This document shows, one piece after another, positions 1 through 64,000 of a stretch of 64,000 nt of DNA; within the stretch, counting starts at the first letter, position 1, and each line of letters opens with the position of its first letter. Under the pieces are notes generated by a model. It was not told the DNA's origin. It worked only from the letters and a program-made list of their open reading frames with translations, and ran no database searches. Origin of the DNA: Candidatus Bipolaricaulota bacterium. GTDB taxonomy: Bacteria > Bipolaricaulota > Bipolaricaulia > RBG-16-55-9 > DRXL01. The DNA is taken from positions 1 to 64,000 of the forward strand of contig CALLJK010000009.1 in NCBI GenBank assembly GCA_938091745.1, read 5' to 3'. The translations under genes were made by a program, and so were the position numbers.

Positions 1-27
1 TGTGAGATGCTGTGCCCTTCTGCATCC

Positions 28-431
28 TTACCGACGCCCTAAATCCCTTAAGAAGCCATAGGGCGTGCGCAGCTTCACCCCACGCTCCCCTAAGAGACGC
101 TTGATCGTGTCGGTATGAAAATGGGCGATGTCGTTGGTCACAAAATAGTCGGGCTGCGCCTGCACCACCGAGGCCAAGAGCGGTGCATCTTTAGGATCGG
201 TCACGTATCAGAGCGCCTCCCGCACCTGACGCGCCGACGGCAGGGGTGTCACTCGCCAAGCCCTCCTCAGCCAATCTGCTAATCGCGGGCGATTACAGCT
301 TCTGCTTCACGGCGCACGACCTCAGGGAGAACGAGCACGAAGTGCCCCGCCTCCGCCACCTCCAAGATCTCCCTTCCCATGCTTGAGGCAAAGAGCAGCC
401 AGGCGATGAAGACGTTGGTATCAAGGATCAC
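28..431 (-). pseudogene. Decayed PIN-domain (VapC-like) toxin gene
   Basis: The GTG at 431 overlaps the stop of the upstream AbrB gene (GTGA) and opens a PIN-domain N-terminus (VILDTNVFIAWLL, with the acidic D of DTN). The frame stops at 279-281. Homology resumes in a second frame (RLAEEGLASDTP), then a third (PLPSARQVREAL), hits an in-frame TGA, and continues with the PIN core YVTDPKDAPLLASVVQAQ and a C-terminus ending at 28-30. At least two frameshifts and one stop are therefore needed to explain it. PIN toxins are Mg-dependent RNases; this copy cannot make a full-length product. Reading the three frames as one gene is my inference from the continuous PIN pattern. Confidence 0.75.
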
Positions 432-724
432 TTCTTCTTGGGCCACCGTGGCTTCCTCGCCTGGGCCACAAGCTCCTGCCACAACTGCTGGCGCACGTGC
501 TCGACGGCGTTCATGAGGTCCTTCTCGGTGTAGCCGCGACGCCGAGCTTCCTCCTCGAGGGCGCGAGCGAGCTGGCGCAATGGCGTGTACTTGGCGATCA
601 CGTACCGGTTTTGATCGAGCTTCTCTAGCTCTAGTAGATCGCCTTGGCGGAGGCCCAGCTCCTCACGGATCTCTTTGGGAAGGGTGAGTTGGCCCTTGGA
701 GCTCAGCTTAACCAACTTCGTCAT
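428..724 (-). CDS. AbrB/SpoVT-domain antitoxin (VapB-like)
   Basis: This 98-residue protein begins MTKLVKLSSKGQLTLPKEI, the swapped-hairpin AbrB fold, followed by REELGLRQGD, typical of VapB-type DNA-binding antitoxins. The C-terminal half is a charged helical tail (about residues 35-98) that would wrap the toxin, ending in a lysine-rich PRWPKKK. I chose the ATG at 724 because AGGAAG lies 7-8 nt before it; longer readings lack AbrB homology. It overlaps the start of the broken PIN toxin, the usual antitoxin-first order. Antitoxins of this class normally bind their own promoter, so it may still autoregulate or act as an orphan regulator. Confidence 0.85.
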   Translation of the reverse strand: MTKLVKLSSKGQLTLPKEIREELGLRQGDLLELEKLDQNRYVIAKYTPLRQLARALEEEARRRGYTEKDLMNAVEHVRQQLWQELVAQARKPRWPKKK

Positions 725-751
725 GGTTATCTTCCTTACTTTCCGACTTTC

Positions 752-780
752 AGTATAGCGAGGGGGAGCGGGGACGGCAA
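752..780 (-). promoter_or_regulatory. Promoter of the AbrB-PIN pair
   Basis: On the minus strand TTGCCG (775-780) and TATACT (752-757) are separated by 17 nt, and a Shine-Dalgarno-led start follows at 724. Confidence 0.65.
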
Positions 781-855
781 GCCCAGTAAAAAAGCAAGAG
801 GTGCCGAGCAGCCTCACACCCTGCCCTAGGACCCTCTCGCACCGGACAGCCGCCC

Positions 856-885
856 TTGCCTTCTTCTGCAACGCTTCAGTACAGT
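856..885 (+). promoter_or_regulatory. murE promoter, leaderless type
   Basis: TTGCCT (856-861) and TACAGT (880-885) are 18 nt apart. Only 6 nt separate the -10 from the ATG at 892 and no Shine-Dalgarno fits, so transcription would begin at or very near the start codon. Confidence 0.6.
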
Positions 886-891
886 ACATCT

Positions 892-2358
892 ATGACTGCA
901 CTACACTCAAAATCTCTGCACGAGCTTTTGGTCTCTGTCCCGCATCGCGTCGTCTATGGGAATCGCTCTGTGCGCATCTCTCAGATTACTGATGACTCTC
1001 GAGAAGTCCAGCCCGGTGCGCTCTTCGTCGCTGTCCCCGGGACTCGCTTCGATGGGCATCATTATATTGGGACAGCGATCGCCAAGGGCGCAGTCGCTGT
1101 CGTTGGGCAGCGACCTGATTTGAAGCTCCCTGCACATATCCCGTATGTGCTCGTCACGGAGAGCCGGCGCGCGCTCGCGCAGCTCGCGTGCGCGTTTTAC
1201 GATTTTCCCACGGAAAGTCTCTATACCGTGGGTATCACCGGCACTAACGGGAAGACGTCAGTCAGCGTGCTCTCAGCCGCGGTCTTGGGCGAATCAGCTC
1301 TCAGCACGACCGTGCACAACGCGTTACAGTATGATTCGCCCTACACGACCCCAAGAGCCGTTGAGATCCAACGTCGTGCTTGGGAAGCTGTGCAGACCGG
1401 GCAAAAGCACTTTGTGCTGGAAGTCTCGGCGCACGCGCTCTCGCAAGAGCGCGTCCACGGGATTGATTTCGACGTCGCGATCCTCACCAATCTCACCCAC
1501 GACCATCTCGATTACTATCGCTCGATGGAAGAGTATCTTCGCGCCAAGCGCAAGCTCTTTGAGAACTTGCGTTCAGACGCGCGCACCATCATCAACGGCG
1601 ATGATCCGTCTGCTCGCTCTTTTATAGAAGCGACGCGGGCGCGGGTCTGGACGTATGGGCTCAGCTCACATCACGATCTCTGGGCTGACCAGATCGAGCT
1701 CGGCCCAACGGGATCGAGATTTCTTGCCCATACGCCCCTTGGCGCTGTCCCCATCGAGACGAGCCTGCCCGGAAAGTTTTACGTCTATAACATCCTCGCG
1801 GCGATAGGGGTTGGGATCGAGCGTGGGCTGGCTTTGGACGTCATTAAAGAGAGAATCGAGTCTGTGCGTCAGATCGAGGGCCGCTGCGAGCGTTATCGCA
1901 CTCGCGATGGGGTTTTTGTCTGGATCGACTTTGCGCACTCGCCCGACTCTTTAGAGAAGATGCTGCGCACCCTGAAAAATTTCTATCCCAGAGTGATTAG
2001 CGTCTTTGGCTGCGGGGGCGAGTCCGATCCGTATAAGAGACCCATAATGGGGGAGATCAGCGGCCGCTTCGCGGATTTCACCATCATCACAAGCGATAAC
2101 CCCAAGGGCGAAGACCCACAGGAGATCGTGGGCCAGATCGAGTTGGGGATTCGATCTTTAGGCGCTCCCTATGAAGTGATTGTAGATCGTCCACGAGCGA
2201 TCTTGCGGGCCTTGGAGCTGGCGCGGCCGGGGGACTGTGTCTTGATCGCGGGCAAGGGCCACGAGCGCACGCAAATCTTTTCTGATCGCGAGATCGAGTT
2301 CAACGATAGAGAATTTTTGCACAATTTGGGGATTATCACCTACCAGCGGGCCCAGTAG
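892..2358 (+). CDS. murE: UDP-N-acetylmuramoyl-tripeptide synthetase MurE
   Basis: Cytoplasmic Mur ligase that adds the third, diamino acid to UDP-MurNAc-L-Ala-D-Glu in peptidoglycan synthesis. The 488 residues match the family's usual length. Visible are the N-terminal substrate domain (DDSREVQPGALFVAVPG), the ATP loop GITGTNGKTS, the central HDHLDYY region, and a C-terminal domain with the diamino-acid motif read here as D402-N403-P404-K405 followed by GEDP. DAP-adding enzymes usually have DNPR, so the lysine is unusual. The ATG at 892 is preferred over the TTG at 856 because the latter lies in the -35 box. No other mur gene is adjacent. Its 3' end overlaps a small gene on the opposite strand. 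Confidence 0.93.
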   Translation: MTALHSKSLHELLVSVPHRVVYGNRSVRISQITDDSREVQPGALFVAVPGTRFDGHHYIGTAIAKGAVAVVGQRPDLKLPAHIPYVLVTESRRALAQLACAFYDFPTESLYTVGITGTNGKTSVSVLSAAVLGESALSTTVHNALQYDSPYTTPRAVEIQRRAWEAVQTGQKHFVLEVSAHALSQERVHGIDFDVAILTNLTHDHLDYYRSMEEYLRAKRKLFENLRSDARTIINGDDPSARSFIEATRARVWTYGLSSHHDLWADQIELGPTGSRFLAHTPLGAVPIETSLPGKFYVYNILAAIGVGIERGLALDVIKERIESVRQIEGRCERYRTRDGVFVWIDFAHSPDSLEKMLRTLKNFYPRVISVFGCGGESDPYKRPIMGEISGRFADFTIITSDNPKGEDPQEIVGQIELGIRSLGAPYEVIVDRPRAILRALELARPGDCVLIAGKGHERTQIFSDREIEFNDREFLHNLGIITYQRAQ

Positions 2359-2441
2359 AGCACAAACGAGACGACCACGACCGGAAGACTATAGATGAAC
2401 ATCAAGAGCCCTAACTTCAGTGTGCGATTGCGCAGGACCAT
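2340..2441 (-). CDS. Small single-pass membrane peptide (33 aa)
   Basis: A 33-codon frame with a positively charged start (MVLRNRTLK), a hydrophobic helix of about 21 residues (GLLMFIYSLPVVVVSFVLYW) and a short ARW tail. GGAGGTGATC stands 3-12 nt before the ATG, a 10-nt match to the usual 16S rRNA tail and among the best ribosome sites in the window. I do not recognise the family. The charge pattern suggests N-terminus inside, which fits small membrane subunits or regulators, but the function is unknown. It overlaps the last 19 nt of murE on the opposite strand and lies downstream of the WD40 gene. Confidence 0.6.
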   Translation of the reverse strand: MVLRNRTLKLGLLMFIYSLPVVVVSFVLYWARW

Positions 2442-2548
2442 CGTGATCACCTCCGCGCATCTGTATTCTCGCACACAGAAGTTTCCCTGGGGAGGTAATC
2501 CGTCTTACAAGGTGTCGGAATGAGACACTCTGTGATGGGACAAACGTC

Positions 2549-3505
2549 TCACTCTTGTAGCTCCCGCACGACGACTTTGAAATCGCCGCCGCCGCTAGCT
2601 AAGAATCTTCCGTCAGGAGAAAATGCGACGGCGAGCACAAACTCGACATGCTCCGTGAACGTCTTCAGCTCTGTGAGCGTCGGCACCTCCCAGAGTTTGA
2701 CCTTCCAGTCCATGCTCCCAGAAGCGAGTTTTCTCCCATCAGGGGAGAAGCGCACCGCGTGCGTGCGATGGCGATGGCCTGCTACTGCTATCACTAATCT
2801 TCGCTCGGCGACGTCCCAAAGACGAACAACGCCGTCGCCGCTCGTCGAAGCTAACAGTTTTCCATCGGGGCTGAAGTGTACTGAGAAGACCGCAGCGATG
2901 CGCACCGGCAAAACCCCTAATAGTGCCCCGCTCTGCGCATCCCATAGACGGATCTCTCCGTCTCCTCCGCCAGAAGCGATAATCTGGCTGTCAGGGCTGA
3001 TTGCCAACGCGAAGACCGTGCTGCGATGACCCGTTAATACTTTGAGTAAGCGCCCGTCTGCAGCGTCCCAGACGCGCACGGTCTTGTCTTCAGCTCCCGT
3101 GACTAAGAATTTCCCGTCGGGGCTGTAGGCTGCAGAGTGCACCCAGCCGACGTGCCCTTCAAGATTTAATAACTGTCTTCCGGTCTGGACATCCCACACC
3201 GCGCCAACTTGGCCGTCCCCGTTGGCCGTGAGCAGTCTCCGCCCATCGGGGCTGAACGAGAGCGCAAAGACCGTCCCCATCGTCTCGGAGATGACGCGCA
3301 CCGGCTGCCCCGTCATCCAGTCCCATAAGAATATCGTGCCGTTGCCTTGGCCCGTCGCTAAGAGTTTTCCGTCGGGGCTGAATTCCATCGAAAAGATTGT
3401 GCTTTGCGGGCTGAATATCTGGAAGACAGTCTGCGGGGTGCTAGAAAGAGTGAGCATCACAACGAGAAACGAGCTGACACCTATCACGCTTATGAGCTTG
3501 GGCAT
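2549..3505 (-). CDS. Secreted seven-bladed WD40 beta-propeller
   Basis: This 318-residue protein starts with a signal peptide or membrane anchor (about residues 5-27), then carries seven WD40 repeats of about 40 residues, each marked by an FSPDG-type motif followed by a WD or WE ending (FLWDW, AVWDV, RVWDA, RLWDA, RLWDV, KLWEV, then a degenerate last blade). That closes one propeller with no extra catalytic domain. Such propellers are protein-binding scaffolds. AGGAGGAAG precedes the start. The gene begins 21 nt after topA ends, so the two are probably co-transcribed. The partner is unknown. Confidence 0.85.
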   Translation of the reverse strand: MPKLISVIGVSSFLVVMLTLSSTPQTVFQIFSPQSTIFSMEFSPDGKLLATGQGNGTIFLWDWMTGQPVRVISETMGTVFALSFSPDGRRLLTANGDGQVGAVWDVQTGRQLLNLEGHVGWVHSAAYSPDGKFLVTGAEDKTVRVWDAADGRLLKVLTGHRSTVFALAISPDSQIIASGGGDGEIRLWDAQSGALLGVLPVRIAAVFSVHFSPDGKLLASTSGDGVVRLWDVAERRLVIAVAGHRHRTHAVRFSPDGRKLASGSMDWKVKLWEVPTLTELKTFTEHVEFVLAVAFSPDGRFLASGGGDFKVVVRELQE

Positions 3506-3526
3506 ATCTTCCTCCTTCTCTCTTTT

Positions 3527-5650
3527 TTATGGCGCTGTAGCTACTAAAGGCTCGCGGTGCTCGCACCTCTTATTACTACAGACAAGCTCCCCGTCTGGGC
3601 TCTCCACGAGAACCCCGTCTTTGCACGACGGGCATGGTTTTATCGGGATCTGACTCACCGTGAAATCACACGTGGGATAGTTCTCGCACCCGAAGAAGCT
3701 GCGCCCGCCCTTGCGCGCGTATTTTCTGATGAGCTTGCCACCGCACTTGGGGCAGGGGACAGACGCTTCTTCTCGAGCCCGCACGCGCTCTTCCAGAGGG
3801 CGCGTGTAGCGACACTTCGGGAACGCTGAGCACGAGTAGAACTGCCCGTAACGCCCTGTCCGGATCACAAGCTTGCTCCCGCACTCAGGACAGACTTCTT
3901 CAGTCTCGACGGGCTTGGGCTTGAGCGAGGCCATCTCGCGCTGAGCTCGCTCGTAGGCCGCTGCGAATTCTTTGTAAAACTCCTGTAAAACCGTGAGTCG
4001 ATCTAGCTTTCCTTCTTCAATCTTGTCTAACTCTTCTTCGACGAGCGCCGTGAAGCCCACGTCAACGATCTTTGGGAAATGTTTCACGAGCGCATCGGTG
4101 ACGAGAAAGCCCAGCTCTGTCGGGACAAAGCGCTTCTTCTCAAGCTTTACATATCCCCGTTCGAGAATCGTCGAGATCGTCGGGGCGTAGGTGCTGGGCC
4201 GCCCGATCCCGTTCTCTTCTAACGCTTTCACTAACGTCGCTTCGGTGTAGCGCGGCGGCGGCTCGGTGAAGTGCTGCTTCGGCGTGAGCTTTATCAGATC
4301 TAAGAGTTGCTGCTCGCGTAGCGGGGGCAGTTGGCCTTGAGATTCCTCCTCATCAGGCTTGGCGTCCTCGTCACGGGTCTCTTCGTAAACCGTGAGCCAG
4401 CCCGAAAATTTGAGCACCGAGCCTGTCGCACGAAAGATATACTCGTTCGCTTGAATGTCTACGGAGACGACGTCAAAGATTGCCGGGGCCATTTGACTTG
4501 CGACAAAGCGCTGCCAGATCAATCTATAGAGCTTGAGCTGATCAGGCGTCAGATACGGAGCGATATCATCTGGGAGGCGCCGCACATCAGTCGGCCGGAT
4601 GGCTTCGTGGGCATCCTGAACGTGTGCCTTCTTTGCGACCCGCGGCCCCCCTTGGCGCACGAACTCATGGCCATACTGTGCAGTTATGAATGCTCGCGCA
4701 GCTTGCTGAGCTTCGTCAGCGACTCGCGTCGAGTCCGTGCGCATGTAGGTGATCAAGCCTGTGGCGCCCTCTGCACCGAGCTCGACGCCCTCGTAGAGCT
4801 CTTGCGCGACGGCCATGGTCTTCTTCGTTGAGAAGCCCAATCTCTTAGAAGCTTCTTGCTGCAGGGTACTTGTTGTAAACGGCAACGGCGCATGCCGACG
4901 CTGCTCTTTCTCTTCGACTTTAATAACACGCCAGACAGCTCCCTCAAGGTCTGTGAGGATCTCTTGAGCTTGTTGGGAGTTGGCAATCTTGATCTTCTCA
5001 TCGCTTGTAGTGCGCTTCAACAGTTTCGCTTCAAAGAGATGGGGCTCTTCCTGGGGTGTGAGCGTCGCCGTGATCGACCAATACTCTTGGGGGACGAAGT
5101 TTTGAATCTCGCGCTCGCGCTCGCAGATGAGCCTCACGGCGACTGACTGCACCCGCCCTGCCGATAGACGGCTGCGAATCTTCTTCGAAATCAATGGGCT
5201 GAGCATGTAGCCCACAATGCGATCTAAGATACGGCGGGCTTGTTGGGCTTCGACTCGTTGCATGTCGATATCCCGCGGGTGCTCTAGGGCGCGTCGCACG
5301 GCATCTTTGGTGATCTCATGGAATTCGATTCGTCTTAAGTCTTTGAGTTTCAGCGCTTCCTTGACGTGCCAGGCGATCGCTTCCCCTTCGCGGTCGGGGT
5401 CGGTAGCGACATAGATCTCGCGAGCTTTCTGAACAGCGCTCTTCAATCTCTTTAAAGCGTCCTTGCGCTCCGGCAAAGGTTCATAGGTGGGCACGAAACC
5501 ATCGGTGATATTGACCCCAAAGCGGTGCTTGGGCAGGTCGCGAATGTGCCCCATCGTCGAGACGACGGCAAAGTCCTGCCCCAGATATTTTTCAATAGTG
5601 TGCGCCTTGGTCGGCGACTCCACAATGACAACGTTCTTCTGAGCGGTCAT
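3527..5650 (-). CDS. topA: DNA topoisomerase I (type IA)
   Basis: Relaxes negatively supercoiled DNA through a covalent 5'-phosphotyrosine. The 707 residues show a Toprim domain (VIVESPTKAHTIEKYLG and DPDREGEA, the Mg-binding acids), the active-site tyrosine segment LITYMRTDST, and three C-terminal zinc-ribbon modules with paired cysteines (CPECG...CSAFPKC, CPKCGG...CENYPTC, CPSC...CSNKRC). I chose the ATG at 5650 because GTGAGG precedes it and the Toprim domain begins at once. It has its own promoter inside the 3' end of the patatin gene and runs into the WD40 gene. Confidence 0.96.
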   Translation of the reverse strand: MTAQKNVVIVESPTKAHTIEKYLGQDFAVVSTMGHIRDLPKHRFGVNITDGFVPTYEPLPERKDALKRLKSAVQKAREIYVATDPDREGEAIAWHVKEALKLKDLRRIEFHEITKDAVRRALEHPRDIDMQRVEAQQARRILDRIVGYMLSPLISKKIRSRLSAGRVQSVAVRLICEREREIQNFVPQEYWSITATLTPQEEPHLFEAKLLKRTTSDEKIKIANSQQAQEILTDLEGAVWRVIKVEEKEQRRHAPLPFTTSTLQQEASKRLGFSTKKTMAVAQELYEGVELGAEGATGLITYMRTDSTRVADEAQQAARAFITAQYGHEFVRQGGPRVAKKAHVQDAHEAIRPTDVRRLPDDIAPYLTPDQLKLYRLIWQRFVASQMAPAIFDVVSVDIQANEYIFRATGSVLKFSGWLTVYEETRDEDAKPDEEESQGQLPPLREQQLLDLIKLTPKQHFTEPPPRYTEATLVKALEENGIGRPSTYAPTISTILERGYVKLEKKRFVPTELGFLVTDALVKHFPKIVDVGFTALVEEELDKIEEGKLDRLTVLQEFYKEFAAAYERAQREMASLKPKPVETEEVCPECGSKLVIRTGRYGQFYSCSAFPKCRYTRPLEERVRAREEASVPCPKCGGKLIRKYARKGGRSFFGCENYPTCDFTVSQIPIKPCPSCKDGVLVESPDGELVCSNKRCEHREPLVATAP

Positions 5651-5677
5651 ATCAAGCCTCACCGCATGGGATCGGGT

Positions 5678-5706
5678 ATTGTATCATGTCGCGGGCTGCT
5701 TGTCCA
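5678..5706 (-). promoter_or_regulatory. topA promoter
   Basis: Minus-strand TGGACA (5701-5706), 17 nt, TACAAT (5678-5683), lying across the end of the patatin gene and its short gap to topA. Confidence 0.6.
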
Positions 5707-6589
5707 GCGTGGGCTGGGGCAGCGGCTCGGAATACTTCGCAATGATCTCTTTGATGAGACCGAGCTTCTCCGATGTCGCGTGCTCCCCCTCGCGAACGGG
5801 AAGGTCAAGCTGGCGCAGTTGAAATAACTTGATGCGATCAACCCGCGGCCGAATGATGATGAGTTTCTCCCCAAGACGCTGGTGCATCAGCTCCAACTTC
5901 AAGCGCACCAGCTCCTGAGACGTAATCGCATTTGATTGAATTAAGACGTCTAAGCTCGTCGTCACATGAGGGTTCAGGGGAGCACCGACGTCCACGGCGA
6001 TGACGATCTGTGCGCCCATAGCGACAGCTGCATCTATGGGGATCTTATTGACTAACCCGCCGTCGACGAGAAATCGTCCTCCCAGAGAGACCGGGGGATG
6101 AACGCCGGGGAAGGCCATGCTCGCGGCAATCGCCCGATAGAGCTTGCCTGACCGCAACACGACTTCTTCCCCAGTGTCGATGTCACACGCGACCACACTC
6201 AAGGGCACTGAGAGATCTTCAAAGCTGCGCTCTCCCGTAAAGAGCTGCAAGAACGCATAGAGTTGTTTTAAGCTCAGGGGCTCATGGATGCGCCAGTCGG
6301 CTTTTTTAAATAAGTATTCTGACGCGGTCTTGCCCGCCAAGCTCTCGATGCCGCGCAACGTCGTATCGGGGATTCCCAAGAGCTTGTTCACGTCGAGATT
6401 CTTTAAGATCTTCTCGATCTTGTAGAGATCGAGCCCGCATGCGTAGGCGCCCCCAATGACCGCGCCCATCGACGTGCCCGCGACGACGTCGATAGGAACG
6501 CCGTGAGCTAATAATGTGCGGATCACGCCGATATGGGCGTATCCGCGCGCTCCTCCTCCGCCTAACGCTAAACCGATCACCGGGCGCAT
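5684..6589 (-). CDS. Patatin-like phospholipase (RssA/YchK family)
   Basis: A 301-residue cytoplasmic serine hydrolase of the patatin family. It shows the oxyanion loop GLALGGGGARGYAH, the nucleophile elbow GTSMG with Ser40, and the dyad aspartate in VDGGLVNKIP. These enzymes cleave acyl chains from lipids; the physiological substrate cannot be read from sequence. The ATG at 6589 is preferred because GGGAG precedes it and the catalytic domain starts immediately; an upstream in-frame ATG at 6637 lies inside a terminator hairpin. It appears to have its own promoter embedded in the groEL terminator. Confidence 0.9.
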   Translation of the reverse strand: MRPVIGLALGGGGARGYAHIGVIRTLLAHGVPIDVVAGTSMGAVIGGAYACGLDLYKIEKILKNLDVNKLLGIPDTTLRGIESLAGKTASEYLFKKADWRIHEPLSLKQLYAFLQLFTGERSFEDLSVPLSVVACDIDTGEEVVLRSGKLYRAIAASMAFPGVHPPVSLGGRFLVDGGLVNKIPIDAAVAMGAQIVIAVDVGAPLNPHVTTSLDVLIQSNAITSQELVRLKLELMHQRLGEKLIIIRPRVDRIKLFQLRQLDLPVREGEHATSEKLGLIKEIIAKYSEPLPQPTLDKQPAT

Positions 6590-6610
6590 CGCATCACTCC
6601 CGAAGAACCG

Positions 6611-6645
6611 AAAAGGCCTCGATGCATTATAGCGCATCGAGGCCT
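6611..6645 (-). terminator. Rho-independent terminator of groES-groEL
   Basis: A perfect 12-bp stem (6614-6625 with 6634-6645, arm AGGCCTCGATGC) with an 8-nt loop, followed on the minus strand by TTTT (6611-6614). It begins 28 nt after the groEL stop. Confidence 0.85.
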
Positions 6646-6653
6646 GGTTTCAA
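6626..6653 (-). promoter_or_regulatory. Patatin promoter inside the terminator loop
   Basis: Minus-strand TTGAAA (6648-6653), 16 nt, TATAAT (6626-6631). The -10 occupies the loop of the groEL terminator hairpin. Confidence 0.55.
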
Positions 6654-6672
6654 ACCATTCTGACCGACGGAG

Positions 6673-8295
<1,623 letters not shown>

Positions 8296-8315
8296 AGATC
8301 TCCCTCCTTAGAGAG

Positions 8316-8591
8316 TTACTGAATCATCGCGAGGATATCGCTGCTCTTGACGATATAGTATTCTTCACCGTTGAACGTCAGTTTTGTGCCGGCCAAGGCC
8401 GAGAGCAAGACCTTATCGCCTTTTTGAACTTTGACTTTCTCCATATCAGTTCCGACCTCAACGACCTCCGCGCGCACAAAGTCTAAGTCCTTCTTGGCCT
8501 CCTCGGGGAGGATGATCCCTCCGGCTTCCTCTTCTTCGAGGCGCCGCACCAAGACTCGGCTTCCTAAGGGCTTCAACTGCAGTTTCTTCAT
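8316..8591 (-). CDS. groS: Co-chaperonin GroES
   Basis: The 91-residue lid of GroEL. It shows KPLGSRVLVRRLEEEE, the mobile loop GGIILPEEAKK that docks on GroEL, and the C-terminal EEYYIVKSSDILAMI strand. I chose the ATG at 8591, preceded by a G-rich ribosome site (AGGGGGTAG). First gene of the operon, behind a near-consensus promoter and an inverted repeat resembling the HrcA operator. Confidence 0.97.
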   Translation of the reverse strand: MKKLQLKPLGSRVLVRRLEEEEAGGIILPEEAKKDLDFVRAEVVEVGTDMEKVKVQKGDKVLLSALAGTKLTFNGEEYYIVKSSDILAMIQ

Positions 8592-8647
8592 AGCTCTACC
8601 CCCTTTAATGAAAGATTTGCTTGATTGAAAGCTGATCAGACGTTGAA

Positions 8648-8667
8648 TTAGCACTCTCGCGAGTGCT
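8648..8667 (-). promoter_or_regulatory. CIRCE-like inverted repeat with shortened spacer
   Basis: TTAGCACTC (8648-8656), then TCGC, then GAGTGCT (8661-8667). The arms match the HrcA operator CIRCE, whose usual spacer is 9 nt; here it is 4 nt and the last two bases of the right arm differ. It lies 17-36 nt downstream of the -10, within the groES leader. Confidence 0.6.
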
Positions 8668-8684
8668 TTGCTAAGGACACCTTA

Positions 8685-8713
8685 ATTCTACCCCATAGGG
8701 GTAAGTCTGTCAA
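8685..8713 (-). promoter_or_regulatory. groES-groEL promoter
   Basis: Minus-strand TTGACA (8708-8713), 17 nt, TAGAAT (8685-8690): a near-consensus vegetative promoter. Confidence 0.85.
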
Positions 8714-8741
8714 GTCTGCGCGAAAGCTAATAGAGATGTGG

Positions 8742-8782
8742 GAAAAATAACGGAGCCCGGCTGGAGAGTCTCCAACCGGGCT
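8742..8782 (-). terminator. Terminator of the adhesin-like lipoprotein gene
   Basis: AGCCCGG (8754-8760) pairs with CCGGGCT (8776-8782), with an inner TGGAGA/CTCCA helix. On the minus strand a T-rich run (8742-8750) follows. It begins after the stop at 8822. Confidence 0.6.
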
Positions 8783-8791
8783 TCCGCCCAA

Positions 8792-8814
8792 GGCCCCCTC
8801 CCTAAGCCCCTCTC
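8792..8814. repeat. Half-copy of the GGCCCTCACCCC palindromic repeat
   Basis: This 23-nt stretch, GGCCC..CTCCCTAAGCCCCTCTC, matches the left arm of the repeat at 52314 (GGCCCTCACCCCTAGCCCCT...) with a few changes and has no right arm. It lies between a terminator and a gene end. Confidence 0.4.
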
Positions 8815-8821
8815 AGCAACC

Positions 8822-10816
8822 TTACCAATGAGGTTGACAAGTCACTTGTTGAAATCCTCCAGCGATCGGGTTGTAAGTGTAACAGATATTGTTCTGGAGG
8901 TCGCGTACGACAGCGAAAGACAAATAGGGTTGACCAGCCGCTATCGCAGCGTCGAACGCGTCTTGCAAAGTATAGAAAAATGATGCGCCTTTGTTATAGG
9001 GTGGACTTGGGAAATCAGGTACTGTCAAGCGTGCGACCAGGTTTAGTGCAGGATAAGCGAAGCTCGCCGTCGGCCCTGTGGCATCAAGCCCGGGCACCGT
9101 CCCCAAGCCGTATCGCACGATCGGCGCGACAGCCTGTCCGGAGAACGTAATCCCGCTGCTGAGCGCCAGATTGACCGTCGTGCCCGCGAAATCCTCAACA
9201 TAGAGGCCCATCGGCGTGTTGGTCACCGTGCTGGTTCCAGCAAACGTAGCGGACGTTGTCCCCGACGAAGCGTAGACAGCGATCCCCGCCCAGCCAGTGC
9301 TCACGCCCGTATCGTGGACGTTCGCCGTGTCGATGGTCACGCCCGTGCTGTTTGTGAAAGAGATCCCGTTTCTGGAGACGTCCTGCACCTCGACGTTCTT
9401 GATCAGCGCTGTCGTCACTGCGATCAGATCGACGCCGCCGAGGGGTTGCCCACCCGGCTGCACCAGTCTGCCTGCACCGACAAGCTTGGCGTTCTGAATC
9501 GTGAAATTGCTCACACCAGAAACGTGGATCATGAAGTTGCGCGAGTTCCCCGCATTGAGCGTGAATTGCTCCAATGTGACGTTGCTTCCCCCGCCAGATA
9601 TGTCGATGCCATAGCCGGTCGTCGTCGGATTGATCGTCACGAGCGCAATCCCCGCCCCGGTGATCGTGAGCGCCTTCGTGATGATGAGACTTTCGTTATA
9701 CGTTCCTGGGCAGACGAAGATCTTCTGGCCAGCAGATGCGGCCGCAATCGCTGCGCTGATCGTGGTGTAATTTGCACTGATCGTGGTATCAGCAGTCGCG
9801 GTATTGTCCCCCGGCGCAGGGTCTGGCTCCGTCGCACTCACGCTCGCTGTGTCGGTTACTGCACCCGTGTACGCACAACTCCCAGCGTCGTCGTCTACAA
9901 TCAGATCAATCCCCGTCGCCTTCGCCTGAACGACAATAGTTACTGTCGCGTTGGCTCCGTTATTGATCGTCCCCAAATTGCACGTGACCGTCGTCGTCCC
10001 GCTGCATGTGCCCTGGCTGGGCGTGGCCGAGACGAACACTACATTTGCGGGTAATGTGTCCGTGAGCGTGACATTCGTCGCTGGATCTGGCCCGTTGTTC
10101 GTCACCGTCAATATGTAGGTCACGTTGTTCCCATATGTCACGGGATCAGGAGAGTCTCCCTTGGTGAGCGACAGATCTGCTGTGAGCAACGTGAACGTTG
10201 CCGTACAGGTCTTGTCCGCGTCCATTGTCACCTGCCCATCGCTGCAATCAGGGTCTCCGCTCCAGCCATCAAACTTCGAGCCGGCGTCTGGGTCCGCCGT
10301 CAGCGTCACAATCGTCCCGTCGTTAAACCCTGCTACACACGTTGTCCCGCAGTTGATGCCTGCTGGGCTGCTCGTTACTGTTCCGCTGCCTGTCCCAGTC
10401 TTCGTCACTGTCAGTATTCGGGCATTGATCGTTGTGGTTGCCTGGAGCATAGCGCTTCTGCCTGAAGCTGTCACCAGCTTCACTGTGAACGTGCACGCTC
10501 CAGGGGTCGCCCCTGTCGAATCATACGTTACCTGGACTGTGGTGGCATTTGTTGGCCCGATGGTGATGGGATTAGCTGGTCCGTTGTTAGGGGTTGTGGT
10601 GCTGGTGAACGTTCCGCCGCAATTGGTGCTAAATATCCAGGTGAACAAGCCCTGGCTGCTGCCGGGGCCGCCGCTGGCGGTGAGCACCACGGTCGCGGGG
10701 ATGATGATCGACGCGGGCAGGCCCGTCAGAGCAGTGATGAACGGTGCGGTCGTCGTGCAGCCGAAGGCGCCCACCAGTGCCAGCAGGCTTAGCACGAAAA
10801 GACCTCTTCGAAACAT
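8822..10816 (-). CDS. Large adhesin-like lipoprotein with DUF11 and beta-helix
   Basis: This 664-residue protein has a lipoprotein signal (MFRRGLFVLSLLALVGAFGC, lipidated Cys20). Next come an Ig-like region (about 35-130), a bacterial InlB-B-like repeat (about 133-210: GSGTVTSSPAG, GWSGDPDC), a DUF11 domain (about 212-300: ADLSLTKGDSPDPV, VTNNGPDPATNVTL), then a right-handed parallel beta-helix (about 345-560: PGTYNESLIITKALTITGAG) with a cysteine-containing C-terminus. It is rich in Thr, Asn and Gly, as surface proteins are. It is probably anchored in an outer leaflet for adhesion or surface coating; no enzyme motif is visible. AAGGAGG precedes the start. A Crp-family regulator lies upstream on the same strand. 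Confidence 0.8.
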   Translation of the reverse strand: MFRRGLFVLSLLALVGAFGCTTTAPFITALTGLPASIIIPATVVLTASGGPGSSQGLFTWIFSTNCGGTFTSTTTPNNGPANPITIGPTNATTVQVTYDSTGATPGACTFTVKLVTASGRSAMLQATTTINARILTVTKTGTGSGTVTSSPAGINCGTTCVAGFNDGTIVTLTADPDAGSKFDGWSGDPDCSDGQVTMDADKTCTATFTLLTADLSLTKGDSPDPVTYGNNVTYILTVTNNGPDPATNVTLTDTLPANVVFVSATPSQGTCSGTTTVTCNLGTINNGANATVTIVVQAKATGIDLIVDDDAGSCAYTGAVTDTASVSATEPDPAPGDNTATADTTISANYTTISAAIAAASAGQKIFVCPGTYNESLIITKALTITGAGIALVTINPTTTGYGIDISGGGSNVTLEQFTLNAGNSRNFMIHVSGVSNFTIQNAKLVGAGRLVQPGGQPLGGVDLIAVTTALIKNVEVQDVSRNGISFTNSTGVTIDTANVHDTGVSTGWAGIAVYASSGTTSATFAGTSTVTNTPMGLYVEDFAGTTVNLALSSGITFSGQAVAPIVRYGLGTVPGLDATGPTASFAYPALNLVARLTVPDFPSPPYNKGASFFYTLQDAFDAAIAAGQPYLSFAVVRDLQNNICYTYNPIAGGFQQVTCQPHW

Positions 10817-10973
10817 CCTTCAGAACCTCCTTTTCGGGGATTTTTGCTTTTCAGTTTTTGAATACCGCCGCGAGCAAGCGAAATTATCACCCCCCCCTGA
10901 TCAATACTCTTTTACTCTCCACTTCACTCTCGTGGATGTCTTTTAATTATAAGGCTTTTGTGTCGAGTCGTCT

Positions 10974-11008
10974 TTGCTCTAGAGCAATGAGCGAAAGAGC
11001 AATATTGC
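10974..11008. promoter_or_regulatory. Tandem palindromes upstream of the lipoprotein gene
   Basis: TTGCTCTAGAGCAA (10974-10987) is a perfect 14-bp palindrome. AGAGCAA recurs at 10996-11002 and GCAATATTGC (10999-11008) is a second palindrome. The 223-nt gap between the Crp-family gene and the lipoprotein gene otherwise holds only AT-rich sequence with a possible minus-strand TATAAT near 10945. A candidate operator; the binding protein is unknown. Confidence 0.4.
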
Positions 11009-11039
11009 AACCTATGTTTGTATTTTTTCGTATATAAAA

Positions 11040-11744
11040 CTATAACCGCGTAGCTCCCACACTTGCTAATCTCGCGGGCCAGACAATGAGCGCGTGCCGA
11101 TGCCGCTCCACCATCCCGCGCTGCTCCCATGACTTTAAAATGCGATTGACTGTGTAGAGCGAGAGCCCCGTAGACGTTGCTAGCTCGTGCTGCGTGACAG
11201 GCAAGAGAGCACGATCCCCCTCGCATAAGCCCTCAGCTAAACGCCGCACAGCCCAAAAGAGCCGTTCCTCCGCAGACCCGCAGGTGAACCAATTCAGCGT
11301 CTCTATAAGGTCCACAAGCATCTGCTGCAGCACTGCTAAAGAATTGAAAGCAACTGAGGGAAACGCCTGCAGCAAGCGCATCGCGTCGTGCATATGCCAA
11401 CGCAGCGCGCGCACCTCAGTAGCCGCCTGCGCGGACACACAATATTGCGAGACCACACCGAAATAGGCGATGCGGAACGCAATCCCAGGCTTGATGAACC
11501 TCACAATGATTGGCCTGCCGCTGGGATGATGATGGATAATCTTGACGAGGCCGTTGACCAAAAGATAGCTATAATTGGCAGGCTCCCCTTGATGGTAGAG
11601 GAACTCTCCAGCGTGGACTTCGAGGAGCCGGGCTGGTTCGGCTATTATACGTAGCTGGTCATCATTCAATCCTCGATAATACGGGCTTTGGAGTTTTTTG
11701 AGCAGTGTGACACGTTCATCGACGGACGTAGGAACACTCCCCAT
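11040..11744 (-). CDS. Crp/FNR-family transcription regulator
   Basis: A 234-residue regulator. The N-terminal cyclic-nucleotide-binding-type barrel (about 20-130) includes AGEFLYHQGEPANYSYLLVN and a His-rich strand (KIIHHHPSGR). The C-terminal winged helix (about 165-230) includes TQHELATSTGLSLYTVNRIL. No CxxC cluster typical of FNR iron-sulphur sensors is visible, so the ligand is unknown. I chose the ATG at 11744, with a weak AGAGAG before it, because the barrel starts there. It is monocistronic with its own promoter; the downstream lipoprotein gene and the palindromes before it are plausible targets. Confidence 0.85.
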   Translation of the reverse strand: MGSVPTSVDERVTLLKKLQSPYYRGLNDDQLRIIAEPARLLEVHAGEFLYHQGEPANYSYLLVNGLVKIIHHHPSGRPIIVRFIKPGIAFRIAYFGVVSQYCVSAQAATEVRALRWHMHDAMRLLQAFPSVAFNSLAVLQQMLVDLIETLNWFTCGSAEERLFWAVRRLAEGLCEGDRALLPVTQHELATSTGLSLYTVNRILKSWEQRGMVERHRHALIVWPARLASVGATRL

Positions 11745-11785
11745 GATGCTCTCTTTGTATTTTCTCGCCCAAGCTGTGTAAAAAA

Positions 11786-11815
11786 ATAATATTATATTTG
11801 TTCTGCTCTTGTCAA
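11786..11815 (-). promoter_or_regulatory. Promoter of the Crp-family regulator
   Basis: Minus-strand TTGACA (11810-11815), 18 nt, TATTAT (11786-11791), inside an AT-rich stretch. Confidence 0.6.
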
Positions 11816-11858
11816 CCCCCATAGAGAACTGTGCACTATGTATGCGGGACAGCGGGGC

Positions 11859-11887
11859 TGGACAAGAGAAGAGTCTTTCAGTACAGT
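11859..11887 (+). promoter_or_regulatory. Promoter of the DUF2227 gene, leaderless type
   Basis: TGGACA (11859-11864), 17 nt, TACAGT (11882-11887), with 9 nt to the ATG at 11897 and no Shine-Dalgarno. Confidence 0.55.
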
Positions 11888-11896
11888 GCGCTTGTT

Positions 11897-12370
11897 ATGC
11901 CATCGGGGAAGACGCATCTGCGCATCGAGCTGCTCTTGCTGCCCGTTTGGGTTGCGCTCTTTTATCTCTTTGTAGACACTTCATGGCAAGCTGGAGCTCT
12001 CTTCGCTGGGGCGTATCTCTTCTCAAGTCTTCTGCTTAGCCCTGATCTCGATTTGCGATATAATCGCAGCCGGCGCCGCTGGGGGCTTTTGGGTTTCATC
12101 TGGATTCCCTACACGAAAGTCTTCAAGCATCGTGGGGTCAGCCATAGTCTGCTCTTCGGGACTTTAACCCGTTTGGGATATCTAGGGCTGCTCGCCCTGA
12201 TCATCGCTTTCGTGCTGAGCTATTTTAATATCTGGGCAATCCCCAGCGACGCGTTGTCAGCACCCCCCATTGACTTGAAGTTCTTGGGTATTCTCATCGC
12301 AGGCTTGTGGTTGCCCAATGTCATTCATACGGTCACGGATCACGTGCACAGCGCCCTGCTACGCCATTGA
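11897..12370 (+). CDS. DUF2227 family metal-binding membrane protein
   Basis: This 157-residue protein begins MPSGKTHLRIEL and carries the conserved block LLLSPDLDLRYN...RRWG, then FIWIPYTKVFKHRGVSHSLL and an HxxxxH ending (PNVIHTVTDHVHS). The histidine and aspartate pattern with three or four hydrophobic helices matches DUF2227, a family noted mostly in cyanobacteria and annotated as putative metal-binding. Its biochemical role is not established. I chose the ATG at 11897 because the family starts there and a promoter lies just before it. Confidence 0.75.
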   Translation: MPSGKTHLRIELLLLPVWVALFYLFVDTSWQAGALFAGAYLFSSLLLSPDLDLRYNRSRRRWGLLGFIWIPYTKVFKHRGVSHSLLFGTLTRLGYLGLLALIIAFVLSYFNIWAIPSDALSAPPIDLKFLGILIAGLWLPNVIHTVTDHVHSALLRH

Positions 12371-12376
12371 GCGCGT

Positions 12377-12406
12377 TTGACAACTGCTTGTCCGTTGTGG
12401 CAAAAT
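12377..12406 (+). promoter_or_regulatory. Promoter of the MTH865-like gene
   Basis: TTGACA (12377-12382), 18 nt, CAAAAT (12401-12406); AAGGAGG then precedes the ATG at 12429. Confidence 0.55.
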
Positions 12407-12428
12407 ACAGTGAACAAGGAGGTAGACT

Positions 12429-12683
12429 ATGGGTGCGCGCGAAGAGCTAGAAGCCCAACTCAAGAGCATTTTCGGGAAGGCCAAGTACCCCGTCAAGAGC
12501 GTCTTTGATCTCCTGCCGGTGCTGCCCCAGGGGCCAATGACCAAGTTCACCGCTGGGGATAAGTCTTGGACGGCGATGGAGCTGTCGCAGAAGCTCGGCA
12601 GCCAAGCACGGTTCCCGTACAACGACGTCGATTCTCTCGTGAAAGACTTGCTCGACGGCCTCGCTGCTCGAGGAGAGCTGTAG
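12429..12683 (+). CDS. MTH865-like small protein
   Basis: An 84-residue EF-hand-shaped helical protein resembling the MTH865-like family (Pfam PF07747). It shows REELEAQLKSIFGKAKYPVKS, the loop VLPQGPMTKFTAGDKSWTA, and a closing FPYNDVDSLVKDLLDGL helix. The family is best known from methanogens and has no assigned function. A strong AAGGAGG site precedes the start. It lies 15 nt upstream of the thiolase gene, so the two are probably one transcript. Confidence 0.65.
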   Translation: MGAREELEAQLKSIFGKAKYPVKSVFDLLPVLPQGPMTKFTAGDKSWTAMELSQKLGSQARFPYNDVDSLVKDLLDGLAARGEL

Positions 12684-12698
12684 GGCTTCAGAGCGCTT

Positions 12699-13859
12699 AT
12701 GACGAGCGGAGCCGAGCGCGAGCCGGTCATCGTCGCTGCAGTTCGGACCCCTATTGGCAAGCGCGACGGATTCTTTAAAGATACTCGTGCTGATGAGATC
12801 GGGGTCATCGCCGTCAAAGGGCTGTTAGAGCGCACGGGCATTAACCCTGCCGAGATCGAGGATGTCGTCTTCGGGTGCGTCACGGCGCGCGGCGAGCAGG
12901 GGTTCAACGTCGCGCGCATTATCGCGCTCGAGGCTGATCTGCCCATCGAGTCTGCCGGGGTGACTGTGAATCGTCTGTGCGGCTCCTCCCAACAGGCGAT
13001 TCACTTTGCTGCCCAAGAGATTCTCGCTGGGGTGTGCGATTGCGCTATCGCTGGCGGGGTCGAGAGCATGACCCGCGAGCCCATGGGCTCTGACTTAGAT
13101 AAGCCCCTCAACCCTAAGCTCTTAGCGAAATACGAGATCGTCCCCCAAGGCGAATCCGCAGAGCGCATCGCTGACCAATGGAACATCTCCCGTGAAGAAC
13201 TCGATGAGTTCTCGCTGCAGAGCCATCTTAAAGCTGCGCACGCCCAAGACGCTGGGTACTTCGACAGTCAGATCATCCCAGTAACTATCAATAATATAAC
13301 GCTGAAGCGCGACGAAGGCGTGCGGCGCTACGCTTCCCCCGAAGAAGGGCGAGAGAAGCTTGCCAAGCTTGCCCCGGCCTTCCGCCCCACTAACGGGAAG
13401 ATCACGGCAGGGAACTCGTCCCAGATCAGCGATGGCGCAGCCGCACTCTTAATTATGACCCGAGAGAAAGCTAAAGCCCTGGGCTACAAGCCCATGGCAC
13501 GCTTTCGCTCCTGGGCTGTCGCTGGGGTCGATCCGACAATTATGTTGACTGGCCCGATCCCGGCAACGAAAAAAGTCTTGCAGAAAGCAGGGCTCTCGGT
13601 CAGAGACATAGATCTCTTCGAGTGCAACGAAGCATTTGCCTCGGTGCCTATCGCGTGGGGCAGGGAACTCGACGTCCCCTGGGAGAGGGTCAACGTCAAC
13701 GGTGGGGCCATCGCGCTAGGGCATCCCTTAGGAGCCACTGGCGCGGTTCTCTTCACGAAGATTCTTTATGAGCTAGAGCGACGCGATGCCCAGTTCGGCC
13801 TAGTCACAATGTGCATCGGCTTTGGCCAGGGCATCGCCACCGTGCTCGAGCGCCTATAG
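12699..13859 (+). CDS. Acetyl-CoA acetyltransferase (thiolase II)
   Basis: Condenses two acetyl-CoA, or cleaves acetoacetyl-CoA. The 386 residues match thiolase length and include the nucleophile in VNRLCGSSQQ (Cys94), GNSSQISDGAAAL, the GGAIALGHPLGATGA histidine loop and the second catalytic cysteine in MCIGFGQG. The fold is biosynthetic or degradative thiolase rather than SCP2 type. It follows the MTH865-like gene, and its end overlaps the OsmC gene by 6 nt on the opposite strand. No other beta-oxidation genes are adjacent, so the pathway direction is undecided. Confidence 0.92.
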   Translation: MTSGAEREPVIVAAVRTPIGKRDGFFKDTRADEIGVIAVKGLLERTGINPAEIEDVVFGCVTARGEQGFNVARIIALEADLPIESAGVTVNRLCGSSQQAIHFAAQEILAGVCDCAIAGGVESMTREPMGSDLDKPLNPKLLAKYEIVPQGESAERIADQWNISREELDEFSLQSHLKAAHAQDAGYFDSQIIPVTINNITLKRDEGVRRYASPEEGREKLAKLAPAFRPTNGKITAGNSSQISDGAAALLIMTREKAKALGYKPMARFRSWAVAGVDPTIMLTGPIPATKKVLQKAGLSVRDIDLFECNEAFASVPIAWGRELDVPWERVNVNGGAIALGHPLGATGAVLFTKILYELERRDAQFGLVTMCIGFGQGIATVLERL

Positions 13860-14309
13860 CGCACTCACCGTCGGGGTGATCTCGTATCTGACGGTGCCAC
13901 GCACAGCACGAGAGATGAGACACCGTTGATGCGCCAGCTGCACCGCGCGAGCGATCGCGAGATCGTGAGCCTTGGGGTCGCCCTCTATCTCTAAGTGGGG
14001 CTTGAGGACGATCTCCGTGAAATGGAACCCCTCTTCTTCGTGGGAGGAGACGCGCCCCTCCGCCTCACACTCGATCTTCTTGATGGGCAGACGCATCTTC
14101 TCAGCGACGTACGCTAATGTAATGAGATAACATGAGCACGCTGCGGAGAGAAAGAGCTCTTCTGGGTTTGTTGGCCCACCAATCCCTCCGAACTCCTCAG
14201 CGACGGAGAAGGGCGTCCGTATGGTATGCTCTTCGTTGACGAGTTCGCCCTGGCCGTGCATCCCTCCGTGCCACCGCCCGAAGACCCGAAAGACATACTT
14301 GGTGTGCAT
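13854..14309 (-). CDS. OsmC/Ohr family peroxide-reducing protein
   Basis: This 151-residue protein has the OsmC fold: GGPTNPEELFLSAACSCYL holds the first redox cysteine region and AHQRCLISRAV the second, 50-60 residues later, as in thiol-dependent hydroperoxidases. The N-terminal strand (YVFRVFGRWHGG) and a dimer core are present. I chose the ATG at 14309, where the fold begins; in-frame ATGs at 14327 and 14372 are possible and none has a strong ribosome site. Likely role: detoxifying organic hydroperoxides. It overlaps the thiolase gene tail to tail. Confidence 0.85.
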   Translation of the reverse strand: MHTKYVFRVFGRWHGGMHGQGELVNEEHTIRTPFSVAEEFGGIGGPTNPEELFLSAACSCYLITLAYVAEKMRLPIKKIECEAEGRVSSHEEEGFHFTEIVLKPHLEIEGDPKAHDLAIARAVQLAHQRCLISRAVRGTVRYEITPTVSAL

Positions 14310-14396
14310 GGGTACCAACCCCTTCATCTGAGAGTGATTTTTCAGAATACCAAAAAGTCTCGGATCTGCCAACTCGCCCGCGCGCTCACGAGTGAC

Positions 14397-14402
14397 TATA
14401 CT
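14397..14402 (+). promoter_or_regulatory. -10 element of the DinG-like gene, leaderless type
   Basis: TATACT, 8 nt before the ATG at 14411; no clear -35 and no Shine-Dalgarno. Confidence 0.45.
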
Positions 14403-14410
14403 TAAAAGCT

Positions 14411-16300
14411 ATGACGAGCATCGAATTCTTATATGCACTCAAAGACTATCTGCCGGGGTTTGAGGCCCGCCCCTCCCAGCAGGCGATGCTCAGGGCGTGC
14501 GAGCGCGTCATGGGCACTGGGGGCATCTTGCTCGTCGAGGCTCCCACTGGCGTGGGCAAGACGTTCGCCTATGCGATCCCAGCTATTCTCTCAGGGAAGA
14601 GAACGATCATCTCGACGAACAAGAAAAATTTACAAGATCAGCTCATCCAGAAAGACTTGCCCTTGCTGGCACAGGTGAAGAGCTTTCGCTTCGCGGTCGC
14701 CAAAGGGTTCTCAAACTATCTCTGTCTCCTAGCGTTACACGGGTTTCAGCCGAAGACCCTTACAGAAGCCCAAGAGCATGCGCGACTGCTGCGCTGGGCT
14801 GACGAGACTGAAGACGGGGACGTAGATTCGCTCGCGCCGCCCAGCCCCATCTGGGATGAGATCTGCGCCGACTCTGCAGGATGTCTGAGACAAGATTGCC
14901 CCCACTACGATCAGTGCTTTTATTTTCGTGCTCGCGAGCGATGGTTCGGCGCAGATCTCTTAGTTGTCAACCATGCGCTCTTGGCAGCTGACGCCGCCCT
15001 ATGGGTCGAAACCGGGCGCGGCGTGCTGCCCGACGCTGATGTGCTCATCATCGACGAGGCACACACAGTAGAAAGCGCATTTTCAGATGCGTCCACGCAG
15101 TGGGTCAGCAGATATACTCTAGAGAATCTCATGCGAGAGGTCCTCGCCCTTGACCGCCGCTTAGCTGTGAAAGCTCAGCCAGCGCTCTCGCGCTTGCAGA
15201 CGCTCGCCCCAGCGTTCTTTGAGCAGCTGCGCATGCGCTATCCCTCAGAGCGCCGTCGCGTTACCGCTGAAGAGTTCGCGCTCCGCGCCGACGCTGAACT
15301 CTTGCTCCACGCGCTCGTCCAGCTCCATACAGCGATAGAAGACTTTTTGGCACAAGAAGCGCCGACACTCTTTGCGCAGAGCGACCAACGGATGCATTTG
15401 TTTCGGATTCGCAAGAGTGCGGCGCGGGTCGCCGAAGTCGGTACTACGCTGCTACGCTTTCTCGAGCCTGCTTCTACGGGCTCTCCTCTCGTGCGCTGGA
15501 CGGAATCTTCTGAAAATCGTGCGGCGCTCTGCGTCGCCCCGCTCTACCCTAAAACAGAGCTTCAAGACGGTCTACTCACACGCTTTCAGTCTATTATTTT
15601 GACGTCAGCGACGCTGTCGGTCGCGGGGGACTTCAGCTATATGCAAAATCAATTGGGCGTCGAAGGCGAGACCCTGGCGCTGGAGTCGTCATTTGATTAT
15701 GCGCGACAAGTCCGGCTTTATATTCACAGACTGCATCCTCCGGATCGAGGCAGTCTCTCAGAGCATTACTTGGACGAGCTCGCGCGACGCATCGCTCGGG
15801 TTATTGAGGGCACTGGTGGTGGGGTGCTCGTGCTCTTCACCAACGCGCGGGTCTTAGACGAGACTGTCCAGAGACTGCGTGAACGTATCACCCTCCCAAT
15901 GCTCTGCCAAGGGGAAGGATCCCGCCCTCAGCTCTTGGCTAAATTTCGGGCCGACGGCAATGCTATCTTATTGGGCTTAGATTCTTTCTGGGAGGGGATC
16001 GACGTGCCTGGGCCGGCGCTGCGCGCCGTGATTATTACAAAGATCCCGTTTGAAGTCCCCGATGATCCCATTCACGAAGCGCGCGTGGAGCGTCTCCGCG
16101 AAGAGGGCCGCGACCCGTTCAACGAATATATTCTCCCTAGGGCTGCGCTTAAGCTCAAGCAGGGCTTTGGGCGGCTCATTCGCACGGCGACCGACACTGG
16201 GGAAGTCCATATCTTAGACGGGCGGGTACTGACGCGCTCCTACGGCACGAGATTACTCCAAGCGCTGCCCCAGGGGATCGAGATTCGGGTTATAGATTGA
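14411..16300 (+). CDS. DinG/XPD-type iron-sulphur DNA helicase
   Basis: A 629-residue superfamily 2 helicase. It shows Walker A APTGVGKT (about 44-51), the iron-sulphur insertion with Cys105, Cys152, Cys158, Cys163 and Cys169, the VVNHALL segment, Walker B IIDEAH (213-218), and helicase C-terminal motifs near the end (GLDSFWEGIDVPG and KQGFGRLIR). Such enzymes unwind DNA 5' to 3' during repair and at stalled forks. It has no N-terminal exonuclease domain, unlike Bacillus DinG. Its end overlaps the DUF393 gene by 11 nt on the opposite strand. Confidence 0.9.
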   Translation: MTSIEFLYALKDYLPGFEARPSQQAMLRACERVMGTGGILLVEAPTGVGKTFAYAIPAILSGKRTIISTNKKNLQDQLIQKDLPLLAQVKSFRFAVAKGFSNYLCLLALHGFQPKTLTEAQEHARLLRWADETEDGDVDSLAPPSPIWDEICADSAGCLRQDCPHYDQCFYFRARERWFGADLLVVNHALLAADAALWVETGRGVLPDADVLIIDEAHTVESAFSDASTQWVSRYTLENLMREVLALDRRLAVKAQPALSRLQTLAPAFFEQLRMRYPSERRRVTAEEFALRADAELLLHALVQLHTAIEDFLAQEAPTLFAQSDQRMHLFRIRKSAARVAEVGTTLLRFLEPASTGSPLVRWTESSENRAALCVAPLYPKTELQDGLLTRFQSIILTSATLSVAGDFSYMQNQLGVEGETLALESSFDYARQVRLYIHRLHPPDRGSLSEHYLDELARRIARVIEGTGGGVLVLFTNARVLDETVQRLRERITLPMLCQGEGSRPQLLAKFRADGNAILLGLDSFWEGIDVPGPALRAVIITKIPFEVPDDPIHEARVERLREEGRDPFNEYILPRAALKLKQGFGRLIRTATDTGEVHILDGRVLTRSYGTRLLQALPQGIEIRVID

Positions 16301-16715
16301 GCAAGAGCTGCTGGAGCTCCAGCTTGACAGAGGCTTGCAAAGGAACAGCTTGGTAGGCTTGGTGCTGGTTCTGGATGCACTCCGGCCCGCAGACTCTCTT
16401 CTGGCGGCGCGTCAGGAGCGAGACTCCTGAGACAGTAACTGGGTAAAGCCACAATGCGAGGCGTGCCCCCGGCACTCGCAGCTCGCGCATGATGCGCTGC
16501 GCGGCTTCTGCTCCCCAGCTCACAGATTCTTCCTCAAAGAGAAACATAGCGAATCCAAAGCTTTCACCAAACTGGGCACGGAGCAATCTCTGGGCGTCTT
16601 CGCTCTCAAAGGGCAACAACACGAATCGTTTGCGCACGTCGAGCGCGCGCACCAGTCGCGCAAAGCCACGACAGTACGCACATGCGCCGTCGTAGATCAA
16701 CAGTTTCGTTGCCAC
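16290..16715 (-). CDS. DUF393 thiol-disulphide oxidoreductase-like protein
   Basis: This 141-residue protein starts LLIYDGACAYCRGFARLV, the CxxC signature of DUF393 (DCC family), predicted thioredoxin-like oxidoreductases. The rest (FGFAMFLFEEES, EAAQRIMREL, a hydrophobic LALWLYPVTVSGV stretch) fits the family. A GTG start at 16715 lies 6 nt after an extended -10, suggesting a leaderless message. The substrate is unknown. A second cysteine pair near residues 108-112 is extra to the CxxC motif. Confidence 0.75.
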   Translation of the reverse strand: MATKLLIYDGACAYCRGFARLVRALDVRKRFVLLPFESEDAQRLLRAQFGESFGFAMFLFEEESVSWGAEAAQRIMRELRVPGARLALWLYPVTVSGVSLLTRRQKRVCGPECIQNQHQAYQAVPLQASVKLELQQLLLNL

Positions 16716-16721
16716 GCCCTC

Positions 16722-16730
16722 ATTGTAACA
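16722..16730 (-). promoter_or_regulatory. Extended -10 promoter of the DUF393 gene
   Basis: TGTTACAAT on the minus strand, an extended -10, ends 6 nt before the GTG at 16715. It lies in the short gap after the glnA stop. Confidence 0.45.
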
Positions 16731-16736
16731 TACGCT

Positions 16737-18077
16737 TCAGTAATCTTCTAAATAGCGCTCGATCTCCCAGGGCGTCACCGCGAGACGATACTCTTGCAGC
16801 TCTTTTTCTTTGGCCTCGAGATATTTTTCTACAATATGTTCGCCAAGCGCAGCTGTGACGACTTTGTCGCGCCGGAGCGCCGCGAGGGCTTCGTCGAGGC
16901 TGCCCGGCAGTGCCCCGATGCCTCGCTCTTCGCGCTCTTCCCTAGTAAGCTCGTAGATGTTCTCCTCGACGGGATCGGGGGGTGTGAGCTTGCGCTTGAT
17001 CCCATCGAGTCCGCTCACCAAGATCGCGGCATACGCTAAATACGGGTTACACGAGGGATCGGGGCTGCGCAGCTCGATGCGCGTGGACGTCTCCGGGGTG
17101 TTGCTTGCCGGAACGCGAATGAGCGCGGAACGATTAATACGAGCCCAACTGATATTCACCGGGGCTTCGTAGCCTGGCACGAGGCGCTTGTACGAGTTCA
17201 CTAACGGGTTTGCCAGCGCCGTGATCGCCCCAATGTGCTCGATGATCCCCGCGAGAAACTGCCGAGCCACTTCACTCAGCCCGTAAGGGGCTTTGGGGTC
17301 GTAGAAGGCGTTCTCGCTGCCGCGCCACAGCGAGATATGCGTGTGCATCCCACTGCCGTTGATCCCCGCGACGGGCTTGGGCATGAACGTCGCATGGAGC
17401 CCGTGCTGCATAGCAATCGTCTTGACGACAAAGCGGAACGTCACGATATTGTCAGCGGTGCGCAGCACGTCGGCGTAGCGAAAATCTATCTCGTGCTGGC
17501 TGGGAGCGACCTCGTGATGGGCAGCTTCGATCTCGAAGCCCATCTGCTCCAACGCCACGACGATATCGGCTCGGGCTGCTTCCCCACGGTCCAGGGGCGT
17601 AAGATCAAAATAGCTCCCGCGGTCATGGAGTTCTAGCGAAGCGCGCCCGTCGGGGGTGCGGAGGAAGAGAAAGAATTCTGCCTCCGCGCCAGCGTACATG
17701 GAGTAGCCGAGTTTTTCGACTTCGGACTGGGCGCGCTTGAGCACATAGCGCGGGTCTCCCGGAAAGGGCTGCCCATTGGGGAGCAAGACATCACAGATGA
17801 TGCGCGCTGTGCGCCCGTTCCCCAAGTCCATCGTCCAGGGGTAGATCGCGAAGGTCATCGGATCGGGCCGCAAGTACATATCCGATTCGGAGATGCGCAT
17901 GAACCCTTCGATAGACGAGCCGTCGAACGCGATGCCCTTCTCCAACACAGATTGGAGCCGCCCTGCAGGGATCTCGACATTCTTTGGAATGCCGAAAATA
18001 TCAGTAAACTGCAAGCGCACGAAATTAATATTGTTATCCCTGACAGCTTTTAAGACGTCTTCCTTGTGCTTGCTCAT
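16737..18077 (-). CDS. glnA: Glutamine synthetase (GSI)
   Basis: Makes glutamine from glutamate, ammonia and ATP. The 446 residues fit the short GSI-alpha type. Visible are the N-terminal beta-grasp (NNINFVRLQFTDIFGIPKNV), FDGSSIEGF, metal-site acids (AGAEAEFFLF), GINGSGMHTHISLW, the NPLVNSYKRLVPGYEAP loop and the RIELRSPDPSCNPYLA segment. The NLYDLP adenylylation-site motif of GSI-beta is not seen, so feedback or protein binding is the likelier control. GAAGGGG precedes the start. A near-consensus promoter and a repeat-rich upstream region suggest strong, regulated expression. Confidence 0.95.
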   Translation of the reverse strand: MSKHKEDVLKAVRDNNINFVRLQFTDIFGIPKNVEIPAGRLQSVLEKGIAFDGSSIEGFMRISESDMYLRPDPMTFAIYPWTMDLGNGRTARIICDVLLPNGQPFPGDPRYVLKRAQSEVEKLGYSMYAGAEAEFFLFLRTPDGRASLELHDRGSYFDLTPLDRGEAARADIVVALEQMGFEIEAAHHEVAPSQHEIDFRYADVLRTADNIVTFRFVVKTIAMQHGLHATFMPKPVAGINGSGMHTHISLWRGSENAFYDPKAPYGLSEVARQFLAGIIEHIGAITALANPLVNSYKRLVPGYEAPVNISWARINRSALIRVPASNTPETSTRIELRSPDPSCNPYLAYAAILVSGLDGIKRKLTPPDPVEENIYELTREEREERGIGALPGSLDEALAALRRDKVVTAALGEHIVEKYLEAKEKELQEYRLAVTPWEIERYLEDY

Positions 18078-18109
18078 CGTTAGACCCCTTCCCATTCAAA
18101 GATGGCAAG

Positions 18110-18138
18110 ATCATAGCACAATTCTCACGTTTTGTCAA
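18110..18138 (-). promoter_or_regulatory. glnA promoter
   Basis: Minus-strand TTGACA (18133-18138), 17 nt, TATGAT (18110-18115). Confidence 0.8.
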
Positions 18139-18153
18139 GTAATCTTGAGAAGA

Positions 18154-18221
18154 TCGAAATATATTCGAAAAAAATCCCATAAAATCGATCTCTTCATATG
18201 CTTTTAGAGCAAAAATCGATC
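18154..18221. promoter_or_regulatory. Repeat-rich region between glnA and ogt
   Basis: Contains TCGAA-N5-TTCGA (18154-18168) just upstream of the glnA -35, and two copies of AAAATCGATC (18181-18190 and 18212-18221) 31 nt apart, about three helical turns. The whole 150-nt divergent gap is AT-rich. Candidate binding sites for a nitrogen or other regulator; no known consensus matches. Confidence 0.35.
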
Positions 18222-18287
18222 ATTTGTTATTATAGATTTTATGTGACTTATAGCGTATGATAGAACACCAAGCCAAGGAGACCGGGA

Positions 18288-18791
18288 ATGAGACTCTTTT
18301 ATGCGATAGAGAATAGCCCTCTCGGACACTTATTGTTAGTTGCGACGGAGCGCGGGCTGTGCGCGGTGCAGTTTGGCAATTCTGTCCGAGAGCTCACGAG
18401 AACTCTGCATCGACAGTTGCCCAGGGCTCAGAGGGACGAGGCTCGCCTCCGCCCTTGGAGCAGAGCTTTACAAGAATACTTTAAAGGACGTAAGCTGACC
18501 ATGACGCTCCCCCTAGACGTCCAAGCGACGACGTTTCAAAGACAAGTCTGGAAGGAACTGCAAAAGATCCCCTATGGTCAGACGCGCTCTTATAGTGAGA
18601 TCGCTCGTGCGATTGGGCATCCCAAGGCGGCACGCGCTGTGGCCCGCGCCTGCGCTACTAACCCTGTCTCGATAGTGATCCCATGCCATCGGGTCATCAG
18701 AAAAGACGGTTCTCTTGGGGGCTACGGCGGCGGGATCGCGCGCAAGCGCGCGCTGCTCTCTTTAGAAAGGGCTCAAGGAGAGACAAGATGA
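18288..18791 (+). CDS. ogt: Methylated-DNA--protein-cysteine methyltransferase
   Basis: Removes O6-alkyl groups from guanine by transfer to its own cysteine (suicide repair). This 167-residue protein has the family layout: an N-terminal ribonuclease-like domain, then the DNA-binding helix (TTFQRQVWKELQKIPYGQT), SEIARAIGHPKAARAVA and the active site IPCHRVI, followed by GGYGGGIARKRALL. AAGGAGA precedes the start. Its stop overlaps the next ABC transporter start (ATGA), so it heads that operon. Confidence 0.93.
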   Translation: MRLFYAIENSPLGHLLLVATERGLCAVQFGNSVRELTRTLHRQLPRAQRDEARLRPWSRALQEYFKGRKLTMTLPLDVQATTFQRQVWKELQKIPYGQTRSYSEIARAIGHPKAARAVARACATNPVSIVIPCHRVIRKDGSLGGYGGGIARKRALLSLERAQGETR

Positions 18792-19792
18792 GTCAGACGC
18801 TTGCAATTAAGACGGAGCATCTAGGCCGCATCTATCAGATCAAGCGCAAGCGCGGCGAGAGCGGCCCCGCGACGCTCGTCGCCTTAGAGGACGTCAACCT
18901 CGAAGTGCGCCAAGGCGAGCTCTTCGGGCTGCTTGGCCCTAACGGTGCCGGCAAGACAACACTCATAAAGATCTTGACGACGCTACTTACCCCTACCAGT
19001 GGGCGCGCGTTTGTCGACGGCATCGACGTTGTTGAAAACCCTCAAGAAGTCCGGCGGCGCATCAATATGGTCTCTGGCGGAGAGTCTTGTGGGTATGGGC
19101 TGCTCACCGTCGAGGAGAACTTGTGGATGTTCACGCAGTTTTATGGGCTCGATTTTAAGACCGCTCGCGAGCGCATTCAGTCTATGCTCGAAGTCGTAGG
19201 ATTGGCTGACCGCGCCAAGACCAAGGCGTACCATCTGTCGACGGGCATGAAGCAGAAGATGAACTTCGCCCGCGGGTTTCTCAACGACCCGCAGATTCTC
19301 TTCTTAGACGAGCCGACGCTGGGGCTAGACGTGCAGACATCGAGAATCTTAAGAGATTTTGTGAAGCGCTGGGTGCGCGAGCGCCCCGGGAAGACGATCT
19401 TACTCACGACTCATTATATGGCTGAGGCCGACGAACTCTGTGATCGCGTGGCAATTATAGATCAGGGCAGGATCTTAGCATGCGACACCCCAGCGAATCT
19501 CAAGAGGAGACTCCAAGGGGCTTCGATCTTTAAGCTCCAGACGACACCGCTGGACACGCTCGAGCACTTTAAGCAGCTGCCCGGAGTCAGTCAGTTTGCG
19601 GGCCATCGGCGCAATGGGCACACCGAACTGAATTTTATTCTTGAAGACGAGAACGCTTTAGTCAAAGTCTTAGATGCTGTTCAAGCTAAGGGCGGGCACT
19701 TATTATCGCTGGAGAAGCGCGAGCCGACGCTCGAAGACGTCTTTATTCACCTAGTTGGGCGCGGCTTGAGCGACGAGGAGAATCCGACCTAA
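18788..19792 (+). CDS. ABC-2 type transporter ATPase
   Basis: This 334-residue ATPase shows Walker A LLGPNGAGKTTL, a signature read as HLSTGMKQKM (variant of LSGGQ), Walker B ILFLDEPTLGLD and the H-loop TTHYM. The C-terminal 90 residues (from about 245) are the usual regulatory extension of drug, lipid or polysaccharide exporters. The ATG at 18788 overlaps the ogt stop and has AAGGAGAG before it. It energises the two permeases that follow. The cargo is not evident. Confidence 0.88.
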   Translation: MSQTLAIKTEHLGRIYQIKRKRGESGPATLVALEDVNLEVRQGELFGLLGPNGAGKTTLIKILTTLLTPTSGRAFVDGIDVVENPQEVRRRINMVSGGESCGYGLLTVEENLWMFTQFYGLDFKTARERIQSMLEVVGLADRAKTKAYHLSTGMKQKMNFARGFLNDPQILFLDEPTLGLDVQTSRILRDFVKRWVRERPGKTILLTTHYMAEADELCDRVAIIDQGRILACDTPANLKRRLQGASIFKLQTTPLDTLEHFKQLPGVSQFAGHRRNGHTELNFILEDENALVKVLDAVQAKGGHLLSLEKREPTLEDVFIHLVGRGLSDEENPT

Positions 19793-19793
19793 C

Positions 19794-19836
19794 CCCCAGG
19801 CTCCCCTCCCACTTTTAGGGGAGGGGCAGGGGGAGA
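19794..19836. repeat. Diverged palindromic repeat between ABC genes
   Basis: CTCCCCTCCC and GGGGAGGGG arms around an ACTTTTA loop, flanked by CCCCC and GGGGG. Related in arrangement to the repeats at 25814 and 52314. It could attenuate transcription between the ATPase and permease genes. Confidence 0.4.
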
Positions 19837-19845
19837 GGTCTCAGT

Positions 19846-20670
19846 ATGAAAAATTTTCGACGCGAACTGATGGTCTTCCTGCGCACGGTGATCGGCCGGG
19901 CCTATCCCCGACTGATCGGGCTGCAGCGCGAGCGAAGCTGGCTCTTCTTTGAGATTTTTCTGCCATTGCTGGGCACAGCCGCGTTTGTCTACATCTATCG
20001 GGCGTTGGGGGCTAAGCCCGAATTTACGGGTTTTGTCGTACTCGGTGGCGCGATGACCGCGTACTGGATGAACGTGCTGTGGAGCATGGCCACGCAGTTC
20101 TACTGGGAGAAGGAGACTGGGAACCTCGCGCTCTATCTCATCGCGCCCACGTCGCGCATGGCGATTCTGCTGGGGATGGCCTTTGGGGGCATGGTGGCCA
20201 CGACGGTACGTGCTCTGGCTGTCTTAATATTGGGCTCGCTTGTCTTTCGCGTGACTTTTACGGTGAGCAACTGGGGAGCTTTGTTGCTCGTCTTCTTCTT
20301 CACGTTAGTCGCTCTCTACGGATTGGGGATGATCTTCGCGTCGGCGTTCTTGCTCTACGGGCGCGAAGCGTGGCACATGGCCAATCTATTGCAAGAGCCC
20401 GTGTTCTTGTTGTCGGGGTTTTACTTTCCCATAAAGAGTTTAGGCTTTTGGATCTCTGCTGGGGCGTCGCTCATCCCTATAACTTTGGGGTTGGACGCGA
20501 TGCGACAATTGCTCTATCCCCAAGCAGGCTGGGGATTTCTCGACGTGGGCATTGAGACGACGATCTTAGCAGTCTTGAGTGTCGTCTTTCTCATCGCGGC
20601 GCATCGGATGCTTCTATGGCTTGAGAACGTGGCGCGCCGTGAGGGACGACTCACTGTGAGGGGACAATAA
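19846..20670 (+). CDS. ABC-2 type transporter permease 1
   Basis: A 274-residue membrane protein with about six hydrophobic helices (for example PLLGTAAFVYIYRAL, TVRALAVLILGSLVF, WGALLLVFFFTLVALYGLG) and the ABC-2 coupling region LLQEPVFLLSGFYFP. No signal peptide. GGGAGAGG lies before the ATG, in the right flank of the repeat. It overlaps the next permease by one base (TAATG), so the two are translationally coupled and probably form a heterodimer with the upstream ATPase. Confidence 0.82.
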   Translation: MKNFRRELMVFLRTVIGRAYPRLIGLQRERSWLFFEIFLPLLGTAAFVYIYRALGAKPEFTGFVVLGGAMTAYWMNVLWSMATQFYWEKETGNLALYLIAPTSRMAILLGMAFGGMVATTVRALAVLILGSLVFRVTFTVSNWGALLLVFFFTLVALYGLGMIFASAFLLYGREAWHMANLLQEPVFLLSGFYFPIKSLGFWISAGASLIPITLGLDAMRQLLYPQAGWGFLDVGIETTILAVLSVVFLIAAHRMLLWLENVARREGRLTVRGQ

Positions 20671-21536
20671 TGACTGTGCTTCAGCGAGAGTCATGGCGCG
20701 AGAGCCTGCGCAGCTTAAAAGTCGCCACATGGCTGGGCTGGCAGATCGAATCGAACTGGACTGATCCGTTTCTCTTTGCCGTCTACTCGCTGATCAAGCC
20801 TATCGCCGGGGCGATGATCTTGGTCGTGATGTACTTGGTCGTCTCCGGCGGCCAGACGGACAACCCGATCTTCCCGTATATCTATCTGGGGAACGCATTC
20901 TATATCTACGTGGGCTCGGTGCTCATGGGGATCAGTTACGCCGTGATCGAAGACCGTGAGCACTACGGCGTTCTGAAATATATTTACGTCTCGCCGATCC
21001 AAGTCTATTTTTATCTGTTGGGGCGCGGCGTCGCCCGCACGCTGACAGGCACAATCGCGGTGATCATCACGTTGGTGTTTGGGGTGCTTGTCTTCAAGCT
21101 TCCCGTAAATTTTCTAAAAATGAATCACGCGCTCTTTTGGCCGGTCTTTCTGATTGGGCTGGCGGGGTTAGCGCTTGTAGGGATTCTTCTAGCGGGGCTG
21201 ACGCTCATCACAGCAAGACACAATTACTTCATGGGCGAGGCCGTCGCTGGAGCGTTGTATTTGCTCTGTGGCGCGGTCTTCCCGCTCGATGTGCTCCCCA
21301 AGGTTCTTCAGTATATCGGGCTGGGGCTGCCCATGACCTATTGGCTCGAAGGGGTGCGCCGGGCAATGCTCGGCACAAGCGTGAGTCCGGTGCTTGCGCC
21401 CTTTACTCACGAGACGATCTTAATAATTCTCTTCAGCTCGACGCTCTGTGTCGGGGCGATCTCGCTGGGTTTTTATCGCTGGTGCGAGCGCCGCGCCAAG
21501 GAGAAGGGGCTTATAGATATGCAGACGATGTATTGA
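20670..21536 (+). CDS. ABC-2 type transporter permease 2
   Basis: A 288-residue paralogue of the preceding permease with six predicted helices, an N-terminal cytoplasmic segment (WLGWQIESNWTDPFLFAVYS) and the family motif LLCGAVFPLDVLPK before the last two helices. The start codon overlaps the previous stop. The exporter substrate is unknown; the exosortase-like cassette that follows has its own promoter. Confidence 0.82.
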   Translation: MTVLQRESWRESLRSLKVATWLGWQIESNWTDPFLFAVYSLIKPIAGAMILVVMYLVVSGGQTDNPIFPYIYLGNAFYIYVGSVLMGISYAVIEDREHYGVLKYIYVSPIQVYFYLLGRGVARTLTGTIAVIITLVFGVLVFKLPVNFLKMNHALFWPVFLIGLAGLALVGILLAGLTLITARHNYFMGEAVAGALYLLCGAVFPLDVLPKVLQYIGLGLPMTYWLEGVRRAMLGTSVSPVLAPFTHETILIILFSSTLCVGAISLGFYRWCERRAKEKGLIDMQTMY

Positions 21537-21542
21537 TATAAT
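21534..21542 (+). promoter_or_regulatory. Extended -10 promoter of the exosortase-like cassette
   Basis: TGATATAAT, a consensus extended -10, ends 8 nt before the ATG at 21551. There is no Shine-Dalgarno, so the message is predicted leaderless. Confidence 0.6.
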
Positions 21543-21550
21543 AGGGTACT

Positions 21551-22075
21551 ATGAGCACTTTCGTGAAGATCCTGATCGTGATCGCGTTCATGGCTGTGCC
21601 GGCCCTGGCCCAACAGCCGCTCGTGGTGAAGGTCTCTTGTCGCGATAGCCAGACGCTCGCCATCGAGCCGGATCGTCTTGATTCGCTCATCTTGCGGGCG
21701 ACGGGGCGGACCGTCCAGTGGGAGCTGGAGACCGTGGGCTGTCCCCAGACGGTCTCGCGTGTCGAGATTCGCTTTGCCCAGACGAGCCCCTTCGGCGAGA
21801 CCCCCGCAGATAAAGAGCTCGTCGTGCCGGAGCTGCCCTCGCCGCTGCCGGAGAGCGTCCCTCTTGTCAGCCGCGAGATTTCCGTTGCTGGGGAGCATCG
21901 CTACGAAATCTTGCTCATGGATGCTGAGGGCAACGTCTTAAGCAAGCAACAAGGGCGGATCTCCGCACGCGCCATCGCGCCGGGGATGACTCTTCCTAGT
22001 TTGCTTTTGGCTGGCTTGGTCGTGGGGCTCTTCTTCTTGTTGATCCGACGTCGCCTCAGCGCGCTCTCGGCATAA
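21551..22075 (+). CDS. Secreted protein with C-terminal sorting-like helix
   Basis: A 174-residue protein with a signal peptide (about 1-21, ending ALAQ) and an Ig-like, two-cysteine extracytoplasmic domain (KVSCRDSQTLAIEP, TVGCPQTVSRVEIRF). The C-terminus has the sorting-signal layout: a short turn (APGMTLPS), a hydrophobic helix (LLLAGLVVGLFFLLI), then RRRLSALSA. A helix followed by arginines at the end is what exosortase and archaeosortase substrates carry. The enzyme gene lies 9 nt downstream, so I infer this is its substrate. I recognise no known family for the body of the protein. Confidence 0.6.
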   Translation: MSTFVKILIVIAFMAVPALAQQPLVVKVSCRDSQTLAIEPDRLDSLILRATGRTVQWELETVGCPQTVSRVEIRFAQTSPFGETPADKELVVPELPSPLPESVPLVSREISVAGEHRYEILLMDAEGNVLSKQQGRISARAIAPGMTLPSLLLAGLVVGLFFLLIRRRLSALSA

Positions 22076-22084
22076 TAGCATGGG

Positions 22085-22573
22085 ATGATTGGGAATCGTG
22101 CCCTGGTGCGGGCGTGGTTGGTGCTCATCGGAACTATCCTCGCGTTCGTGGTGCTCCAGCCATTGCTCATCTTTATAGGCTTTGTGCGCTGGGCTAATGA
22201 GAGCACTGCTCAACTGTTAGCATTCGCGCTGAGCTTGCTTGGTAGCCCCAGCTCTGCTGAAGGGACCATCGTGCGTTCTCAGCTCTTCTCGCTCGAGATT
22301 GTTTTTGAATGCACGGCGATCCTCCCGATGGTGCTCTTTGGCGCTGCTGTCGCGGCAACGCCTGCGGTGACCAACGCGAAACTTTGGGCACTTGCGTGGG
22401 GCCTGCCCGCCATTGTCCTCTTCAATCTTGTGCGGCTGGCGAGCTTAGTGTATATAGGGCGTCTCGCTCCAGAGGCGTTTGACACAGTGCACTTACTGAT
22501 CTGGCAGCCGTTGACGATTCTCTTTGCTCTGGCGCTGTGGCTGCTATGGGTCGAGCGCCGACGTCACTCATGA
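22085..22573 (+). CDS. Exosortase/archaeosortase-family protein, XrtH-like
   Basis: A 162-residue multi-pass membrane protein with the three residues expected of exosortases: Cys76 (FECTAI), Arg117 (FNLVRLASLVYIG) and His136 (DTVHLLIWQ). The C-terminal block NLVRxxSLxYxG...HLxxWQ resembles short exosortases of the XrtH class as I remember them. These transpeptidase-like enzymes recognise a C-terminal tripartite signal, cleave it and transfer the protein to an unknown acceptor. It sits between a likely substrate and a four-helix membrane protein. The Glu before Cys is unusual for the (A/G)C(S/N)G motif, so activity is inferred. Confidence 0.68.
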   Translation: MIGNRALVRAWLVLIGTILAFVVLQPLLIFIGFVRWANESTAQLLAFALSLLGSPSSAEGTIVRSQLFSLEIVFECTAILPMVLFGAAVAATPAVTNAKLWALAWGLPAIVLFNLVRLASLVYIGRLAPEAFDTVHLLIWQPLTILFALALWLLWVERRRHS

Positions 22574-23061
22574 CGAAGATCGTTCTCTTCGTGGTGGGCT
22601 GTGCTCTTGTTCTCACAGCGTTCGCGCTGGTGTGGCCGCTGGCGGCTCCTCTCTACGCGCAACTCCAGGTCTTCTGTGCCCAGCCTGTGCTTAGCTCTGA
22701 GCTGCACTTGAGCATAGACACTGATGGGATCGCTGTCTCTCGCGGCGAGAAACTTTTGACGCGCCGCGAGTTTTTGAGTTTCGGCGGGCTGGGATTGACG
22801 CTTGCTCTTTGGCTGCTGACGCCGGGCTTCTCGTGGAAGAAGCGCATACTCTGGGGAACTTTTGGGTTCGTATTGATCTTCTTCTGGCACGTGCTGGGGC
22901 TGTGGGGCTTGATTGCATTCGCTGAAGCTCTGGAGCGCGGGCAGGGCGGTGGGCTGATGACGCTGCTCTATAGCGTTATCGCTGTGGGCGACTGGGTTGT
23001 GCCCGTCGTGCTGTGGGGGGCGGTGCTCATCTCTTATCGGGGGTCGGGGGCTGCGCCGTAG
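22570..23061 (+). CDS. Membrane protein of the exosortase-like cassette
   Basis: A 163-residue protein with about four helices (IVLFVVGCALVLTAFALVW, LGLTLALWLLTPG, ILWGTFGFVLIFFWHVLGLW, VIAVGDWVVPVVLWGAVLI) and an extracytoplasmic loop of about 40 residues. The ATG at 22570 overlaps the exosortase stop (ATGA), indicating translational coupling. I do not recognise the family, but small companion membrane proteins accompany some short exosortases. The 3' end overlaps the VanX-like gene by 28 nt on the opposite strand. Confidence 0.6.
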   Translation: MTKIVLFVVGCALVLTAFALVWPLAAPLYAQLQVFCAQPVLSSELHLSIDTDGIAVSRGEKLLTRREFLSFGGLGLTLALWLLTPGFSWKKRILWGTFGFVLIFFWHVLGLWGLIAFAEALERGQGGGLMTLLYSVIAVGDWVVPVVLWGAVLISYRGSGAAP

Positions 23062-23711
23062 ACTGCGGTCTTGCGTCCTAGGCGCCAGGCCCAGCAGCTG
23101 TCGCCGTAGGACCAGTGCCACCACTCGCCAGCATAGTTGGTGAACCCGGCTTTGGTCATAACTCTGATGAGCAGTTCTCGGTTCTTGCGCGCTTCTTCGG
23201 AGATGCCTTCAGCGTACGTAGCGGCGACGGCGCGGGCTTTGGGCGTGCGCCATTTGTATGGAGACGTCATATCGAGTTCTTTGCCGTCGGGGCCGATCAG
23301 AGTGAGATCGATAGCTCCGCCGGTGCTATGTCCTGGGGGAGTTTTGATATCTGGGGGATGCACGAATCTATTCGTCAGCCGTCTGAGGACACTTTTAGGC
23401 GCAGTGGGATGACGGCGTTTCATGCGCCGATAGACTCTCTGATAGATTCTCTTTTGCTCTTCGAGGGAGCGGTAGGCGCTGAAGATCCCGAGCTTATAGC
23501 CCTTGGGGAGGAGCCGTGCGGCCTTCTGGAGCATCTGAGCGACGGTCTTGCGGGCGAAGAGCTGTTGCGGCTCCCCGGTGTGCCAGTTGGGCAAGACGAC
23601 GATGCGAGGGTCAAGCCCATTGAGCTCGACCAGCGGCTCGCCGGTGTCGCGAATTTGAATCTTGTTCAGCTCGCTGATTGGTTCAATAAGGGAGTTGCGG
23701 CGTCTGAGCAT
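23034..23711 (-). CDS. D-alanyl-D-alanine dipeptidase (VanX/DdpX family)
   Basis: A 225-residue peptidase M15D enzyme. The zinc ligands and catalytic residues are visible: PPGHSTGGAIDLTL (first His and Asp) and EWWHWSYGD (Glu and second His). The FSAYRSLEEQKRIYQRVYR segment precedes the catalytic core. There is no signal peptide, so it is cytosolic. The family hydrolyses D-Ala-D-Ala or related dipeptides from wall turnover or uptake. It lies 48 nt downstream of a dipeptide-type ABC permease on the same strand, an arrangement like E. coli ddpX with its transporter. A leaderless-type promoter precedes it. Confidence 0.88.
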   Translation of the reverse strand: MLRRRNSLIEPISELNKIQIRDTGEPLVELNGLDPRIVVLPNWHTGEPQQLFARKTVAQMLQKAARLLPKGYKLGIFSAYRSLEEQKRIYQRVYRRMKRRHPTAPKSVLRRLTNRFVHPPDIKTPPGHSTGGAIDLTLIGPDGKELDMTSPYKWRTPKARAVAATYAEGISEEARKNRELLIRVMTKAGFTNYAGEWWHWSYGDSCWAWRLGRKTAVYGAAPDPR

Positions 23712-23719
23712 AGGGTGTG

Positions 23720-23749
23720 ATTATAGAGAAATTGGGCTTACGGCTCAAG
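23720..23749 (-). promoter_or_regulatory. Promoter of the VanX-like gene, leaderless type
   Basis: Minus-strand TTGAGC (23744-23749), 18 nt, TATAAT (23720-23725), 8 nt before the ATG at 23711; no Shine-Dalgarno. Confidence 0.6.
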
Positions 23750-23759
23750 GTTCAGAAAT

Positions 23760-24749
23760 CTAGCGCGTCCCGCGCAGACGCGGGTCTAAAATATCGCGCA
23801 CCGCGTCGCCTAACAGATTCCACGCCAGCACAAAGAGCGTGATGGTCATCCCCGGGAAGACCCACGTGTACCAATACTGCATCACGTCGCCGCCGGCAAC
23901 TCCAACGATCCTGTTTCTGGCAAATGCGATCATCTGCCCCCAGTCGGCGTAGTCTTCTCCTTGCCCTAACCCCAAAAAGCTCAGCCCCGACAGCCCCAAC
24001 ACGATCGAGCCAATATCGAGCGACGCTAAAATCAAGACAGGGTAGATCGAGTTGGGCAGGACGTGTCGAAAGATAATGTGCCAATGGCTGGCTCCCAAGG
24101 CTTTCGCCCCGGAGACGAACTCGCGCTCGCGCACCGAGAGAATAATCCCGCGCACAAAGCGCGCATAGCCTGCCCACCCAAAGAGAATGTCAACGAGCAC
24201 AATCTTGTCTAATCCGCGCCCCCAAATCGAGAGAATCACCAATGTCATCAAGAACGTCGGAAGCGCCAAGACGAAATCCACCCCGCGCATCAACACAGAG
24301 TCGACCCAGCTGCCAAAGTACCCCGAAATTGAGCCAATAATAATCCCGATGAGCAGCGTGCACCCGACGATCACAATCCCAGCGATGAGCGCGGTGCGCG
24401 TCCCCCACACAAGCCCGTACCAAATATCGTAGCGATTCTCGGTCGTCCCTAGGGGGTGGAGCATCTTGCCGAACTCGTCTTTCAGCCTGGGCGGAAAAGT
24501 CTTCCAAGCTTGCGGGTCTGGGGGCAGGGGCGCAGCTCGGAAGCCGTCGCGCGGAATTCTGAACGGCTCGCAGGGCAGCTCTTTCATAAACGGGCGCAAG
24601 ATCCAATCCGGGACGATATAATAGACAAACGACGGGCAAGGCTTAGCCGGCGGCGCCAGCCACGGCGCAGCTAGCGCCATAAAGAAGAAGATCGCCAACA
24701 AGACGATCCCCGTCAACGAGAGCGGATTCTTCAGTAAACGCTTCAGCAT
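23760..24749 (-). CDS. Dipeptide/oligopeptide ABC permease (DppC/OppC)
   Basis: A 329-residue inner-membrane permease. It has an N-terminal helix (NPLSLTGIVLLAIFFFMALA), a long extracytoplasmic loop (about 33-115) usual for OppC, five further helices and the coupling loop VSGAKALGASHWHIIFRHVLPNS that docks on the ATPase. It starts 2 nt after dppB ends. No ATPase gene follows; the next gene is the VanX-like dipeptidase. The transporter must therefore borrow ATPases encoded elsewhere. Confidence 0.9.
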   Translation of the reverse strand: MLKRLLKNPLSLTGIVLLAIFFFMALAAPWLAPPAKPCPSFVYYIVPDWILRPFMKELPCEPFRIPRDGFRAAPLPPDPQAWKTFPPRLKDEFGKMLHPLGTTENRYDIWYGLVWGTRTALIAGIVIVGCTLLIGIIIGSISGYFGSWVDSVLMRGVDFVLALPTFLMTLVILSIWGRGLDKIVLVDILFGWAGYARFVRGIILSVREREFVSGAKALGASHWHIIFRHVLPNSIYPVLILASLDIGSIVLGLSGLSFLGLGQGEDYADWGQMIAFARNRIVGVAGGDVMQYWYTWVFPGMTITLFVLAWNLLGDAVRDILDPRLRGTR

Positions 24750-24751
24750 AG

Positions 24752-25807
24752 CTAATCGTAGCGCACCCTCGGGTCAATGAAGACGTACAGAATATCGACT
24801 AAGAGATTTGTCAAGACGATCAACGACGTCCCTATCAGAGTAAATCCCAGCACCATCGGCACGTCAAATTGTAGCGTTGCGTCCACCGAGAGCAAGCCCA
24901 AGCCCTTATAATTAAAGACCGTCTCAGTGATCACAACGCCCGAAAGCATCAGCCCGATCACGGTGGGCACGGCGATTGTCGTGACGGGGATGAGCGCGTT
25001 GCGCAGGCCGTGCTTTAAGATCACGATTCTCTCTGTGAGGCCCTTGGCGCGCGCCGTCGTGATATAGTCTTGTCTGAGCGTCTCCAGCATACTTGAGCGC
25101 GTCACCCTCTGAAGCCCGGCCCAACTGAGATACGAGAGCGTCAAGACGGGCAAGACTAAGTGCCGCAGCGCGTCCACAAAGATATCCCAGCGATTATTAA
25201 GAATAGCGTCTATTGTGTTGAGCCCGGTGTAGCGCGTGAACTGAGCCGAATCGTAAACGATGCGCTCAGCCCAGAAGCTCAGTCGTCCCGGCGGGAACCA
25301 CCCGAGTATTCCGTAAAAGAACATTAAAACAAAGATCCCGAAGACGAACGTGGGCAGCGAGTACCCTGTAATAGAGAAGAAGCGCAGAGAGTGATCAAGA
25401 GGCTTATTATGATGGACTGCTGAGAGTACCCCAAGCCAGATAGCTATGAGCACGACAGGGAGCACGGCGTACAGCCCCAGCTCGAACGTCGCCGGCAGGC
25501 GCTCGCGGATCGCTTCGAAGACGGGCTTCTGCGCGACCTTCGACCAGCCGAAGTTCCCTTGAAAGACCTGTTTGATCCAGCGAACGTACTGGCTGATCGC
25601 AGGCTGGTCGAGTCCGTATTTCTCAATGAGCCTTTGAAGCTGTTCTTTCGTGAGTTTTCCACCAAAAGCTTGCTCGGGGTTGACGTTGATAAAGAGTGCC
25701 ACGCGCTGGTACGGCCCTAAGGGCTCTAATAACAAAAACGTCAAGAACGTGATGGCAAACCACAAGAAGGGCAAGAAGAGCAATCGTCTTATGATAAAGC
25801 CGAGCAT
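24752..25807 (-). CDS. Dipeptide/oligopeptide ABC permease (DppB/OppB)
   Basis: A 351-residue permease with the classic start MLGFIIRRLLFLPFLWFAIT, a large periplasmic loop, then helices and the coupling motif TTARAKGLTERIVILKHGLRNAL, ending TNLLVDILYVFIDPRVRYD. It forms the channel with the following DppC. Between it and the upstream binding-protein gene lies a 103-bp palindromic repeat that could lower readthrough from the highly expressed lipoprotein gene. Confidence 0.92.
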   Translation of the reverse strand: MLGFIIRRLLFLPFLWFAITFLTFLLLEPLGPYQRVALFINVNPEQAFGGKLTKEQLQRLIEKYGLDQPAISQYVRWIKQVFQGNFGWSKVAQKPVFEAIRERLPATFELGLYAVLPVVLIAIWLGVLSAVHHNKPLDHSLRFFSITGYSLPTFVFGIFVLMFFYGILGWFPPGRLSFWAERIVYDSAQFTRYTGLNTIDAILNNRWDIFVDALRHLVLPVLTLSYLSWAGLQRVTRSSMLETLRQDYITTARAKGLTERIVILKHGLRNALIPVTTIAVPTVIGLMLSGVVITETVFNYKGLGLLSVDATLQFDVPMVLGFTLIGTSLIVLTNLLVDILYVFIDPRVRYD

Positions 25808-25813
25808 ATCCTA

Positions 25814-25916
25814 GGCCCTCACCCCCCGGCCTTACGTCAGACTTCGTCTGGACTGTTCGCCGTGCCGCCGGAGGCGGCACGATGTACGGTCCAGGCGAAG
25901 CCTGGGGGTGAGGGCC
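25814..25916. repeat. Palindromic repeat element, 103 bp
   Basis: Begins GGCCCTCACCCC (25814-25825) and ends GGGGTGAGGGCC (25905-25916), a perfect terminal inverted repeat shared with the element at 52314. Inside is a strong hairpin, GTGCCGCC/GGCGGCAC around TCCG-like bases, plus AGACTTCGTCTGGAC and CCAGGCGAAGCCTGG sub-palindromes. It fills the gap between dppA and dppB. Confidence 0.75.
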
Positions 25917-25925
25917 TCTCTTTCA

Positions 25926-27962
25926 TTACTCCTTCCAGAGATACCAATAGTACGTGCCGACGTAGGCCATGTTCCAGAAGAACCCCTTGACCCAGCTGCG
26001 CGTGAAGCGCTTAAAGACCCCTTGCTCGATGGGGATGAGCAGCGCATGATCGTAATTGATCTGCTCGATCTGATAGTACAACTCTTTGCGCTTTGCGGGG
26101 TCCAGCTCGCGGCGGGCTTGTAAGATTAACTCATCGAGCTGTTTCTGGAGATTCGGCTCGATGTCCAAGAAGCGCCCGAAGTATCCTGTGCTCCCTAATA
26201 ATGGGTATGCCCAGTTGTGCGGGTCGTGATAGTCTTGGCACCAGCCGCTACTGTCGAACGGGATTTTGTCGTTATTGAAATCTTGGGTGATCTGCGTCCC
26301 TTGAAATTCAAGGGCTTCGAGCTTGAACTTGGGATTGATCCTCTCTAAGTTGGCTTTGAGAATGTCGAGCGCGACGCGGCTGCTGCCGGGGACATGGGGC
26401 ATGAAGAGCTTAAAGCCCTTCTCCCAGACCTGACCGCCCCAGGCACGCTTGAAGTGCTCCGTTGCTTTTTCTAAGTCAAGCGAATAATAAGGCACGTCGG
26501 GATTATAGCCGAAGACTTCTTTGATCATAATCGTCTTGGCTTGGACAGAATCGCCCTCGAGGGCTTCGGTGATATACGTATCCCAATCAAACGCATACGC
26601 AAACCCCTTGCGCACATCTTCGTCGCTGAAGAAGTCGGGGGGAATGCCATCGCCGTCGAGCTTTCCAGAGCCAATATACGGATTGTTCTCAGGGTTCACT
26701 CTTTGATTAGGCATCCAGAAGGACATACACTGATCAGGGAGATCTTTGTACATTGTGACAAGCCCTTGGTCTACAAGCGGGTAGACCTGATCGCGGTTGC
26801 GCGCTAAGATCGTGACTGCGTCGGCGTCGCCGTTCTGGAGCATGAGCAGCCGTGTAGCCCACTCGCGATTAAACTTAATATTGACATTGAGATAGGCGGG
26901 GCGCTCACGCCAGTAGTCTTTGAAGATCTTTAGCGAGATCTCTTCTTCGCGGCGCCAGCGCTCTAAGATATACGGCCCTGTTCCGTTCGTGATATTAAAG
27001 AGCTCGCTCTCTTCGGTTGGGGGATCGTAGAACTTTTTCCAAGTCTCGCAGCTGCCGTCCCAACCCGCTTTCTTGTTGATCTGTTTGATCTCGGCCATGA
27101 CCCACTCTCTGTCTAAGATCGAGCCCCAGAACCCCACGAGAATCTGCAAGAACGGCGCGAACGGCTCCTTCAAGTGAAAAACAGCGTTGCCGTCCTCGAC
27201 CTCGACGGTCGCCTTGACGCGCTTGCAGACTTCTTCTAATCCTTCGGGGCTGACGTCGTCTATAGACTGAATCTGACTGGGGTCTGTGCCGTGCAGCTCG
27301 CTCTCGACTTGTTTAGCTAAATCTAAAATTGAAGAGACGCCGAGCAGCGGCTCTAGTAAGAGCCACTGGGGGCCGCCGGCACGGTCTTGGAGCATCCCGC
27401 GCTCAAAAGAGTATTCGACGTCTTCGGGGGTGAGAATTCCGCTGCCGGGGATGATAGTACCGTTGGCGTCCTTGACTGGGCCGTAGTGAAACTTCACGCC
27501 TTGACGAATGGGAAAGACATACGTGCGCCCCTCATCTCGGATAAGCCCGTTTTCTACGCTAGGCACGGCCGTAGCGAGCCAGGGGACGAACTTATCCGGG
27601 TGTGGGCCATCAAAGAAAATGAGCGTCTCGTAAATATTAAAGAGAATGCTTCCCGAGCCGGTGTCGTACGCGGCTGCGGGGTCAAGTGTGTCTATAAAGT
27701 CCCCAATCCCCACGACGACATACGTGTCAGGGTTTTTCACTTCCGGTCTGGGTGTTGGGGGCACAGTTGTTGGTGGCGATTGAGGCTCTTCGGGCTTAGA
27801 AGTAACTGAAGGGCTTGGCTCTGAAGGTTGTTGTGTCTCTGGAGGTTGAGTAGCAGTCTCTGTTGGTGGAGGTGGAGACGATTTCTGCCCACAGCTAGTC
27901 ATAAGCAACGTGAACGTAGCGAGGACGAGCATCACCCCTAGTATCAGCCATGATCTTTTCAT
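25926..27962 (-). CDS. Peptide-binding lipoprotein (solute-binding family 5)
   Basis: A 678-residue SBP family 5 protein, longer than the usual 530. Lipoprotein signal (about 1-22, LLMTSC lipobox), a Pro/Thr/Glu-rich linker (about 24-70) that would lift the domain off the membrane, then the binding fold (GIGDFIDTLDPAAAYDTGS, ILTPEDVEYSFERGML, TGPYILERWRREE, YDHALLIPIEQG). It captures di- or oligopeptides for the two permeases downstream. I chose the ATG at 27962 because GGGAGGA and a clean signal peptide follow from it. Confidence 0.9.
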   Translation of the reverse strand: MKRSWLILGVMLVLATFTLLMTSCGQKSSPPPPTETATQPPETQQPSEPSPSVTSKPEEPQSPPTTVPPTPRPEVKNPDTYVVVGIGDFIDTLDPAAAYDTGSGSILFNIYETLIFFDGPHPDKFVPWLATAVPSVENGLIRDEGRTYVFPIRQGVKFHYGPVKDANGTIIPGSGILTPEDVEYSFERGMLQDRAGGPQWLLLEPLLGVSSILDLAKQVESELHGTDPSQIQSIDDVSPEGLEEVCKRVKATVEVEDGNAVFHLKEPFAPFLQILVGFWGSILDREWVMAEIKQINKKAGWDGSCETWKKFYDPPTEESELFNITNGTGPYILERWRREEEISLKIFKDYWRERPAYLNVNIKFNREWATRLLMLQNGDADAVTILARNRDQVYPLVDQGLVTMYKDLPDQCMSFWMPNQRVNPENNPYIGSGKLDGDGIPPDFFSDEDVRKGFAYAFDWDTYITEALEGDSVQAKTIMIKEVFGYNPDVPYYSLDLEKATEHFKRAWGGQVWEKGFKLFMPHVPGSSRVALDILKANLERINPKFKLEALEFQGTQITQDFNNDKIPFDSSGWCQDYHDPHNWAYPLLGSTGYFGRFLDIEPNLQKQLDELILQARRELDPAKRKELYYQIEQINYDHALLIPIEQGVFKRFTRSWVKGFFWNMAYVGTYYWYLWKE

Positions 27963-28012
27963 AGAGTTCCTCCCTAGCCGATATTGTACTGCATAGAATG
28001 AGCTCTCGCACT

Positions 28013-28987
28013 TCACTGTATTGGCTCAGCAAGCTGCGCCGCCGCCCCGATGACGGCTTGAGCAATGCGCCGCGCATACGAGAGATTAAGCATTCCCAGC
28101 ACGTCGCAGAGCGTATGATAGCACGGGTTGAAATCTTCTGTCTCGCCGAATTCTGTGTCTTCAATGATCATCAGAGCTGGATAGCCGCGGCGCCAGAAAG
28201 ACTCGTGATCTCCTCCCCTCCTGGGATCGTTGAGCACCTCAGGGGCTAGAACTATACTGTAAGTCTCGATTGTCCTGACGATGAGATCAGCAAGCCCCTC
28301 CGACTCCCCAGGCCTGACCCACATCTCAAAGAGCCCGTTGTCGTCACCATCGTAACCGATCATGTCCATATTGAAGACGCCGAGAACCTGAGCGCCTGCA
28401 CTTGCAAGCTTTCTCGCATAGGCCGAGCTTCCTACCATCCATTGCTCTTCCCCGGTGAAGAGCACAAACCGAATCGTGTGTTTGAATTTATACTGACTTA
28501 AGATTCTCGCAGCTTCTAAGACAGCAGCACTGCCGCTGGCGTCGTCGTCAGCACCAGGAGCGGGACTTGCTTTGCTCACCCCTGTTGCGTAGCTGTCTAA
28601 GTGGGCTACGAGCAGAACGATCTGAGAGCTCTCAGTCCCGGGCAATTCAGCTTGGATATTGTGTGATAACCCAGGCCGACAGCTCAGCGAATAGGGGTCA
28701 AGCTGCGTCTTTAAGCTTAAATTCTCAAAATATTGTCGCGCATAGTCCAGTGCTCGATCAATAGCTGTGCCATCGCAAGACCACCGCGAGCCCTGCTCGT
28801 TGCAGTACTCTCCGCCCTCGCGAGACTGAAGCTGACAGATGTGTTCTCGCAGATGGTGCTCTTGCACCTGCCCAATGATATCGGCGATAACATCGCCTGA
28901 GGACACTGTCGAGACAGCTCTGAACGCCCACGACGGGAGACTACCAACCACCAACACAACAGCCACAACGGCAATGAGCCGTTTCAT
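28013..28987 (-). CDS. Secreted M28-family aminopeptidase
   Basis: A 324-residue zinc exopeptidase with a signal peptide (MKRLIAVVAVVLVVGSLPSWA). The two-zinc site is visible: AHLDSYATG (His, Asp), GADDDASGSAAVLE, FTGEEQWMVGS (Glu pair), NMDMIGYDGDD and a final H in CYHTLCDV. It would release N-terminal residues from peptides outside the cytoplasm. It lies 50 nt upstream of the peptide-binding lipoprotein on the same strand, so extracellular peptide hydrolysis and uptake seem linked. GAAGGAGC precedes the start. Confidence 0.88.
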   Translation of the reverse strand: MKRLIAVVAVVLVVGSLPSWAFRAVSTVSSGDVIADIIGQVQEHHLREHICQLQSREGGEYCNEQGSRWSCDGTAIDRALDYARQYFENLSLKTQLDPYSLSCRPGLSHNIQAELPGTESSQIVLLVAHLDSYATGVSKASPAPGADDDASGSAAVLEAARILSQYKFKHTIRFVLFTGEEQWMVGSSAYARKLASAGAQVLGVFNMDMIGYDGDDNGLFEMWVRPGESEGLADLIVRTIETYSIVLAPEVLNDPRRGGDHESFWRRGYPALMIIEDTEFGETEDFNPCYHTLCDVLGMLNLSYARRIAQAVIGAAAQLAEPIQ

Positions 28988-29018
28988 AGATAGAGCTCCT
29001 TCAGATTTAGATGGGCCA

Positions 29019-29048
29019 ATTTTAAATGAAAGTCTTCTCATTTTTCAA
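29019..29048 (-). promoter_or_regulatory. Promoter of the M28 peptidase gene
   Basis: Minus-strand TTGAAA (29043-29048), 18 nt, TAAAAT (29019-29024). Confidence 0.55.
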
Positions 29049-29065
29049 AACGCTCCGTCTTCGTT

Positions 29066-29071
29066 TATACT
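29066..29071 (+). promoter_or_regulatory. -10 element of the PEGA-protein gene
   Basis: TATACT, 16 nt before the ATG at 29088, with AAGGG in between. Divergent from the M28 promoter; its -35 would overlap the other promoter's -35. Confidence 0.45.
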
Positions 29072-29087
29072 ATCAAGGGTGATATCT

Positions 29088-30620
29088 ATGCGCCGACTTA
29101 TAGGGTTCATAGCGATAGCGCTTCTGAGCTTCGCGGGGGTGGCCCAGCAGGCAGAGCAGCCGATCCCTGAGGGGATCATCGTCCAGCCCGTTCAGACCCC
29201 GTTAGCAATCCAGCTCGGATTGGATAAAGCCCTTTATGCTCCCGGCGAGAAACTTCGCTTGAGTATTGCGCTTAATCAGGACGCGTACGTTTATATCTAT
29301 AACATCACGCCAGACCGCCGCGTCAATTTGCTCTTTCCCAATGCGTATCAGCCCGTGAATTTTTTACAAGCCGGCGTGCATACAATCCCTAATCAGCGCT
29401 ATAGCCTCGTGATCTCGCCGCCCATGGGCTTTGAATGCATCCAAGTCTTGGCACTCGCTGCGCCCTTGCCCTTGGAACAGCTCATCCCCGAAGGAAAGTT
29501 CTCTCCGCAAAACCCGTTTCCCGTGCTCAGCCAAAAGCCCCAAGAGTTCAAGACCTTTATGCAAAACTTGGTCGTCGGTGCAGTGAGCACCACGGGCTGG
29601 GCTGCAGCCTGGACGTGCTTTTATGTTGCTGTGCCTCAAGCGCGCTTGAGGGTCATCTCGAATCCCTCGGGTGCGCTCGTCTCCGTGAACGGTATTGTCA
29701 TGGGCCAGACCCCGCTCGAGCTTCCACTTGCCCCCGGACGCTATCGCGTGGCGCTCTCGCGCTTCGGCTACGACGAATGGTCTCAGGCCGTCGAGCTGAA
29801 ACAGGGCTCTGAAATTACTCTTGAAGCTCAATTGACACCGAGCCCGCTTTTCAGACCCTTAGGGCGCACGGCGCGGCTGCGCATCGTCTCTGACCCTGAT
29901 GACGCTGACGTCTTCATCAATAACGCCTATGCAGGCAGAACCCCACTGAGTTTAGAAATTGCTCCAGGGCGCTATCGCGTCGTTGTCACCAAAGCCAATT
30001 ACGAGAGCTGGGCTCAGACGCTTGAACTTAAGGGTGATTCAGATATCACCCTCGAAGCAGTACTGAAGCCCTTGGGGGTGCAGACCCCTCCTCCGATATC
30101 GCCGCCGGTGCCACCAAGTCGGCCAGCACTCTCTACCCCGACCGTGCTGGTAAGCTTCAACGCTGGTTTGAACGCTGCGCAGATCCCCAGCGTGGGGTTT
30201 GAGTTCGGATTTTTGATCTCGCAGCGAGCCAGCGTTGTGGGCCTGGGATTTTCATTCTCGATGACGGGCGAAGATGTCCCGGAGTACGAAGATATTGGGG
30301 GCCCCAGAGATCTTGGCCCAACGATGACATATCGGGAGGGCCCGGAGACAGAGTTCTACGGAAAACTCTCGCTTGGGGTGCTTGGTGCGCTGAGCGTCGA
30401 TCTCTTAGGCGGGCTTGCTATTCAGAAAGAAGCGCATATTGCGCTGCCCCTAGGGCCCGCGCGCGCCCTCGACGTGATCGTCAAGCCCAATGGCTACCAG
30501 ACCGAGAGATACTATCTAACGTGGCTGATCGGGCTTAGCTTGCGTTCACAGAATATCGTGCTCAGTGCGGGAATGCACAATCGCCGCGGCTGGGTGATCG
30601 GCGTGGGGGTTGTCTTCTGA
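29088..30620 (+). CDS. Surface protein with DUF4384 and two PEGA domains
   Basis: A 510-residue exported protein: signal peptide (about 1-19), a DUF4384-like domain (about 45-140: DKALYAPGEKLRLSIALNQD, AYVYIYNITPDRRVNLLFPN), two PEGA repeats (about 185-250 and 265-330, each with PLxLPLAPGRYRV-like loops), a proline-rich hinge (PPPISPPVPPSRP) and a C-terminal domain of alternating strands (about 350-510) that looks like a small outer-membrane barrel. PEGA domains are surface beta-sandwiches. No enzyme motif. It overlaps the next gene by one base. Confidence 0.72.
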   Translation: MRRLIGFIAIALLSFAGVAQQAEQPIPEGIIVQPVQTPLAIQLGLDKALYAPGEKLRLSIALNQDAYVYIYNITPDRRVNLLFPNAYQPVNFLQAGVHTIPNQRYSLVISPPMGFECIQVLALAAPLPLEQLIPEGKFSPQNPFPVLSQKPQEFKTFMQNLVVGAVSTTGWAAAWTCFYVAVPQARLRVISNPSGALVSVNGIVMGQTPLELPLAPGRYRVALSRFGYDEWSQAVELKQGSEITLEAQLTPSPLFRPLGRTARLRIVSDPDDADVFINNAYAGRTPLSLEIAPGRYRVVVTKANYESWAQTLELKGDSDITLEAVLKPLGVQTPPPISPPVPPSRPALSTPTVLVSFNAGLNAAQIPSVGFEFGFLISQRASVVGLGFSFSMTGEDVPEYEDIGGPRDLGPTMTYREGPETEFYGKLSLGVLGALSVDLLGGLAIQKEAHIALPLGPARALDVIVKPNGYQTERYYLTWLIGLSLRSQNIVLSAGMHNRRGWVIGVGVVF

Positions 30621-31570
30621 TGAAGAGAAAGCCTCAGAACATTTATGCGTTCTTGGGGGACGCTTATTTGCGCGAGCGTGCTGCTAAGAAGCTGATCGCG
30701 CAACTGCAGCAGAATCAAAAACGTGCTCTGATTCCCCTGGAGGGGCGCGAGCTGACGAGCTCTCACATAGTAGAGCACTTCAGCGGGATATCGCTCTTCG
30801 ATGACGCGAAGATTCTCTATGTCCGCCGCGCCGATGAGCTCCCTGAGCCAGAAGAGCTTGCCGAACGCATTGCAAGGGGGATCTCTGCAAACATCGTGCT
30901 TATCTTAGACGCTGATAAGCTCGATAAACGCTCGAAACTCTATAAAGCCCTAGAGCAATACGGCTCTGTCGAAGAGTTTCCTACTCCTGACCGGCGCAGC
31001 TTGCCCACGTTGGCCCGGGAGCTCCTGGCTGAGCACAACGTCAAGCTGACCTCGTCAGCCTTAAAATATCTCTTGGCAACAGTAGAGCCGGAACCGGCAC
31101 GCATCGCCAAAGAGATCGAGAAGCTCGCATGCTATAGCACAGAGAAAGAGCTTGACGTCGCGGAGCTGCGCGAATTGCTCTTTAGCGATCAGAGCGAGAG
31201 CGTCTTGAAATTCTTAGATCTTATAGGTGAGCGCAACCCGCAGAGCCTCAAATATCTACGAGAGCTTCTGCGGGGCGGGGAGGACCCCAATAAGATCTTC
31301 TTCATGCTGGCGATGCAGATCCGCGGGCTGCTAGCCGTAAAGTCTTTAGCCGCTCAGAAGAAATCGAGCGAAGAGATCGCTAAAGAACTGGGAAAGCTGC
31401 CATGGATTGTAGCCAAGCACAAAGCGATGGCACAGCACTTCTCTGAACAAGAGCTTATAGAGTTTCTGCACAGACTCCATGAAGAAGATGTCAACATCAA
31501 GACAGGGGAACGCGCTCCTGAGGAGGCACTCTTTGATCTCACGCTAGAGCTAGCTCAGCCCTTGACTTGA
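30620..31570 (+). CDS. holA: DNA polymerase III delta subunit (HolA-like)
   Basis: A 316-residue clamp-loader subunit that opens the beta sliding clamp. Features are the N-terminal NIYAFLGDAYLRERAAKKLI (degenerate nucleotide fold start), FSGISLFDDAKILYVRRAD, the linker LTSSALKYLLATVEPEPARIAKEIEKL and the C-terminal helical collar (NIKTGERAPEEALFDLTLEL). Length and order match bacterial delta. Its start overlaps the stop of the PEGA-protein gene (TGATG), an odd pairing of surface and replication genes. Its 3' end overlaps secF by 16 nt on the opposite strand. Confidence 0.85.
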   Translation: MKRKPQNIYAFLGDAYLRERAAKKLIAQLQQNQKRALIPLEGRELTSSHIVEHFSGISLFDDAKILYVRRADELPEPEELAERIARGISANIVLILDADKLDKRSKLYKALEQYGSVEEFPTPDRRSLPTLARELLAEHNVKLTSSALKYLLATVEPEPARIAKEIEKLACYSTEKELDVAELRELLFSDQSESVLKFLDLIGERNPQSLKYLRELLRGGEDPNKIFFMLAMQIRGLLAVKSLAAQKKSSEEIAKELGKLPWIVAKHKAMAQHFSEQELIEFLHRLHEEDVNIKTGERAPEEALFDLTLELAQPLT

Positions 31571-32526
31571 GCAGTTAACCCGCGCCGCCGCCATATTAAC
31601 AGAATCGGGCTGGCAATGAAGATCGACGAATAAGTGCCGACAATTACCCCGATAATCAGCACTAATGCGAAGTCGCGCAGTACCGGCCCACCTAAGATAT
31701 ACAGCACTAAGGCGGCCAGCAGCGTCGTCAACGACGTCAAGATCGTGCGGCTTAAGACTTGGTTGAGCGCGCCGTTAATAATTTTTATGAGCGGATCACG
31801 CTGATGCTTTCTTAAGTTCTCACGAATTCGGTCGAAGACGACGACCGTGTCTGTCAGCGAATATCCAGCGATGGTCAGGAGCGCCGTGACGATGAGCAGC
31901 GTGAATTCCATCCCTAAAGCCCACGACAGCCCCAAGACCGAAAAGACGTCGTGGAACGTCGCGATGGCTGCAGCAACACCGAACTTAAAATCAAACCGAA
32001 ATGCGATATAGACCAAGAAGCCGAGCGTCGAGAACACCACGGCCCAGATAGCTTTGTCGCGCAGCTCCCTCCCGATAGTTGGGCCGATGAACTCCGTGCT
32101 GACGACCACGGGCCGGCTGTCGGCAAAGGACTTTTCGAAGAGGGCTTGAATACGAGCAGAGACTTGCTCGCCCTCCTCGCTGAGCTTGGTGCGGATGGCT
32201 AGCTGATTGGTGCCCTTGATATCTTGAATTTGAGCATCGCTGAAGCCGTTCTGCGCCAAGAGCGTGCGGGCTTGATCGATAGGCACAGGTTGCTCGAAAT
32301 CGAGCGTGATCGCTGTGCCCCCGGTAAACTCCAGCCCCATCTTGGCATTCCCTGTCCAGATCTGGACAAACGCGAAGATCCCCAGGAGCACGAGCACCGT
32401 CGAGAGTCCGAACGCTATGTAGCGCTTGCCCATAAAGTCAATATGGGTCTCCTGGGGCAGTACGGAGAAGAACCGCACAGTAGGCTGTGTCAGCGATGCA
32501 GAAACGCTCTTGGCGTTGTTCTTCAT
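31555..32526 (-). CDS. secF: Protein translocase subunit SecF
   Basis: A 323-residue membrane protein, partner of SecD in proton-driven completion of Sec export. Six helices; the first periplasmic domain holds GLEFTGGTAITLDF, and the conserved TM4-5 region reads YSLTDTVVVFDRIRENLRKH. AGGAGAG precedes the start, 12 nt after secD. Last gene of yajC-secD-secF. Confidence 0.95.
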   Translation of the reverse strand: MKNNAKSVSASLTQPTVRFFSVLPQETHIDFMGKRYIAFGLSTVLVLLGIFAFVQIWTGNAKMGLEFTGGTAITLDFEQPVPIDQARTLLAQNGFSDAQIQDIKGTNQLAIRTKLSEEGEQVSARIQALFEKSFADSRPVVVSTEFIGPTIGRELRDKAIWAVVFSTLGFLVYIAFRFDFKFGVAAAIATFHDVFSVLGLSWALGMEFTLLIVTALLTIAGYSLTDTVVVFDRIRENLRKHQRDPLIKIINGALNQVLSRTILTSLTTLLAALVLYILGGPVLRDFALVLIIGVIVGTYSSIFIASPILLIWRRRGLTAQVKG

Positions 32527-32538
32527 AGAAGATCTCTC

Positions 32539-33933
32539 CTAGATGCTGAGTCGTTCGACCTTGCGCAGCTTCACGAACTCGAAGACCAAGCGGGTCCCAA
32601 TGAGCACAGTAAAGAGATTGATGATGATGCCCAAACTGAGAGTCGTAGCAAAGCCGCGGATTGGGCCGGTCCCGAAGATAAAGAGAAAGAGTGCTGTAAT
32701 GAGCGTTGTGACGTGCGAGTCCCAGATGGTCGCTAACGCCCGATGATACCCCGCGTCGATAGCTGCGCGGGCGACTTTACCCAAGCGTAGCTCCTCGCGC
32801 ATACGCTCGAATATCAAGACGTTTGAGTCTACACCAACGCCGATTAACAGAATCAACCCGGCGATACCCGGGAGTGTCAGCGTCGCTTTCAAGCCCGCTA
32901 ACGCCCCAATCACTACGAGCAGATTGAGCAGTTGCGTGAAGACCGCGATGAAACCGCTGAGACGATAATAGAGCACCATGAAGACCAACACGACGATCCC
33001 CGCGATCCAGCTCGCTGTGATGCCCTTCTCGATAGAATCGCGTCCCAGCGACGGCCCCACAATGCTCTCTTGGATAATCTTCAGTTCCGTAGGCAGAGCG
33101 CCGGCGCTTAGGATCGCGGCGAGCAAGCGTGCTTCATCTGCTGTAAAGTTTCCCGTGATCACGGACTGATCGACCTTGGGTTGGCGGCGTGCTGTCTCAT
33201 AGAGACTCTTGGCGATAGTCGGGGCGCTGTAGACGACGCGATCAAGCACGGCAGCAATGCGATCCGATTCGGGCTTGAGCTGCAAGATGACGTCACGCCA
33301 TTGATGAGCGCCGGCATCGTTGAACGTGAGCCCAATATAAATGGGGGTGAGTCCGCTTCCTGGTTGGGGGTTGAAGCGCACTTCAGCTTTGTTGAGCACT
33401 GCCCCGGTCATCAACGGTTCTTTCTTGACCACATACGCTTGGCACTTTTCTCTGAGCTCGGGCTTAGCGCACTCATAGCCCATCAAAACTTCTTCGTCGA
33501 TCTCTTCGGTGAAGGTCTCTCCCGGAGGGCCTTCCTTGACGACCTTGCGGAACTCCAAGAGCGCTGTGCTGCCTACAAGCTGACGTGCTTGCTCTGGATC
33601 GGTCGTACCGGGTAGTTGTACGACGATTCGGGTATCTCCAGCTTGCGTGATGATGGGCTCGGTCACACCGAGCGCGTTGACGCGCGTCTCTAACACGCTA
33701 ATGGACCGATCCATGATCTTCTGGCGGTCGTCGAGTGAAGTCCCTTCGGGAATTTGCGCTTCCAGTGTCAGGGTGACGCCACCGCACAGATCCAACCCAA
33801 GACGAATCTCTCTGATCGTGCATGGGCGCTCCTGCGGGGGCTGCCACGGCGCAAATATTAATAATAGAGACGCAATAATAGCAACGGTGATGAGCGCGAA
33901 CCGTCCCCAGTTCATCAGCACTTCAGGTCTCAT
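32539..33933 (-). CDS. secD: Protein translocase subunit SecD
   Basis: A 464-residue protein with LGLDLCGGVTLTLEAQ (the usual RGG reads CGG here), the large periplasmic P1 domain (about 40-270) and the six-helix RND-like domain with GIAGLILLIGVGVDSNVLIFERMREE. Works with SecF and YajC to pull proteins across the inner membrane. AAGGAGA precedes the start; the start overlaps the yajC stop by 4 nt. Confidence 0.95.
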   Translation of the reverse strand: MRPEVLMNWGRFALITVAIIASLLLIFAPWQPPQERPCTIREIRLGLDLCGGVTLTLEAQIPEGTSLDDRQKIMDRSISVLETRVNALGVTEPIITQAGDTRIVVQLPGTTDPEQARQLVGSTALLEFRKVVKEGPPGETFTEEIDEEVLMGYECAKPELREKCQAYVVKKEPLMTGAVLNKAEVRFNPQPGSGLTPIYIGLTFNDAGAHQWRDVILQLKPESDRIAAVLDRVVYSAPTIAKSLYETARRQPKVDQSVITGNFTADEARLLAAILSAGALPTELKIIQESIVGPSLGRDSIEKGITASWIAGIVVLVFMVLYYRLSGFIAVFTQLLNLLVVIGALAGLKATLTLPGIAGLILLIGVGVDSNVLIFERMREELRLGKVARAAIDAGYHRALATIWDSHVTTLITALFLFIFGTGPIRGFATTLSLGIIINLFTVLIGTRLVFEFVKLRKVERLSI

Positions 33934-34259
33934 GCGGATTTCTCCTTCTGCGTGATGCTCTCTTTGAGCACGCGCACAGTTGTTCCCTCATCGTTGACTT
34001 GGAGAGTGACGTAGTCTTTTTCGATCTTGACGATCTTGCCATAGATCCCTCCGATGGTAACGACCTCATCCCCCCGGCGCAGGCTCTCAAGCAGAGCTTG
34101 GTGCTCTTGCTGGCGCTTGCGTTGCGGACGCACCAAAAAGAAATAGAAAAAGACCATCATGAGCGCCAGCATGATGATCAGGGTGATCCAGCTCTCGCCG
34201 GCGGAAGGCTGCGGCTGCGCTTGGGCCCACACAATACTCATAATAGATAACAAATCCAT
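33930..34259 (-). CDS. yajC: Sec translocase accessory subunit YajC
   Basis: A 109-residue protein with one N-terminal helix (WITLIIMLALMMVFFYFFLV), then RPQRKRQQEHQALLESLRRGDEVVTIGG and GKIVKIEKDYVTLQV, the conserved cytoplasmic YajC domain. I chose the ATG at 34259; an in-frame ATG at 34277 lies inside the -10 element. It heads the yajC-secD-secF operon. Confidence 0.93.
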   Translation of the reverse strand: MDLLSIMSIVWAQAQPQPSAGESWITLIIMLALMMVFFYFFLVRPQRKRQQEHQALLESLRRGDEVVTIGGIYGKIVKIEKDYVTLQVNDEGTTVRVLKESITQKEKSA

Positions 34260-34275
34260 GGCTTGGATTTCCGTC

Positions 34276-34281
34276 ATTATA
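34276..34281 (-). promoter_or_regulatory. -10 element of yajC-secDF
   Basis: Minus-strand TATAAT, 16 nt before the ATG at 34259; no good -35. It sits between the dcd stop and yajC. Confidence 0.45.
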
Positions 34282-34301
34282 TCATAGACGGGCTGACGAT
34301 G

Positions 34302-34880
34302 CTACTGCACCTTGGAAGTGACGATCCCTATTTGCTTTTGGTACTTGCCCTTTCTATCAGCATACGAGACCTCACAGACCTCGTCTGCTTCGAGAAAGAT
34401 CATTTGGGCGATCCCCTCGTTGGCATAGATCTTGGCTGGCAACGGCGAAGTGTTGGAGATCTCGATGACGAGCTGCCCTTCCCATTCGGGTTCCGCGGGG
34501 GTTATGTTTACAATAATTCCACAGCGCGCATAGGTGCTCTTCCCCAGACAAAGAGCTAAGATATTTCGCGGGATGCGGAAGTATTCTACGGAGCGCCCTA
34601 GCGCAAACGAGTTGGGCGGGATGACACAGACTTCCCCACGATAGTCGACGAATGAGTGCTCATTAAAATTCTTTGGGTCGACGATGACGGGTTGGCCCGT
34701 GGCAAAGAGCTCGGGATTGACGCTCGTGAAGATCTTGAATTCGTCAGCAATACGAATATCATAGCCGTAGCTTGAAAGCCCATAGGAGATCACGCCCTTG
34801 CTCATCTGGCGCTCGACGAAGGGCTCGATCATCTTGTGCGTGCGGGCCATCTCGCGAATCCAGCGGTCGTTCTTCACCAT
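34302..34880 (-). CDS. dcd: dCTP deaminase
   Basis: A 192-residue trimeric pyrimidine enzyme that turns dCTP into dUTP (some homologues go on to dUMP). Landmarks are [20 protein letters not shown], the substrate strand [39 protein letters not shown] with the catalytic glutamate, and [20 protein letters not shown]. Length matches Dcd. GTGAGG precedes the start. Bifunctional activity cannot be settled by eye. Confidence 0.93.
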
Positions 34881-34999
34881 AGGAGAACCTCACACTCCCC
34901 ACAGAATATCAAAATTATCGCATCTTGCTCGTGGGCTTGCAAATGCTAGATAAATTGGCTACAGTAGGTCTACATTACAGTACAGGAGGTGATACTCCC

Positions 35000-35749
35000 A
35001 TGGCTGGGCATTCCAAGTGGGCCAATATCAAATATCGCAAGGAGAAGCAAGATGCGGCCAGGATGAAGCTCTTCTCCAAGCTCTCTAAGGAGATCACGCT
35101 TGCGGCGAAGGCCGGAGGGCCCGATCCCCAGAAGAATACAGCCTTGGCCAATGCGATTGAGCGCGCTCGCGAGGCCAACGTCCCAAAAGAGAACATTGAG
35201 CGGGCGATCAAGCGCGCGACCGGGGAACTCCCCGGTATGCAATACGAAGAAGTCTTTTATGAGGGCTATGGCCCTTACGGGGTCGCGGTGCTCGTGCGCG
35301 TGGTCACGGACAATAAGAACCGTGCCGTCTCAGAGATCCGCCATATCTTTGAAGAGTACGGTGGCAATTTAGGGGGCTCGGTCGCGTGGATCTTTGATCG
35401 TCGCGGGGTCATTGCTCTGGACAAGTCTAAGATTCAGTGTGATAAAGATGAGCTGTTGATGAACGTCATTGATCTAGGGGCTGAAGATATCCAAGAGAAA
35501 GATAGCGAGATTGAGATCTATTGTGAGCCCTCAGCGTTGAAAGCCGTGCGGGAGGGCTTACAGAAGCTGGGGGTGCCGGTGGAGCGAGCGGAGGTCTCTC
35601 TCGTCCCGAAGAACACGGTGCACTTGGAGGGGCGCGAGGCCGAGAAAGTTCTCAAGTTCATGGAAGCGCTCGACGAGCAAGAGGACGTTCAGGAGGCCTA
35701 CGCGAACTTTGATATTCCCGACGCGATTTTAGAGAGTGTCGGTTCGTGA
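35000..35749 (+). CDS. yebC: YebC/TACO1-family translation or transcription factor
   Basis: A 249-residue protein that starts MAGHSKWANIKYRKEKQDAA, the YebC signature, followed by GGPDPQKNTALANAIERARE, YEGYGPYGVAVLVRVVTDN and GGNLGGSVAWIFDRRGVI. Members assist translation of proline stretches or act as DNA-binding regulators. AGGAGGTGAT sits before the ATG at 35000. It is divergent from dcd; no ruv genes follow, unlike many genomes. Confidence 0.95.
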   Translation: MAGHSKWANIKYRKEKQDAARMKLFSKLSKEITLAAKAGGPDPQKNTALANAIERAREANVPKENIERAIKRATGELPGMQYEEVFYEGYGPYGVAVLVRVVTDNKNRAVSEIRHIFEEYGGNLGGSVAWIFDRRGVIALDKSKIQCDKDELLMNVIDLGAEDIQEKDSEIEIYCEPSALKAVREGLQKLGVPVERAEVSLVPKNTVHLEGREAEKVLKFMEALDEQEDVQEAYANFDIPDAILESVGS

Positions 35750-35750
35750 T

Positions 35751-35780
35751 TTCACGCACCCTGGGGTCATGCTCTATAAT
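35751..35780 (+). promoter_or_regulatory. Promoter of the paired barrel-like genes
   Basis: TTCACG (35751-35756), 18 nt, TATAAT (35775-35780); a G-rich ribosome site precedes the GTG at 35817. Confidence 0.55.
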
Positions 35781-35816
35781 ATATTTGTAATCTTTGGGGA
35801 ATAGGGGGGAACTATC

Positions 35817-36305
35817 GTGACACGTCGCTGGATTTGGGTGGTAGTCCTGGGGCTCGTTCTTGGTTTGGCCTGGGGGACTCAGGCGCAGACGGTGGGCGTG
35901 GGCGTGAAGATCCCTGTGGAGTTAGCGTCTTTTACAGTAACGAGCGTGACTGATAACTGGGAGGTCTTTGGACGGCTGGGCGTAGGGGCATTCGCCCTGG
36001 AGATTGGAGTCTTCTTTCCCACTGTGCCGCTGGTCGTGAGCGCTCATGCCACGTGGGTCGTCTCTGACATAACCGATCAGTCTCTCTTTTTTATCGGGAT
36101 TGGGGGGTATCGGATCTTCATTGGACCGGAGACGTTCACGGGGTTTGACGCAAAAGTCGGCTTGGAGTGGGCTTTTTCTGATATTCCCGTGCGAGCTGTT
36201 CTTGAAGCGGGCTGGCAGTCATCGGTAGAGATTCCGTTAGCGGGGGCGGGAGGGGCGTTTGTGAGCGTTGGGATGCGGTGGGACTGGCCCCGCTTATCGC
36301 CATAA
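35817..36305 (+). CDS. Exported small barrel-like protein A
   Basis: A 162-residue protein with a signal peptide (about 1-23, ending TQAQ) followed by short alternating strands rich in Gly, Val and Phe (VGVGVKIPVELASFTVT, LEIGVFFPTVPLVV, FVSVGMRWDW), ending with an aromatic-containing strand. This suits an eight-strand outer-membrane barrel. A GTG start is preceded by GGGGGGA. The next gene is a shorter relative sharing the opening GVGVKxP pattern. No recognised family or function. Confidence 0.6.
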   Translation: MTRRWIWVVVLGLVLGLAWGTQAQTVGVGVKIPVELASFTVTSVTDNWEVFGRLGVGAFALEIGVFFPTVPLVVSAHATWVVSDITDQSLFFIGIGGYRIFIGPETFTGFDAKVGLEWAFSDIPVRAVLEAGWQSSVEIPLAGAGGAFVSVGMRWDWPRLSP

Positions 36306-36314
36306 GAGAACTTT

Positions 36315-36749
36315 ATGAAAAATTTTCTGGTCGTGTTGGCTGCTCTCGTCTTGTTAGCAGGGCCATGCCGAGCGCAGCCGTTAGGAGTTGGTGTCAAGGT
36401 CCCGTTACAAGCGTTTGTCTTTGTGGGGCTTACGGAGCACTTCGCTATAGAAGTGGGATTGCCCATCGGGCTGAGCATAGGAGGATTAGCTGCTGTCGCG
36501 GACGTGAAGCTCTTCTTTGGCACCTATGAGATTATCAATCTCGTATGGAAGCCGTTTGTGGGTGCGGGAGCGTCCGCTGGGGTGCGCTCTCAAGGAGAGT
36601 TGCTCATTATCGAAGCGACATTCCAAGGGATCGTGGGGGTAGAGGTTCCTGTGCCGCGGACAAGTCTCTTCGCGTTTGCTGAAGTCTGGTTGTTAGCGGG
36701 GCGGCCCTTGCCTGGGGTCTTCGTCCTTGGGGTCCGCTATGAGTTCTAA
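36315..36749 (+). CDS. Exported small barrel-like protein B
   Basis: A 144-residue paralogue of the preceding protein: signal peptide (1-20, ending CRAQ), then PLGVGVKVPLQAFVFVG, FAIEVGLPIGLSIGG and a terminal strand ending GVRYEF with a C-terminal phenylalanine, the usual last residue of outer-membrane barrels recognised by the Bam machinery. It starts 9 nt after its paralogue, suggesting tandem duplication. Its 3' end overlaps arsC by 57 nt on the opposite strand. Confidence 0.6.
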   Translation: MKNFLVVLAALVLLAGPCRAQPLGVGVKVPLQAFVFVGLTEHFAIEVGLPIGLSIGGLAAVADVKLFFGTYEIINLVWKPFVGAGASAGVRSQGELLIIEATFQGIVGVEVPVPRTSLFAFAEVWLLAGRPLPGVFVLGVRYEF

Positions 36750-37142
36750 GAGTGCGAGCACCTTCTGTTCGATCATATCGCGGACTTTTCTGTAAAACTC
36801 TAAGCCGCGCCCGATAGGGTCAGGAATTCCCCAGTTCTCGCTCACTCCGCGAAAGCCCGCAGGGCAGATATCTGAGTCGAGACACCCCATGGCGATCACA
36901 TAGTCGTAGTTCTTGAGCTCCTCGGGGTCAAAGCCCTTGGAGTACTGTTGAGAGATATCAATGCCTTTCTCACGCATAACGGTGATGGCGTCAGCGTGCA
37001 CGGAGCCTGCTGGTTGCGTCCCCGCACTGCGAATCTCGAGATCGAGCCCCATCTGTTGGGCGTAGTGACGGGCGAAGCCTTCGGCCATCTGGCTGCGGCA
37101 CGAGTTGCCTACGCAGATAAAGATTATCTTCTTGCGGCTCAT
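36693..37142 (-). CDS. ArsC-type arsenate reductase (LMW phosphatase fold)
   Basis: A 149-residue protein with the P-loop CVGNSCRSQMAEGFAR (CX5R), a second cysteine region MGCLDSDICPAG and the aspartate of WGIPDPIG. The extra cysteines favour thioredoxin-coupled arsenate reductase over a plain tyrosine phosphatase. It is translationally coupled to the upstream nuclease gene (4-nt overlap) and is the last gene of the phosphate operon. That makes sense because arsenate enters through phosphate uptake systems. Confidence 0.85.
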   Translation of the reverse strand: MSRKKIIFICVGNSCRSQMAEGFARHYAQQMGLDLEIRSAGTQPAGSVHADAITVMREKGIDISQQYSKGFDPEELKNYDYVIAMGCLDSDICPAGFRGVSENWGIPDPIGRGLEFYRKVRDMIEQKVLALLELIADPKDEDPRQGPPR

Positions 37143-37951
37143 GTTCTGTGGAGACCTCCAAGCTCTCGGCGTGCATAGCGTAGATGCTCTTTCAGGATAA
37201 AGAGTCTGTTCTCGGGCGCAACTAAATAATAATCATAGGGGGCATAGAGCTGGCCGTTAGTGATGTCTACGCAGTACTTATCAGGCCCGGAGCGCTTCCC
37301 CAGGAGCGTGTCTACGCAGAAGCGATATTCATAGCCCAGTAGGAGCGCTTCGTCTTTCCAGAAGCCCTTTTTTTGGTGTCGGGCTTGGCGCACCGCGTCT
37401 TGCACGCGCTCCCAGTCTTCGGGCTTGGGAAGATTGGGATATATAATATAATTGACGGCCCAACCCTCTTGTAATAATAAGAGATTGAATGTCAAGCGCT
37501 TCTGGGGGTTCTTCTCTTCTGGGGCGACGTAGGCGAGCAATCGCCGATACTGATCAAAGAGCTGGGTGCCCACAGTGAGATAGAGATTTTTATAGCGTAT
37601 TTGGCCGCCAGCGCGATAGCGCAATCTCTGCGCAGCGAGCTCTTCAAACGCTTTGCGCGCACGTTCCCCCCAATAAAACTGGCGCGTCCCAGGGCGATCG
37701 GTGAGTTTGGGGGCAAGATATTCTCGGAACTGTTTTGTCTTGAAAGCGCCTTGATGGGTCTTAAGGAGGTTCTCGAGCTTCCTGTCGAAGGCGCTGGGCT
37801 TTCGCGTGCCGGGGTAGTGAGTCTCTGGAGCGTCGATACCTACCAATCGAATGGTGATCTGGACGCTTGGGGTATCGCCGTCGGGGGCGCCTAGCCAATG
37901 GGCAAAGCCCACGTGCTCACGCCGGGAATCATAGTGCAGCGCGATGGTCAT
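37139..37951 (-). CDS. Staphylococcal-nuclease-like protein in the pst operon
   Basis: A 270-residue protein with an SNase core: ITIRLVGIDAPETHYPGT (metal aspartate and arginine region), ARKAFEELAAQRL, RRLLAYVAPE and LLLLQEGWAVNYI. The N-terminal 25 residues and the long C-terminal tail (about 185-270) are extra. I see no signal peptide, so it may be cytoplasmic, or exported by another route. It overlaps both phoU and arsC by 4 nt. Known SNases cut DNA and RNA. Placement in a phosphate operon suggests phosphate recovery from nucleic acid, which is inference. Confidence 0.8.
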   Translation of the reverse strand: MTIALHYDSRREHVGFAHWLGAPDGDTPSVQITIRLVGIDAPETHYPGTRKPSAFDRKLENLLKTHQGAFKTKQFREYLAPKLTDRPGTRQFYWGERARKAFEELAAQRLRYRAGGQIRYKNLYLTVGTQLFDQYRRLLAYVAPEEKNPQKRLTFNLLLLQEGWAVNYIIYPNLPKPEDWERVQDAVRQARHQKKGFWKDEALLLGYEYRFCVDTLLGKRSGPDKYCVDITNGQLYAPYDYYLVAPENRLFILKEHLRYARRELGGLHRT

Positions 37952-38658
37952 GGTGCTCCTGCCTCATCGGGGAGGCCGCGCTTCTTGCGCTCCTTCCGCC
38001 CCGTGACCATATAGATGGTGCGCTCAGAGATATTCACGGCGTGATCGCCCACGCGCTCTAAGTCCCGAATCGACCACAAGACAGGGATGACATCGTCGAC
38101 GAATTCTTTCGCTTCGTGTGGGGAATGAGCTTCGCGCGCTAGCTCCAAGAGCTTCGCCAAGACTTTGCGCCGGAGCTGCCAGCAGCGTCCGTCGAGCTCT
38201 TCGTCTCTTTGAATGATCTCTTGAGCACACTCGATATCTCGAGTGACGAACGCGTCTACGGCGTCGCGGAGCATCTCTCGAGCGAACTCTCCTAGTGCTG
38301 TCAGCTCTTCTTTCGGCAAGAGCACAAAGACCCCGACGTCCATGCCGTACTGCCCAACGTTGACGGCCAAGTCGGCGGCGCGCTCTAAGTCGGTGATAAT
38401 CTTAAAGACGCTCGTGATGAGCCGTAAATCGATAGCGACGGGCTGCTGGAGAGCTAACAGATCGAGACATTCTTTTTCGATAGCGATGTTGAGTTCGTCG
38501 ACTTGATCGTCCCATGTATCGAGGCTTTCGGCTAAGGTGCGATCATGCTCGCGCAAGGCTTTCAGCCCAAGATCGATCCCCTCGATGACTTTGGCCCCCA
38601 TCTCGCGCACCGATTGGGTAAGACGCTCTAACTGTTGCTTATAGCTTTCGCGTACCAT
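37948..38658 (-). CDS. phoU: Phosphate signalling protein PhoU
   Basis: A 236-residue helical protein with two PhoU repeats: DTWDDQVDELNIAIEKECLDLLALQQPVA in part, DLRLITSVFKIITDLERAAD for the first metal site, and SIRDLERVGDHAVNISERT for the second. It damps Pst uptake and any linked sensor kinase. I chose the ATG at 38658; no strong ribosome site is visible. It begins 14 nt after pstB, and its stop overlaps the nuclease start. Confidence 0.92.
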   Translation of the reverse strand: MVRESYKQQLERLTQSVREMGAKVIEGIDLGLKALREHDRTLAESLDTWDDQVDELNIAIEKECLDLLALQQPVAIDLRLITSVFKIITDLERAADLAVNVGQYGMDVGVFVLLPKEELTALGEFAREMLRDAVDAFVTRDIECAQEIIQRDEELDGRCWQLRRKVLAKLLELAREAHSPHEAKEFVDDVIPVLWSIRDLERVGDHAVNISERTIYMVTGRKERKKRGLPDEAGAP

Positions 38659-38672
38659 AATCAAGAGCTATT

Positions 38673-39494
38673 TTACCCAAATTTGCCCGTAATGTAATCT
38701 TCGGTCTCTTTCTTGTCGGGGTTCTCAAAGATTTTCTTCGTCGGCCCGTACTCGATCAAGCGTCCCAGATAGAGAAACGCTGTGAAATCCGAGACGCGAG
38801 CAGCCTGCTGCATATTGTGCGTGACGATCACCACTGTGTAGTCTCTTTTCAGCTCGAGCATCAAATCTTCGATCCTGGCTGTCGCAATGGGATCGAGAGC
38901 CGAGCACGGCTCGTCCATCAAGATCACTTCGGGTTCGATAGCTAATGTGCGCGCGATGCAGAGTCGCTGCTGTTGTCCCCCCGAAAGATCATACCCGCTC
39001 TTTTTATGCAGATAGTCTTTGACTTCGTCCCACAGGGCCGCTTGGCGCAGGGCGCGCTCCACCAGCTCATCCAAGTTCCCTGTAAAGCCGTTGATGCGCA
39101 GCCCGAACGCCACGTTCTCGTAGATAGATTTGGGGAAGGGATTGGGCTTTTGGAAGACCATCCCGATTCTCCTACGGACTTCGACGGGGTCGACGTCGGG
39201 ATCATAAATATTCTTGCCGTGATAGAGGATCTCCCCGCTGATGCGCACGCCAGGGACGAGATCGTTCATGCGATTGAAGCAGCGAATGAGCGTGCTCTTG
39301 CCGCAGCCTGACGGCCCGATGATCGCTGTGATTCTATTCTTGGGGATGTCAATGCTGATCGAGTCCAGCGCTTGCTGTTTGCCGTACCAGAGGCTGAGCT
39401 GGCGTGTCTGCAAGATGGGTTCCCCTAAGGGGGCGAAGTCATCCTGCGGGAGGCGGACCGCAGGGCGAGATTGTATGACAGTTGTGGTCTTCAT
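38673..39494 (-). CDS. pstB: Phosphate ABC transporter ATPase PstB
   Basis: A 273-residue ATPase with Walker [31 protein letters not shown], signature [15 protein letters not shown], Walker [14 protein letters not shown] and the H-loop VTHNMQQA, ending with the PstB-specific [12 protein letters not shown]. An N-terminal 30-residue extension precedes the domain. AGGAGGTGG lies before the ATG at 39494, 5 nt after pstA. Confidence 0.97.
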
Positions 39495-39499
39495 AGAGT

Positions 39500-40915
39500 C
39501 TACCACCTCCTCTGGAATTTGATGCGCAAGAAGATCGCCAAGGCGTTCATGGCTAAGAGAATCGTCAGGAGCACCAAGATTGCCGCGGCAGCAATGCTGG
39601 CAAAGCCATCTTTTGCTTCGCCGATCCACGTAAAAATCTGAATGGGAACGACGGTGAAGTAGCTGCGTAAGTTGGGCAGAAATGTTAGATACTGAAAGGC
39701 TCCCAGGAGAATAAGCAGGGCGGCCTCGCCCATCGCCCGTGAGAGCGCGATGATCAAGCCCGTCAAGATCCCTGGCAGGGCGTAGGGCAGCACATGGGAG
39801 CGTACCACTTGCCAGTGCGTCGCGCCCACGGCGTACGCCGCATGGCGAATCGAATCAGGGATCGTGCGCAAGGCTTCGCGCGACGCGATGATCACCATAG
39901 GGAGTATGAGAAGCGTCATAGTGAGGGCTCCGGTGAAGAGCACGCGGTCCATCTTGAGCGCCCGCGCTAGGATCTCTAGCCCAATGATCCCATAGATCAC
40001 CGAGGGGACGCCGGCAAGATTCGCAATCAATAACTGAATCAGCTCGGTGAGCCAATTCTTGCGGGCGTACTCTTCTAAGTATAACGCTGCGCCAACCCCT
40101 AGGGGCAGAGCGAAGAGCGCCGTCAGCCCAACTAAATAGAACGACCCCACGATAGCACTGGCCAGCCCCGCTTTCTCGGGGGAGTTGGAGTCATAACTCG
40201 TGAGAAAGTCCCAGATAGCTTGTCCCCAGCTGCGCGTGATGGGGATCTGCGCTGTCTGCTCAGCTTCGAGCGGAAGAGTCAAGAGTTCCCCGTCGCGCTC
40301 AATGTGAACAGAGAACGGGCCTGGCTGGGCTCTTCTCTGGGCGGCGACGATGAGCGCTTCCCAGGCTTGGCGTGCCCCCGTGACGGGAATATCTTCGATT
40401 CGTACTATAATATCGCCGACGCGCAGCCCAGCTTGAAAACCAAGACTCTCTTCAGGCAGATAGTCTATGACGACGCGCAGCGCGCCCGTCTGCGGATCCA
40501 TCTGGGGGAGCAGTTCTCCGAAGATCTTCACAGGGTCGCCGTTGATCCAACTGATGGGGAGCGTATCGTTGGGCAGGCGTGCGATGGCGTCCCACACATG
40601 CGCTGAGCGAAAGACAACTTCTGAGCCGATGCGAATAACTGCGTCGAACTCAGCGATCCCCGCGCGGGCCGCGGCGCTGTCGGGGATAAAATCCGTGATG
40701 ATGACATAGGGCAAGTTCTGCGCATCCCATTGGATGACCATAGTGGAGAGCACCAAGCCTGCGCGAGAAGCCGCGCGCATGGCCATCAGTGGGCGCGCAT
40801 TGATAAGAATATAGACGATCAAGGCGACTAAGAGAGCGAAGCTGATGAGGATCGTGCTGAGGGTCAGCGTGCCAAAAAGCGTGCTCTTTGTCTTACGCCA
40901 AGCGAGTGCGCTCAT
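39500..40915 (-). CDS. pstA: Phosphate permease PstA with two inserted PDZ domains
   Basis: This 471-residue PstA exceeds the usual 280-300. TM1 is about residues 17-38. Then come two PDZ-like domains, about 65-125 ([17 protein letters not shown]...DAVIRIG) and about 146-218 ([17 protein letters not shown]...GDIIVRIED), before the normal permease resumes ([20 protein letters not shown] and EEYARKNW, coupling loop [20 protein letters not shown]). The insertion lies in the first extracytoplasmic loop, so the PDZ pair faces PstS or the periplasm. Start overlaps the pstC stop (ATGA). The frame is continuous with no sign of a joint. I know of no described PstA of this form. Confidence 0.9.
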
Positions 40916-41847
40916 TCGTATCGCTCCCGAAAGCGGCGCACGATCCAATAGCTCAGAATATTTAAGGACAGCGTGATCACGAAGAGCAGCGCGCCGATGG
41001 CGAAGATCGTCGCCCAGATGAATGCGCCGGCTTCAGCGTCCCCTGTGGCGACGTTGACGATGTGCACCGTCAGGGTTTCCAAGGGCTTGAGCAGATCTGG
41101 GGGCCAGCTTGGCACACGTCCAGCGGCAATAGCGACGATCATCGTCTCGCCGATAGCACGCGACATCGCCAATATGAACGACGCGGCGATCCCTGACAGG
41201 GCCGCGGGCAGCACGACATGGCGGATCGTCTCGAACTTCGTCGCCCCAAGAGCATAGGCGCCCTCGCGCAGCTCGCGCGGCACCGCGTAAATAATATCTT
41301 CGCTGAGCGACGAGACCAACGGGATGATCGCTATTCCCAAGACGATCCCCGCGCTGAGCGCGTTCCAAAACTGAATATCTGGGAGCACCGTGCGCAAGAG
41401 CGGCGTCACGAAGAGCAACGCGAAATAGCCATAGACGACCGTAGGGATGCCTGCTAAGATCTCTAAGATGGGTTTGGCTATTTTGCGCACGCGCCCGGAT
41501 GCAAATTCGCTCAGATAGATCGCGCTGAGCAGCCCGATGGGCAGAGCTACTAATAAAGCAATCCCCGTGATGATGAGCGTGCCCATGATTAAGGGCAAAG
41601 CGCCGTAGGATGGGGTGGAGACGTCTGTGGGGGCCCAGCGTATGCCCCCTAAGAATTCCCTAAGAGAGACCTTGCTGAAGAAGACCCCTGAACCGGAGAT
41701 AAAGAGCCAGATAGTAGCTGCGGTGACGACCACAGCGAGAAAAGCGCAGACGAAGAGCACACCCTGAATGAGCCGTTCCTTGAGATACCGCCCTGGAGGG
41801 GCATGCAGGGCAGGCTGGAGTGCCGTCTGCTTCATGGTTCTTTTCAT
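40912..41847 (-). CDS. pstC: Phosphate permease PstC
   Basis: A 311-residue permease with normal PstC length: TM1 LIQGVLFVCAFLAVVVTAAT, the periplasmic loop FLGGIRWAPTDVSTPSYGALP, the cytoplasmic coupling loop ALGATKFETIRHVVLPAALSGI, and the last helix LNILSYWIVRRF. It pairs with PstA. An in-frame ATG at 41835 is an alternative start. A promoter just upstream allows expression apart from pstS. Confidence 0.95.
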   Translation of the reverse strand: MKRTMKQTALQPALHAPPGRYLKERLIQGVLFVCAFLAVVVTAATIWLFISGSGVFFSKVSLREFLGGIRWAPTDVSTPSYGALPLIMGTLIITGIALLVALPIGLLSAIYLSEFASGRVRKIAKPILEILAGIPTVVYGYFALLFVTPLLRTVLPDIQFWNALSAGIVLGIAIIPLVSSLSEDIIYAVPRELREGAYALGATKFETIRHVVLPAALSGIAASFILAMSRAIGETMIVAIAAGRVPSWPPDLLKPLETLTVHIVNVATGDAEAGAFIWATIFAIGALLFVITLSLNILSYWIVRRFRERYE

Positions 41848-41870
41848 TTCTATATAGTTTTCCCCATAAA

Positions 41871-41900
41871 ATTATAGCACCCCAGCCCAAGGGCAGTCAA
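41871..41900 (-). promoter_or_regulatory. Internal promoter before pstC
   Basis: Minus-strand TTGACT (41895-41900), 18 nt, TATAAT (41871-41876), downstream of the pstS terminator. Confidence 0.65.
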
Positions 41901-41915
41901 ATGAGAAGGGAGGGG

Positions 41916-41954
41916 CCGAGCCTCCTAGGGGCGAGGGGACCCCAGGAGGCTCGG
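41916..41954 (-). terminator. Hairpin after pstS
   Basis: An 11-bp stem, CCGAGCCTCCT (41916-41926) with AGGAGGCTCGG (41944-41954), starts 15 nt past the pstS stop. A CT-rich but not T-only run follows, so partial attenuation is more likely than full termination. Confidence 0.6.
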
Positions 41955-41969
41955 TGTTCGGGGGTTGGC

Positions 41970-43118
41970 TCACTTGCAGTGCTCTTTATATTTATTACGG
42001 ATCTCCGTGAGCGACAGGCCGCTGTAGTTGCCGCCAAAGGCCGTGCCGGTGATGCGCTTCGCCCAGCAGGTGCGGGCTTCATCGCGCACCTCGCGCGGCG
42101 CGGGGAGATACCCAGCTTTATTGAGCATAAATTGCTGATTACCAAGGCGCTCTTCAGCGAGATAGAACTTGATGAACTCGTCCACAGCGGGGCGCTCGCC
42201 GCTCTTCTTATTCACATAGATGAAGAGCGGTCGGCTCAACGGCTGATACGTGAATCCCAAGATCGTATCGACGGTGGGCAGGATGCCCTTGCACTCCCCG
42301 CCCTTGTTTTCTAAGGGCTTTTTGCCGTTCTTGGCCCGGCGCGCGTTGATCTCTTTCAGCACGTCTGCAGGGGTGCTGATCAGCTCGCGGCGCGGGTCGA
42401 TCGCCACGGCCTGCACAAGCTGAGTATTGTGCACGAAGAAGTTATACCCAAAGTATGTGAGGGCGAAGGAGTTCGCGCCGGTCTGTTGAGCCAAAAGCTG
42501 GTCTTCTTCAGTACCGAAGTAGTCTTGTCGGGTGTCGCCCTCTTTGCCGGTAATAGCTGAGGTGAAGAAGTCGAACGTCCCAGACGTTTCAGCTGCGCCG
42601 GAGAGCGTGATCTCAGCGTTGGCGAGCGTGCTGCGCACTTGGTTCCATTTGGTGATGAATTTTTCGGCTTCTCTAGCCCACAGCAGCTCCAGCTCGCCCA
42701 CGGTCAAGCACACGGGAGCATTCCCAAAGATTTGGGTCTTGGTGCTGACGGCGACGGTCAGGCCGTCAAGGGCGACCAAGAGTTCAATATATTCGACGCC
42801 GTGCTTCGGCGCGGTCTCGATTTCGGATTGCTTAATAGCTCGAGAGGCATTGCTGATGTCGGTCTCACCGGTGACGAAGCGCCGAAAGCCCCCCGACGTG
42901 CCGCTGACAGCCACGGTGACGTTGATGTCCGGGCGGACCTTCTTAAACTCTTCGGCCATCGCCTTGGTGATAGGGGCGACGGTGCTGGAGCCATCCGAGA
43001 GAATATTCTTTGAGTCCTTCGGAGCCCCCGGCTGCCCCACCGCCGACAAGACGACCGACCCGACGACAACCAAAACGACCAACGCTGCGCGCCTTAGAAG
43101 AGACGCGTTGAGTTTCAT
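41970..43118 (-). CDS. pstS: Phosphate-binding protein PstS
   Basis: A 382-residue exported binding protein: signal peptide (about 1-28), then SDGSSTVAPITKAMAEEF and SGTSGGFRRFVTGETDISNASR, the phosphate-coordinating loops, and SAITGKEGDTRQDYF. No lipobox cysteine is near the signal, so it looks soluble rather than lipid-anchored. AGGAGGAC precedes the start. First gene of the Pst operon, with an unusual palindrome where the -35 should be. Confidence 0.95.
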   Translation of the reverse strand: MKLNASLLRRAALVVLVVVGSVVLSAVGQPGAPKDSKNILSDGSSTVAPITKAMAEEFKKVRPDINVTVAVSGTSGGFRRFVTGETDISNASRAIKQSEIETAPKHGVEYIELLVALDGLTVAVSTKTQIFGNAPVCLTVGELELLWAREAEKFITKWNQVRSTLANAEITLSGAAETSGTFDFFTSAITGKEGDTRQDYFGTEEDQLLAQQTGANSFALTYFGYNFFVHNTQLVQAVAIDPRRELISTPADVLKEINARRAKNGKKPLENKGGECKGILPTVDTILGFTYQPLSRPLFIYVNKKSGERPAVDEFIKFYLAEERLGNQQFMLNKAGYLPAPREVRDEARTCWAKRITGTAFGGNYSGLSLTEIRNKYKEHCK

Positions 43119-43133
43119 ATTTGTCCTCCTTTA

Positions 43134-43164
43134 AGTATAGTTTGCTTACGATCTATATAGATCG
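43134..43164 (-). promoter_or_regulatory. pstS promoter with 16-bp operator palindrome
   Basis: -10 TATACT at 43134-43139 (minus). The -35 position reads ATCTAT, not consensus, and is covered by a perfect palindrome, CGATCTATATAGATCG (43149-43164). This suggests an activator or repressor site; no PhoB box is recognisable. Confidence 0.6.
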
Positions 43165-43243
43165 CGCCATAAGTATACAGTACAGGAGGGGGTCTTGTCA
43201 AGTCGGGGGTATCTGCGCCAAGAAATCGTTACTAGGGGTAGGC

Positions 43244-43318
43244 GAAGCGTTTTGGTGCGACCGCTTTCTCAAACAAGATGCTGCACCAAAACGTTTCGGT
43301 GTTGCATATGGTTGAGAA
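43244..43318. repeat. Interleaved inverted repeats in a gene-poor stretch
   Basis: Arm 1 GAAGCGTTTTGGTGC (43244-43258) pairs 14 of 15 with 43283-43297. A second pair, TTCTCAA (43266-43272) with TTGAGAA (43312-43318) plus weaker flanking matches, interleaves with the first in pseudoknot order. The surrounding 43119-43374 region has no convincing gene. Confidence 0.5.
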
Positions 43319-43374
43319 GAGCGGGCATTCTTTACAAAGGCACGATTCTGGAAGAGTACTCAGAGTGGGGAGAT

Positions 43375-43547
43375 TTTGAAGCGGATTGACCGGCTCAGCC
43401 AGAAGTTCTTTACGCCCTTGGGAGCGAAGCCGGTGCGCTTGTATGGACGGAGTCGTGGCACAAGCTGCTCCAGCTGGGAAAGTACTGAAGGAATTTGCGG
43501 TGTTGCCGCTATCGTGTGAGATGGGATTGCGATTGATTGGGGCCTAG
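43375..43547 (+). pseudogene. Remnant of an unknown gene (3' end)
   Basis: One frame reads RIDRLSQKFFTPLGAKPVRLYG and then, after a shift near 43443, DGVVAQAAPAGKVLKEFAV continuing to LPLSCEMGLRLIGA and TAG at 43545-43547. The amino-acid make-up on both sides of the shift is protein-like and the two halves join smoothly. I do not recognise the family. No start or ribosome site is present, so this is a fragment. Confidence 0.35.
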
Positions 43548-43557
43548 TAACGATCTA

Positions 43558-43587
43558 TTGACCCATTACAAGAGATTTTGCTATACT
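43558..43587 (+). promoter_or_regulatory. Promoter of the frameshifted island gene
   Basis: TTGACC (43558-43563), 18 nt, TATACT (43582-43587). Confidence 0.55.
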
Positions 43588-43683
43588 TCTTTCAGCGTAG
43601 GATTTCTACAGAGCCATGTAGGAATGAATCGTCGTAGGCATTCGTGCGGGAGGTCAAAGATCGCGACACCAAATACTGATCCA

Positions 43684-44333
43684 ATGGATGAACATGCAAA
43701 GGCAATGGCCGAACGTGAAAAGACAATGAATGAATTCGCAGAGACCTTTTTTCGGACAGAATATGAGTCAGGAGGATCATGGCTCGCACGTGGAGTGCAT
43801 TTATTACGGGCAGCCGAACTCGTTTGGAATGCTTATTATCGTGATGAGCAGGAATTTCGTAAAAGGGTAGAGAACGTAGGTGAAGCTATAGTAAGTGGAA
43901 TCAAAATTAATGACCTAATCTACTTAGATCAGCTCCCCATATGGGCGATGCTTGCTGGGCTAGCATTAGAGAACATGCTTAAGGCTCTCCTTATTGCTAA
44001 AATTCCCCCGCCGGAGCAAAAGCAAAAGAAGGATTTTAAGACGCTCGACAAGAAGTTAAAACCCATAATCTCATCGATTTAGCCAAGCAAGCAAAACTCT
44101 CGTTGAGTTCTGAGGAGAGCGAACTTGTTTCTAATCTTTCAAAATTCATAGAGTGGGGAGGCCGATATCCAATACCTACCAAGGCTCAAGAGATGCGCCC
44201 TGATCGGTTACCAAGGATTCCTGCTGGAGACATCAAGGAAAATCACGATCTTCTTATGCGGTTGTGTAAGCGAGTGTCTAATGGGTTCAATATCAATTTA
44301 GATGATTTGGTAGTCCCCAAGGATAGGAGCTAA
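43684..44333 (+). pseudogene. Frameshifted helical (HEPN-like?) protein gene
   Basis: The first frame (from ATG 43684, MDEHAKAMAEREKTM) carries helices such as SWLARGVHLLRAAELVWNAY and LPIWAMLAGLALENMLKALL, then stops at 44080-44082. A -1 shift at about 44055-44065 (AAGTTAAAACCC) restores THNLIDLAKQAKLSLSSEES and runs on to WGGRYPIPTKAQEM, ending at 44333. The ALENMLKALL...HNLIDLAKQAKL arrangement recalls HEPN-fold proteins, but I see no clear RxxxxH. It is AT-richer than its neighbours, a sign of transfer. Probably inactive, unless the slip is programmed. Confidence 0.55.
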
Positions 44334-44365
44334 GATGGCTGTGGTGATCCCTTATGTGGAAAACC

Positions 44366-44488
44366 GAAGCTGCCTTGTGCTCGCGTCTGCAACTGGACAA
44401 GCTGTGGACCCACATGCGCAACAAGGGCCAAAAAGCAGGTATCCTGAGACCCAAGAAAAGAGTGGCCCGTGCAGTAGGCAATCGGTAG
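44366..44488 (+). pseudogene. Possible transposase fragment
   Basis: A short reading ending TAG at 44486-44488 includes RLQLDKLWTHMRNKGQKAG and VARAVGNR, which vaguely recalls the QLDELW...VAxAxGxR pattern of IS1-type DDE transposases. There is no start, no inverted-repeat ends and no continuation in any frame. The stretch from 44334 to 44795 holds nothing else I can support. Confidence 0.22.
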
Positions 44489-44795
44489 GGGACCTTGTTG
44501 GAAAAATTGCTCTACCATGTGTAAGAGTACGTGGCGGGGACTCCAGCCATAGCCAAGTGATCAGTTATCGGGCTATGTTGCGGGTAGCAATCAGAGGTGA
44601 CAATAGCGAGAATCGATGCTGGCGATGGTTGCGGGGCCAAGGGATCACGTCTGGATGATCAGGGAGTTTGCGAAGCTCACTTGCCTACGGAAGTGACTGC
44701 ACTAAATGGGGTGACTACCCGGCTCTCACTTTGATGGAGGCCGCGTTACTCCCGGCTTATATCGCTGATTATGGCTGCTGTACGAATCAAAAATC

Positions 44796-44824
44796 TTGCC
44801 CAAGGCTGAAAACTAAGGTATGAT
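44796..44824 (+). promoter_or_regulatory. hicBA promoter
   Basis: TTGCCC (44796-44801), 17 nt, TATGAT (44819-44824); AAGGAGTGAG precedes the ATG at 44843. Confidence 0.6.
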
Positions 44825-44842
44825 GCAACAAGGAGTGAGACT

Positions 44843-45064
44843 ATGAAGCTCAAGGTTATCCTAGAAGCTGAAAAAGAGGGGGGCTATTCCGTGCATTGCC
44901 CGGCTCTGCCAGGCTGTTACAGCCAAGGTGATACCGTTGAGGAAGCTCTCGCAAACATTCGAGAAGCCATTCAGCTTTATATCGAAACTCTTAAGGATTT
45001 AGGGAAGCCGATCCCTACAAGCGACCCGGAGATCTTCGTTGAGGTTGTTGAAGTGAACGCATGA
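44843..45064 (+). CDS. hicB: HicB-family antitoxin
   Basis: A 73-residue protein with the HicB fold: LKVILEAEKEGGYSVHCPAL, PGCYSQGDTVEEALANIREA and a C-terminal VEVVEVNA. Single-domain HicB antitoxins block the HicA RNase by covering its active site. No C-terminal DNA-binding domain is present. Its stop overlaps the ATG of the broken hicA (ATGA). The antitoxin-first order is one known variant of hic loci. Confidence 0.9.
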   Translation: MKLKVILEAEKEGGYSVHCPALPGCYSQGDTVEEALANIREAIQLYIETLKDLGKPIPTSDPEIFVEVVEVNA

Positions 45065-45290
45065 AGAAGCTTCCCAGCGTCCCCGGCAGCCGGGTCGTAA
45101 AAGCCTTAGAGAAGATCGGTTGGTATGTCCATCGGCACTCTGGGGACATGTGATCTTGCGTCATGCTCGTTACCCTGACAAGCTGATTGTGGTGCCCATT
45201 CACGGCAAAAAGCCCGTGAAGAAAAGGGTTTTAAGTGGAATTCTCAAAGATGCCGGACTCGTGATAGAGGAATTTAAGCAATTACTTTGA
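45061..45290 (+). pseudogene. hicA: HicA toxin gene broken by a frameshift
   Basis: The frame starts MKKLPSVPGSRVVKALEKIG and WYVHRHSG, then hits TGA at 45151-45153. One base earlier or later the reading resumes as VILRHARYPDKLIVVPIH and runs to LVIEEFKQLL, ending at 45290. HicA proteins normally read SGSHVILRH here, and the sequence fits loss of one base between GGG and CAT. HicA is a dsRNA-binding-fold mRNA interferase with a catalytic histidine in this segment. The product would lack the second half. Confidence 0.85.
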
Positions 45291-45386
45291 ATTTCGGCTC
45301 AGCTACGGGCATGATGAGCCAAACGATGACGAATCCAGAGGAGTGCTGCACTGGGGGAGCTGAAACTAGGTACGTGCTAGCTCGAG

Positions 45387-46139
45387 TTAAACATCGTGTA
45401 AGATTTCGTTCAATTCTTGCAGATTGTTAATGCGGGCTGAGGCGCGCTCATTGGTCGGGATCGAGTGGAGACCACTGAGGGGGGAGAGTCGGCCGGGGTA
45501 GAAGCGTCCCTGGAGTTCGGGTCGTTCGATCCAGACGGCGTGCAAGCCCGCACGCCGCGCCCCACGAATGTCCGTCTCAAAATCGTCGCCGACGTGTAGC
45601 GCCTCGTGCGGGGCTGCGCCCGCTCGCTTCAGCACAGAAGCCCAAAAAGCTCGGTCGAGCTTCCCATGCGCGATCCCCGTCGAGTCGGGACTAGCCAGCC
45701 AGCGGAAGAACTCTTTTAGTCCGTGCTTCTCCAGCGAGCGTTCGATCCCTGCTATCGGGCGATGCGACACGATCCCCAGCTCGATCCCGCGCCGACGCAG
45801 TCTTTCTAACGCTTCCGGCACCTCGGGGAAGAGCTCATCTGTAGGGGTCTCCCAGTAGCGTTGGATCTCTTCAGCTATGAGCGAGAGATCGCCATTCAGC
45901 CCTAGCTCCCTTAAGATCAACTTGTTCCACTCAACAAACGATTCCATGCTGAACCCCAGGCGCGGGCGGATCTCTTGCTGCCACCGCTCTTGCGCACGGT
46001 GATACGCTTGAGCGAGCTGCTCGCGATCCGGCGGTATCCCAAGCTTTTCAATCCGTTGTGCAAACCAGTCGGCCTGGCCACTCCCCGGCACCCACACGAG
46101 CGTGCCGTCCATGTCGAAAAAGATCACTCTCACGCGCAT
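45387..46139 (-). CDS. HAD-family hydrolase
   Basis: A 250-residue haloacid-dehalogenase-type phosphatase: motif I FFDMDGTLVWV (both aspartates), a helical C1 cap (about 20-105), motif II GIVSHRP, the motif III lysine in AHGKLDRAFW, and motif IV HVGDDFETDIRGAR. The extra C-terminal 40 residues are not part of the core. Substrate unknown; phosphoglycolate-type or nucleotidase roles are possible. The start follows a promoter by 8 nt with no Shine-Dalgarno. Confidence 0.87.
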   Translation of the reverse strand: MRVRVIFFDMDGTLVWVPGSGQADWFAQRIEKLGIPPDREQLAQAYHRAQERWQQEIRPRLGFSMESFVEWNKLILRELGLNGDLSLIAEEIQRYWETPTDELFPEVPEALERLRRRGIELGIVSHRPIAGIERSLEKHGLKEFFRWLASPDSTGIAHGKLDRAFWASVLKRAGAAPHEALHVGDDFETDIRGARRAGLHAVWIERPELQGRFYPGRLSPLSGLHSIPTNERASARINNLQELNEILHDV

Positions 46140-46147
46140 AGAGTGTT

Positions 46148-46176
46148 ATCGTACGCGATACAGCAGCTCACGTCAA
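46148..46176 (-). promoter_or_regulatory. Promoter of the HAD gene, leaderless type
   Basis: Minus-strand TTGACG (46171-46176), 17 nt, TACGAT (46148-46153), 8 nt before the ATG at 46139. Confidence 0.65.
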
Positions 46177-46180
46177 GGGC

Positions 46181-46209
46181 TTGCACGCACCCGCGCCCTG
46201 AGCTAAGAT
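46181..46209 (+). promoter_or_regulatory. Promoter of the metallo-beta-lactamase gene, leaderless type
   Basis: TTGCAC (46181-46186), 17 nt, TAAGAT (46204-46209), 9 nt before the ATG at 46219. Its -35 is 4 nt from the -35 of the divergent HAD promoter. Confidence 0.6.
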
Positions 46210-46218
46210 AAGCTCACT

Positions 46219-47175
46219 ATGGATCTCACGATCTCACAGATTTCTATTCCAAATCCATATTTTGAAAGCCCAACGAATGTCTTCTTGATCCGGAGCTCGC
46301 AGAGCCCCCCTGTACTCATAGATACCGGAATCAGCACGGAAGAGTCCTTCAGTTTATTGCGCCGCGAGCTGGCCAAGCATAGCTGCTCGCTCAAGGATAT
46401 TGCTGTCGTTCTGTTGACTCATAAGCATATCGATCATAGCGGGCTGGCACGCGCCATCCAAGACGAGTCTGGAGCAGTAGTCTACGTGCATAGCGACGAT
46501 TGGACAGACGTCGCTCTCTTTGAAGAGCGTCACGAAAGGGTCTCGCAGCTCTATCTAGAAGCAATGCGCCGCTGGGGCATCCCTGAAGAAGTTATTGTGC
46601 AGGTGGGGCACTTTCGCTCGCGGTTTGCTGGGCTTGGGCGTTCTGTCCCCACAGCCCAGAAGATCAGTGACGGTCAGATACTGCGCTTTGGCGAAGTAGA
46701 ACTGCATGTCTTGCACACCCCTGGCCATACCCAAGGGTCGGTCTGCTTTCTGCTTGGGGAGAAACTCTTCGCTGGGGATCATCTCCTGCCGACGTACACG
46801 TCGAACGTCGGCGCGACCGACGTCACTACTGACGGCCATCTCGAAAAATTTCTCGCTTCGCTCAAGAGAATTCTTGAGTTACCCAACGCGGAACGCTTAG
46901 AGATCTACCCGGGGCACGGTCAGCCCTGGACCGATCCGCGCCCGCGCATCACAAAGATCTTCAAGCACCATTATGAGCGGACTGATCGTATCTTAAAAAT
47001 CTTGAGCGACGGTCAAGCGCTCACGGCATTTGAGATCGCGCAGAAGCTCTTTGGGCGGCTCAAAGACTATCATGTGCTGCTTGGAGCTGGTGAAGTATAT
47101 GCCCATCTTGAAGTCCTAGAGAGCCAGGGGCGCATCTGTCAGAGTGAGCCGAATCGCTTTGCCCTGCGCACGTGA
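46219..47175 (+). CDS. Metallo-beta-lactamase-fold hydrolase with winged helix
   Basis: A 318-residue protein. The metal site is visible as LLTHKHIDHSGLA (HxHxDH), TPGHTQGSVCF, FAGDHLLPTY and YPGHGQPW. The C-terminal 70 residues (ILKILSDGQALTAFEIAQKLFG onward) form the winged-helix extension typical of LACTB2-like or RNase-type members. No signal peptide. Nucleic-acid or thioester hydrolysis are both known in the group; this sequence does not decide. Confidence 0.87.
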   Translation: MDLTISQISIPNPYFESPTNVFLIRSSQSPPVLIDTGISTEESFSLLRRELAKHSCSLKDIAVVLLTHKHIDHSGLARAIQDESGAVVYVHSDDWTDVALFEERHERVSQLYLEAMRRWGIPEEVIVQVGHFRSRFAGLGRSVPTAQKISDGQILRFGEVELHVLHTPGHTQGSVCFLLGEKLFAGDHLLPTYTSNVGATDVTTDGHLEKFLASLKRILELPNAERLEIYPGHGQPWTDPRPRITKIFKHHYERTDRILKILSDGQALTAFEIAQKLFGRLKDYHVLLGAGEVYAHLEVLESQGRICQSEPNRFALRT

Positions 47176-47200
47176 CAAAACATACGTCCTCTGCTACAAT
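47172..47200 (+). promoter_or_regulatory. Promoter of the HExxH protein gene
   Basis: GTGACA (47172-47177), 17 nt, TACAAT (47195-47200); the -35 overlaps the end of the upstream gene. Confidence 0.55.
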
Positions 47201-47234
47201 ACCGACATAAATTTTATAGAAGGGACTGGTGACC

Positions 47235-48281
47235 ATGACGCGGACGCGACTCATGCACGTGCTTTTGGGGGTCATCTTAGCGCTCGGTATTCTTCTGGTG
47301 CCTGCCAAGGCGACAATCACTGTCCGCTTTAGCGATATCTCGCTGCGCCCAGAAGAGAAAATCGACTACGATTTCACACCCACCACCACAGGCGAGATCG
47401 TCTTCAAATTAGCCCTGCGCCCGACGACTGCTGCTCTGCGGGTTCAGCTCTTCCTTGAGAAGACTCTTATAGTAGATCAGTCGGGGCCAGTGACGCAAAC
47501 GGCCAAGGCAGAGGTCTCCGAAGAGCAAGTCGGTCGCCCCTGGCGTTTGGTCGTGACCAATCTCAGCTCTCAAACAGTCGAGGGGCGCCTCGAGCTCACC
47601 TATCCTCGACGCTTCTGCAAAGAGATTTCTGCGCAATATCGCATCAAGGTGAGCTATGAAGTGGGCACAGAGCTGGAAGATCTGCATTGTCAGCAGCTTT
47701 ATGGGGTCTTGCGCTCGCTGCCCGCGGAGCATCTCAAGCGCCTGCGGGAGATTCGCGCCCGCGAACCTGATTTTCTCTATGGGCAGTACTTCCCGCCCAG
47801 CTTGATAGAGCTTCCTGGGCTGCGCGCCAGCCGCACGTTCACGCTCGTCGTGTATCATGAGCTTGGGCACTTGGTGCATTTTACGCGCTCGACAGCTGAT
47901 CAAGAAGCTCGTTGGGAGAAGCTCTTCAGCGAGTCTGGTCGTGATCCCGATAACTTCGTGCGTGATCCCATCGACCGCTCGCTCTACGCTATGACCAATC
48001 AGTATGAAGACTTCGCCGTGACGTTCTCAGCGTATATCGCCGACAGCCAGCTTTTTATGAACGATGCGCTCACGCGCAGCCAGCGCAGCAAGCCCCTGCT
48101 CTTGCAGAAGTTCAAAGTGATTCTAGAGTACTTCCGGCATCAGGTGGACGGCCAAACGAAAGTCTATATTTATCGTGTTGGGACGGAAGTGCCCATCCCT
48201 ACGGTCTATCGTGCTTCTGTACCGTTGACCCCAGACGATTTACCAGACTTCACTGGGCCCATCGCGTGGGAGCCTTTTTAG
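47235..48281 (+). CDS. Secreted HExxH zinc-metalloprotease-like protein
   Basis: A 348-residue protein with a signal peptide (about 1-27), a beta-rich domain (about 30-125) and a helical catalytic part with VVYHELGHLVHF (HExxH). A downstream glutamate in NQYEDFAVTFSAYIAD, about 50 residues later, could be the third zinc ligand, as in gluzincins such as the anthrax lethal-factor-like clan. I recognise no named family. GAAGGGA supports the ATG at 47235. The 3' end overlaps the PhoU-like gene by 4 nt on the opposite strand. Confidence 0.7.
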   Translation: MTRTRLMHVLLGVILALGILLVPAKATITVRFSDISLRPEEKIDYDFTPTTTGEIVFKLALRPTTAALRVQLFLEKTLIVDQSGPVTQTAKAEVSEEQVGRPWRLVVTNLSSQTVEGRLELTYPRRFCKEISAQYRIKVSYEVGTELEDLHCQQLYGVLRSLPAEHLKRLREIRAREPDFLYGQYFPPSLIELPGLRASRTFTLVVYHELGHLVHFTRSTADQEARWEKLFSESGRDPDNFVRDPIDRSLYAMTNQYEDFAVTFSAYIADSQLFMNDALTRSQRSKPLLLQKFKVILEYFRHQVDGQTKVYIYRVGTEVPIPTVYRASVPLTPDDLPDFTGPIAWEPF

Positions 48282-49267
48282 GGCATAGGGGCAGCCGTAT
48301 TGAGCGCGGTCTCAGCGATATTGACCGAATAGTCTTTAACGCGCCCGATGCTGTCGAAGGCAATCCCGATGAGCTGAGCTTCTTGAGGAGCAAGGTCCCA
48401 CAAGAGCTTGATGGCCTTCATGAGGCGCTCTTCGACCCCTGAGGCCTTGTCGATTACTTGGCTGGCGAGGTCGGGATCGGGCGAGCGGAACGCATCCACA
48501 GACTCTTTCAGTAAGTTCGCCACGTGCTCCCCGCCCTTGTGCAGGGCATCGGCGACCTTGGGTGGGGCAGGAACTTTGATCACCGTCGTCACACGAGCGA
48601 TCTTGACCGCATGATCGGCGATACGCTCTAGCTGCCGCGCCACCGTGTGGGTATCGAAGAGCTTGACGCGACTGATGCCCAGCGCTTCTTCGGCGAGCAG
48701 ATCACGCAACGCGATGCGGAACTGTCTGTAGAGCATCAAATAGAGACGGTCGACGTCCTCGTCGCGTGCGGCAATATCGTGTGCGAGCTCAGCGTCGTAG
48801 TCAGTGAGCGCGCGGACAGCATCGGTGAACATGTCGTGCACCATTAAGAAGATGCGTTCGAGCGTCTTTGGCGCGGAGAGCTCGGAAAGATTGAGCAGAT
48901 TATGAATGACGATAGAGTCTCGTGATTCTTCCATGATCTCCGGGCCGATGAGGGCTTGGGTGATCTTGCGGATTGTCTGGCGCTGTTCGGGGGTGATGCG
49001 CTCCCCGCGGACTTCGATGATGTCAAATCCTGCGACGTACATGGAGATGAACGCCCGCATAAGGGTGTCGCCGGTTTTAGCATTGAGCTGGAGGACGCCG
49101 CGGGTCAGTTGGGAATCGCGGTGCGGTCGCAAAATCAGCAAATCAGGGCTGTGGGGGTGGAGTTCGATTTCTGCGCCGGCATGGAGCTTTTGCGCTTCAG
49201 CCCAGTCTTTCGGCAGGGTGACCATGAACGTCGCCCCGCCAGTGATCTGCACTCTCCGGGTCTCCAT
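48278..49267 (-). CDS. Archaeal-type AbrB-PhoU phosphate regulator
   Basis: A 329-residue protein with an N-terminal AbrB-like DNA-binding hairpin (TRRVQITGGATFMVTLPKDWA, about 1-45), then two PhoU helical bundles, with HTVARQLERIADHAVKIARVT as one metal motif and GRVKDYSVNIAETAL as the other. The layout resembles PhoU proteins annotated mostly in archaea, which may combine DNA binding with the PhoU fold. It is separate from the pst operon, 5 kb away, which has its own phoU. It has a near-consensus promoter, and AGGAGGG precedes the start. Confidence 0.82.
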   Translation of the reverse strand: METRRVQITGGATFMVTLPKDWAEAQKLHAGAEIELHPHSPDLLILRPHRDSQLTRGVLQLNAKTGDTLMRAFISMYVAGFDIIEVRGERITPEQRQTIRKITQALIGPEIMEESRDSIVIHNLLNLSELSAPKTLERIFLMVHDMFTDAVRALTDYDAELAHDIAARDEDVDRLYLMLYRQFRIALRDLLAEEALGISRVKLFDTHTVARQLERIADHAVKIARVTTVIKVPAPPKVADALHKGGEHVANLLKESVDAFRSPDPDLASQVIDKASGVEERLMKAIKLLWDLAPQEAQLIGIAFDSIGRVKDYSVNIAETALNTAAPMP

Positions 49268-49297
49268 AGTCCCTCCTGTCTATCGCAATTGGTTCGA

Positions 49298-49327
49298 ATT
49301 ATAATATATAACTATATAGACTGTCAA
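49298..49327 (-). promoter_or_regulatory. Promoter of the AbrB-PhoU gene
   Basis: Minus-strand TTGACA (49322-49327), 18 nt, TATAAT (49298-49303). Confidence 0.8.
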
Positions 49328-49331
49328 GGGG

Positions 49332-49361
49332 TTGACAAGGCACGGGCTAGGGGTGTATACT
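49332..49361 (+). promoter_or_regulatory. zur promoter
   Basis: TTGACA (49332-49337), 18 nt, TATACT (49356-49361). Its -35 is 4 nt from the divergent AbrB-PhoU -35. Confidence 0.8.
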
Positions 49362-49366
49362 ATAAC

Positions 49367-49381
49367 TGAAAATTTTTTTCA
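49367..49381 (+). promoter_or_regulatory. Zur-box-like operator 1
   Basis: TGAAAATTTTTTTCA, a 15-bp palindrome (TGAAA-N5-TTTCA) over the expected transcription start of zur. The same pattern recurs before znuA. Confidence 0.7.
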
Positions 49382-49393
49382 ATAAGGAGGACT

Positions 49394-49822
49394 ATGAGCA
49401 TCCTGACGGAGAACTGGGAGGAGCGCCTCAAAGAGCAGGGCTACAGGATAACCAAGTCTCGTCGCACGGTGCTGGAGGTGCTGGAAGCAAGTCCAATCCG
49501 TCTAACGCCAGAAGAGATCTATCGTCGGGCGCGGCGGCGCCATCGCAAGCTAGGATTGGTCACGGTCTATCGGACTTTGGCCCTATTGGAGAAGCTGAAC
49601 TTAGTGCAGAGAGTTCATACCGAAGCCGGATGTCGCAGTTTGACAGCTGTGCGCTTGGACAAAGGACATCATCATCACTTGGTCTGTCGCACCTGCGGCT
49701 ACGTCGAAGAGTTTCCTGATTGTGCGCTCGGCAGCGTACTGCGCAAGCTCCAGGCGCGCACAGGGTTTGCTATCGAATCCCATCATTTGGAGGTGGTCGG
49801 CCGATGCCCGAAGTGTCAGTAG
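49394..49822 (+). CDS. zur: Fur-family zinc uptake regulator (Zur)
   Basis: A 142-residue metalloregulator: winged helix (RITKSRRTVLEVLEASPIRL, recognition helix LVTVYRTLALLEKL), a histidine-rich hinge (KGHHHHLVCRTCGYV) and two CxxC pairs (Cys98/Cys101, Cys138/Cys141) for structural zinc. It heads a znuACB operon and a matching palindrome lies on its own promoter. So I assign zinc rather than iron or peroxide sensing. With zinc it should repress itself and znuA. AAGGAGG precedes the start. Confidence 0.88.
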   Translation: MSILTENWEERLKEQGYRITKSRRTVLEVLEASPIRLTPEEIYRRARRRHRKLGLVTVYRTLALLEKLNLVQRVHTEAGCRSLTAVRLDKGHHHHLVCRTCGYVEEFPDCALGSVLRKLQARTGFAIESHHLEVVGRCPKCQ

Positions 49823-49843
49823 CAATTTTTTGAGCCTCACAAA

Positions 49844-49858
49844 TGAAATCTATTTTCA
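49844..49858 (+). promoter_or_regulatory. Zur-box-like operator 2
   Basis: TGAAATCTATTTTCA, same TGAAA-N5-TTTCA pattern as operator 1, ending 17 nt before the znuA start and followed by the same AATAAG sequence. Confidence 0.65.
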
Positions 49859-49875
49859 ATAAGAAGGAGGTCGCT

Positions 49876-50763
49876 ATGAAGAAAGTAGCAACGCTTCTCA
49901 TGGTGCTCATTGTCTTACTCGGATGTGGAGCGGGTGTAGCGCAGCCCAAGCTCAAGGTCGTGGCGAGCTTCTATATCCCGTATGAGTTCACCAAGAACGT
50001 CGGCGGGGATCGCGTTGAAGTCAAAAACTTAGTACCGGCGGGCGCAGAACCTCACGATTTTGAGCCCTCCCCCGCGGATATTCGGGCGATTGAAGACGCC
50101 CAGGTCTTTGTGTATAACGGGGCGTCGATGGAGTCGTGGGTCGAGCGCGTGCTCTCGGTCATCAAGAACCGTGATAAGCTCGTGGTCATCGAAGCGACCA
50201 AGGGGCTGCCCTTGCGCAAGGCCGAGGAAGAAGAGCTTGAGTTCGACCCTCATGTCTGGACGGACCCGATTCTGGCCAAAGAGATGGTGAAGAATATTCG
50301 CGACGGCTTGATCACGGCCGACAGCGTGGGTAGCTCGGTCTACATTGAGAACGCTCAGAATTACAATACCAAGCTCGATGCGCTCGACGCTCAAATTCGC
50401 GAGGGCGTGAAGGTCTGTCGGCTGCGGGACTTTATTATCTCGCATAGATTTATGGATTATTTCGCGGCTCGATATAATCTGACGGCGCATTCAATTTCGG
50501 GGCTGGAGCCCAGCGAGCCGACCCCCCAGCGCCTGGCCGAGCTGATTCGCTTGGGCAAGGAGAAGGGTATCAAATATATCTTTGCCGAGAGATCCGACGC
50601 GCTCAAGGCCCTCGCAGTTCTGGCGCGCGAGCTGGGCGCGCAGATTCTGACGCTCAACACCGGGCACAGCGTCACTGAAGAAGAAGAGCGTGCGGGGAGG
50701 AACTATCTGGTGCTCATGGAAGAGAATCTTAAGAATTTACGAATCGGGCTGGAGTGCCGATGA
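49876..50763 (+). CDS. znuA: Zinc-binding lipoprotein ZnuA
   Basis: A 295-residue cluster A-I binding protein: lipoprotein signal with VLLGC at about residue 16, metal-site histidines in AEPHDFEPSP, DPHVWTDP and ISHRFMDYF, and an acidic ligand in FAERSDALKAL. There is no long histidine-rich loop; an acidic stretch (KAEEEELEFD) takes its place. The ATG at 49876 is chosen because AGAAGGAGG precedes it; an upstream in-frame ATG at 49843 overlaps the operator. Zinc is preferred over manganese from context. Confidence 0.88.
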   Translation: MKKVATLLMVLIVLLGCGAGVAQPKLKVVASFYIPYEFTKNVGGDRVEVKNLVPAGAEPHDFEPSPADIRAIEDAQVFVYNGASMESWVERVLSVIKNRDKLVVIEATKGLPLRKAEEEELEFDPHVWTDPILAKEMVKNIRDGLITADSVGSSVYIENAQNYNTKLDALDAQIREGVKVCRLRDFIISHRFMDYFAARYNLTAHSISGLEPSEPTPQRLAELIRLGKEKGIKYIFAERSDALKALAVLARELGAQILTLNTGHSVTEEEERAGRNYLVLMEENLKNLRIGLECR

Positions 50764-51512
50764 GCGATTCTGTCGTTGAGATCGAAAATCTCTGGTTCAG
50801 CTACGGTGCTGAGCCGGTGCTCGAGGGCGTCTCGCTCACGGTCACGCGGGGGGAGATCCTCGGGCTGATCGGCCCTAACGGCTCTGGAAAGACGACGCTG
50901 CTGAAAGTGATCTTGGGGCTGCTCACCCCTCAACGGGGGACGATCCGGCTCTTTGGGCAAGAGCTGAGACGCTTTCGTGAGCGCGCACGGGTGGGGTATG
51001 TGCGCCAGCGCAGCTGGGACTTCGAGCGCAATTTCCCTGCTTCTGTAGAGGAGCTCGTGCGCCTGGGGCGGGTGCCGCGCTTGCGCTGGGGCCTGTGGAG
51101 CCGTGCTGACACCGCAGCTGTGGAGCGGGCCATGCGCGCTGTACACATAGAAGAGCTGCGCGCGCGCCCCATCAGCGAGCTCTCTGGGGGCCAGCAGCAG
51201 CGGGTTTTTCTCGCGCGTGTCTTATCCCAGGAGCCTGAGCTCTTATTGTTGGACGAGCCAACGGCTGCCATCGACCCCGCTGTCGAAGCCGAGTTCTACG
51301 AACTCTTAGCTCAGCTCAACCGCGAGCAGGGCTTGACTATTCTCTTGGTCTCTCACGACATTGAAGCTATTGTCAAGCAAGTGACGAAGATCGCGTGCTT
51401 AAACAGAAAATTGCTCTTCTGTGGGACGCCCCAAGAGTGCTTGGCCAGCGACCTCTTAGAGAGGGTTTACGCGGGGAGAAAGCTTGTGCAGCATCAGCAT
51501 CCGTGGGGGTAA
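50760..51512 (+). CDS. znuC: Zinc ABC transporter ATPase ZnuC
   Basis: A 250-residue ATPase with Walker A IGPNGSGKTTLLKV, signature [16 protein letters not shown], Walker B LLLLDEPTAAIDP and the H-loop VSHDIEAI. The start overlaps the znuA stop (ATGA). It powers the metal uptake channel encoded next. Confidence 0.93.
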   Translation: MSDSVVEIENLWFSYGAEPVLEGVSLTVTRGEILGLIGPNGSGKTTLLKVILGLLTPQRGTIRLFGQELRRFRERARVGYVRQRSWDFERNFPASVEELVRLGRVPRLRWGLWSRADTAAVERAMRAVHIEELRARPISELSGGQQQRVFLARVLSQEPELLLLDEPTAAIDPAVEAEFYELLAQLNREQGLTILLVSHDIEAIVKQVTKIACLNRKLLFCGTPQECLASDLLERVYAGRKLVQHQHPWG

Positions 51513-51514
51513 GT

Positions 51515-52342
51515 ATGTTTGAGATCTTCGAGTTCGAATTTATGAGATTGGCGTTTGTTGGGGGGACGATCATTGGGGTGCTCGCCCCGACGATCGGGAT
51601 CTTTTTGGTGCTACGACGCTATGGGCTTATCGGTGATGGATTGGGACACATTGCGTTTGGGGGCGTGGCATTTGGGCAGCTTGTGCGAGCTGACCCGACT
51701 CTGATGGCGCTCTCGTACTCGGCACTCGCTGCTCTTGGGATTGAGCGCCTGCGCGCGAAGGGGCGCTTAGGTGGCGATGTCGCTATCGCGATCTTCCTCT
51801 CGTCGGGGTTGGCTTTAGGACTAGTCTTAGCGCGCCTGGCGCGACGGTCTACAGATCAATTATGGGGGTATCTCTTTGGCAGCGTGATCGCGCTCCAGCC
51901 CAGCGATATCGTGCAGATCGCATTGATAGCGTTCTGTGTGATTGGGACGCTCTTTGTTGTGCGCCGTGAGCTCTTCTTCATCACGTTTGATGAAGAGACG
52001 GCACGGGCTTCGGGAATCCGCGTCGGCTTCTATAATATTTTATTAGTGCTCCTAGCAGCGCTCACCGTGGTCTCTGCCATTCAGATAGTCGGGTTGCTCT
52101 TGATCTCAGCGCTGTTGGTCCTGCCGGTGGCGGCGTCATTACAGATCGCGCGCAGCTTCCGTCAGGCACTCTTTACGGCGATCGGGTGTAGCCTGGTGTC
52201 GGTCTATGGTGGGCTGATCGGATCGTATTATTTGGATACCCAGCCAGGACCGACAATCGTCTTGACGGCGTTGCTTGTCTTTGTGCTTGCAAGCGCGGTG
52301 CGCCTCGTCTGGAGGCCCTCACCCCTAGCCCCTCTCCCGTGA
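51515..52342 (+). CDS. znuB: Zinc ABC permease ZnuB, C-terminus from a repeat
   Basis: A 275-residue ABC-3 permease with eight or so helices; conserved GLIGDGLGHIAFGGVAFG and the SIQIVGLLLISALLVLPVA-type region (here SAIQIVGLLLISALLVLPVA). The ATG at 51515 lies 2 nt after znuC. The last codons (WRPSPLAPLP and the stop) lie inside the palindromic repeat at 52314, so the native C-terminus has been replaced or extended by repeat sequence. The helices appear complete before that point. Confidence 0.92.
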   Translation: MFEIFEFEFMRLAFVGGTIIGVLAPTIGIFLVLRRYGLIGDGLGHIAFGGVAFGQLVRADPTLMALSYSALAALGIERLRAKGRLGGDVAIAIFLSSGLALGLVLARLARRSTDQLWGYLFGSVIALQPSDIVQIALIAFCVIGTLFVVRRELFFITFDEETARASGIRVGFYNILLVLLAALTVVSAIQIVGLLLISALLVLPVAASLQIARSFRQALFTAIGCSLVSVYGGLIGSYYLDTQPGPTIVLTALLVFVLASAVRLVWRPSPLAPLP

Positions 52343-52382
52343 GTCTCACGGGAGAGGGGTGCCGTCAGGCGGGGTGAGGGCC
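52314..52382. repeat. Palindromic repeat element, 69 bp
   Basis: Starts GGCCCTCACCCC and ends GGGGTGAGGGCC (52371-52382), the same terminal inverted repeat as at 25814. Inside is CCTCTCCCGTGAG with CTCACGGGAGAGG, a 13-bp stem. It spans the end of znuB and the gap to the convergent amidase gene, where it can serve as a two-way terminator. Confidence 0.75.
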
Positions 52383-52383
52383 T

Positions 52384-53040
52384 TCAGCGCGTCTTAGCGC
52401 TGCGTAGGTACTCTTTTATGGTATTAAAGATCACCTGTGCGACCGTCCATTGATACGTGAAGCTGCGCAGGCTCATCTCTTCAGCAGGGTTTGTCAAAAA
52501 CCCCGTCTCGATGAGCACGGCGGGCATCTCGGCCCACCGGATGAAGAGCGTTTGGTGTTTGATCCCTCGGTCAGTGACGCCCAGCGCGCGCGTGAGGCGT
52601 TTTTGTAGGAGCAGTGCTAAGGTACGACTCTGTGGGTAGGTGGGAAGATTTGTATCGTCGTGGACTAAGACCTCAATGCCGTTGGCTGCAGCATGACGCG
52701 GGTGCGCGTTGGCGTGAATAGAGACGAAGAGATCGGCTCGCAGACGATTGGCCAAGCCGGTGCGCTCGCGATGTGGGACGTAGACGTCTTCAGAGCGCGT
52801 CAGCACAATAGAGATTTCATCATCGTACAGCCCTAAGAGTCGGATAAAACGCGCGATATCAAGATTGATATCTTTCTCTTGGGTGCCGTAGTAGCCGATA
52901 GCGCCGGGGTCCCAGCCGCCGTGTCCGGGGTCGATGACGACTAAGAAGCGCTTGGCTTGGCTCTGGCCGATCTGGCCCCATCCGCAGATGCAGACCAAAA
53001 CTATCACAAAGACGAATGCTTTTGCTGTCAGGGCCTTCAT
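52384..53040 (-). CDS. N-acetylmuramoyl-L-alanine amidase (amidase_3)
   Basis: A 218-residue exported zinc amidase that cuts the lactyl-peptide bond of peptidoglycan. Signal peptide (about 1-28, ending SQA), then IDPGHGGWDPGAIG (first His), LTRSEDVYVPHRERTGLAN, SIHANAHPRH (second His pair) and the catalytic Glu in VLIETGFLTN. There are no SH3 or LysM targeting repeats. Role: wall turnover or cell separation. Leaderless-type start. Confidence 0.92.
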   Translation of the reverse strand: MKALTAKAFVFVIVLVCICGWGQIGQSQAKRFLVVIDPGHGGWDPGAIGYYGTQEKDINLDIARFIRLLGLYDDEISIVLTRSEDVYVPHRERTGLANRLRADLFVSIHANAHPRHAAANGIEVLVHDDTNLPTYPQSRTLALLLQKRLTRALGVTDRGIKHQTLFIRWAEMPAVLIETGFLTNPAEEMSLRSFTYQWTVAQVIFNTIKEYLRSAKTR

Positions 53041-53047
53041 GAGCCAC

Positions 53048-53053
53048 AGTATA
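53048..53053 (-). promoter_or_regulatory. -10 element of the amidase gene, leaderless type
   Basis: Minus-strand TATACT, 7 nt before the ATG at 53040; weak -35. Confidence 0.45.
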
Positions 53054-53155
53054 CCGAATGAAGGAGAGCTCAGACTATAATCGGCATTACATTGAGCCGC
53101 ACGAAGGAGCCCTTTCGCTGATAAAATGGGGGCATTGCTCGCTTATCCCCCTCAT

Positions 53156-53185
53156 TTGACAAGAGTGCCTCCCCTCCAGTATAAT
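53156..53185 (+). promoter_or_regulatory. phnD promoter
   Basis: TTGACA (53156-53161), 18 nt, TATAAT (53180-53185), fully consensus. The leader of about 60 nt holds a TGCGCT/AGCGCA inverted repeat (53196-53220), then GAGGAGG before the ATG at 53254. Confidence 0.88.
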
Positions 53186-53253
53186 ATAGTGAAAGTGCGC
53201 TTTATATATAGAACAGCGCATTACTATAAACACTCCCAGAGGAGGTAGGGACT

Positions 53254-54294
53254 ATGCGGATATGGTGTGCGCGTCGGGTCGTCGGTTTGATGGGTCTGTT
53301 GGCCGTTGGGGTCTTGTTGGGAAGCTTGGTTGTGGGCTTCCCTGGGGTGTCGCAGCAGGGGTTGATCCCTGAAGAGCTTGTTGTGGGCATGGTGCCCTCG
53401 CGCGCGGCGACGATCTTGCAGCCCCCAGTAGAAGGCCTCGCAAAACTGGTGTTGGACTACGTCCAGAAGAACGGCTTCTCTCAGGTGAAGCGCGTGCGCG
53501 CGGTCATCCCCGAGTCCTATCCGGCGACAATAGAAGCCATCGGTGCGGAGAAGATCCATGTCGGGCTGCTGGGGCCGTTCCAGATCGTCCAAGTCGTGGA
53601 TAGCTACGGGGCCATCCCCATCAACGTCACCAAGCGCGGAAACAACTTGACGTTCCGCGCCCAGTTCATGGTGCATGTCGACAGCTCGCTCAAAGCCCTC
53701 AAGGACGACAATCAAGACCCCAAGGACGACCTGGTGGGCTTAGTCAAATCCGGGGCGACCGTGAGATTCAGTTACGGCGGCAGCTCCACGTCAACCTCGG
53801 GCTTTCTCTTCCCCTGCAAGACCCTCAAAGACTTGGGGATCCTGCCAGGAGACTATAAGAACTTCAAGACGATCCGCGCTGCCAATCACTTAGCCTCGGC
53901 CATCGCTGTCTACAAGAAGGACGTGGATGTGGGCGTCGGGTTCGACGATGTGCGCCAGAGCCTCAACACCGAGCAGACTAAGAAAGAATTGGGCTGGAAG
54001 CCCGGCGACCCCGAACCCAGCACCAAAGTGAACGTCATCGGCTACAGCGATGACATCCCCAACGACGGCATCGTCGCTATTAAAGCATTAGATGCCAAGC
54101 TGCGCGAGACGATCAAACAAGCGTTCGTCGAGGTCATGAAGACCGAAGAGGGCAAGAAGTTCGGCAAGGACGCGCTCGATGCCACGGACTTTGTCGCCGT
54201 CCCTGAGGGCTACGATATGCTGAAAGCCCTCGAAGCCGTGCGCGTCGTGGCCAAGGAGATCCAGCCCAACTTAGCTAAGTGCGAGAATCAGTAA
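53254..54294 (+). CDS. phnD: PhnD-family binding protein
   Basis: A 346-residue exported binding protein with a signal peptide (about 1-33). It has the PhnD layout: ELVVGMVPSRAA near the start, VGLLGPFQIVQV, the ligand loop SYGGSSTSTSGFLFPCKTL, and NDGIVAIKALDAKLRETIKQAF near the end. Family members bind phosphonates, phosphite or methylphosphonate. No C-P lyase or phosphite dehydrogenase gene is in the window, so the ligand stays open. A consensus promoter and strong ribosome site predict high expression. Confidence 0.88.
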   Translation: MRIWCARRVVGLMGLLAVGVLLGSLVVGFPGVSQQGLIPEELVVGMVPSRAATILQPPVEGLAKLVLDYVQKNGFSQVKRVRAVIPESYPATIEAIGAEKIHVGLLGPFQIVQVVDSYGAIPINVTKRGNNLTFRAQFMVHVDSSLKALKDDNQDPKDDLVGLVKSGATVRFSYGGSSTSTSGFLFPCKTLKDLGILPGDYKNFKTIRAANHLASAIAVYKKDVDVGVGFDDVRQSLNTEQTKKELGWKPGDPEPSTKVNVIGYSDDIPNDGIVAIKALDAKLRETIKQAFVEVMKTEEGKKFGKDALDATDFVAVPEGYDMLKALEAVRVVAKEIQPNLAKCENQ

Positions 54295-54312
54295 GCGTTC
54301 ATAGCAGCAGTG

Positions 54313-54345
54313 AGAGGGGGCAGGGCGAAGCCCTGTCCCCTCTTT
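54313..54345 (+). terminator. Attenuating terminator after phnD
   Basis: A 13-bp stem, AGAGGGGGCAGGG (54313-54325) with CCCTGTCCCCTCT (54331-54343), loop CGAAG, followed by only two further T. It would cut expression of phnC-phnE relative to phnD. Confidence 0.65.
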
Positions 54346-54373
54346 GCGTTCTCACCCTACGTTGGTTTAAAAT
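54344..54373 (+). promoter_or_regulatory. phnC promoter, leaderless type
   Basis: TTGCGT (54344-54349), 18 nt, TAAAAT (54368-54373), 9 nt before the ATG at 54383. Confidence 0.45.
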
Positions 54374-54382
54374 ACGGTGAGC

Positions 54383-55168
54383 ATGACTGCGCCTATCTTG
54401 CGTGTTCATAACCTCACGGTGATCTATCCTGGGGTGCAACCCGTCAAAGCCCTCGATAATGTGAACGTGGAGATCTACCCTGGGGAGTTTGTCGTCGTCG
54501 CTGGGGTTTCCGGATCGGGGAAATCGACGCTCTTGCGCGCGATCAATCGCCTAGCAGAGAACGATCACGCGCAGATCCACGGGGAGATTTACTTCGACGG
54601 CGTCAACGTCTTAAAAGCTTCCCGGCGACAACTCCGCGAGATCCGCTCGCGCATTGGATTTATCTTTCAAGAGTATAACGTAGTTGAGCGGTTGCCGGTA
54701 TTGACGAACGCTTTGGTAGGCTCGCTCGGATACGTTGGACTTGTACGCTCCTTGCTGGGACGGTTCCCCAAAGAGCAGATCGAGCGGGCGCACCACGCAT
54801 TAGTGCGCGTGGGGATCCCTCAGCCACGGCATGGTGATCGCGCCGCGCGGCTGTCGGGTGGGCAGAAGCAGCGCGTGGGCATCGCGCGAGCTCTGTTGCA
54901 GAAGCCCAAGCTCATCTTGGCTGACGAGCCCGTTGCTTCGCTCGATCCCATCACGGCGAACGTCGTCATGAATATCTTCAAAAAAATTAACGAAGACGAG
55001 GGGATCACGACGATCGTAAATTTGCATGACCCTGTCTTGACGTTCAAATACGGCAAGAGAATTATCGGGCTCAAACACGGGCGGATCATCTACGATAAGC
55101 CCATTACCGCGATCAATCGCGAGACGTTCGAAGAAGATATCTATGGCACAGTGGACAGAGAGGGCTAG
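54383..55168 (+). CDS. phnC: Phosphonate-type ABC transporter ATPase PhnC
   Basis: A 261-residue ATPase: Walker A VAGVSGSGKSTLLRAIN, the PhnC-typical QEYNVVERLPVLTNALVG (Q-loop), signature ARLSGGQKQRVGIARA, Walker B LILADEPVASLDP and an H-loop read as NLHDP. Closest to PhnC or PtxA ATPases. A GTG at 54377 is an alternative start. It overlaps phnE by 26 nt, which implies coupled translation. Confidence 0.92.
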   Translation: MTAPILRVHNLTVIYPGVQPVKALDNVNVEIYPGEFVVVAGVSGSGKSTLLRAINRLAENDHAQIHGEIYFDGVNVLKASRRQLREIRSRIGFIFQEYNVVERLPVLTNALVGSLGYVGLVRSLLGRFPKEQIERAHHALVRVGIPQPRHGDRAARLSGGQKQRVGIARALLQKPKLILADEPVASLDPITANVVMNIFKKINEDEGITTIVNLHDPVLTFKYGKRIIGLKHGRIIYDKPITAINRETFEEDIYGTVDREG

Positions 55169-56714
55169 AGGGGAGATCTGGCTCAGGCGCCTAGGGTTTT
55201 TTCTTGGGCTGCTCTTTCTTATTGCTCTCTATGGGTGGGCGCTGCGGGGCGTCGAATTCGACCTCTCATCTATTTTCAAATACGGCGGGAAATTCTTTGA
55301 GCTTTTAGGACGAATGTACCCCCCGGATTTCTCCGCGCTGCCCCAACTCGTGCGCCCGTTGCTGCAGACCCTCCAGATGGCTACGTTGGGGACGTTCTTT
55401 GGGGCGCTGATGGCGCTGCCATTGGTCGTCTTCGGGTCGCAGCTGGTCGTGCGCTCGGCGCTGATCTACTGGCCGGTACGCATGATTATGAATATTCTGC
55501 GCACCATTCCGGATCTGCTCTATGCGGTCTTGTTCGTCGCGGCGATGGGGTTTGGGCCGGCAGCTGGAGTAGGGGCGCTCTCGTTCTTCGCTTGTGCGAT
55601 CATTGCCAAGCTCACGTCAGAGTCAGCAGACAATATCAATCCCAAGCCCATTGAAGCCGTCGAAGCTGTCGGTGCAGGAAAACTTCAAGTCATTCGCTAT
55701 GCCGTTTTGCCCCAGCTTATCCCGGCGTTTATCGACCACGTCATTTACGTCTTTGAGCTGAACGTGCGTGTCTCTGCCGTGATGGGCTACGTAGGCGCTG
55801 GGGGCATGGGAATGCAGTTGACGACGGCGATGGAGTGGCGCAATTACTCACAAGTGCTGACCATTGCCCTCTTGATCTTCGCGCTGGTCATCGTCATTGA
55901 TCTTGTAGCCAATCGCATTCGCGACGCGTTCGTACAGGGGATTGTCCTGCCGCGTCCGCTGAGATTTCTCGGCTTGAGCGTCGTTGCTACTCTGATCGTG
56001 TGGTCATTTATCTCACTAGAAGTCGATTTCAATCGGCTGGTCAAGGGCTTCGATTACTTTAGAAATCTTGTTTGGGCGATCGTCACCGATCCGGCGACCG
56101 AGTATTTTGAATTAGCCGTTCAGCGCATGATCCAATCGTTGCAGATTGCTCTTGTGGGCACGACCATCAGCTTCTTGCTCTCAGTCCCTCTCGGGTTTTT
56201 AGCGGCGCGCCGCCACGTGGGGATGCCCGTGGCTTTTGCCGTGGGCATGAAGCAGATTCCCAACATCATTCGCGCATTTCCTGAGTTGATCTTGGCGATC
56301 TTCTTCATCGCGACGTTTGGGCCGGGGCCGCTCCCTGGAGTCTTAGCGATAGCAATTCACTCCATTGGGATGTTGGGGAAATTTAACGCCGAGATCGTCG
56401 AAAAAATCCGCAAGGAGCCTGTAGAAGCGTTGCAATCATCTGGGGCCTCGCGGTTGCAAGTCTTTCGTTATGCGGTCTTGCCCCAGGTGCTTCCGGAGTT
56501 CTTAGCACTCTTTATTTATAGATTTGAGATCAATGTGCGAGCGGCCTCGGTCTTGGGGATTGTCGGGGCTGGGGGAATTGGGTCGCTTATTAACGAAGCG
56601 CAATCGTACCGGGCGTGGGATATCGTAGGGATCTGTCTCGTTGTGATCATTCCTACGGTCATGGTCATTGATTTTCTCAGTGCGCGTATTCGCAAGAAGC
56701 TGATAGAGGGCTAG
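55143..56714 (+). CDS. phnE: Fused phosphonate-type permease PhnE-PhnE
   Basis: 523 residues made of two PhnE permeases in one chain. Unit 1 (about 60-265) has EAVEAVGAGKLQVIRYAVLP and VGAGGMGMQL; unit 2 (about 320-523) has EALQSSGASRLQVFRYAVLP and GIVGAGGIGSL. Each carries the coupling loop, so one polypeptide supplies both halves of the channel that PhnC and PhnD serve. An N-terminal helix precedes unit 1 and a linker helix joins the two. It ends 4 nt into the opposite-strand DUF4097 gene. Confidence 0.92.
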   Translation: MAQWTERARGEIWLRRLGFFLGLLFLIALYGWALRGVEFDLSSIFKYGGKFFELLGRMYPPDFSALPQLVRPLLQTLQMATLGTFFGALMALPLVVFGSQLVVRSALIYWPVRMIMNILRTIPDLLYAVLFVAAMGFGPAAGVGALSFFACAIIAKLTSESADNINPKPIEAVEAVGAGKLQVIRYAVLPQLIPAFIDHVIYVFELNVRVSAVMGYVGAGGMGMQLTTAMEWRNYSQVLTIALLIFALVIVIDLVANRIRDAFVQGIVLPRPLRFLGLSVVATLIVWSFISLEVDFNRLVKGFDYFRNLVWAIVTDPATEYFELAVQRMIQSLQIALVGTTISFLLSVPLGFLAARRHVGMPVAFAVGMKQIPNIIRAFPELILAIFFIATFGPGPLPGVLAIAIHSIGMLGKFNAEIVEKIRKEPVEALQSSGASRLQVFRYAVLPQVLPEFLALFIYRFEINVRAASVLGIVGAGGIGSLINEAQSYRAWDIVGICLVVIIPTVMVIDFLSARIRKKLIEG

Positions 56715-57775
56715 CGGATTTCGATGCTTCCGTTCGTTGTCGTCGCGGTGATGGTGATCTTCGTAGGAGCAGTCTGAAAATTATTTGTCTCGCCTTCGAC
56801 GTGGCGGCGCTCGTGATAGCGAAAGACAAAGTTGGGGATCTCCACGCGCACGCGGCTGATTGTGCTCTGAGCCGAGATGGCATATCCAATGGTGGGATCA
56901 TCGGGCACGTCAAGCTCAATCGAGCCATTAAATGTGCTCAATTCATAGCTGCCTGTGACGCTCCCCAAGATTAAATCAATTGAGCCGTTAGCTGTTGTGA
57001 TCGTCGCTTGGCTGGCTGAGAGTTTTCCGCCGATGGAGCCGTTGGACGTTTGAAGTTTTGCGTGGTGTGCTGTGAGCGTATTCACCCGGATGCGCCCATT
57101 CGTCGCGTTCAAGTCTGCTGTCGCTGCATTGATCTCTTGGACATTGAGCGCTCCGTTGAGCGAGCTGAGCTTCAGGTCGTAGACGCGCCCGCGCGGCACC
57201 AGAAGCTGTATATCTGTTTCGAGCGAGCTGAGCGGGCCAACTGAGACCCTCGGCGCGCGAAAGCTGATCTCTGCTGCGGAGATTTGAGGCTGAAGGGTCA
57301 CGCTCTCGATGAGCCGTTGGGCTTCTGAAGAACTCCACGCGCGAGCGCGCGCCGTGATCGTGATCTGAAATCCCTCGTTCTCCCACGTTTGCACCGTCGC
57401 GCTGCCGTTTTGTAGGTCGAGTGTTACCAAGAGCGTTGCCGCCGATGGGTCGAGCGCGCCCCCAAACGAAAGAGTCTTTTCGGCGCGCTCCGGGCCGATC
57501 ACGTTCACCCACGTCGAGGCGCCCGATCCAGAGACAAGCAGTCCCAGCACTGCTGCCCCGATAATAAGTGCAACTAAGTGAATCAGCTCATCGAGGAGCA
57601 CCGAGCGTGACCAGAGTGCCAGCACGAAACAAATGAGCAAGACAACCCCAGCAGCGATCACAAGATCAGTTCGTTCGATAGGTGTGAACGCGCCCCAGTC
57701 TATATACTGTAACGCGAGCACGAAGACCCCGATAAAGATCAAAAATTCCCCCAAGCGCACGGCGCTTGATCTCAT
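56711..57775 (-). CDS. DUF4097-domain membrane protein
   Basis: A 354-residue protein. Four N-terminal helices (about 1-105: LGEFLIFIGVFVLALQYI, TDLVIAAGVVLLICFVLALW, LIHLVALIIGAAVLGLLV) are followed by a repeat-rich beta domain (about 200-300) with recurring N-G-x-I units (LSSLNGALNVQEI, NATNGRIRVNTL, TSNGSIGGKL, TANGSIDL, STFNGSIEL). DUF4097 proteins form beta-solenoids and lie in envelope-stress operons of the Lia type. AGGAGGCC precedes the start. Last gene of the cluster that begins with sppA. Confidence 0.75.
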   Translation of the reverse strand: MRSSAVRLGEFLIFIGVFVLALQYIDWGAFTPIERTDLVIAAGVVLLICFVLALWSRSVLLDELIHLVALIIGAAVLGLLVSGSGASTWVNVIGPERAEKTLSFGGALDPSAATLLVTLDLQNGSATVQTWENEGFQITITARARAWSSSEAQRLIESVTLQPQISAAEISFRAPRVSVGPLSSLETDIQLLVPRGRVYDLKLSSLNGALNVQEINAATADLNATNGRIRVNTLTAHHAKLQTSNGSIGGKLSASQATITTANGSIDLILGSVTGSYELSTFNGSIELDVPDDPTIGYAISAQSTISRVRVEIPNFVFRYHERRHVEGETNNFQTAPTKITITATTTNGSIEIR

Positions 57776-58002
57776 GGCTGGCCTCCTTGCTGAGAGTCCG
57801 TCTCAGACTGCGCTGGACGGTACCACCGAGCTAAGCCCGAGATGAGCAGCCCTATGCCCAAGATGATCAAAATCCCCGGAAGTACAAATCTCCACGAGAG
57901 CTCGAACCAGCCCATCAGCGACAATCGCCACGCCACTCCGCCCAAGATCAGAACGACGCCCCAGAAGAGATACTTATACGGGCTGTGAATCTTCTCAGAC
58001 AC
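57772..58002 (-). CDS. Small two-helix membrane protein (LiaI-like)
   Basis: A 76-residue protein with two helices (KYLFWGVVLILGGVAWRL and RFVLPGILIILGIGLLISGL) and a polar tail. The GTG at 58002 is chosen because GCGGAGGTGG stands 8 nt before it; the in-frame ATG at 58026 lies inside the previous gene. The size and paired helices with glycine recall the LiaF/LiaI-type membrane region of stress operons. It overlaps the next gene's start by 4 nt. Confidence 0.6.
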   Translation of the reverse strand: MSEKIHSPYKYLFWGVVLILGGVAWRLSLMGWFELSWRFVLPGILIILGIGLLISGLARWYRPAQSETDSQQGGQP

Positions 58003-58390
58003 CCTGACCACCTCCGCGACGCGCATAAGCTAAGCCAATCAAGAGCACTCCGACGGCGATGAACAAGACCGCCCAGGGAAGTTCTGGGAGATACTGTCTC
58101 ACGAGCGAGTAGACGCCGATGCCGATCAACAAGAGCCCCCCGAAGATGAGCCAATCTTCGGAGCGTGGCAGTGCCAGTGTAGGAGCAGTCTGACTTGGCT
58201 GAGAAGCTGTCTGGGTCTGCACATAGAGCTTGGCGATCAGCAAGCTCGCAATGAGTGCGCCGATGGGCCAGAAGACCCAGCTCACGATAACCATCCCGAT
58301 GGCGAAGCTGGGATTGACGGCGTACTTGGCGATGAGATCGCCCAGCTCAGCGAAGAACTGCAAGGGGGATTTCGGTTGTTCGGTGCTCAC
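57995..58390 (-). CDS. Membrane protein with PspC-like N-terminus
   Basis: A 131-residue protein. After a short polar start come one or two helices (FAIGMVIVSWVFWPIGALIASLL) and, after a Gln/Ser/Thr linker, a C-terminal pair (WLIFGGLLLIGIGVYSLV and WAVLFIAVGVLLIGLA). The layout recalls PspC or LiaF-like sensors but lacks a clear PspC motif. The GTG at 58390 is favoured by GGAGGAGG 6 nt upstream; an ATG at 58408 would put that site inside the coding region. Confidence 0.55.
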   Translation of the reverse strand: MSTEQPKSPLQFFAELGDLIAKYAVNPSFAIGMVIVSWVFWPIGALIASLLIAKLYVQTQTASQPSQTAPTLALPRSEDWLIFGGLLLIGIGVYSLVRQYLPELPWAVLFIAVGVLLIGLAYARRGGGQGV

Positions 58391-58394
58391 GATG

Positions 58395-59066
58395 TTACCT
58401 CCTCCCAAAGGCCGATGGCCATAGGGCCAACGTAATGGCGGTCAGCAGAGCGCCAACCAACGCGAAGATTGGCGTGATAACCCATAAAAGAACAAGAACA
58501 ATGATAATTCCCACAAACGCAGCGCATGCTCCAACGGCTTGTAGGGTCGAAAGACCGTGCGCTTCCCTTACTGCGACAACACCTAGCATCAAGTTCCACA
58601 GAGATAGCCCTATATCGCTCACAGTTTTGAGCGCCTCACCCAAATCGCCCATGTCTTTCGTCAGCACTGTCAGGATGATTCTAACAATCCCCGGCAGCAC
58701 GCCAGCGAACCCTAAGGCGCTCAGCGTTTCGGGATAGCTCCCATTACCACCGAGGAGCCAACTGATCCAGTGCAAGGCTACAGACGATATCAGAAGGAGT
58801 ACCAGAACAATCGCTGTAGCCATCAATGCGGCCTTCAATGGCTTGTCGAAGAAAAACATCAATCGATACCCTAGTTCATAAGCTGTTCGATCAGTCCATG
58901 AGGCCAGTGCATACACAAAAGTCACGCTTGCGGTCAGGGCGATGGCCCAGCCTACAGGCTGTTGGCGGGCTACTCTTTGCAAGCCTTCGGCAGGATAGAG
59001 AAAGACCTGCCACATCAACGCACCAATCGATAGAGGACGATCCCCTATTGGCCCCAAAGCTTGCAT
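58395..59066 (-). CDS. YIP1-family membrane protein
   Basis: A 223-residue protein with five helices and an N-terminal cytoplasmic segment (FLYPAEGLQRVARQQPVGWA) typical of bacterial YIP1 domains; SALGFAGVLPGIVRIILTVL is the conserved central part. Function in bacteria is not established. A strong AAGGAGGAG supports the ATG at 59066, yet this start lies 176 nt inside the end of the sppA frame. Confidence 0.68.
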   Translation of the reverse strand: MQALGPIGDRPLSIGALMWQVFLYPAEGLQRVARQQPVGWAIALTASVTFVYALASWTDRTAYELGYRLMFFFDKPLKAALMATAIVLVLLLISSVALHWISWLLGGNGSYPETLSALGFAGVLPGIVRIILTVLTKDMGDLGEALKTVSDIGLSLWNLMLGVVAVREAHGLSTLQAVGACAAFVGIIIVLVLLWVITPIFALVGALLTAITLALWPSAFGRR

Positions 59067-60015
59067 TAGCGGGCTCCTCCTTCCCTTGTCTCAAATATCG
59101 TGGCACGGCGTGCCAGCCCTCTAGCGCCCGCAAGAGATAGAGCACTTCTGGCTTGAGCTCGCTCAGCACCGTATTTGTAGCACTCCCCCGGCCAAAAAGC
59201 AAATCGAGCAGCCCCGGCGCCGGCGGACGATACTCGATCACTTCAGCTTCGGGAACACCAGCTAAGTCTCGCGCTGCTTGCACAGCATCTTCAAGACCCC
59301 CTAATTGATCGATCAGCCCAAGCTGCACCGCTTGACTGCCTGTATAGGGCTGCCCCGTCGCCAGCTCCCGCACCCTTTCAATGGGGAGCTTGCGCCCCTC
59401 AGCAACAGCGTTCACGAACTGCTCATAAAACTCGTCTACGTACTGCTGGAGCAAGACGCGCTCTTCGTCACTGAGCGGACGCAGCCCACGAAAGATGTCC
59501 TTGTACTTCCCCGACTTAAAAATCTCTGGCTGGATGCCCAAGTTCTTCAGCAGATCTTCAACGGAGAAGAGCAGCGCGATGACCCCAATGCTGCCTGTTG
59601 TCGTCCCCGGATGGGCAATAATTTTATCAGCGTAGAGCGAGATATAGTATCCCCCAGAAGCAGCAATATCGCCCATCGAGACGACGACGGGCTTCTTCGT
59701 GTTCTCTTTAAATTTTTTGATGCTCTCGGCGATGGCTTGTGAGGCTGCTACTGTGCCGCCAGGGCTGTCTATGCGTAGGACCAAAGCTTTGACGGAGAGG
59801 TCGCGCTCAGCTCGCTTCAGCAGCCCCTCGACTTGAGCTGGTGTGATGCCGCCTCCACCGAAGAGCCCGGTATCGAGAGACTCACTGATGGGGCCACTCA
59901 AGCGCGCGAGTGCGACCTTGGGGCGCATACTGAAAGCGATCTGCTGCGCTGCGACATAGATCACATAAATCCCGATGAGAATGAGAATGACCCACAAAAT
60001 GCGCCGTCCGCGCAT
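58891..60015 (-). CDS. sppA: Signal peptide peptidase SppA, extended at its C-terminus
   Basis: A 374-residue membrane-anchored serine protease (one N-terminal helix, about 5-28) of the short SppA type. It shows LRIDSPGGTVAASQAIAES, the nucleophile region MGDIAASGGYYISL, and the general-base lysine in KSGKYKDIFR. Normal short SppA ends at about 300-320; here the frame runs on for about 57 residues that overlap the next gene in another frame, and that tail (rich in Arg, Ser, Cys) does not look conserved. Its own AGGAGGTGG precedes the start. It degrades leftover signal peptides and membrane fragments. Confidence 0.88.
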   Translation of the reverse strand: MRGRRILWVILILIGIYVIYVAAQQIAFSMRPKVALARLSGPISESLDTGLFGGGGITPAQVEGLLKRAERDLSVKALVLRIDSPGGTVAASQAIAESIKKFKENTKKPVVVSMGDIAASGGYYISLYADKIIAHPGTTTGSIGVIALLFSVEDLLKNLGIQPEIFKSGKYKDIFRGLRPLSDEERVLLQQYVDEFYEQFVNAVAEGRKLPIERVRELATGQPYTGSQAVQLGLIDQLGGLEDAVQAARDLAGVPEAEVIEYRPPAPGLLDLLFGRGSATNTVLSELKPEVLYLLRALEGWHAVPRYLRQGKEEPANASFGANRGSSSIDWCVDVAGLSLSCRRLAKSSPPTACRLGHRPDRKRDFCVCTGLMD

Positions 60016-60027
60016 AGGCCACCTCCT

Positions 60028-60978
60028 TTACGGCAAACATACCTCGCCTACAAACCTGCCAGATCTGTTGTTCCCCGTGATTATATTCTCGCCCTCAAAA
60101 ACAACCTTACCAGTGAACTCATCGCGTTCATATCCGCATTTGCGGAGTCGAGCTGCTACTCCCCAATCCCAGTTGTTCGCGATGCGCGAATTGCTGATCA
60201 CTATCTCAGCTTGGTCGCCTACCTCGACACCAGAGCATATTGAAAAGAACACACAAATCTGATGATCCGTTCCGTTGTTTTCTATTGCGCTTTCGCGAAT
60301 CTCCAAGTGGGCTAAGCCACCAGCTGTCAAGCCTATCCTCCTATTACCAGCGACAACAGATTTCTCAAGAGCAATATGCGTAGACTCTTCCCCAACCCCT
60401 GCGCTGATCCCGATGTCGTTATCTAGGATGCGTGAATTCACTAGGTTCAGCTTAGCGTCTCCTCCTAGGACCATAATGCCACCAAGCTTAGCTCCCATCA
60501 CTTGGGAATCAGTAAGTGTTACCGTGACTTGCCAGTAAAGTATCAATCCAAATACAGAACCCGATACCGTCGTTTTCGCGAGGTCTACGATAGCGTTCTC
60601 TAGGATATACATTCCGGCCGCTCGGACATGAACATCTTGGATGGTGGTGCGAATTGGCCCTCGAATCACAACGCCCTCGATGCTGAGCCCTTGAATCACG
60701 ACAATAATAGGTAGCTCAGCCCAAGCCATTGCTGTTGATCTGATGATGGTTCTCTCGGCTCCGGCTCCGCGAATCGTGATATCCTTCTGGATGAGAAAGC
60801 CATCATTCCATGTGCCTTCCTCAAGGCATATGACTGCTCCTGGCGCTGCTTCCTCAATGGCCTTCTGGAGCGAGTCTTCTGGTTTGAGCGTCACGGTACA
60901 GTCTGGCTGGGGTTGCATCGCCATGCCTGTCCAGCTAACGAAGACAACCGCGAGAACTACTAAGTACAGTCTTTGCAT
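60028..60978 (-). CDS. Secreted right-handed beta-helix protein
   Basis: A 316-residue exported protein: signal peptide (about 1-20), then parallel beta-helix coils with the usual LQKAIEEAAPGAVICLEEGTW opening, KDITIRGAGAERTII, and Asn-ladder turns (SRILDNDIGISAG, SAIENNG, SRIANNWDWG). Six cysteines near the ends may form disulphides. Such folds bind or cut polysaccharides; no pectate-lyase catalytic set is evident. It shares the fold with part of the lipoprotein at 8822. AGGAGG precedes the start. Confidence 0.78.
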   Translation of the reverse strand: MQRLYLVVLAVVFVSWTGMAMQPQPDCTVTLKPEDSLQKAIEEAAPGAVICLEEGTWNDGFLIQKDITIRGAGAERTIIRSTAMAWAELPIIVVIQGLSIEGVVIRGPIRTTIQDVHVRAAGMYILENAIVDLAKTTVSGSVFGLILYWQVTVTLTDSQVMGAKLGGIMVLGGDAKLNLVNSRILDNDIGISAGVGEESTHIALEKSVVAGNRRIGLTAGGLAHLEIRESAIENNGTDHQICVFFSICSGVEVGDQAEIVISNSRIANNWDWGVAARLRKCGYERDEFTGKVVFEGENIITGNNRSGRFVGEVCLP

Positions 60979-60996
60979 TGGGGCCTCCTTTCTTTT

Positions 60997-63639
60997 TTAA
61001 AGCCCTACCCGAAACTCGCGCTCGAAGCGCACGCTCCAGCCTACCTGTGCGCCCTCTTGCGTATTTACCCACAAGGGATATTCTACATACACAATGGGCG
61101 ATCCGTAAAACCCGAGCGTCACGCCAAGACCCGCCTCGGCGCGCACAACGTGTTGCTCGGCCTTCAGAATAGCTACGTTCACAAATGCAATCGCGCCCAC
61201 TGAGAACGGGATTGGCCCAATGTCGATCTTGTTAAGCGTCGGGATGGGCAGGCGCAGCTCGTTAGACTGCGCGAAGACCCAGTCGCTCTGAAGGTCAAAT
61301 GCGCGAAAGCCCGCAAAATCTTTAAGCCGAAAATCGCGCTCTTCGGGAGCGCGCCCCTCGCGCCAGCCCCATACGGTGCGCTGCACCCAGAGCGTCTGCC
61401 ACCACAGGCGCGTGCGAATCTCGTGACTCCACGAGAACTTCTGAAATGCATACTCCCTGCCCCACACGTTCAGACCCAGCTTATAGCTTAGAGCAAGCCG
61501 TGCGACCCGCGAGCGGCGTTCGTAACTCATCCCTATGGAGAAAAGACGCCCCGGATCGCGCGCGACGTTATAGCGATTATGATACAAAGCGTTGAGCGAG
61601 AGCTGCACGTCTGTCCTATCGCGGTGCCAACGGAAGTGAATCACCCCGTCACCCGCGAAGATATGACCTTCATCTTTTTGGGCGAAGCCCCATTCTGAAG
61701 TGCAGCGATCCGCGAAGCAGAAGTTGCTCTTCAAGCTGTGCTGAAAGACAATTCTCTCAAGGCCAAACGCCCACCCTACGTGTATATGCTCCAATCGTAT
61801 GCCCAAGATCAGCCCATCGTCTGAACGACCGTGGAGCATCCCGTGATCGAGCCACGGGCTGAGATCAAGACCCTTGGGAGCAAAGTTATCCGAGCGATCC
61901 AAATCGGGCAGCGCGTGATCGGGGTCGAGCGTCACGGACTTTATGGGTTTGTCAGAGATGAACGTGAGCGTTCCCCGTCGGTCAAGCATCTCCCAGCGCT
62001 GGCGGACTTTCGTGCCGTCGGCGAGCGTCGCCTCGACGTCCACGGGGATGCGCATCTCGCCCCGCTGACGCACCATCACGCGCGTCACGTATCTGTTCTC
62101 AATCTTCTGTGTCCTCATTCCCTCGAGAGTCACGTCGAGCGTCTTGGTGCTGGTGAGCCACTGCGCGAAGAACTCTCTCAGATCGCGCCCGCTGACATCT
62201 TCAGCTGTTTTTATGAAATCTTCGGCTGTGACTTGCCGGTAGCGATAGCGCCGATAGTACTCTTGCATAATCTGATCAAATGTTTCCGTGCCCACTACGT
62301 TTTCTAACGCAAAGAGCAGGAGCGCGCCCTTCTGGTAGGGCAGCACGGTTTTGCCCGATGGGACTTTATGGAGCGGGGTAGCAAGCGGAGCTTCACGGCC
62401 CTCGCGGGCGACGCGTGTGTAGCTGCTTAGCATTTCTGCACGCCCGTTGCTCTCCTTCAGCATCTCGGTGAGCAAACCCAGACCCTGAGCTTTTAACCAA
62501 AGAGTATTCAAAGAGTTTGCGTCCTTCCCGTACTTGTGCTCGATGTAGCTCGTTTCAGCAAACGTGGCAAAGCCCTCGTCGAGCCAAGTCTCCTCGAGCT
62601 GATTGTTCATAAACATCCCGTAGAACCATTGGTGCGCCGTCTCATGGGCCGTGACGCTGTCTAAGATAGTAAACAGCTCAGGGAGGCGATAGAGCATATA
62701 GCTCTGCTGAATGATCTGAGGGTACTCCATAGCGAAGCCAAAGCCGCGAATTTCAGCGACTGTAAAATTAGAGTACGGATAGCGCCCGAAGCGCTTGCTG
62801 AAATATTCAAGAGCGTCTTTAGCGTACTGGGCAGCACGTTTGCCCGCTGCAGCGTCTTCGGGGAAGTACAGAGAGACAATCGTGACGTCCTCCCATTGGA
62901 CGATCTCGCTTTGATAACGGGCGTCGGCGACCCACGCAAAGTCGTGCACGTTATCAGCGATATATGTGAGCGTCTTGGTGCCGTCGGGGTTCACAGTCTC
63001 ACGATAGAGCTGGCCCGTCGCGCCGACGACGAAATTATTGGGCACGGTCAGTTCTACAGAATAGTGCGCGAAGTCTTCATAGGGTTCGCTCGCGCCGAAC
63101 GCATGGGCGACGTCGGGGTGCCAGCCCTTCTGATCATAGACGCTCAGTTTGGGGTACCACCAAGAGATATAGTAATTGCCCTGATCGTGCCCGAGACGCT
63201 CGAGCGCATGGGGAATCTTAACGATAAACTTTATTGTGATCTCGACGGTCTGATCGGGGGCGATGGGCGTCTCCAGTGCGATCTTCAGAATCGTGTCATC
63301 AATAGAGTACTGAGCTGCTTTGCCGTCGAGCTGCAGCTCTTGCACGAAGAGATACCCATAATCGGGGCCGTTGGGGAAGAGCATATCGAAAGAATTTGCG
63401 CCCATCTCGCGGGCTTGGACGCTCTCTTCAACAAAGCGATTGGGCCATAGGTGCAGATAGAGTTCTGTGAGGGGCTTGTCGGCCTTGCTGGTGAAGAGAA
63501 TTCTTTCGTTGCCGTAGAGTTTATGTTCTTTGATGTCGAGCCGTGCTTGGATCTCGTAGGAAATCTCGTTGGGGAGAGCAAGAACCGTCGTCCCAAGCCA
63601 TGCCAGAGATACGAGAGCGAGAACAAGACTGTTGCGCAT
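60997..63639 (-). CDS. M1 metallopeptidase fused to an outer-membrane-type barrel
   Basis: 880 residues. Signal peptide (about 1-22), an M1 N-terminal beta domain (about 25-215), then the catalytic domain with GFAMEY (301-306, a variant of GAMEN), HETAHQW (332-338) and the third zinc ligand Glu355 in TWLDEGFA, plus the catalytic tyrosine in PYQKGALLL (Tyr435). After a linker (about 500-600) come 280 residues of amphipathic strands: SIGMSYERRSRVARLALSY, a GFRAF motif, SNELRLPIP, VGAIAFVNVA and GLGVTLGFYGSPIVYVEYPL, which recalls the C-terminal half of an Omp85/BamA barrel. AGGAGG precedes the start; a minus-strand TTGACA at 63689-63694 is a possible -35. Confidence 0.8.
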   Translation of the reverse strand: MRNSLVLALVSLAWLGTTVLALPNEISYEIQARLDIKEHKLYGNERILFTSKADKPLTELYLHLWPNRFVEESVQAREMGANSFDMLFPNGPDYGYLFVQELQLDGKAAQYSIDDTILKIALETPIAPDQTVEITIKFIVKIPHALERLGHDQGNYYISWWYPKLSVYDQKGWHPDVAHAFGASEPYEDFAHYSVELTVPNNFVVGATGQLYRETVNPDGTKTLTYIADNVHDFAWVADARYQSEIVQWEDVTIVSLYFPEDAAAGKRAAQYAKDALEYFSKRFGRYPYSNFTVAEIRGFGFAMEYPQIIQQSYMLYRLPELFTILDSVTAHETAHQWFYGMFMNNQLEETWLDEGFATFAETSYIEHKYGKDANSLNTLWLKAQGLGLLTEMLKESNGRAEMLSSYTRVAREGREAPLATPLHKVPSGKTVLPYQKGALLLFALENVVGTETFDQIMQEYYRRYRYRQVTAEDFIKTAEDVSGRDLREFFAQWLTSTKTLDVTLEGMRTQKIENRYVTRVMVRQRGEMRIPVDVEATLADGTKVRQRWEMLDRRGTLTFISDKPIKSVTLDPDHALPDLDRSDNFAPKGLDLSPWLDHGMLHGRSDDGLILGIRLEHIHVGWAFGLERIVFQHSLKSNFCFADRCTSEWGFAQKDEGHIFAGDGVIHFRWHRDRTDVQLSLNALYHNRYNVARDPGRLFSIGMSYERRSRVARLALSYKLGLNVWGREYAFQKFSWSHEIRTRLWWQTLWVQRTVWGWREGRAPEERDFRLKDFAGFRAFDLQSDWVFAQSNELRLPIPTLNKIDIGPIPFSVGAIAFVNVAILKAEQHVVRAEAGLGVTLGFYGSPIVYVEYPLWVNTQEGAQVGWSVRFEREFRVGL

Positions 63640-63761
63640 GATGGCCTCCTGAGTGCTTTTAAGATTTTCATTTCTTTTGTTTGTAGTTTGTCAAGCTGGT
63701 TTAGTTCAACACATGCTCCGTGCCTTCTCCAGCCGCGAGCGCGCTAAAGCTACTACCTGCC

Positions 63762-64000
63762 TCACGTTGCACGGTACTGGATACGACGCCGCAGAGCTTC
63801 ATAAAGACCTTCGCGCGGTCCGATCATAATGATGAGCACTAGCCGATCCTTAGGATAAATCTCGTAGACGATGCGATACTGGATGCCTTTATGGCTAAAA
63901 TGATAAGACCAGAGTCCTTTGAGGTCATGAGAGAGCGCTTCAGCTTGCCCGGGATTTTGCTTGATTTTGGCAAAATGTACTTTACGAAGCTGGGTGACTA
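63762..64000 (-). CDS. RelE/ParE-family toxin, 5' end beyond window
   Basis: On the minus strand the frame enters at 64000 and runs to TGA at 63762-63764, giving about 78 residues: VTQLRKVHFAKIKQNPGQAE, LSHDLKGLWSYHFSHKG, YRIVYEIYPKDRLVLIIMIG and PREGLYEALRRRI. This is the RelE-type ribosome-dependent mRNA interferase pattern (central Arg/Tyr strand, then a GxRxxxY-like end). The start codon and any antitoxin lie outside the window. The stretch 63640-63761 holds no other gene. Confidence 0.8.
   Translation of the reverse strand, partial: VTQLRKVHFAKIKQNPGQAEALSHDLKGLWSYHFSHKGIQYRIVYEIYPKDRLVLIIMIGPREGLYEALRRRIQYRAT

Follow-up and report, generated by a model that had tools for sequence, protein, structure and literature searches.

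The closest described counterpart of the locus analysed here is the system of exosortase H (XrtH; TIGR04177), in which the enzyme occurs together with the IPTL-CTERM sorting signal (TIGR04174/PF18203) and an exosortase H-associated membrane protein (NF041730). No demonstration of cleavage or lipid attachment by XrtH was found in the accessible literature; the Cys-Arg-His set of this type of enzyme is familiar from the archaeosortase ArtA. Also already described are adjacent target–enzyme pairs, and enzymes matched to one target only, whose gene is usually a neighbour, have been termed dedicated systems (PMC3237569). The dedicated rhombosortase/GlyGly-CTERM pairs resemble the present locus in having one enzyme and one adjacent target with a tripartite tail per genome, but involve an unrelated protease family (rhomboid serine proteases) and an unrelated signal (PMC3237569).

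A compact three-gene cassette

Within a stretch of 64,000 nucleotides from a Candidatus Bipolaricaulota genome (hereafter the window; source genome of 1.74 Mb, 92% complete), the three components of the XrtH/IPTL-CTERM system recur in the same order:

21533..21542, + strand: extended -10 element TTGATATAAT, separated from the substrate ATG by 8 nt
21551..22075, + strand: substrate ORF, 174 aa, with signal peptide, cupredoxin-like beta domain and C-terminal sorting domain
21974..22072, + strand: sorting domain at the C-terminus, with IAPGMTLPS motif, hydrophobic helix and RRR; a probable diverged IPTL-CTERM
22085..22573, + strand: exosortase-superfamily enzyme, XrtH-related by profile score, 162 aa, with Cys76, Arg117 and His136
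22570..23061, + strand: membrane protein of the XrtH-associated type (putative helper), four helices and a beta hairpin

The genes are tightly packed, as a preliminary description of this DNA had stated, with a 9-nt gap between the substrate stop (22075) and the enzyme ATG (22085), and a 4-nt overlap (ATGA) between the enzyme and the helper, which starts at 22570 and whose frame closes at 23061. The single consensus extended -10 proposed ahead of them also holds: TTGNTATAAT is matched once in the window, by the element listed above, with 0.16 matches expected by chance, and TTG[AC]TATAAT or TGATATAAT is kept upstream of the substrate orthologue in five further genomes, two of which belong to another genus. 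Since the -10 element and the substrate ATG are only 6 to 10 nt apart in three window-genus genomes, the cassette transcript may be nearly leaderless. All three genes display dN/dS values of 0.11–0.33, i.e. purifying selection, which indicates that the three ORFs are real, maintained genes. When the same three genes were sought elsewhere, the order substrate, enzyme, helper was recovered in five genomes, with a sixth locus cut by a contig end.

The cassette is met at its 3′ end by a convergent M15/VanY-type peptidase gene (window 23034-23711), which overlaps it by 28 nt, adjoins it in five genomes, and has a paralogue on another contig (G000:C29). An ABC transporter lies upstream at the four window-genus loci seen, but not beside the cassette of another relative (G007), and was rejected as a cassette component.

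An exosortase-superfamily enzyme related to XrtH

The second gene product scored 45.6 bits against the exosortase/archaeosortase superfamily model TIGR04178 (cut-off 23), and reached the curated cut-off of none of the named exosortase subfamilies. Its best-scoring single model was archaeosortase B (TIGR04144), at 75.5 bits or half of the cut-off of 150, and the signal named in that model, VPXXXP, is absent from the cassette. XrtH was the closest bacterial model, with 68 bits against a curated cut-off of 86, while Exosortase_EpsH (PF09721) gave 22.8 bits against a gathering cut-off of 25.7. On these scores, the enzyme is a superfamily member related to XrtH that cannot be filed as XrtH. The three residues highlighted in the preliminary description, Cys76, Arg117 and His136, are the same as those of XrtH and are invariant in an alignment of ten homologues with identities down to 35%. 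Neither outcome that it had named as refuting its reading, namely no match to an exosortase model or no conservation of these residues, was thus observed, and the enzyme is exosortase-like. Among named sequences, those closest to the enzyme come from metagenome-assembled genomes of Candidatus Bipolaricaulota (Acetothermia).

A sorting signal linked to IPTL-CTERM by intermediates

The window substrate ends in a tripartite tail comprising the motif IAPGMTLPS, a hydrophobic helix, and a basic RRR cluster. It lacks the TEWG of XrtH substrates and is unmatched by the IPTL models, with no match to TIGR04174 (cut-off 20.5 bits) listed at E 10. The preliminary description had concluded that it corresponded to no sorting signal that could be named, a view that does not survive comparison with relatives. 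Orthologues of the substrate were found in six of these, one of them with a true IPTL tail. Orthologous window-type tails read APGMTLPT and APGMTLPN in the window genus and VPALDTAG (G005), APALGTWG (G007), and APAMSTWG (G008) elsewhere; the last of these scored 16.5 bits over nearly the whole length of TIGR04174, below its cut-off of 20.5. The true IPTL-CTERM tail is that of the homologue in G009, which adjoins an XrtH. Tails from a second, ordinary XrtH cluster on contig C25 of the same genome and from its counterparts (hereafter C25-type) read PTLTEWG or PTMTEWG, with LPTLTEWG among the stages seen in relatives, and in an alignment of both types one proline and two arginines never vary. Because these intermediate tails occur in homologous proteins of relatives, the most fitting view of the window signal is that of an IPTL-CTERM that has diverged, rather than one unrelated to known signals. 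Assignment to MYXO-CTERM (12.8 bits, cut-off 20, E 0.12) was rejected as a chance similarity between tripartite tails.

The rest of the substrate is predicted (pLDDT 81) to form an N-terminal helix consistent with a signal peptide, along with a beta domain and a terminal helix. Residues 23-140 of the model resemble plastocyanin (Z 8.9, rmsd 2.8 over 95 residues), but no CxxxH-type copper site was seen in the alignment, and a copper protein was thus rejected. The conserved Cys28 and Cys63 more likely form a disulfide than a copper site, and the modelled plastocyanin-like fold gives nothing certain on function.

The accompanying membrane protein

The third protein is modelled (mean pLDDT 92.6) as four helices, in line with the preliminary description, together with a three-strand beta hairpin. 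Unlike its counterpart in the XrtH/IPTL-CTERM system, it was not listed against NF041730 at E 10 (cut-off 35 bits), and it had no match in the model libraries searched. When it was compared by hhalign with the proteins located after XrtH in other families, however, 98.3% was obtained over 155 columns, whereas an exosortase control reached 18% over 70; two of these proteins themselves scored 24 bits against NF041730, likewise below the cut-off. Five residues (Y29, A79, L80, R92, and H107) are invariant across 21 helper-type sequences, and both architecture and position directly after the enzyme match those of the XrtH-associated membrane protein. Judged by these profile comparisons, the helper is a distant relative of that family and not new in kind. 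A fold search of solved structures returned nothing convincing (Foldseek E 0.15 at best; best Z 5.7, in the range of helical proteins). In other families of this order, the helpers beside exosortases bear an additional SEC-C-like Cys/His tail, e.g. PCPCGSGRKYKHCCGK (L025 822-1490; L028 near 804-1613).

A second locus and a probable duplication of the cassette

The ordinary XrtH/IPTL-CTERM cluster on contig C25 consists, in this order, of an IPTL-CTERM protein over threshold, an XrtH paralogue that passes TIGR04177 (86.4 bits, cut-off 86), and four tandem helper-like proteins of the XrtH-associated type (L032 9239-11364), of which only one is found at the related G009 locus. Window and C25 enzymes share 46% identity and the same invariant residues. 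In the enzyme tree, window-type sequences from five genomes form one clade (support 100/100) that is sister to the C25 clade (98/97) within a single Bipolaricaulota family, with a branch of 0.82 for the window clade vs 0.13 for the C25 type. Both types are present in genera g1 and g3, so that the duplication probably predates the split between these genera. At the C25-type locus of G009, the order is again the same, with a homologue of the window substrate (E 1e-8) followed by an enzyme and then by one helper, which shares 42% identity with that of the window. This suggests that the whole cassette was duplicated.

C25-type loci differ between genomes in their number of IPTL-CTERM proteins. A gene for a Crp-type HTH protein (L032, G000:C25, 7030-7674) is situated ahead of the IPTL-CTERM gene of C25, and just before the latter is a perfect palindrome, TCTCTCGCGAGAGA (L032 7863-7876), which occurs once in the genome, is kept in L033 and L034, and is likely an operator. 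The C25-type exosortase of another genome (L040, G001:C11, 9050-9700) appears frameshifted in its second half, through either pseudogenization or an assembly error.

One enzyme, one recognisable substrate

A tail profile of 38 positions was built from six window-type tails. Each cassette-bearing genome yielded one strong match (E 4e-16 to 2e-20), although these six matches are the source sequences of the profile, and the informative part is the absence of others. In the genome of the window, no second convincing match followed that of the substrate, the next one (E 0.011) covering only profile positions 3-24 in a 319-aa frame. A further match in this genome lies in a polytopic ABC permease. 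The only IPTL-CTERM over cut-off in this genome is the one on C25. In each of two relatives that are ~93% complete (G007 and G008), a single exosortase hit was obtained, no IPTL-CTERM exceeded the cut-off, and no enzyme–substrate pair besides the window type was detected, while G009 harbours the C25-type enzyme and tail only. Across every genome examined, each enzyme type adjoins its own kind of tail. The genome-wide check of C-termini suggested in the preliminary description thus returned a single window-type tail, i.e. the single target per genome by which dedicated systems are defined (PMC3237569), within the limits of a 38-position profile that can miss diverged substrates and of a genome that is ~92% complete. 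The dedicated single-substrate system proposed there stands in this respect but was incomplete as a description of the genome, which also carries the standard XrtH/IPTL-CTERM locus. In a relative (G004), a beta-propeller-like protein whose N-terminus resembles that of a lipoprotein (L082, G004:C44, 1458-1547 in the contig) ends in PALSLWQ, a helix, and RR; given its match to the window-type tail profile (E 8e-4), it may be a further substrate, or the match may be due to chance.

Proposed mechanism and alternatives

Taken together, these comparisons make it very probable that the window encodes a dedicated one-enzyme, one-substrate cassette that arose by duplication of a whole XrtH/IPTL-CTERM cassette followed by divergence. 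This duplication would date back to an ancestor of the Bipolaricaulota family concerned, with enzyme and signal then diverging together. Export of the substrate would rely on its N-terminal signal peptide, and the C-terminal helix would keep it in the membrane, the arginine cluster facing the cytoplasm. The XrtH-like enzyme would read the short proline-containing motif outside the helix, and Cys76, assisted by Arg117 and His136, would cleave the tail, after which the new C-terminus would probably be passed to an acceptor that keeps the substrate at the cell surface. The helper would reside in the membrane with the enzyme and assist it. Cleavage, acceptor, helper role, and specificity are here all inferred. 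More tentatively, enzyme and signal may have co-diverged until the pairs no longer cross-react, leaving two orthogonal exosortase–signal pairs in one cell, with intermediates visible in sister genomes.

Had the enzyme instead remained unspecialised, the window and C25 enzymes would be interchangeable and both would process IPTL-CTERM and window-type tails, as their 46% identity with the same invariant residues, their homologous signals, and the still IPTL-like tail of G008 would allow. We consider this improbable given the consistent adjacency of each enzyme to its own kind of tail, the occurrence of only the window-type enzyme and substrate in G007 and G008 and of only the C25 type in G009, and the long branch of the window clade. 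Similarly unlikely is that the enzyme serves more substrates with tails too diverged for the profile: such short tails hold little signal and the G004 protein, with its lipoprotein-like start and PALSLWQ, helix, and RR ending, could be a case in point, but the next matches in the genome of the window are partial and weak, the one inspected over its whole length is a polytopic permease, and an enzyme adjacent to its target is the pattern reported for dedicated systems (PMC3237569). Finally, accelerated divergence after duplication could reflect an enzyme that no longer works as a transpeptidase or protease and serves the substrate only as chaperone or anchor, yet the three invariant catalytic-type residues and low dN/dS values make this very hard to credit.

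Implications

The dedicated cassette favoured here would occur alongside the ordinary XrtH/IPTL-CTERM type in the same bacterial family, where sister clades share catalytic residues and homologous signals. Substrate choice by exosortases is poorly understood, and sister cassettes with graded signals and enzymes to match provide a natural set for mapping the enzyme residues that read the motif. The minimal size of the cassette is also convenient for reconstitution, which could show what the acceptor is and how the associated membrane protein contributes.

Follow-up and report, generated by a model that had tools for sequence, protein, structure and literature searches.

The pst locus in the window (the whole stretch of 64,000 nucleotides analysed) raises the question of why the permease subunit of a phosphate importer should carry two PDZ domains between its first two transmembrane helices, how it acquired them and what they might do there. 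The genes concerned form an intact operon, pstS-pstC-pstA-pstB-phoU, with the same gene order in relatives, and the relevant features are the following.

41970..43118, minus strand: pstS, phosphate-binding protein, 382 aa
42285..42392, minus strand: extra stretch of ~32 residues in PstS, accompanying the main PDZ-PstA clade
40912..41847, minus strand: pstC, the ordinary 311-aa permease partner
39500..40915, minus strand: pstA, PDZ-containing phosphate ABC permease, 471 aa; its ATG start overlaps the pstC stop
40796..40867, minus strand: TM1 of PstA, residues ~17-40 (hydropathy peak at residues 20-38; helix 2-38 in the model)
40538..40783, minus strand: PDZ1 of PstA, residues ~45-126, with an invariant or near-invariant A52-G53 at the presumed carboxylate-binding-loop position
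40232..40537, minus strand: PDZ2 of PstA, residues ~127-228, with conserved G133-x-L135 and the helix TG-x-RQAWEA (179-187)
39503..40231, minus strand: permease core of PstA, TM2-TM6 with an EAA-type loop, residues 229-471 (matching TIGR00974, BPD_transp_1 and E. coli PstA)
38673..39494, minus strand: pstB ATPase, with its start assigned to the ATG at 39494
37948..38658, minus strand: phoU

The pstA frame opens with the ATG at 40915 and continues unbroken until it reaches the TAG at 39500-39502; its start shares the tetranucleotide ATGA with the stop of pstC. The 471-aa product scores 226.6 bits against the NCBIfam model for PstA (TIGR00974, cut-off 193.45), and the EAA-type cytoplasmic loop is present, with A359, A360, G364, L376 and P377 invariant in the family alignment. 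No second PstA was found in the source genome (1.74 Mb, 32 contigs), so the PDZ-containing protein is, by elimination, the working subunit, and it can be regarded as the PstA of a PstSCAB importer for which phosphate transport is predicted. Two further observations concern the surroundings of the operon. A second PhoU-domain protein with an N-terminal MazE/AbrB-type DNA-binding domain (PF04014 plus PhoU) is encoded well upstream (48281-49279, minus strand), and similar PhoU-like frames adjoin the pst operons of several relatives. Next to phoU (36693-37951, minus strand) lie genes for an SNase-domain protein and for a protein resembling low-molecular-weight phosphatases and arsenate reductases (PF01451).

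The identity of the inserted region is supported by several kinds of evidence. In the Pfam search, PDZ_6 (32.6 bits against a cut-off of 27, the best stretch being PDZ2) and BPD_transp_1 (residues 270-456) both exceed their cut-offs in this one protein, accompanied by weaker PDZ_2 and PDZ matches. PDZ1 of this single sequence stays under the Pfam cut-off (PF00595, E 7e-4); a profile of the PDZ1 family nevertheless matches that of PDZ2 with 98% probability (E 1.6e-13). PDZ models matched all 11 family members scanned, and BPD_transp_1 all 10 complete ones. An AlphaFold2 prediction for residues ~40-238, made from an alignment of ten relatives only, gives two PDZ folds with a mean pLDDT of 92.6 and values above 90 over most residues, and a Foldseek search of the PDB with this tandem retrieved DegQ, DegP, RseP and the PDZ tandem of Aquifex RseP, all at probability 1.00. 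In the full-length model the PDZ portion is predicted with confidence and stretches of the permease core are weak (mean pLDDT 72.5); the model's top PDB matches are E. coli PstA chains, followed by DegQ. The preliminary description of this DNA, which had proposed a continuous frame leading from TM1 through two PDZ-like domains into a normal PstA permease, and had regarded it as the likely working PstA of an intact pst gene order, is thus borne out, and the PDZ fold, whose absence from residues 65-218 would by its own account have refuted it, is predicted. It was right about the number of PDZ domains; their limits, which it had set at residues 65-125 and 146-218, proved slightly too narrow.

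Since the N-terminus of PstA is basic (RKTK) and a single hydrophobic helix precedes the tandem, the positive-inside rule and homology with E. coli PstA point to an N-in topology that would place both PDZ domains in the periplasm, between TM1 and TM2. Among the best-conserved positions of the insert, kept in nearly all members, are A52-G53, G133-x-L135 and the PDZ2 helix G180-x-RQAWE. The first two we take to lie in the carboxylate-binding loops, judging from an alignment with HtrA PDZ sequences. The deepest-branching member, locus L036 (G013:C30), deviates at several of the conserved positions, for example with T-Q in place of A52-G53, and its PDZ1 is without the usual loop residues.

How widespread is this architecture? 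Named loci assign the source organism to Candidatus Bipolaricaulota (Acetothermia), a little-known bacterial phylum. PDZ-PstA was found in 22 of the 100 Bipolaricaulota genomes searched (E 5e-50 or better), in every case as the PstA of the pst operon, and in one further genome the gene is truncated where the contig stops. Within the phylum the matches ranking next, at 1e-10, are ordinary PDZ proteins, and at least 22 other Bipolaricaulota genomes have a PstA without the insert. The genomes with PDZ-PstA lack a second PstA except for G016, which contains a distant second pst pair; there, L131 (G016:C125) is a PstS/PstC/PstA/PstB-like operon of the ordinary short kind. Outside Bipolaricaulota, some 775 genomes were covered (289 drawn from many phyla, plus those of the phyla to which G240, G175 and G159 belong) and yielded nothing comparable, a result that holds for this sample and does not prove absence. 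Most of the matches outside the phylum, at E ~1e-11 to 1e-12, are proteases of the HExxH (RseP-type) or HtrA kind; two lack both protease signatures, and none has a PstA match. Nor did plasmid records contain PDZ-PstA, with no record covering 80% of the query. The literature covered, to which subscription papers and preprints did not belong, yielded nothing relevant on PstA with PDZ domains or on PDZ domains in importer permeases. The statement of the preliminary description that it knew of no described PstA with this architecture agrees with these searches, in which the form also proved not to be common: a PDZ tandem in the first loop of PstA appears to be undescribed, an enlarged first loop of PstA as such being already known.

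Two maximum-likelihood trees inferred from the permease part alone unite the 14 PDZ forms included in a single clade (support 100/98 and 99/97), which is nested among ordinary PstAs of other phyla and apart from most of the short PstAs of Bipolaricaulota. In the second tree this clade has the ordinary PstA of G175 and G317 as its closest sister, with modest support (89/80). Because the PDZ forms make one clade within ordinary PstAs, the simplest reading is one insertion of the tandem into a PstA of a widespread type, which would have taken place in the ancestor of a Bipolaricaulota pst lineage. Comparing the window with its genus mates, we obtained dN/dS values of 0.10-0.18 for the PDZ domains and 0.05-0.09 for the permease; for pairs within Bipolaricaulaceae the corresponding values are 0.13-0.33 and 0.04-0.08. 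The values within the genus argue that the insert is maintained, and it is under purifying selection that is weaker than that acting on the permease.

A trace of the role of the tandem may be sought in PstS. At one site the PstS proteins of the main PDZ clade have ~38 residues (15 of 15 examined) where ordinary PstS has 6-11 and at most 16, and this insert of ~32 residues is found in none of the 22 aligned non-PDZ relatives of the same PstS type. The same site comprises 15 residues in G013 and two in G023, which has an ordinary PstA. The PstS of G013 being without the insert, the PDZ domains arose without it. The insert is linked to PDZ-PstA, yet it represents one evolutionary event on one branch, later than the gain of the PDZ domains. 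Note also that PstS of the window's lineage has cysteines in the insert and the C-terminal tail (ECKG, RTCW, EHCK), which might possibly form a disulfide clamp; members from Bipolaricaulaceae are without them (HAG).

The C-terminal tail of PstS was considered separately as a PDZ-specific ligand. It is missing from the PstS of those Bipolaricaulota that have a short PstA; PstS proteins from other phyla whose PstA is ordinary nonetheless have a tail with the same TG-x-x-F motif, and in the sister group, likewise with ordinary PstA, PstS bears a similar Cys-ending tail. The tail therefore did not evolve to serve the PDZ domains, and we dropped this candidate. The tails end in different residues (K, L, F, Q, S), unlike a classical PDZ ligand.

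Taken together, the PDZ domains probably assist the importer in retaining PstS or some other protein of the periplasm, and the evidence leans weakly towards a docking role at PstS. We tentatively favour, with a probability of roughly 0.45, the reading that the tandem is an accessory periplasmic docking surface for PstS, working by analogy like the P2 loop of MalF for MalE. The first periplasmic loop of PstA would have gained the tandem module once, in the ancestor of the Bipolaricaulota pst lineage; the module would hang on the periplasmic face beside the docking site of PstS and bind this protein through its surface or tail, which would increase the local concentration of PstS or stabilise the PstS-PstCA complex, with phosphate transport itself left unchanged. 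Docking of PstS is supported by the position in a periplasmic loop, the PDZ fold, the conserved groove positions and the purifying selection, by the insert in PstS of the main PDZ clade (15/15 versus 0/22) and by the precedent of MalF P2. It is weakened by the fact that the PstS insert is a single event absent from G013, and by the occurrence of the tail in PstS proteins whose partner is an ordinary PstA.

PDZ domains usually bind C-terminal tails. The PDZ pair may accordingly serve a different partner, binding the C-terminus of some other periplasmic or membrane protein and so anchoring the importer or coupling another system to it; candidates would be a protease, an envelope or S-layer protein, or a signalling protein of the Pho response. 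This is a possibility that we rate as less probable than docking of PstS. The usual ligands of PDZ domains, the retention of the carboxylate-loop glycines in both domains and the nearest folds, which belong to envelope proteases, all speak for it, but the operons of relatives contain no extra conserved gene, and no candidate partner was found. A more specific proposal, which seems rather doubtful, is that the pair forms a peptide-tail receptor for the C-terminus of PstS or another periplasmic protein, its occupancy controlling docking, transport or Pho signalling; if true, this would make an ABC importer gated via recognition of a tail by PDZ domains.

About equally doubtful is that the insert has no peptide ligand at all and acts as a structural spacer or gate, the PDZ folds being rigid filler that shapes the periplasmic vestibule. 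Other PstAs do carry unrelated sequence at this position (DUF3333 forms, 390-450 aa long, and the insert of G159), and evolution is faster in the PDZ domains than in the permease; conservation of both groove-loop glycines and of the RQAWE helix of PDZ2 in nearly all members, however, speaks against mere spacing. We consider it very unlikely that the tandem is a sensor of stress or misfolding that gates phosphate uptake or Pho signalling: its resemblance in fold to the PDZ domains of DegP, DegS and RseP is all that speaks for sensing, and no protease or regulator is fused to it or encoded next to it. Finally, a gene fusion created by misassembly or annotation, conceivable in that the genomes are mostly metagenome assemblies, can be dismissed almost entirely, as the form occurs in 22 genomes from separate projects, among them the single-contig genome G020 (99% completeness), with the joint always the same and with purifying selection on the insert.

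Bacterial PDZ domains are known mostly from envelope proteases, and here a tandem of them forms part of the pore subunit of a central nutrient importer, where it has persisted across an entire lineage. Should it dock PstS, it would constitute a second, independent case, beside MalF P2, in which to ask how an insert in a permease tunes the affinity for the binding protein. With PDZ, DUF3333 and a third type of insert, the first periplasmic loop of PstA is moreover a site of repeated domain insertion.

Comparison with known systems puts these proposals in context. E. coli PstA (PstSCAB, PDB 9k3s/9k3x/9k3y) shares the permease core (aligned over 255-473, E 1e-27), the fold and the operon partners, but it is 296 aa long, lacks a PDZ domain and has a first periplasmic loop that is short. 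DegQ/DegP and RseP share the fold, its occurrence in tandem and the periplasmic location (Foldseek probability 1.00); they are proteases, whereas PDZ-PstA has no protease domain, and the overall rmsd of ~14-20 angstrom over the tandem implies that the two PDZ domains are placed differently to each other than in these proteins. The fold of MalF P2 differs from PDZ. The P2 loop likewise forms a large folded insert on the periplasmic side of an importer permease (MalFGK2), and it is known to contact the binding protein, according to papers cited in PMC8134467 and PMC3328499, a contact that is only putative for PDZ-PstA. P2 is located in the second periplasmic loop and the PDZ tandem in the first; the likeness is an analogy of working only. 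The DUF3333-type PstA (PF11812; rings in Caulobacter vibrioides) is also enlarged by an insert between TM1 and TM2, to 390-450 aa, but this insert is shorter and gives no PDZ match; DUF3333 adjoins BPD_transp_1 and is prevalent in Alphaproteobacteria (PMC3597751). Identity with DUF3333 was rejected, PF11812 having no match in the window's PstA or its genome; the divergent PstA of G013 matches this model in the TM1 part only, below the cut-off. In yet another phylum, the PstA at L181 (G159:C128:11029-11826) has a different TM1-TM2 insert of more than 100 residues that bears no Pfam name, and judged by its sequence it adds a third type of insert to PDZ and DUF3333 at this position of PstA.

Follow-up and report, generated by a model that had tools for sequence, protein, structure and literature searches.

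In a genome of Candidatus Bipolaricaulota (G000; 1.74 Mb, 32 contigs), a single gene encodes a complete M1 zinc metallopeptidase core followed by a C-terminal beta-barrel of the Omp85 type, with the catalytic set intact and the fusion conserved in relatives. We regard its 880-residue product (P0001) as probably an outer-membrane-anchored M1 peptidase, its core sitting at the periplasmic mouth of the barrel, where it would trim peptides. The periplasmic side, the aminopeptidase activity and the substrate we infer, as we do the role of the barrel as an anchor or peptide channel rather than an insertase. Our search of the open-access literature found no description of an M1-Omp85 fusion. The combination seems to be new, while an enzyme on an Omp85 barrel is already known as a kind.

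The fused gene and its M1 peptidase core

The gene is encoded on the minus strand at 63639-60997 (60997..63639, stop codon included) of the window, that is, of the whole 64,000-nucleotide stretch of DNA that was analysed, and was delimited from the open reading frame (ORF) listing and orthologues. The original prediction had named no strand. The gene is uninterrupted from an ATG start, and all features given below for it lie on the same strand. The chain opens with a predicted Sec-type signal peptide, continues with the complete M1 core and ends in a 300-residue C-terminal module; the whole-chain AlphaFold model has a pLDDT of 82 and a pTM of 0.81. The signal peptide is predicted at residues 1-21 (MRNSLVLALVSLAWLGTTVLA; 63577..63639) from its hydrophobic sequence and from a helix at residues 2-19 in the model.

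The nearest named relatives are proteins of the MAGs SKYB55 (84% identity) and HOT.Cluster.56 (81%). As the original prediction had proposed, the M1 part and the C-terminal module occupy one 880-residue ORF, and the join is kept in orthologues: a look into related genomes, which it had recommended, recovered the fused full length at 81-84% identity within the genus and at 40-47% in other Bipolaricaulota families. In the sister species (L001/L012), identity over the fused length is 84%, and the codon changes between P0001 and L012 comprise 162 synonymous and 73 nonsynonymous ones in the M1 half and 85 and 58, respectively, in the C-terminal module. A chance ORF is ruled out by the orthologues of full fused length together with the mostly synonymous codon changes in both halves. 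Nor is the fusion a product of misassembly, since fused relatives sit on separately assembled contigs.

The M1 part begins with an N-terminal beta domain (about residues 22-258; 62866..63576), which is modelled mostly at pLDDT >90 and matches the folds of ERAP1, IRAP and PepN. It is followed by the catalytic domain (about residues 259-500; 62140..62865), supported by Pfam, the model and the fold search, and by a third domain, a beta-sandwich (about residues 501-575; 61915..62139), recognised from the model and the fold search. Pfam Peptidase_M1 (PF01433) matched residues 272-494 (2e-21; 77.1 bits against a cut-off of 27.7), and a PDB fold search matched ERAP1, IRAP and E. coli PepN over about 600 columns (1e-26 to 1e-23).

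The catalytic motifs from which the M1 assignment was originally made are all in place, namely the zinc-binding HExxH within HETAHQW (residues 332-338; 62626..62646), the third zinc ligand Glu355 (62575..62577) and the transition-state tyrosine Tyr435 of a YxKG motif (62335..62337). H332, E333, H336, E355 and Y435, which make up HExxH-x18-E and the catalytic Tyr, are invariant among 62 fused relatives. The alignment further identifies a GxME-type motif, MEYP (residues 304-307; 62719..62730), with Glu305. Present in the P0001 clade (AMEYP), with A, T or S at its position in 55 of the 62 sequences, this residue presumably binds the substrate N-terminus, a role that we take from known M1 enzymes. 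P0001 has domains I-III, GxME, HExxH-x18-E and the catalytic Tyr in common with the M1 aminopeptidases PepN, ERAP1, LTA4H and ColAP; unlike these, it has no domain IV and carries the barrel instead. Judging from the model, the M1 part would correspond to domains I-III, with the barrel standing where long M1 enzymes carry the helical domain IV.

The C-terminal module and its relation to Omp85

Structure prediction of the C-terminal part, a check that the original prediction had called for, yielded a 16-stranded barrel. The barrel-only AlphaFold model (residues 585-880), built from 61 aligned modules, has a pLDDT of 78 and a pTM of 0.72, and reproduces the Omp85 arrangement, in which strand 11 is joined to strand 12 by a long loop and five strands follow. 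From the model and the profile link to Omp85 described below, we place the barrel at about residues 591-880 (61000..61869); its first strands are poorly modelled in the full-length model (pLDDT 32-60 for residues 590-690). In the fold search of the barrel, all 50 PDB matches listed were Omp85 proteins (BamA, TamA, Sam50), with a best E-value of 1.9e-6 and TM-scores of about 0.5; a soluble beta-sandwich was rejected on this ground. No POTRA domain was found by the Pfam scan of P0001 or in the full-length model.

Omp85 proteins carry an RGF motif, (V/I)RG(F/Y), in the loop that leads from strand 11 to strand 12. The GFRAF pattern that had first suggested a barrel of this kind falls at the position of this L6 motif (residues 777-781; 61297..61311), and the accompanying NELRLPIP pattern falls in strand 12 (residues 793-800; 61240..61263), both located by alignment and model; Pro798 of the latter is invariant or nearly so. 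F778, R779 and F781 are invariant in the six closest relatives, and the P0001 clade (GFRAF/FRTF) keeps the Arg but not the RG order. The loop bears on whether the barrel could itself be an Omp85 insertase or translocase, with the M1 domain in place of POTRA to receive, proof or trim clients. Most Omp85 barrels serve in protein assembly or translocation, R779 is kept in the P0001 clade, and an SppA neighbour is present in the genus, all of which would suit such a role. However, the sister clade, which accounts for by far the most members of the family, has lost the arginine motif, its loop having the consensus FxLxELxSF; moreover, the genome already has a canonical BamA, and P0001 lacks a POTRA domain by Pfam scan. 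We therefore consider an assembly factor unlikely and prefer an anchor or peptide channel for the M1 core.

At the sequence level, PF01103, the family against which a search had been proposed, matched neither P0001 nor any of its 21 aligned relatives at the curated cut-off, and searches of Pfam, NCBIfam and PDB sequences with the C-terminal module gave no match. The original prediction had named the lack of an Omp85-like match as evidence against itself, and on this ground alone the barrel claim would fall, because PF01103 misses the module; the more sensitive evidence opposes this. We attribute the miss to limited sensitivity. Comparison of the sister-clade module profile with the phylum's own BamA barrels yielded a score of 50.1, against at most 30.0 for 60 block-shuffles and 14-16 for reversed profiles, and comparison of the P0001-clade module with the sister-clade module yielded 43.2 (shuffles at most 23.1). 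Compared with BamA directly, the six-sequence P0001-clade module scored 24.7, which is not significant, with shuffles reaching up to 28.9. Since this direct match lies within the shuffle range, we do not rely on it by itself, and the sequence link of the P0001 clade to Omp85 is transitive, via the sister clade.

We also searched a profile of 61 modules across 291 genomes, 100 of them Bipolaricaulota and 191 more distant. Outside the phylum, it found one strong match, an M1-barrel protein (in G177), and weak matches elsewhere. As a check of specificity and not a census, 20 extra-phylum or non-M1 loci, picked from the matches listed and mostly the best of them, were scanned: 14 pass the PF01103 cut-off, including BamA with POTRA, POTRA-less Omp85 and propeller-Omp85 proteins, one passes the ShlB cut-off, and the remainder are four propeller proteins with an unassigned C-terminus and one M1-barrel protein. 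The reversed module profile matches none of these 20 loci. The HMMER module profile gave no match to the phylum's own BamA proteins, for which the link is the profile-profile comparison.

These data also weigh on convergence, by which a transmembrane barrel of another family would have come to resemble Omp85. Such an origin would sit well with the missing Pfam match and with the non-significant direct BamA match of the P0001 clade, but the profile of the sister clade aligns with BamA-type proteins elsewhere, correctly registered at the C-terminus, and every fold match listed is Omp85, which leaves convergence very improbable. Remote Omp85 membership of the module is supported by the agreement of predicted fold, fold search and profile search. 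The Omp85/BamA-like barrel originally proposed thus stands on these three lines, although PF01103 itself gives no match.

Distribution and history of the M1-barrel family

The profile search found the module in 94 of the 100 Bipolaricaulota genomes, almost always behind M1. With the architecture nearly universal in this poorly studied phylum, the fusion is no isolated oddity. The P0001 type is patchy (8 of the 100 phylum genomes). The sister M1-barrel type is found almost throughout the phylum and has two copies in G000 (L008, L009). G000 also has a fourth M1 paralogue, L007 on contig C12, which lacks a terminal barrel. A full sister-type M1-barrel protein of 926 aa also occurs outside the phylum (L125:2795-5572, in G177; profile E-value 9e-36).

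In a midpoint-rooted tree of the M1 core, sequences of the P0001 clade form a single group (support 100/99), as do those of the barrel-less clade (100/100). The two groups share one side of the tree with L005 from Bacteroidetes, and the sister M1-barrel type occupies the other. Because homologous barrels are found on both sides of this split, the barrel was either lost in the barrel-less clade or gained twice. Among the barrel-less M1 paralogues (L007, L019-L026), L020, L023 and L026 have a hydrophobic C-terminal stretch with basic residues after it, which might be another membrane anchor or a sorting tail. The long C-terminal tail of the Bacteroidetes M1 protein (L005:4920-8012, 1031 aa) gave no match to the barrel profile and may carry an unrelated barrel.

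The sister clade (L008:475-3285, L009:640-3441 and most rows of alignment A3) keeps HExxH-E-Y, while the Glu of GxMEN is changed to Ala, Thr or Ser (MAADG). Since the position of Glu305 is A, T or S, the sister type is not expected to show the usual binding of a free N-terminus, and it is predicted to have lost or changed its exopeptidase specificity.

Envelope context and membrane side

Two probable operon neighbours lie on the minus strand beside the M1-barrel gene. One encodes a secreted parallel beta-helix-like protein of 316 aa (60028..60978) and starts 18 bp after the M1-barrel stop; the other encodes an SppA-like signal peptide peptidase (S49-like; 58891..60015). The fold of the former was judged, and the latter was named, from sequence only. 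In L001 and L002, too, an SppA-like gene comes shortly after the M1-barrel gene; in two of the three cases, the beta-helix gene lies between them. In the window (58395-60015), the SppA-like ORF runs to 374 aa, compared with 309 aa for its L001 counterpart. About 175 bp of its tail are shared, in a different frame, with the next ORF; a frameshift or an altered stop is possible. In two further Bipolaricaulota families, ABC-2 transporter ATPase and permease genes instead lie beside the M1-barrel orthologue (L086:6388-10791, L087:7901-12341). The SppA and ABC-2 contexts both fit envelope peptide handling, and neither is conserved across the whole clade.

The BamA of G000 is a separate gene of 752 aa with a Skp-like gene adjoining, and an outer membrane is implied because the genome encodes both. 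A 2018 study of the phylum left its mono- or diderm state undecided (PMC6092417). The presence of BamA and the near-universality of the barrel family speak for a genuine outer membrane in Bipolaricaulota.

In an even-stranded Omp85 barrel, both ends lie in the periplasm, which is also where N-terminal domains such as POTRA are found. For PlpD, the nearest analogue that has been tested, export of the enzyme domain to the surface was long assumed, but the domain was shown to be exclusively periplasmic (PMC11116518). Since 16 strands put the barrel ends on the same side, and given the PlpD precedent, we place the M1 domain in the periplasm; the surface peptidase of the original prediction is not supported. 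Display at the surface would require the barrel to translocate the M1 domain to the cell exterior, a mechanism suggested earlier for type Vd secretion. For a long time, PlpD-type Omp85 proteins were believed to work in this way (PMC11116518), and a surface aminopeptidase could be of use to a peptide-scavenging organism. Yet a 16-stranded Omp85 barrel has its N-terminus on the periplasmic side, the PlpD domain itself stays there, and in the model a short linker connects the folded M1 core of 570 residues to the barrel behind it, so that we judge display to be improbable.

In the periplasmic arrangement that we favour, Sec would export the M1-barrel protein and BAM would insert its C-terminal 16-stranded Omp85-class barrel. 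The M1 core (domains I-III) would then be held at the periplasmic barrel mouth by a linker of about 15-20 residues, without POTRA. With an intact zinc site and the exopeptidase Glu305, the core would most likely trim N-terminal residues from periplasmic peptides, candidate substrates being peptides that enter across the outer membrane or are released from envelope proteins.

Several known proteins have a comparable layout. Like the patatin-like Omp85 proteins PlpD and FplA (type Vd), P0001 joins an N-terminal hydrolase to a C-terminal 16-stranded Omp85 barrel in one exported chain; unlike them, it has an M1 zinc peptidase in place of patatin and no POTRA between enzyme and barrel. The resemblance to PlpD is one of layout only, and the protein, without the patatin-like domain and POTRA, is no member of type Vd. 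It also differs from BamA in having neither a POTRA array nor a PF01103 match. WD40-Omp85 and Omp85-'Metallo' proteins likewise carry a non-POTRA N-terminal domain on an Omp85 barrel, which is a beta-propeller or a PF00149 domain and not M1 (Heinz and Lithgow 2014, PMC4104836). The ten subfamilies of that survey, including patatin, propeller and PF00149 ('Metallo') types, contain none with M1, and the words peptidase and aminopeptidase are absent from it (PMC4104836). Because the same survey accepted POTRA-less members (noNterm, WD40), a missing POTRA does not exclude membership of the Omp85 superfamily (PMC4104836). Peptidase_MA-PD40 propeller-Omp85 proteins (L129, L132, L133, L137) also have a peptidase-like N-terminal domain on an Omp85 barrel; they differ in peptidase family and in having a propeller between peptidase and barrel. 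A protein resembling these proteins of other phyla is encoded upstream of the SKYB55 orthologue (L001:1540-4368; 942 aa, with HExxH as HEIGH, propeller repeats and a barrel-like C-terminus with LRGF) and was not seen beside the window's gene.

Tentatively, the M1-barrel proteins could be an undescribed Omp85 subfamily, ancestral and near-universal in Bipolaricaulota, in which a POTRA-less barrel either anchors a periplasmic M1 enzyme in the outer membrane or acts as its peptide channel, with incoming peptides trimmed at the barrel mouth; most members, without the exopeptidase Glu, may be endopeptidases or binders. With P0001, the short list of enzymes and other domains carried on Omp85 barrels (patatin, PF00149 domain, propellers) gains a zinc peptidase, and the M1-barrel family offers a convenient means of testing whether, as has been proposed, the Omp85 scaffold was reused beyond assembly and secretion.
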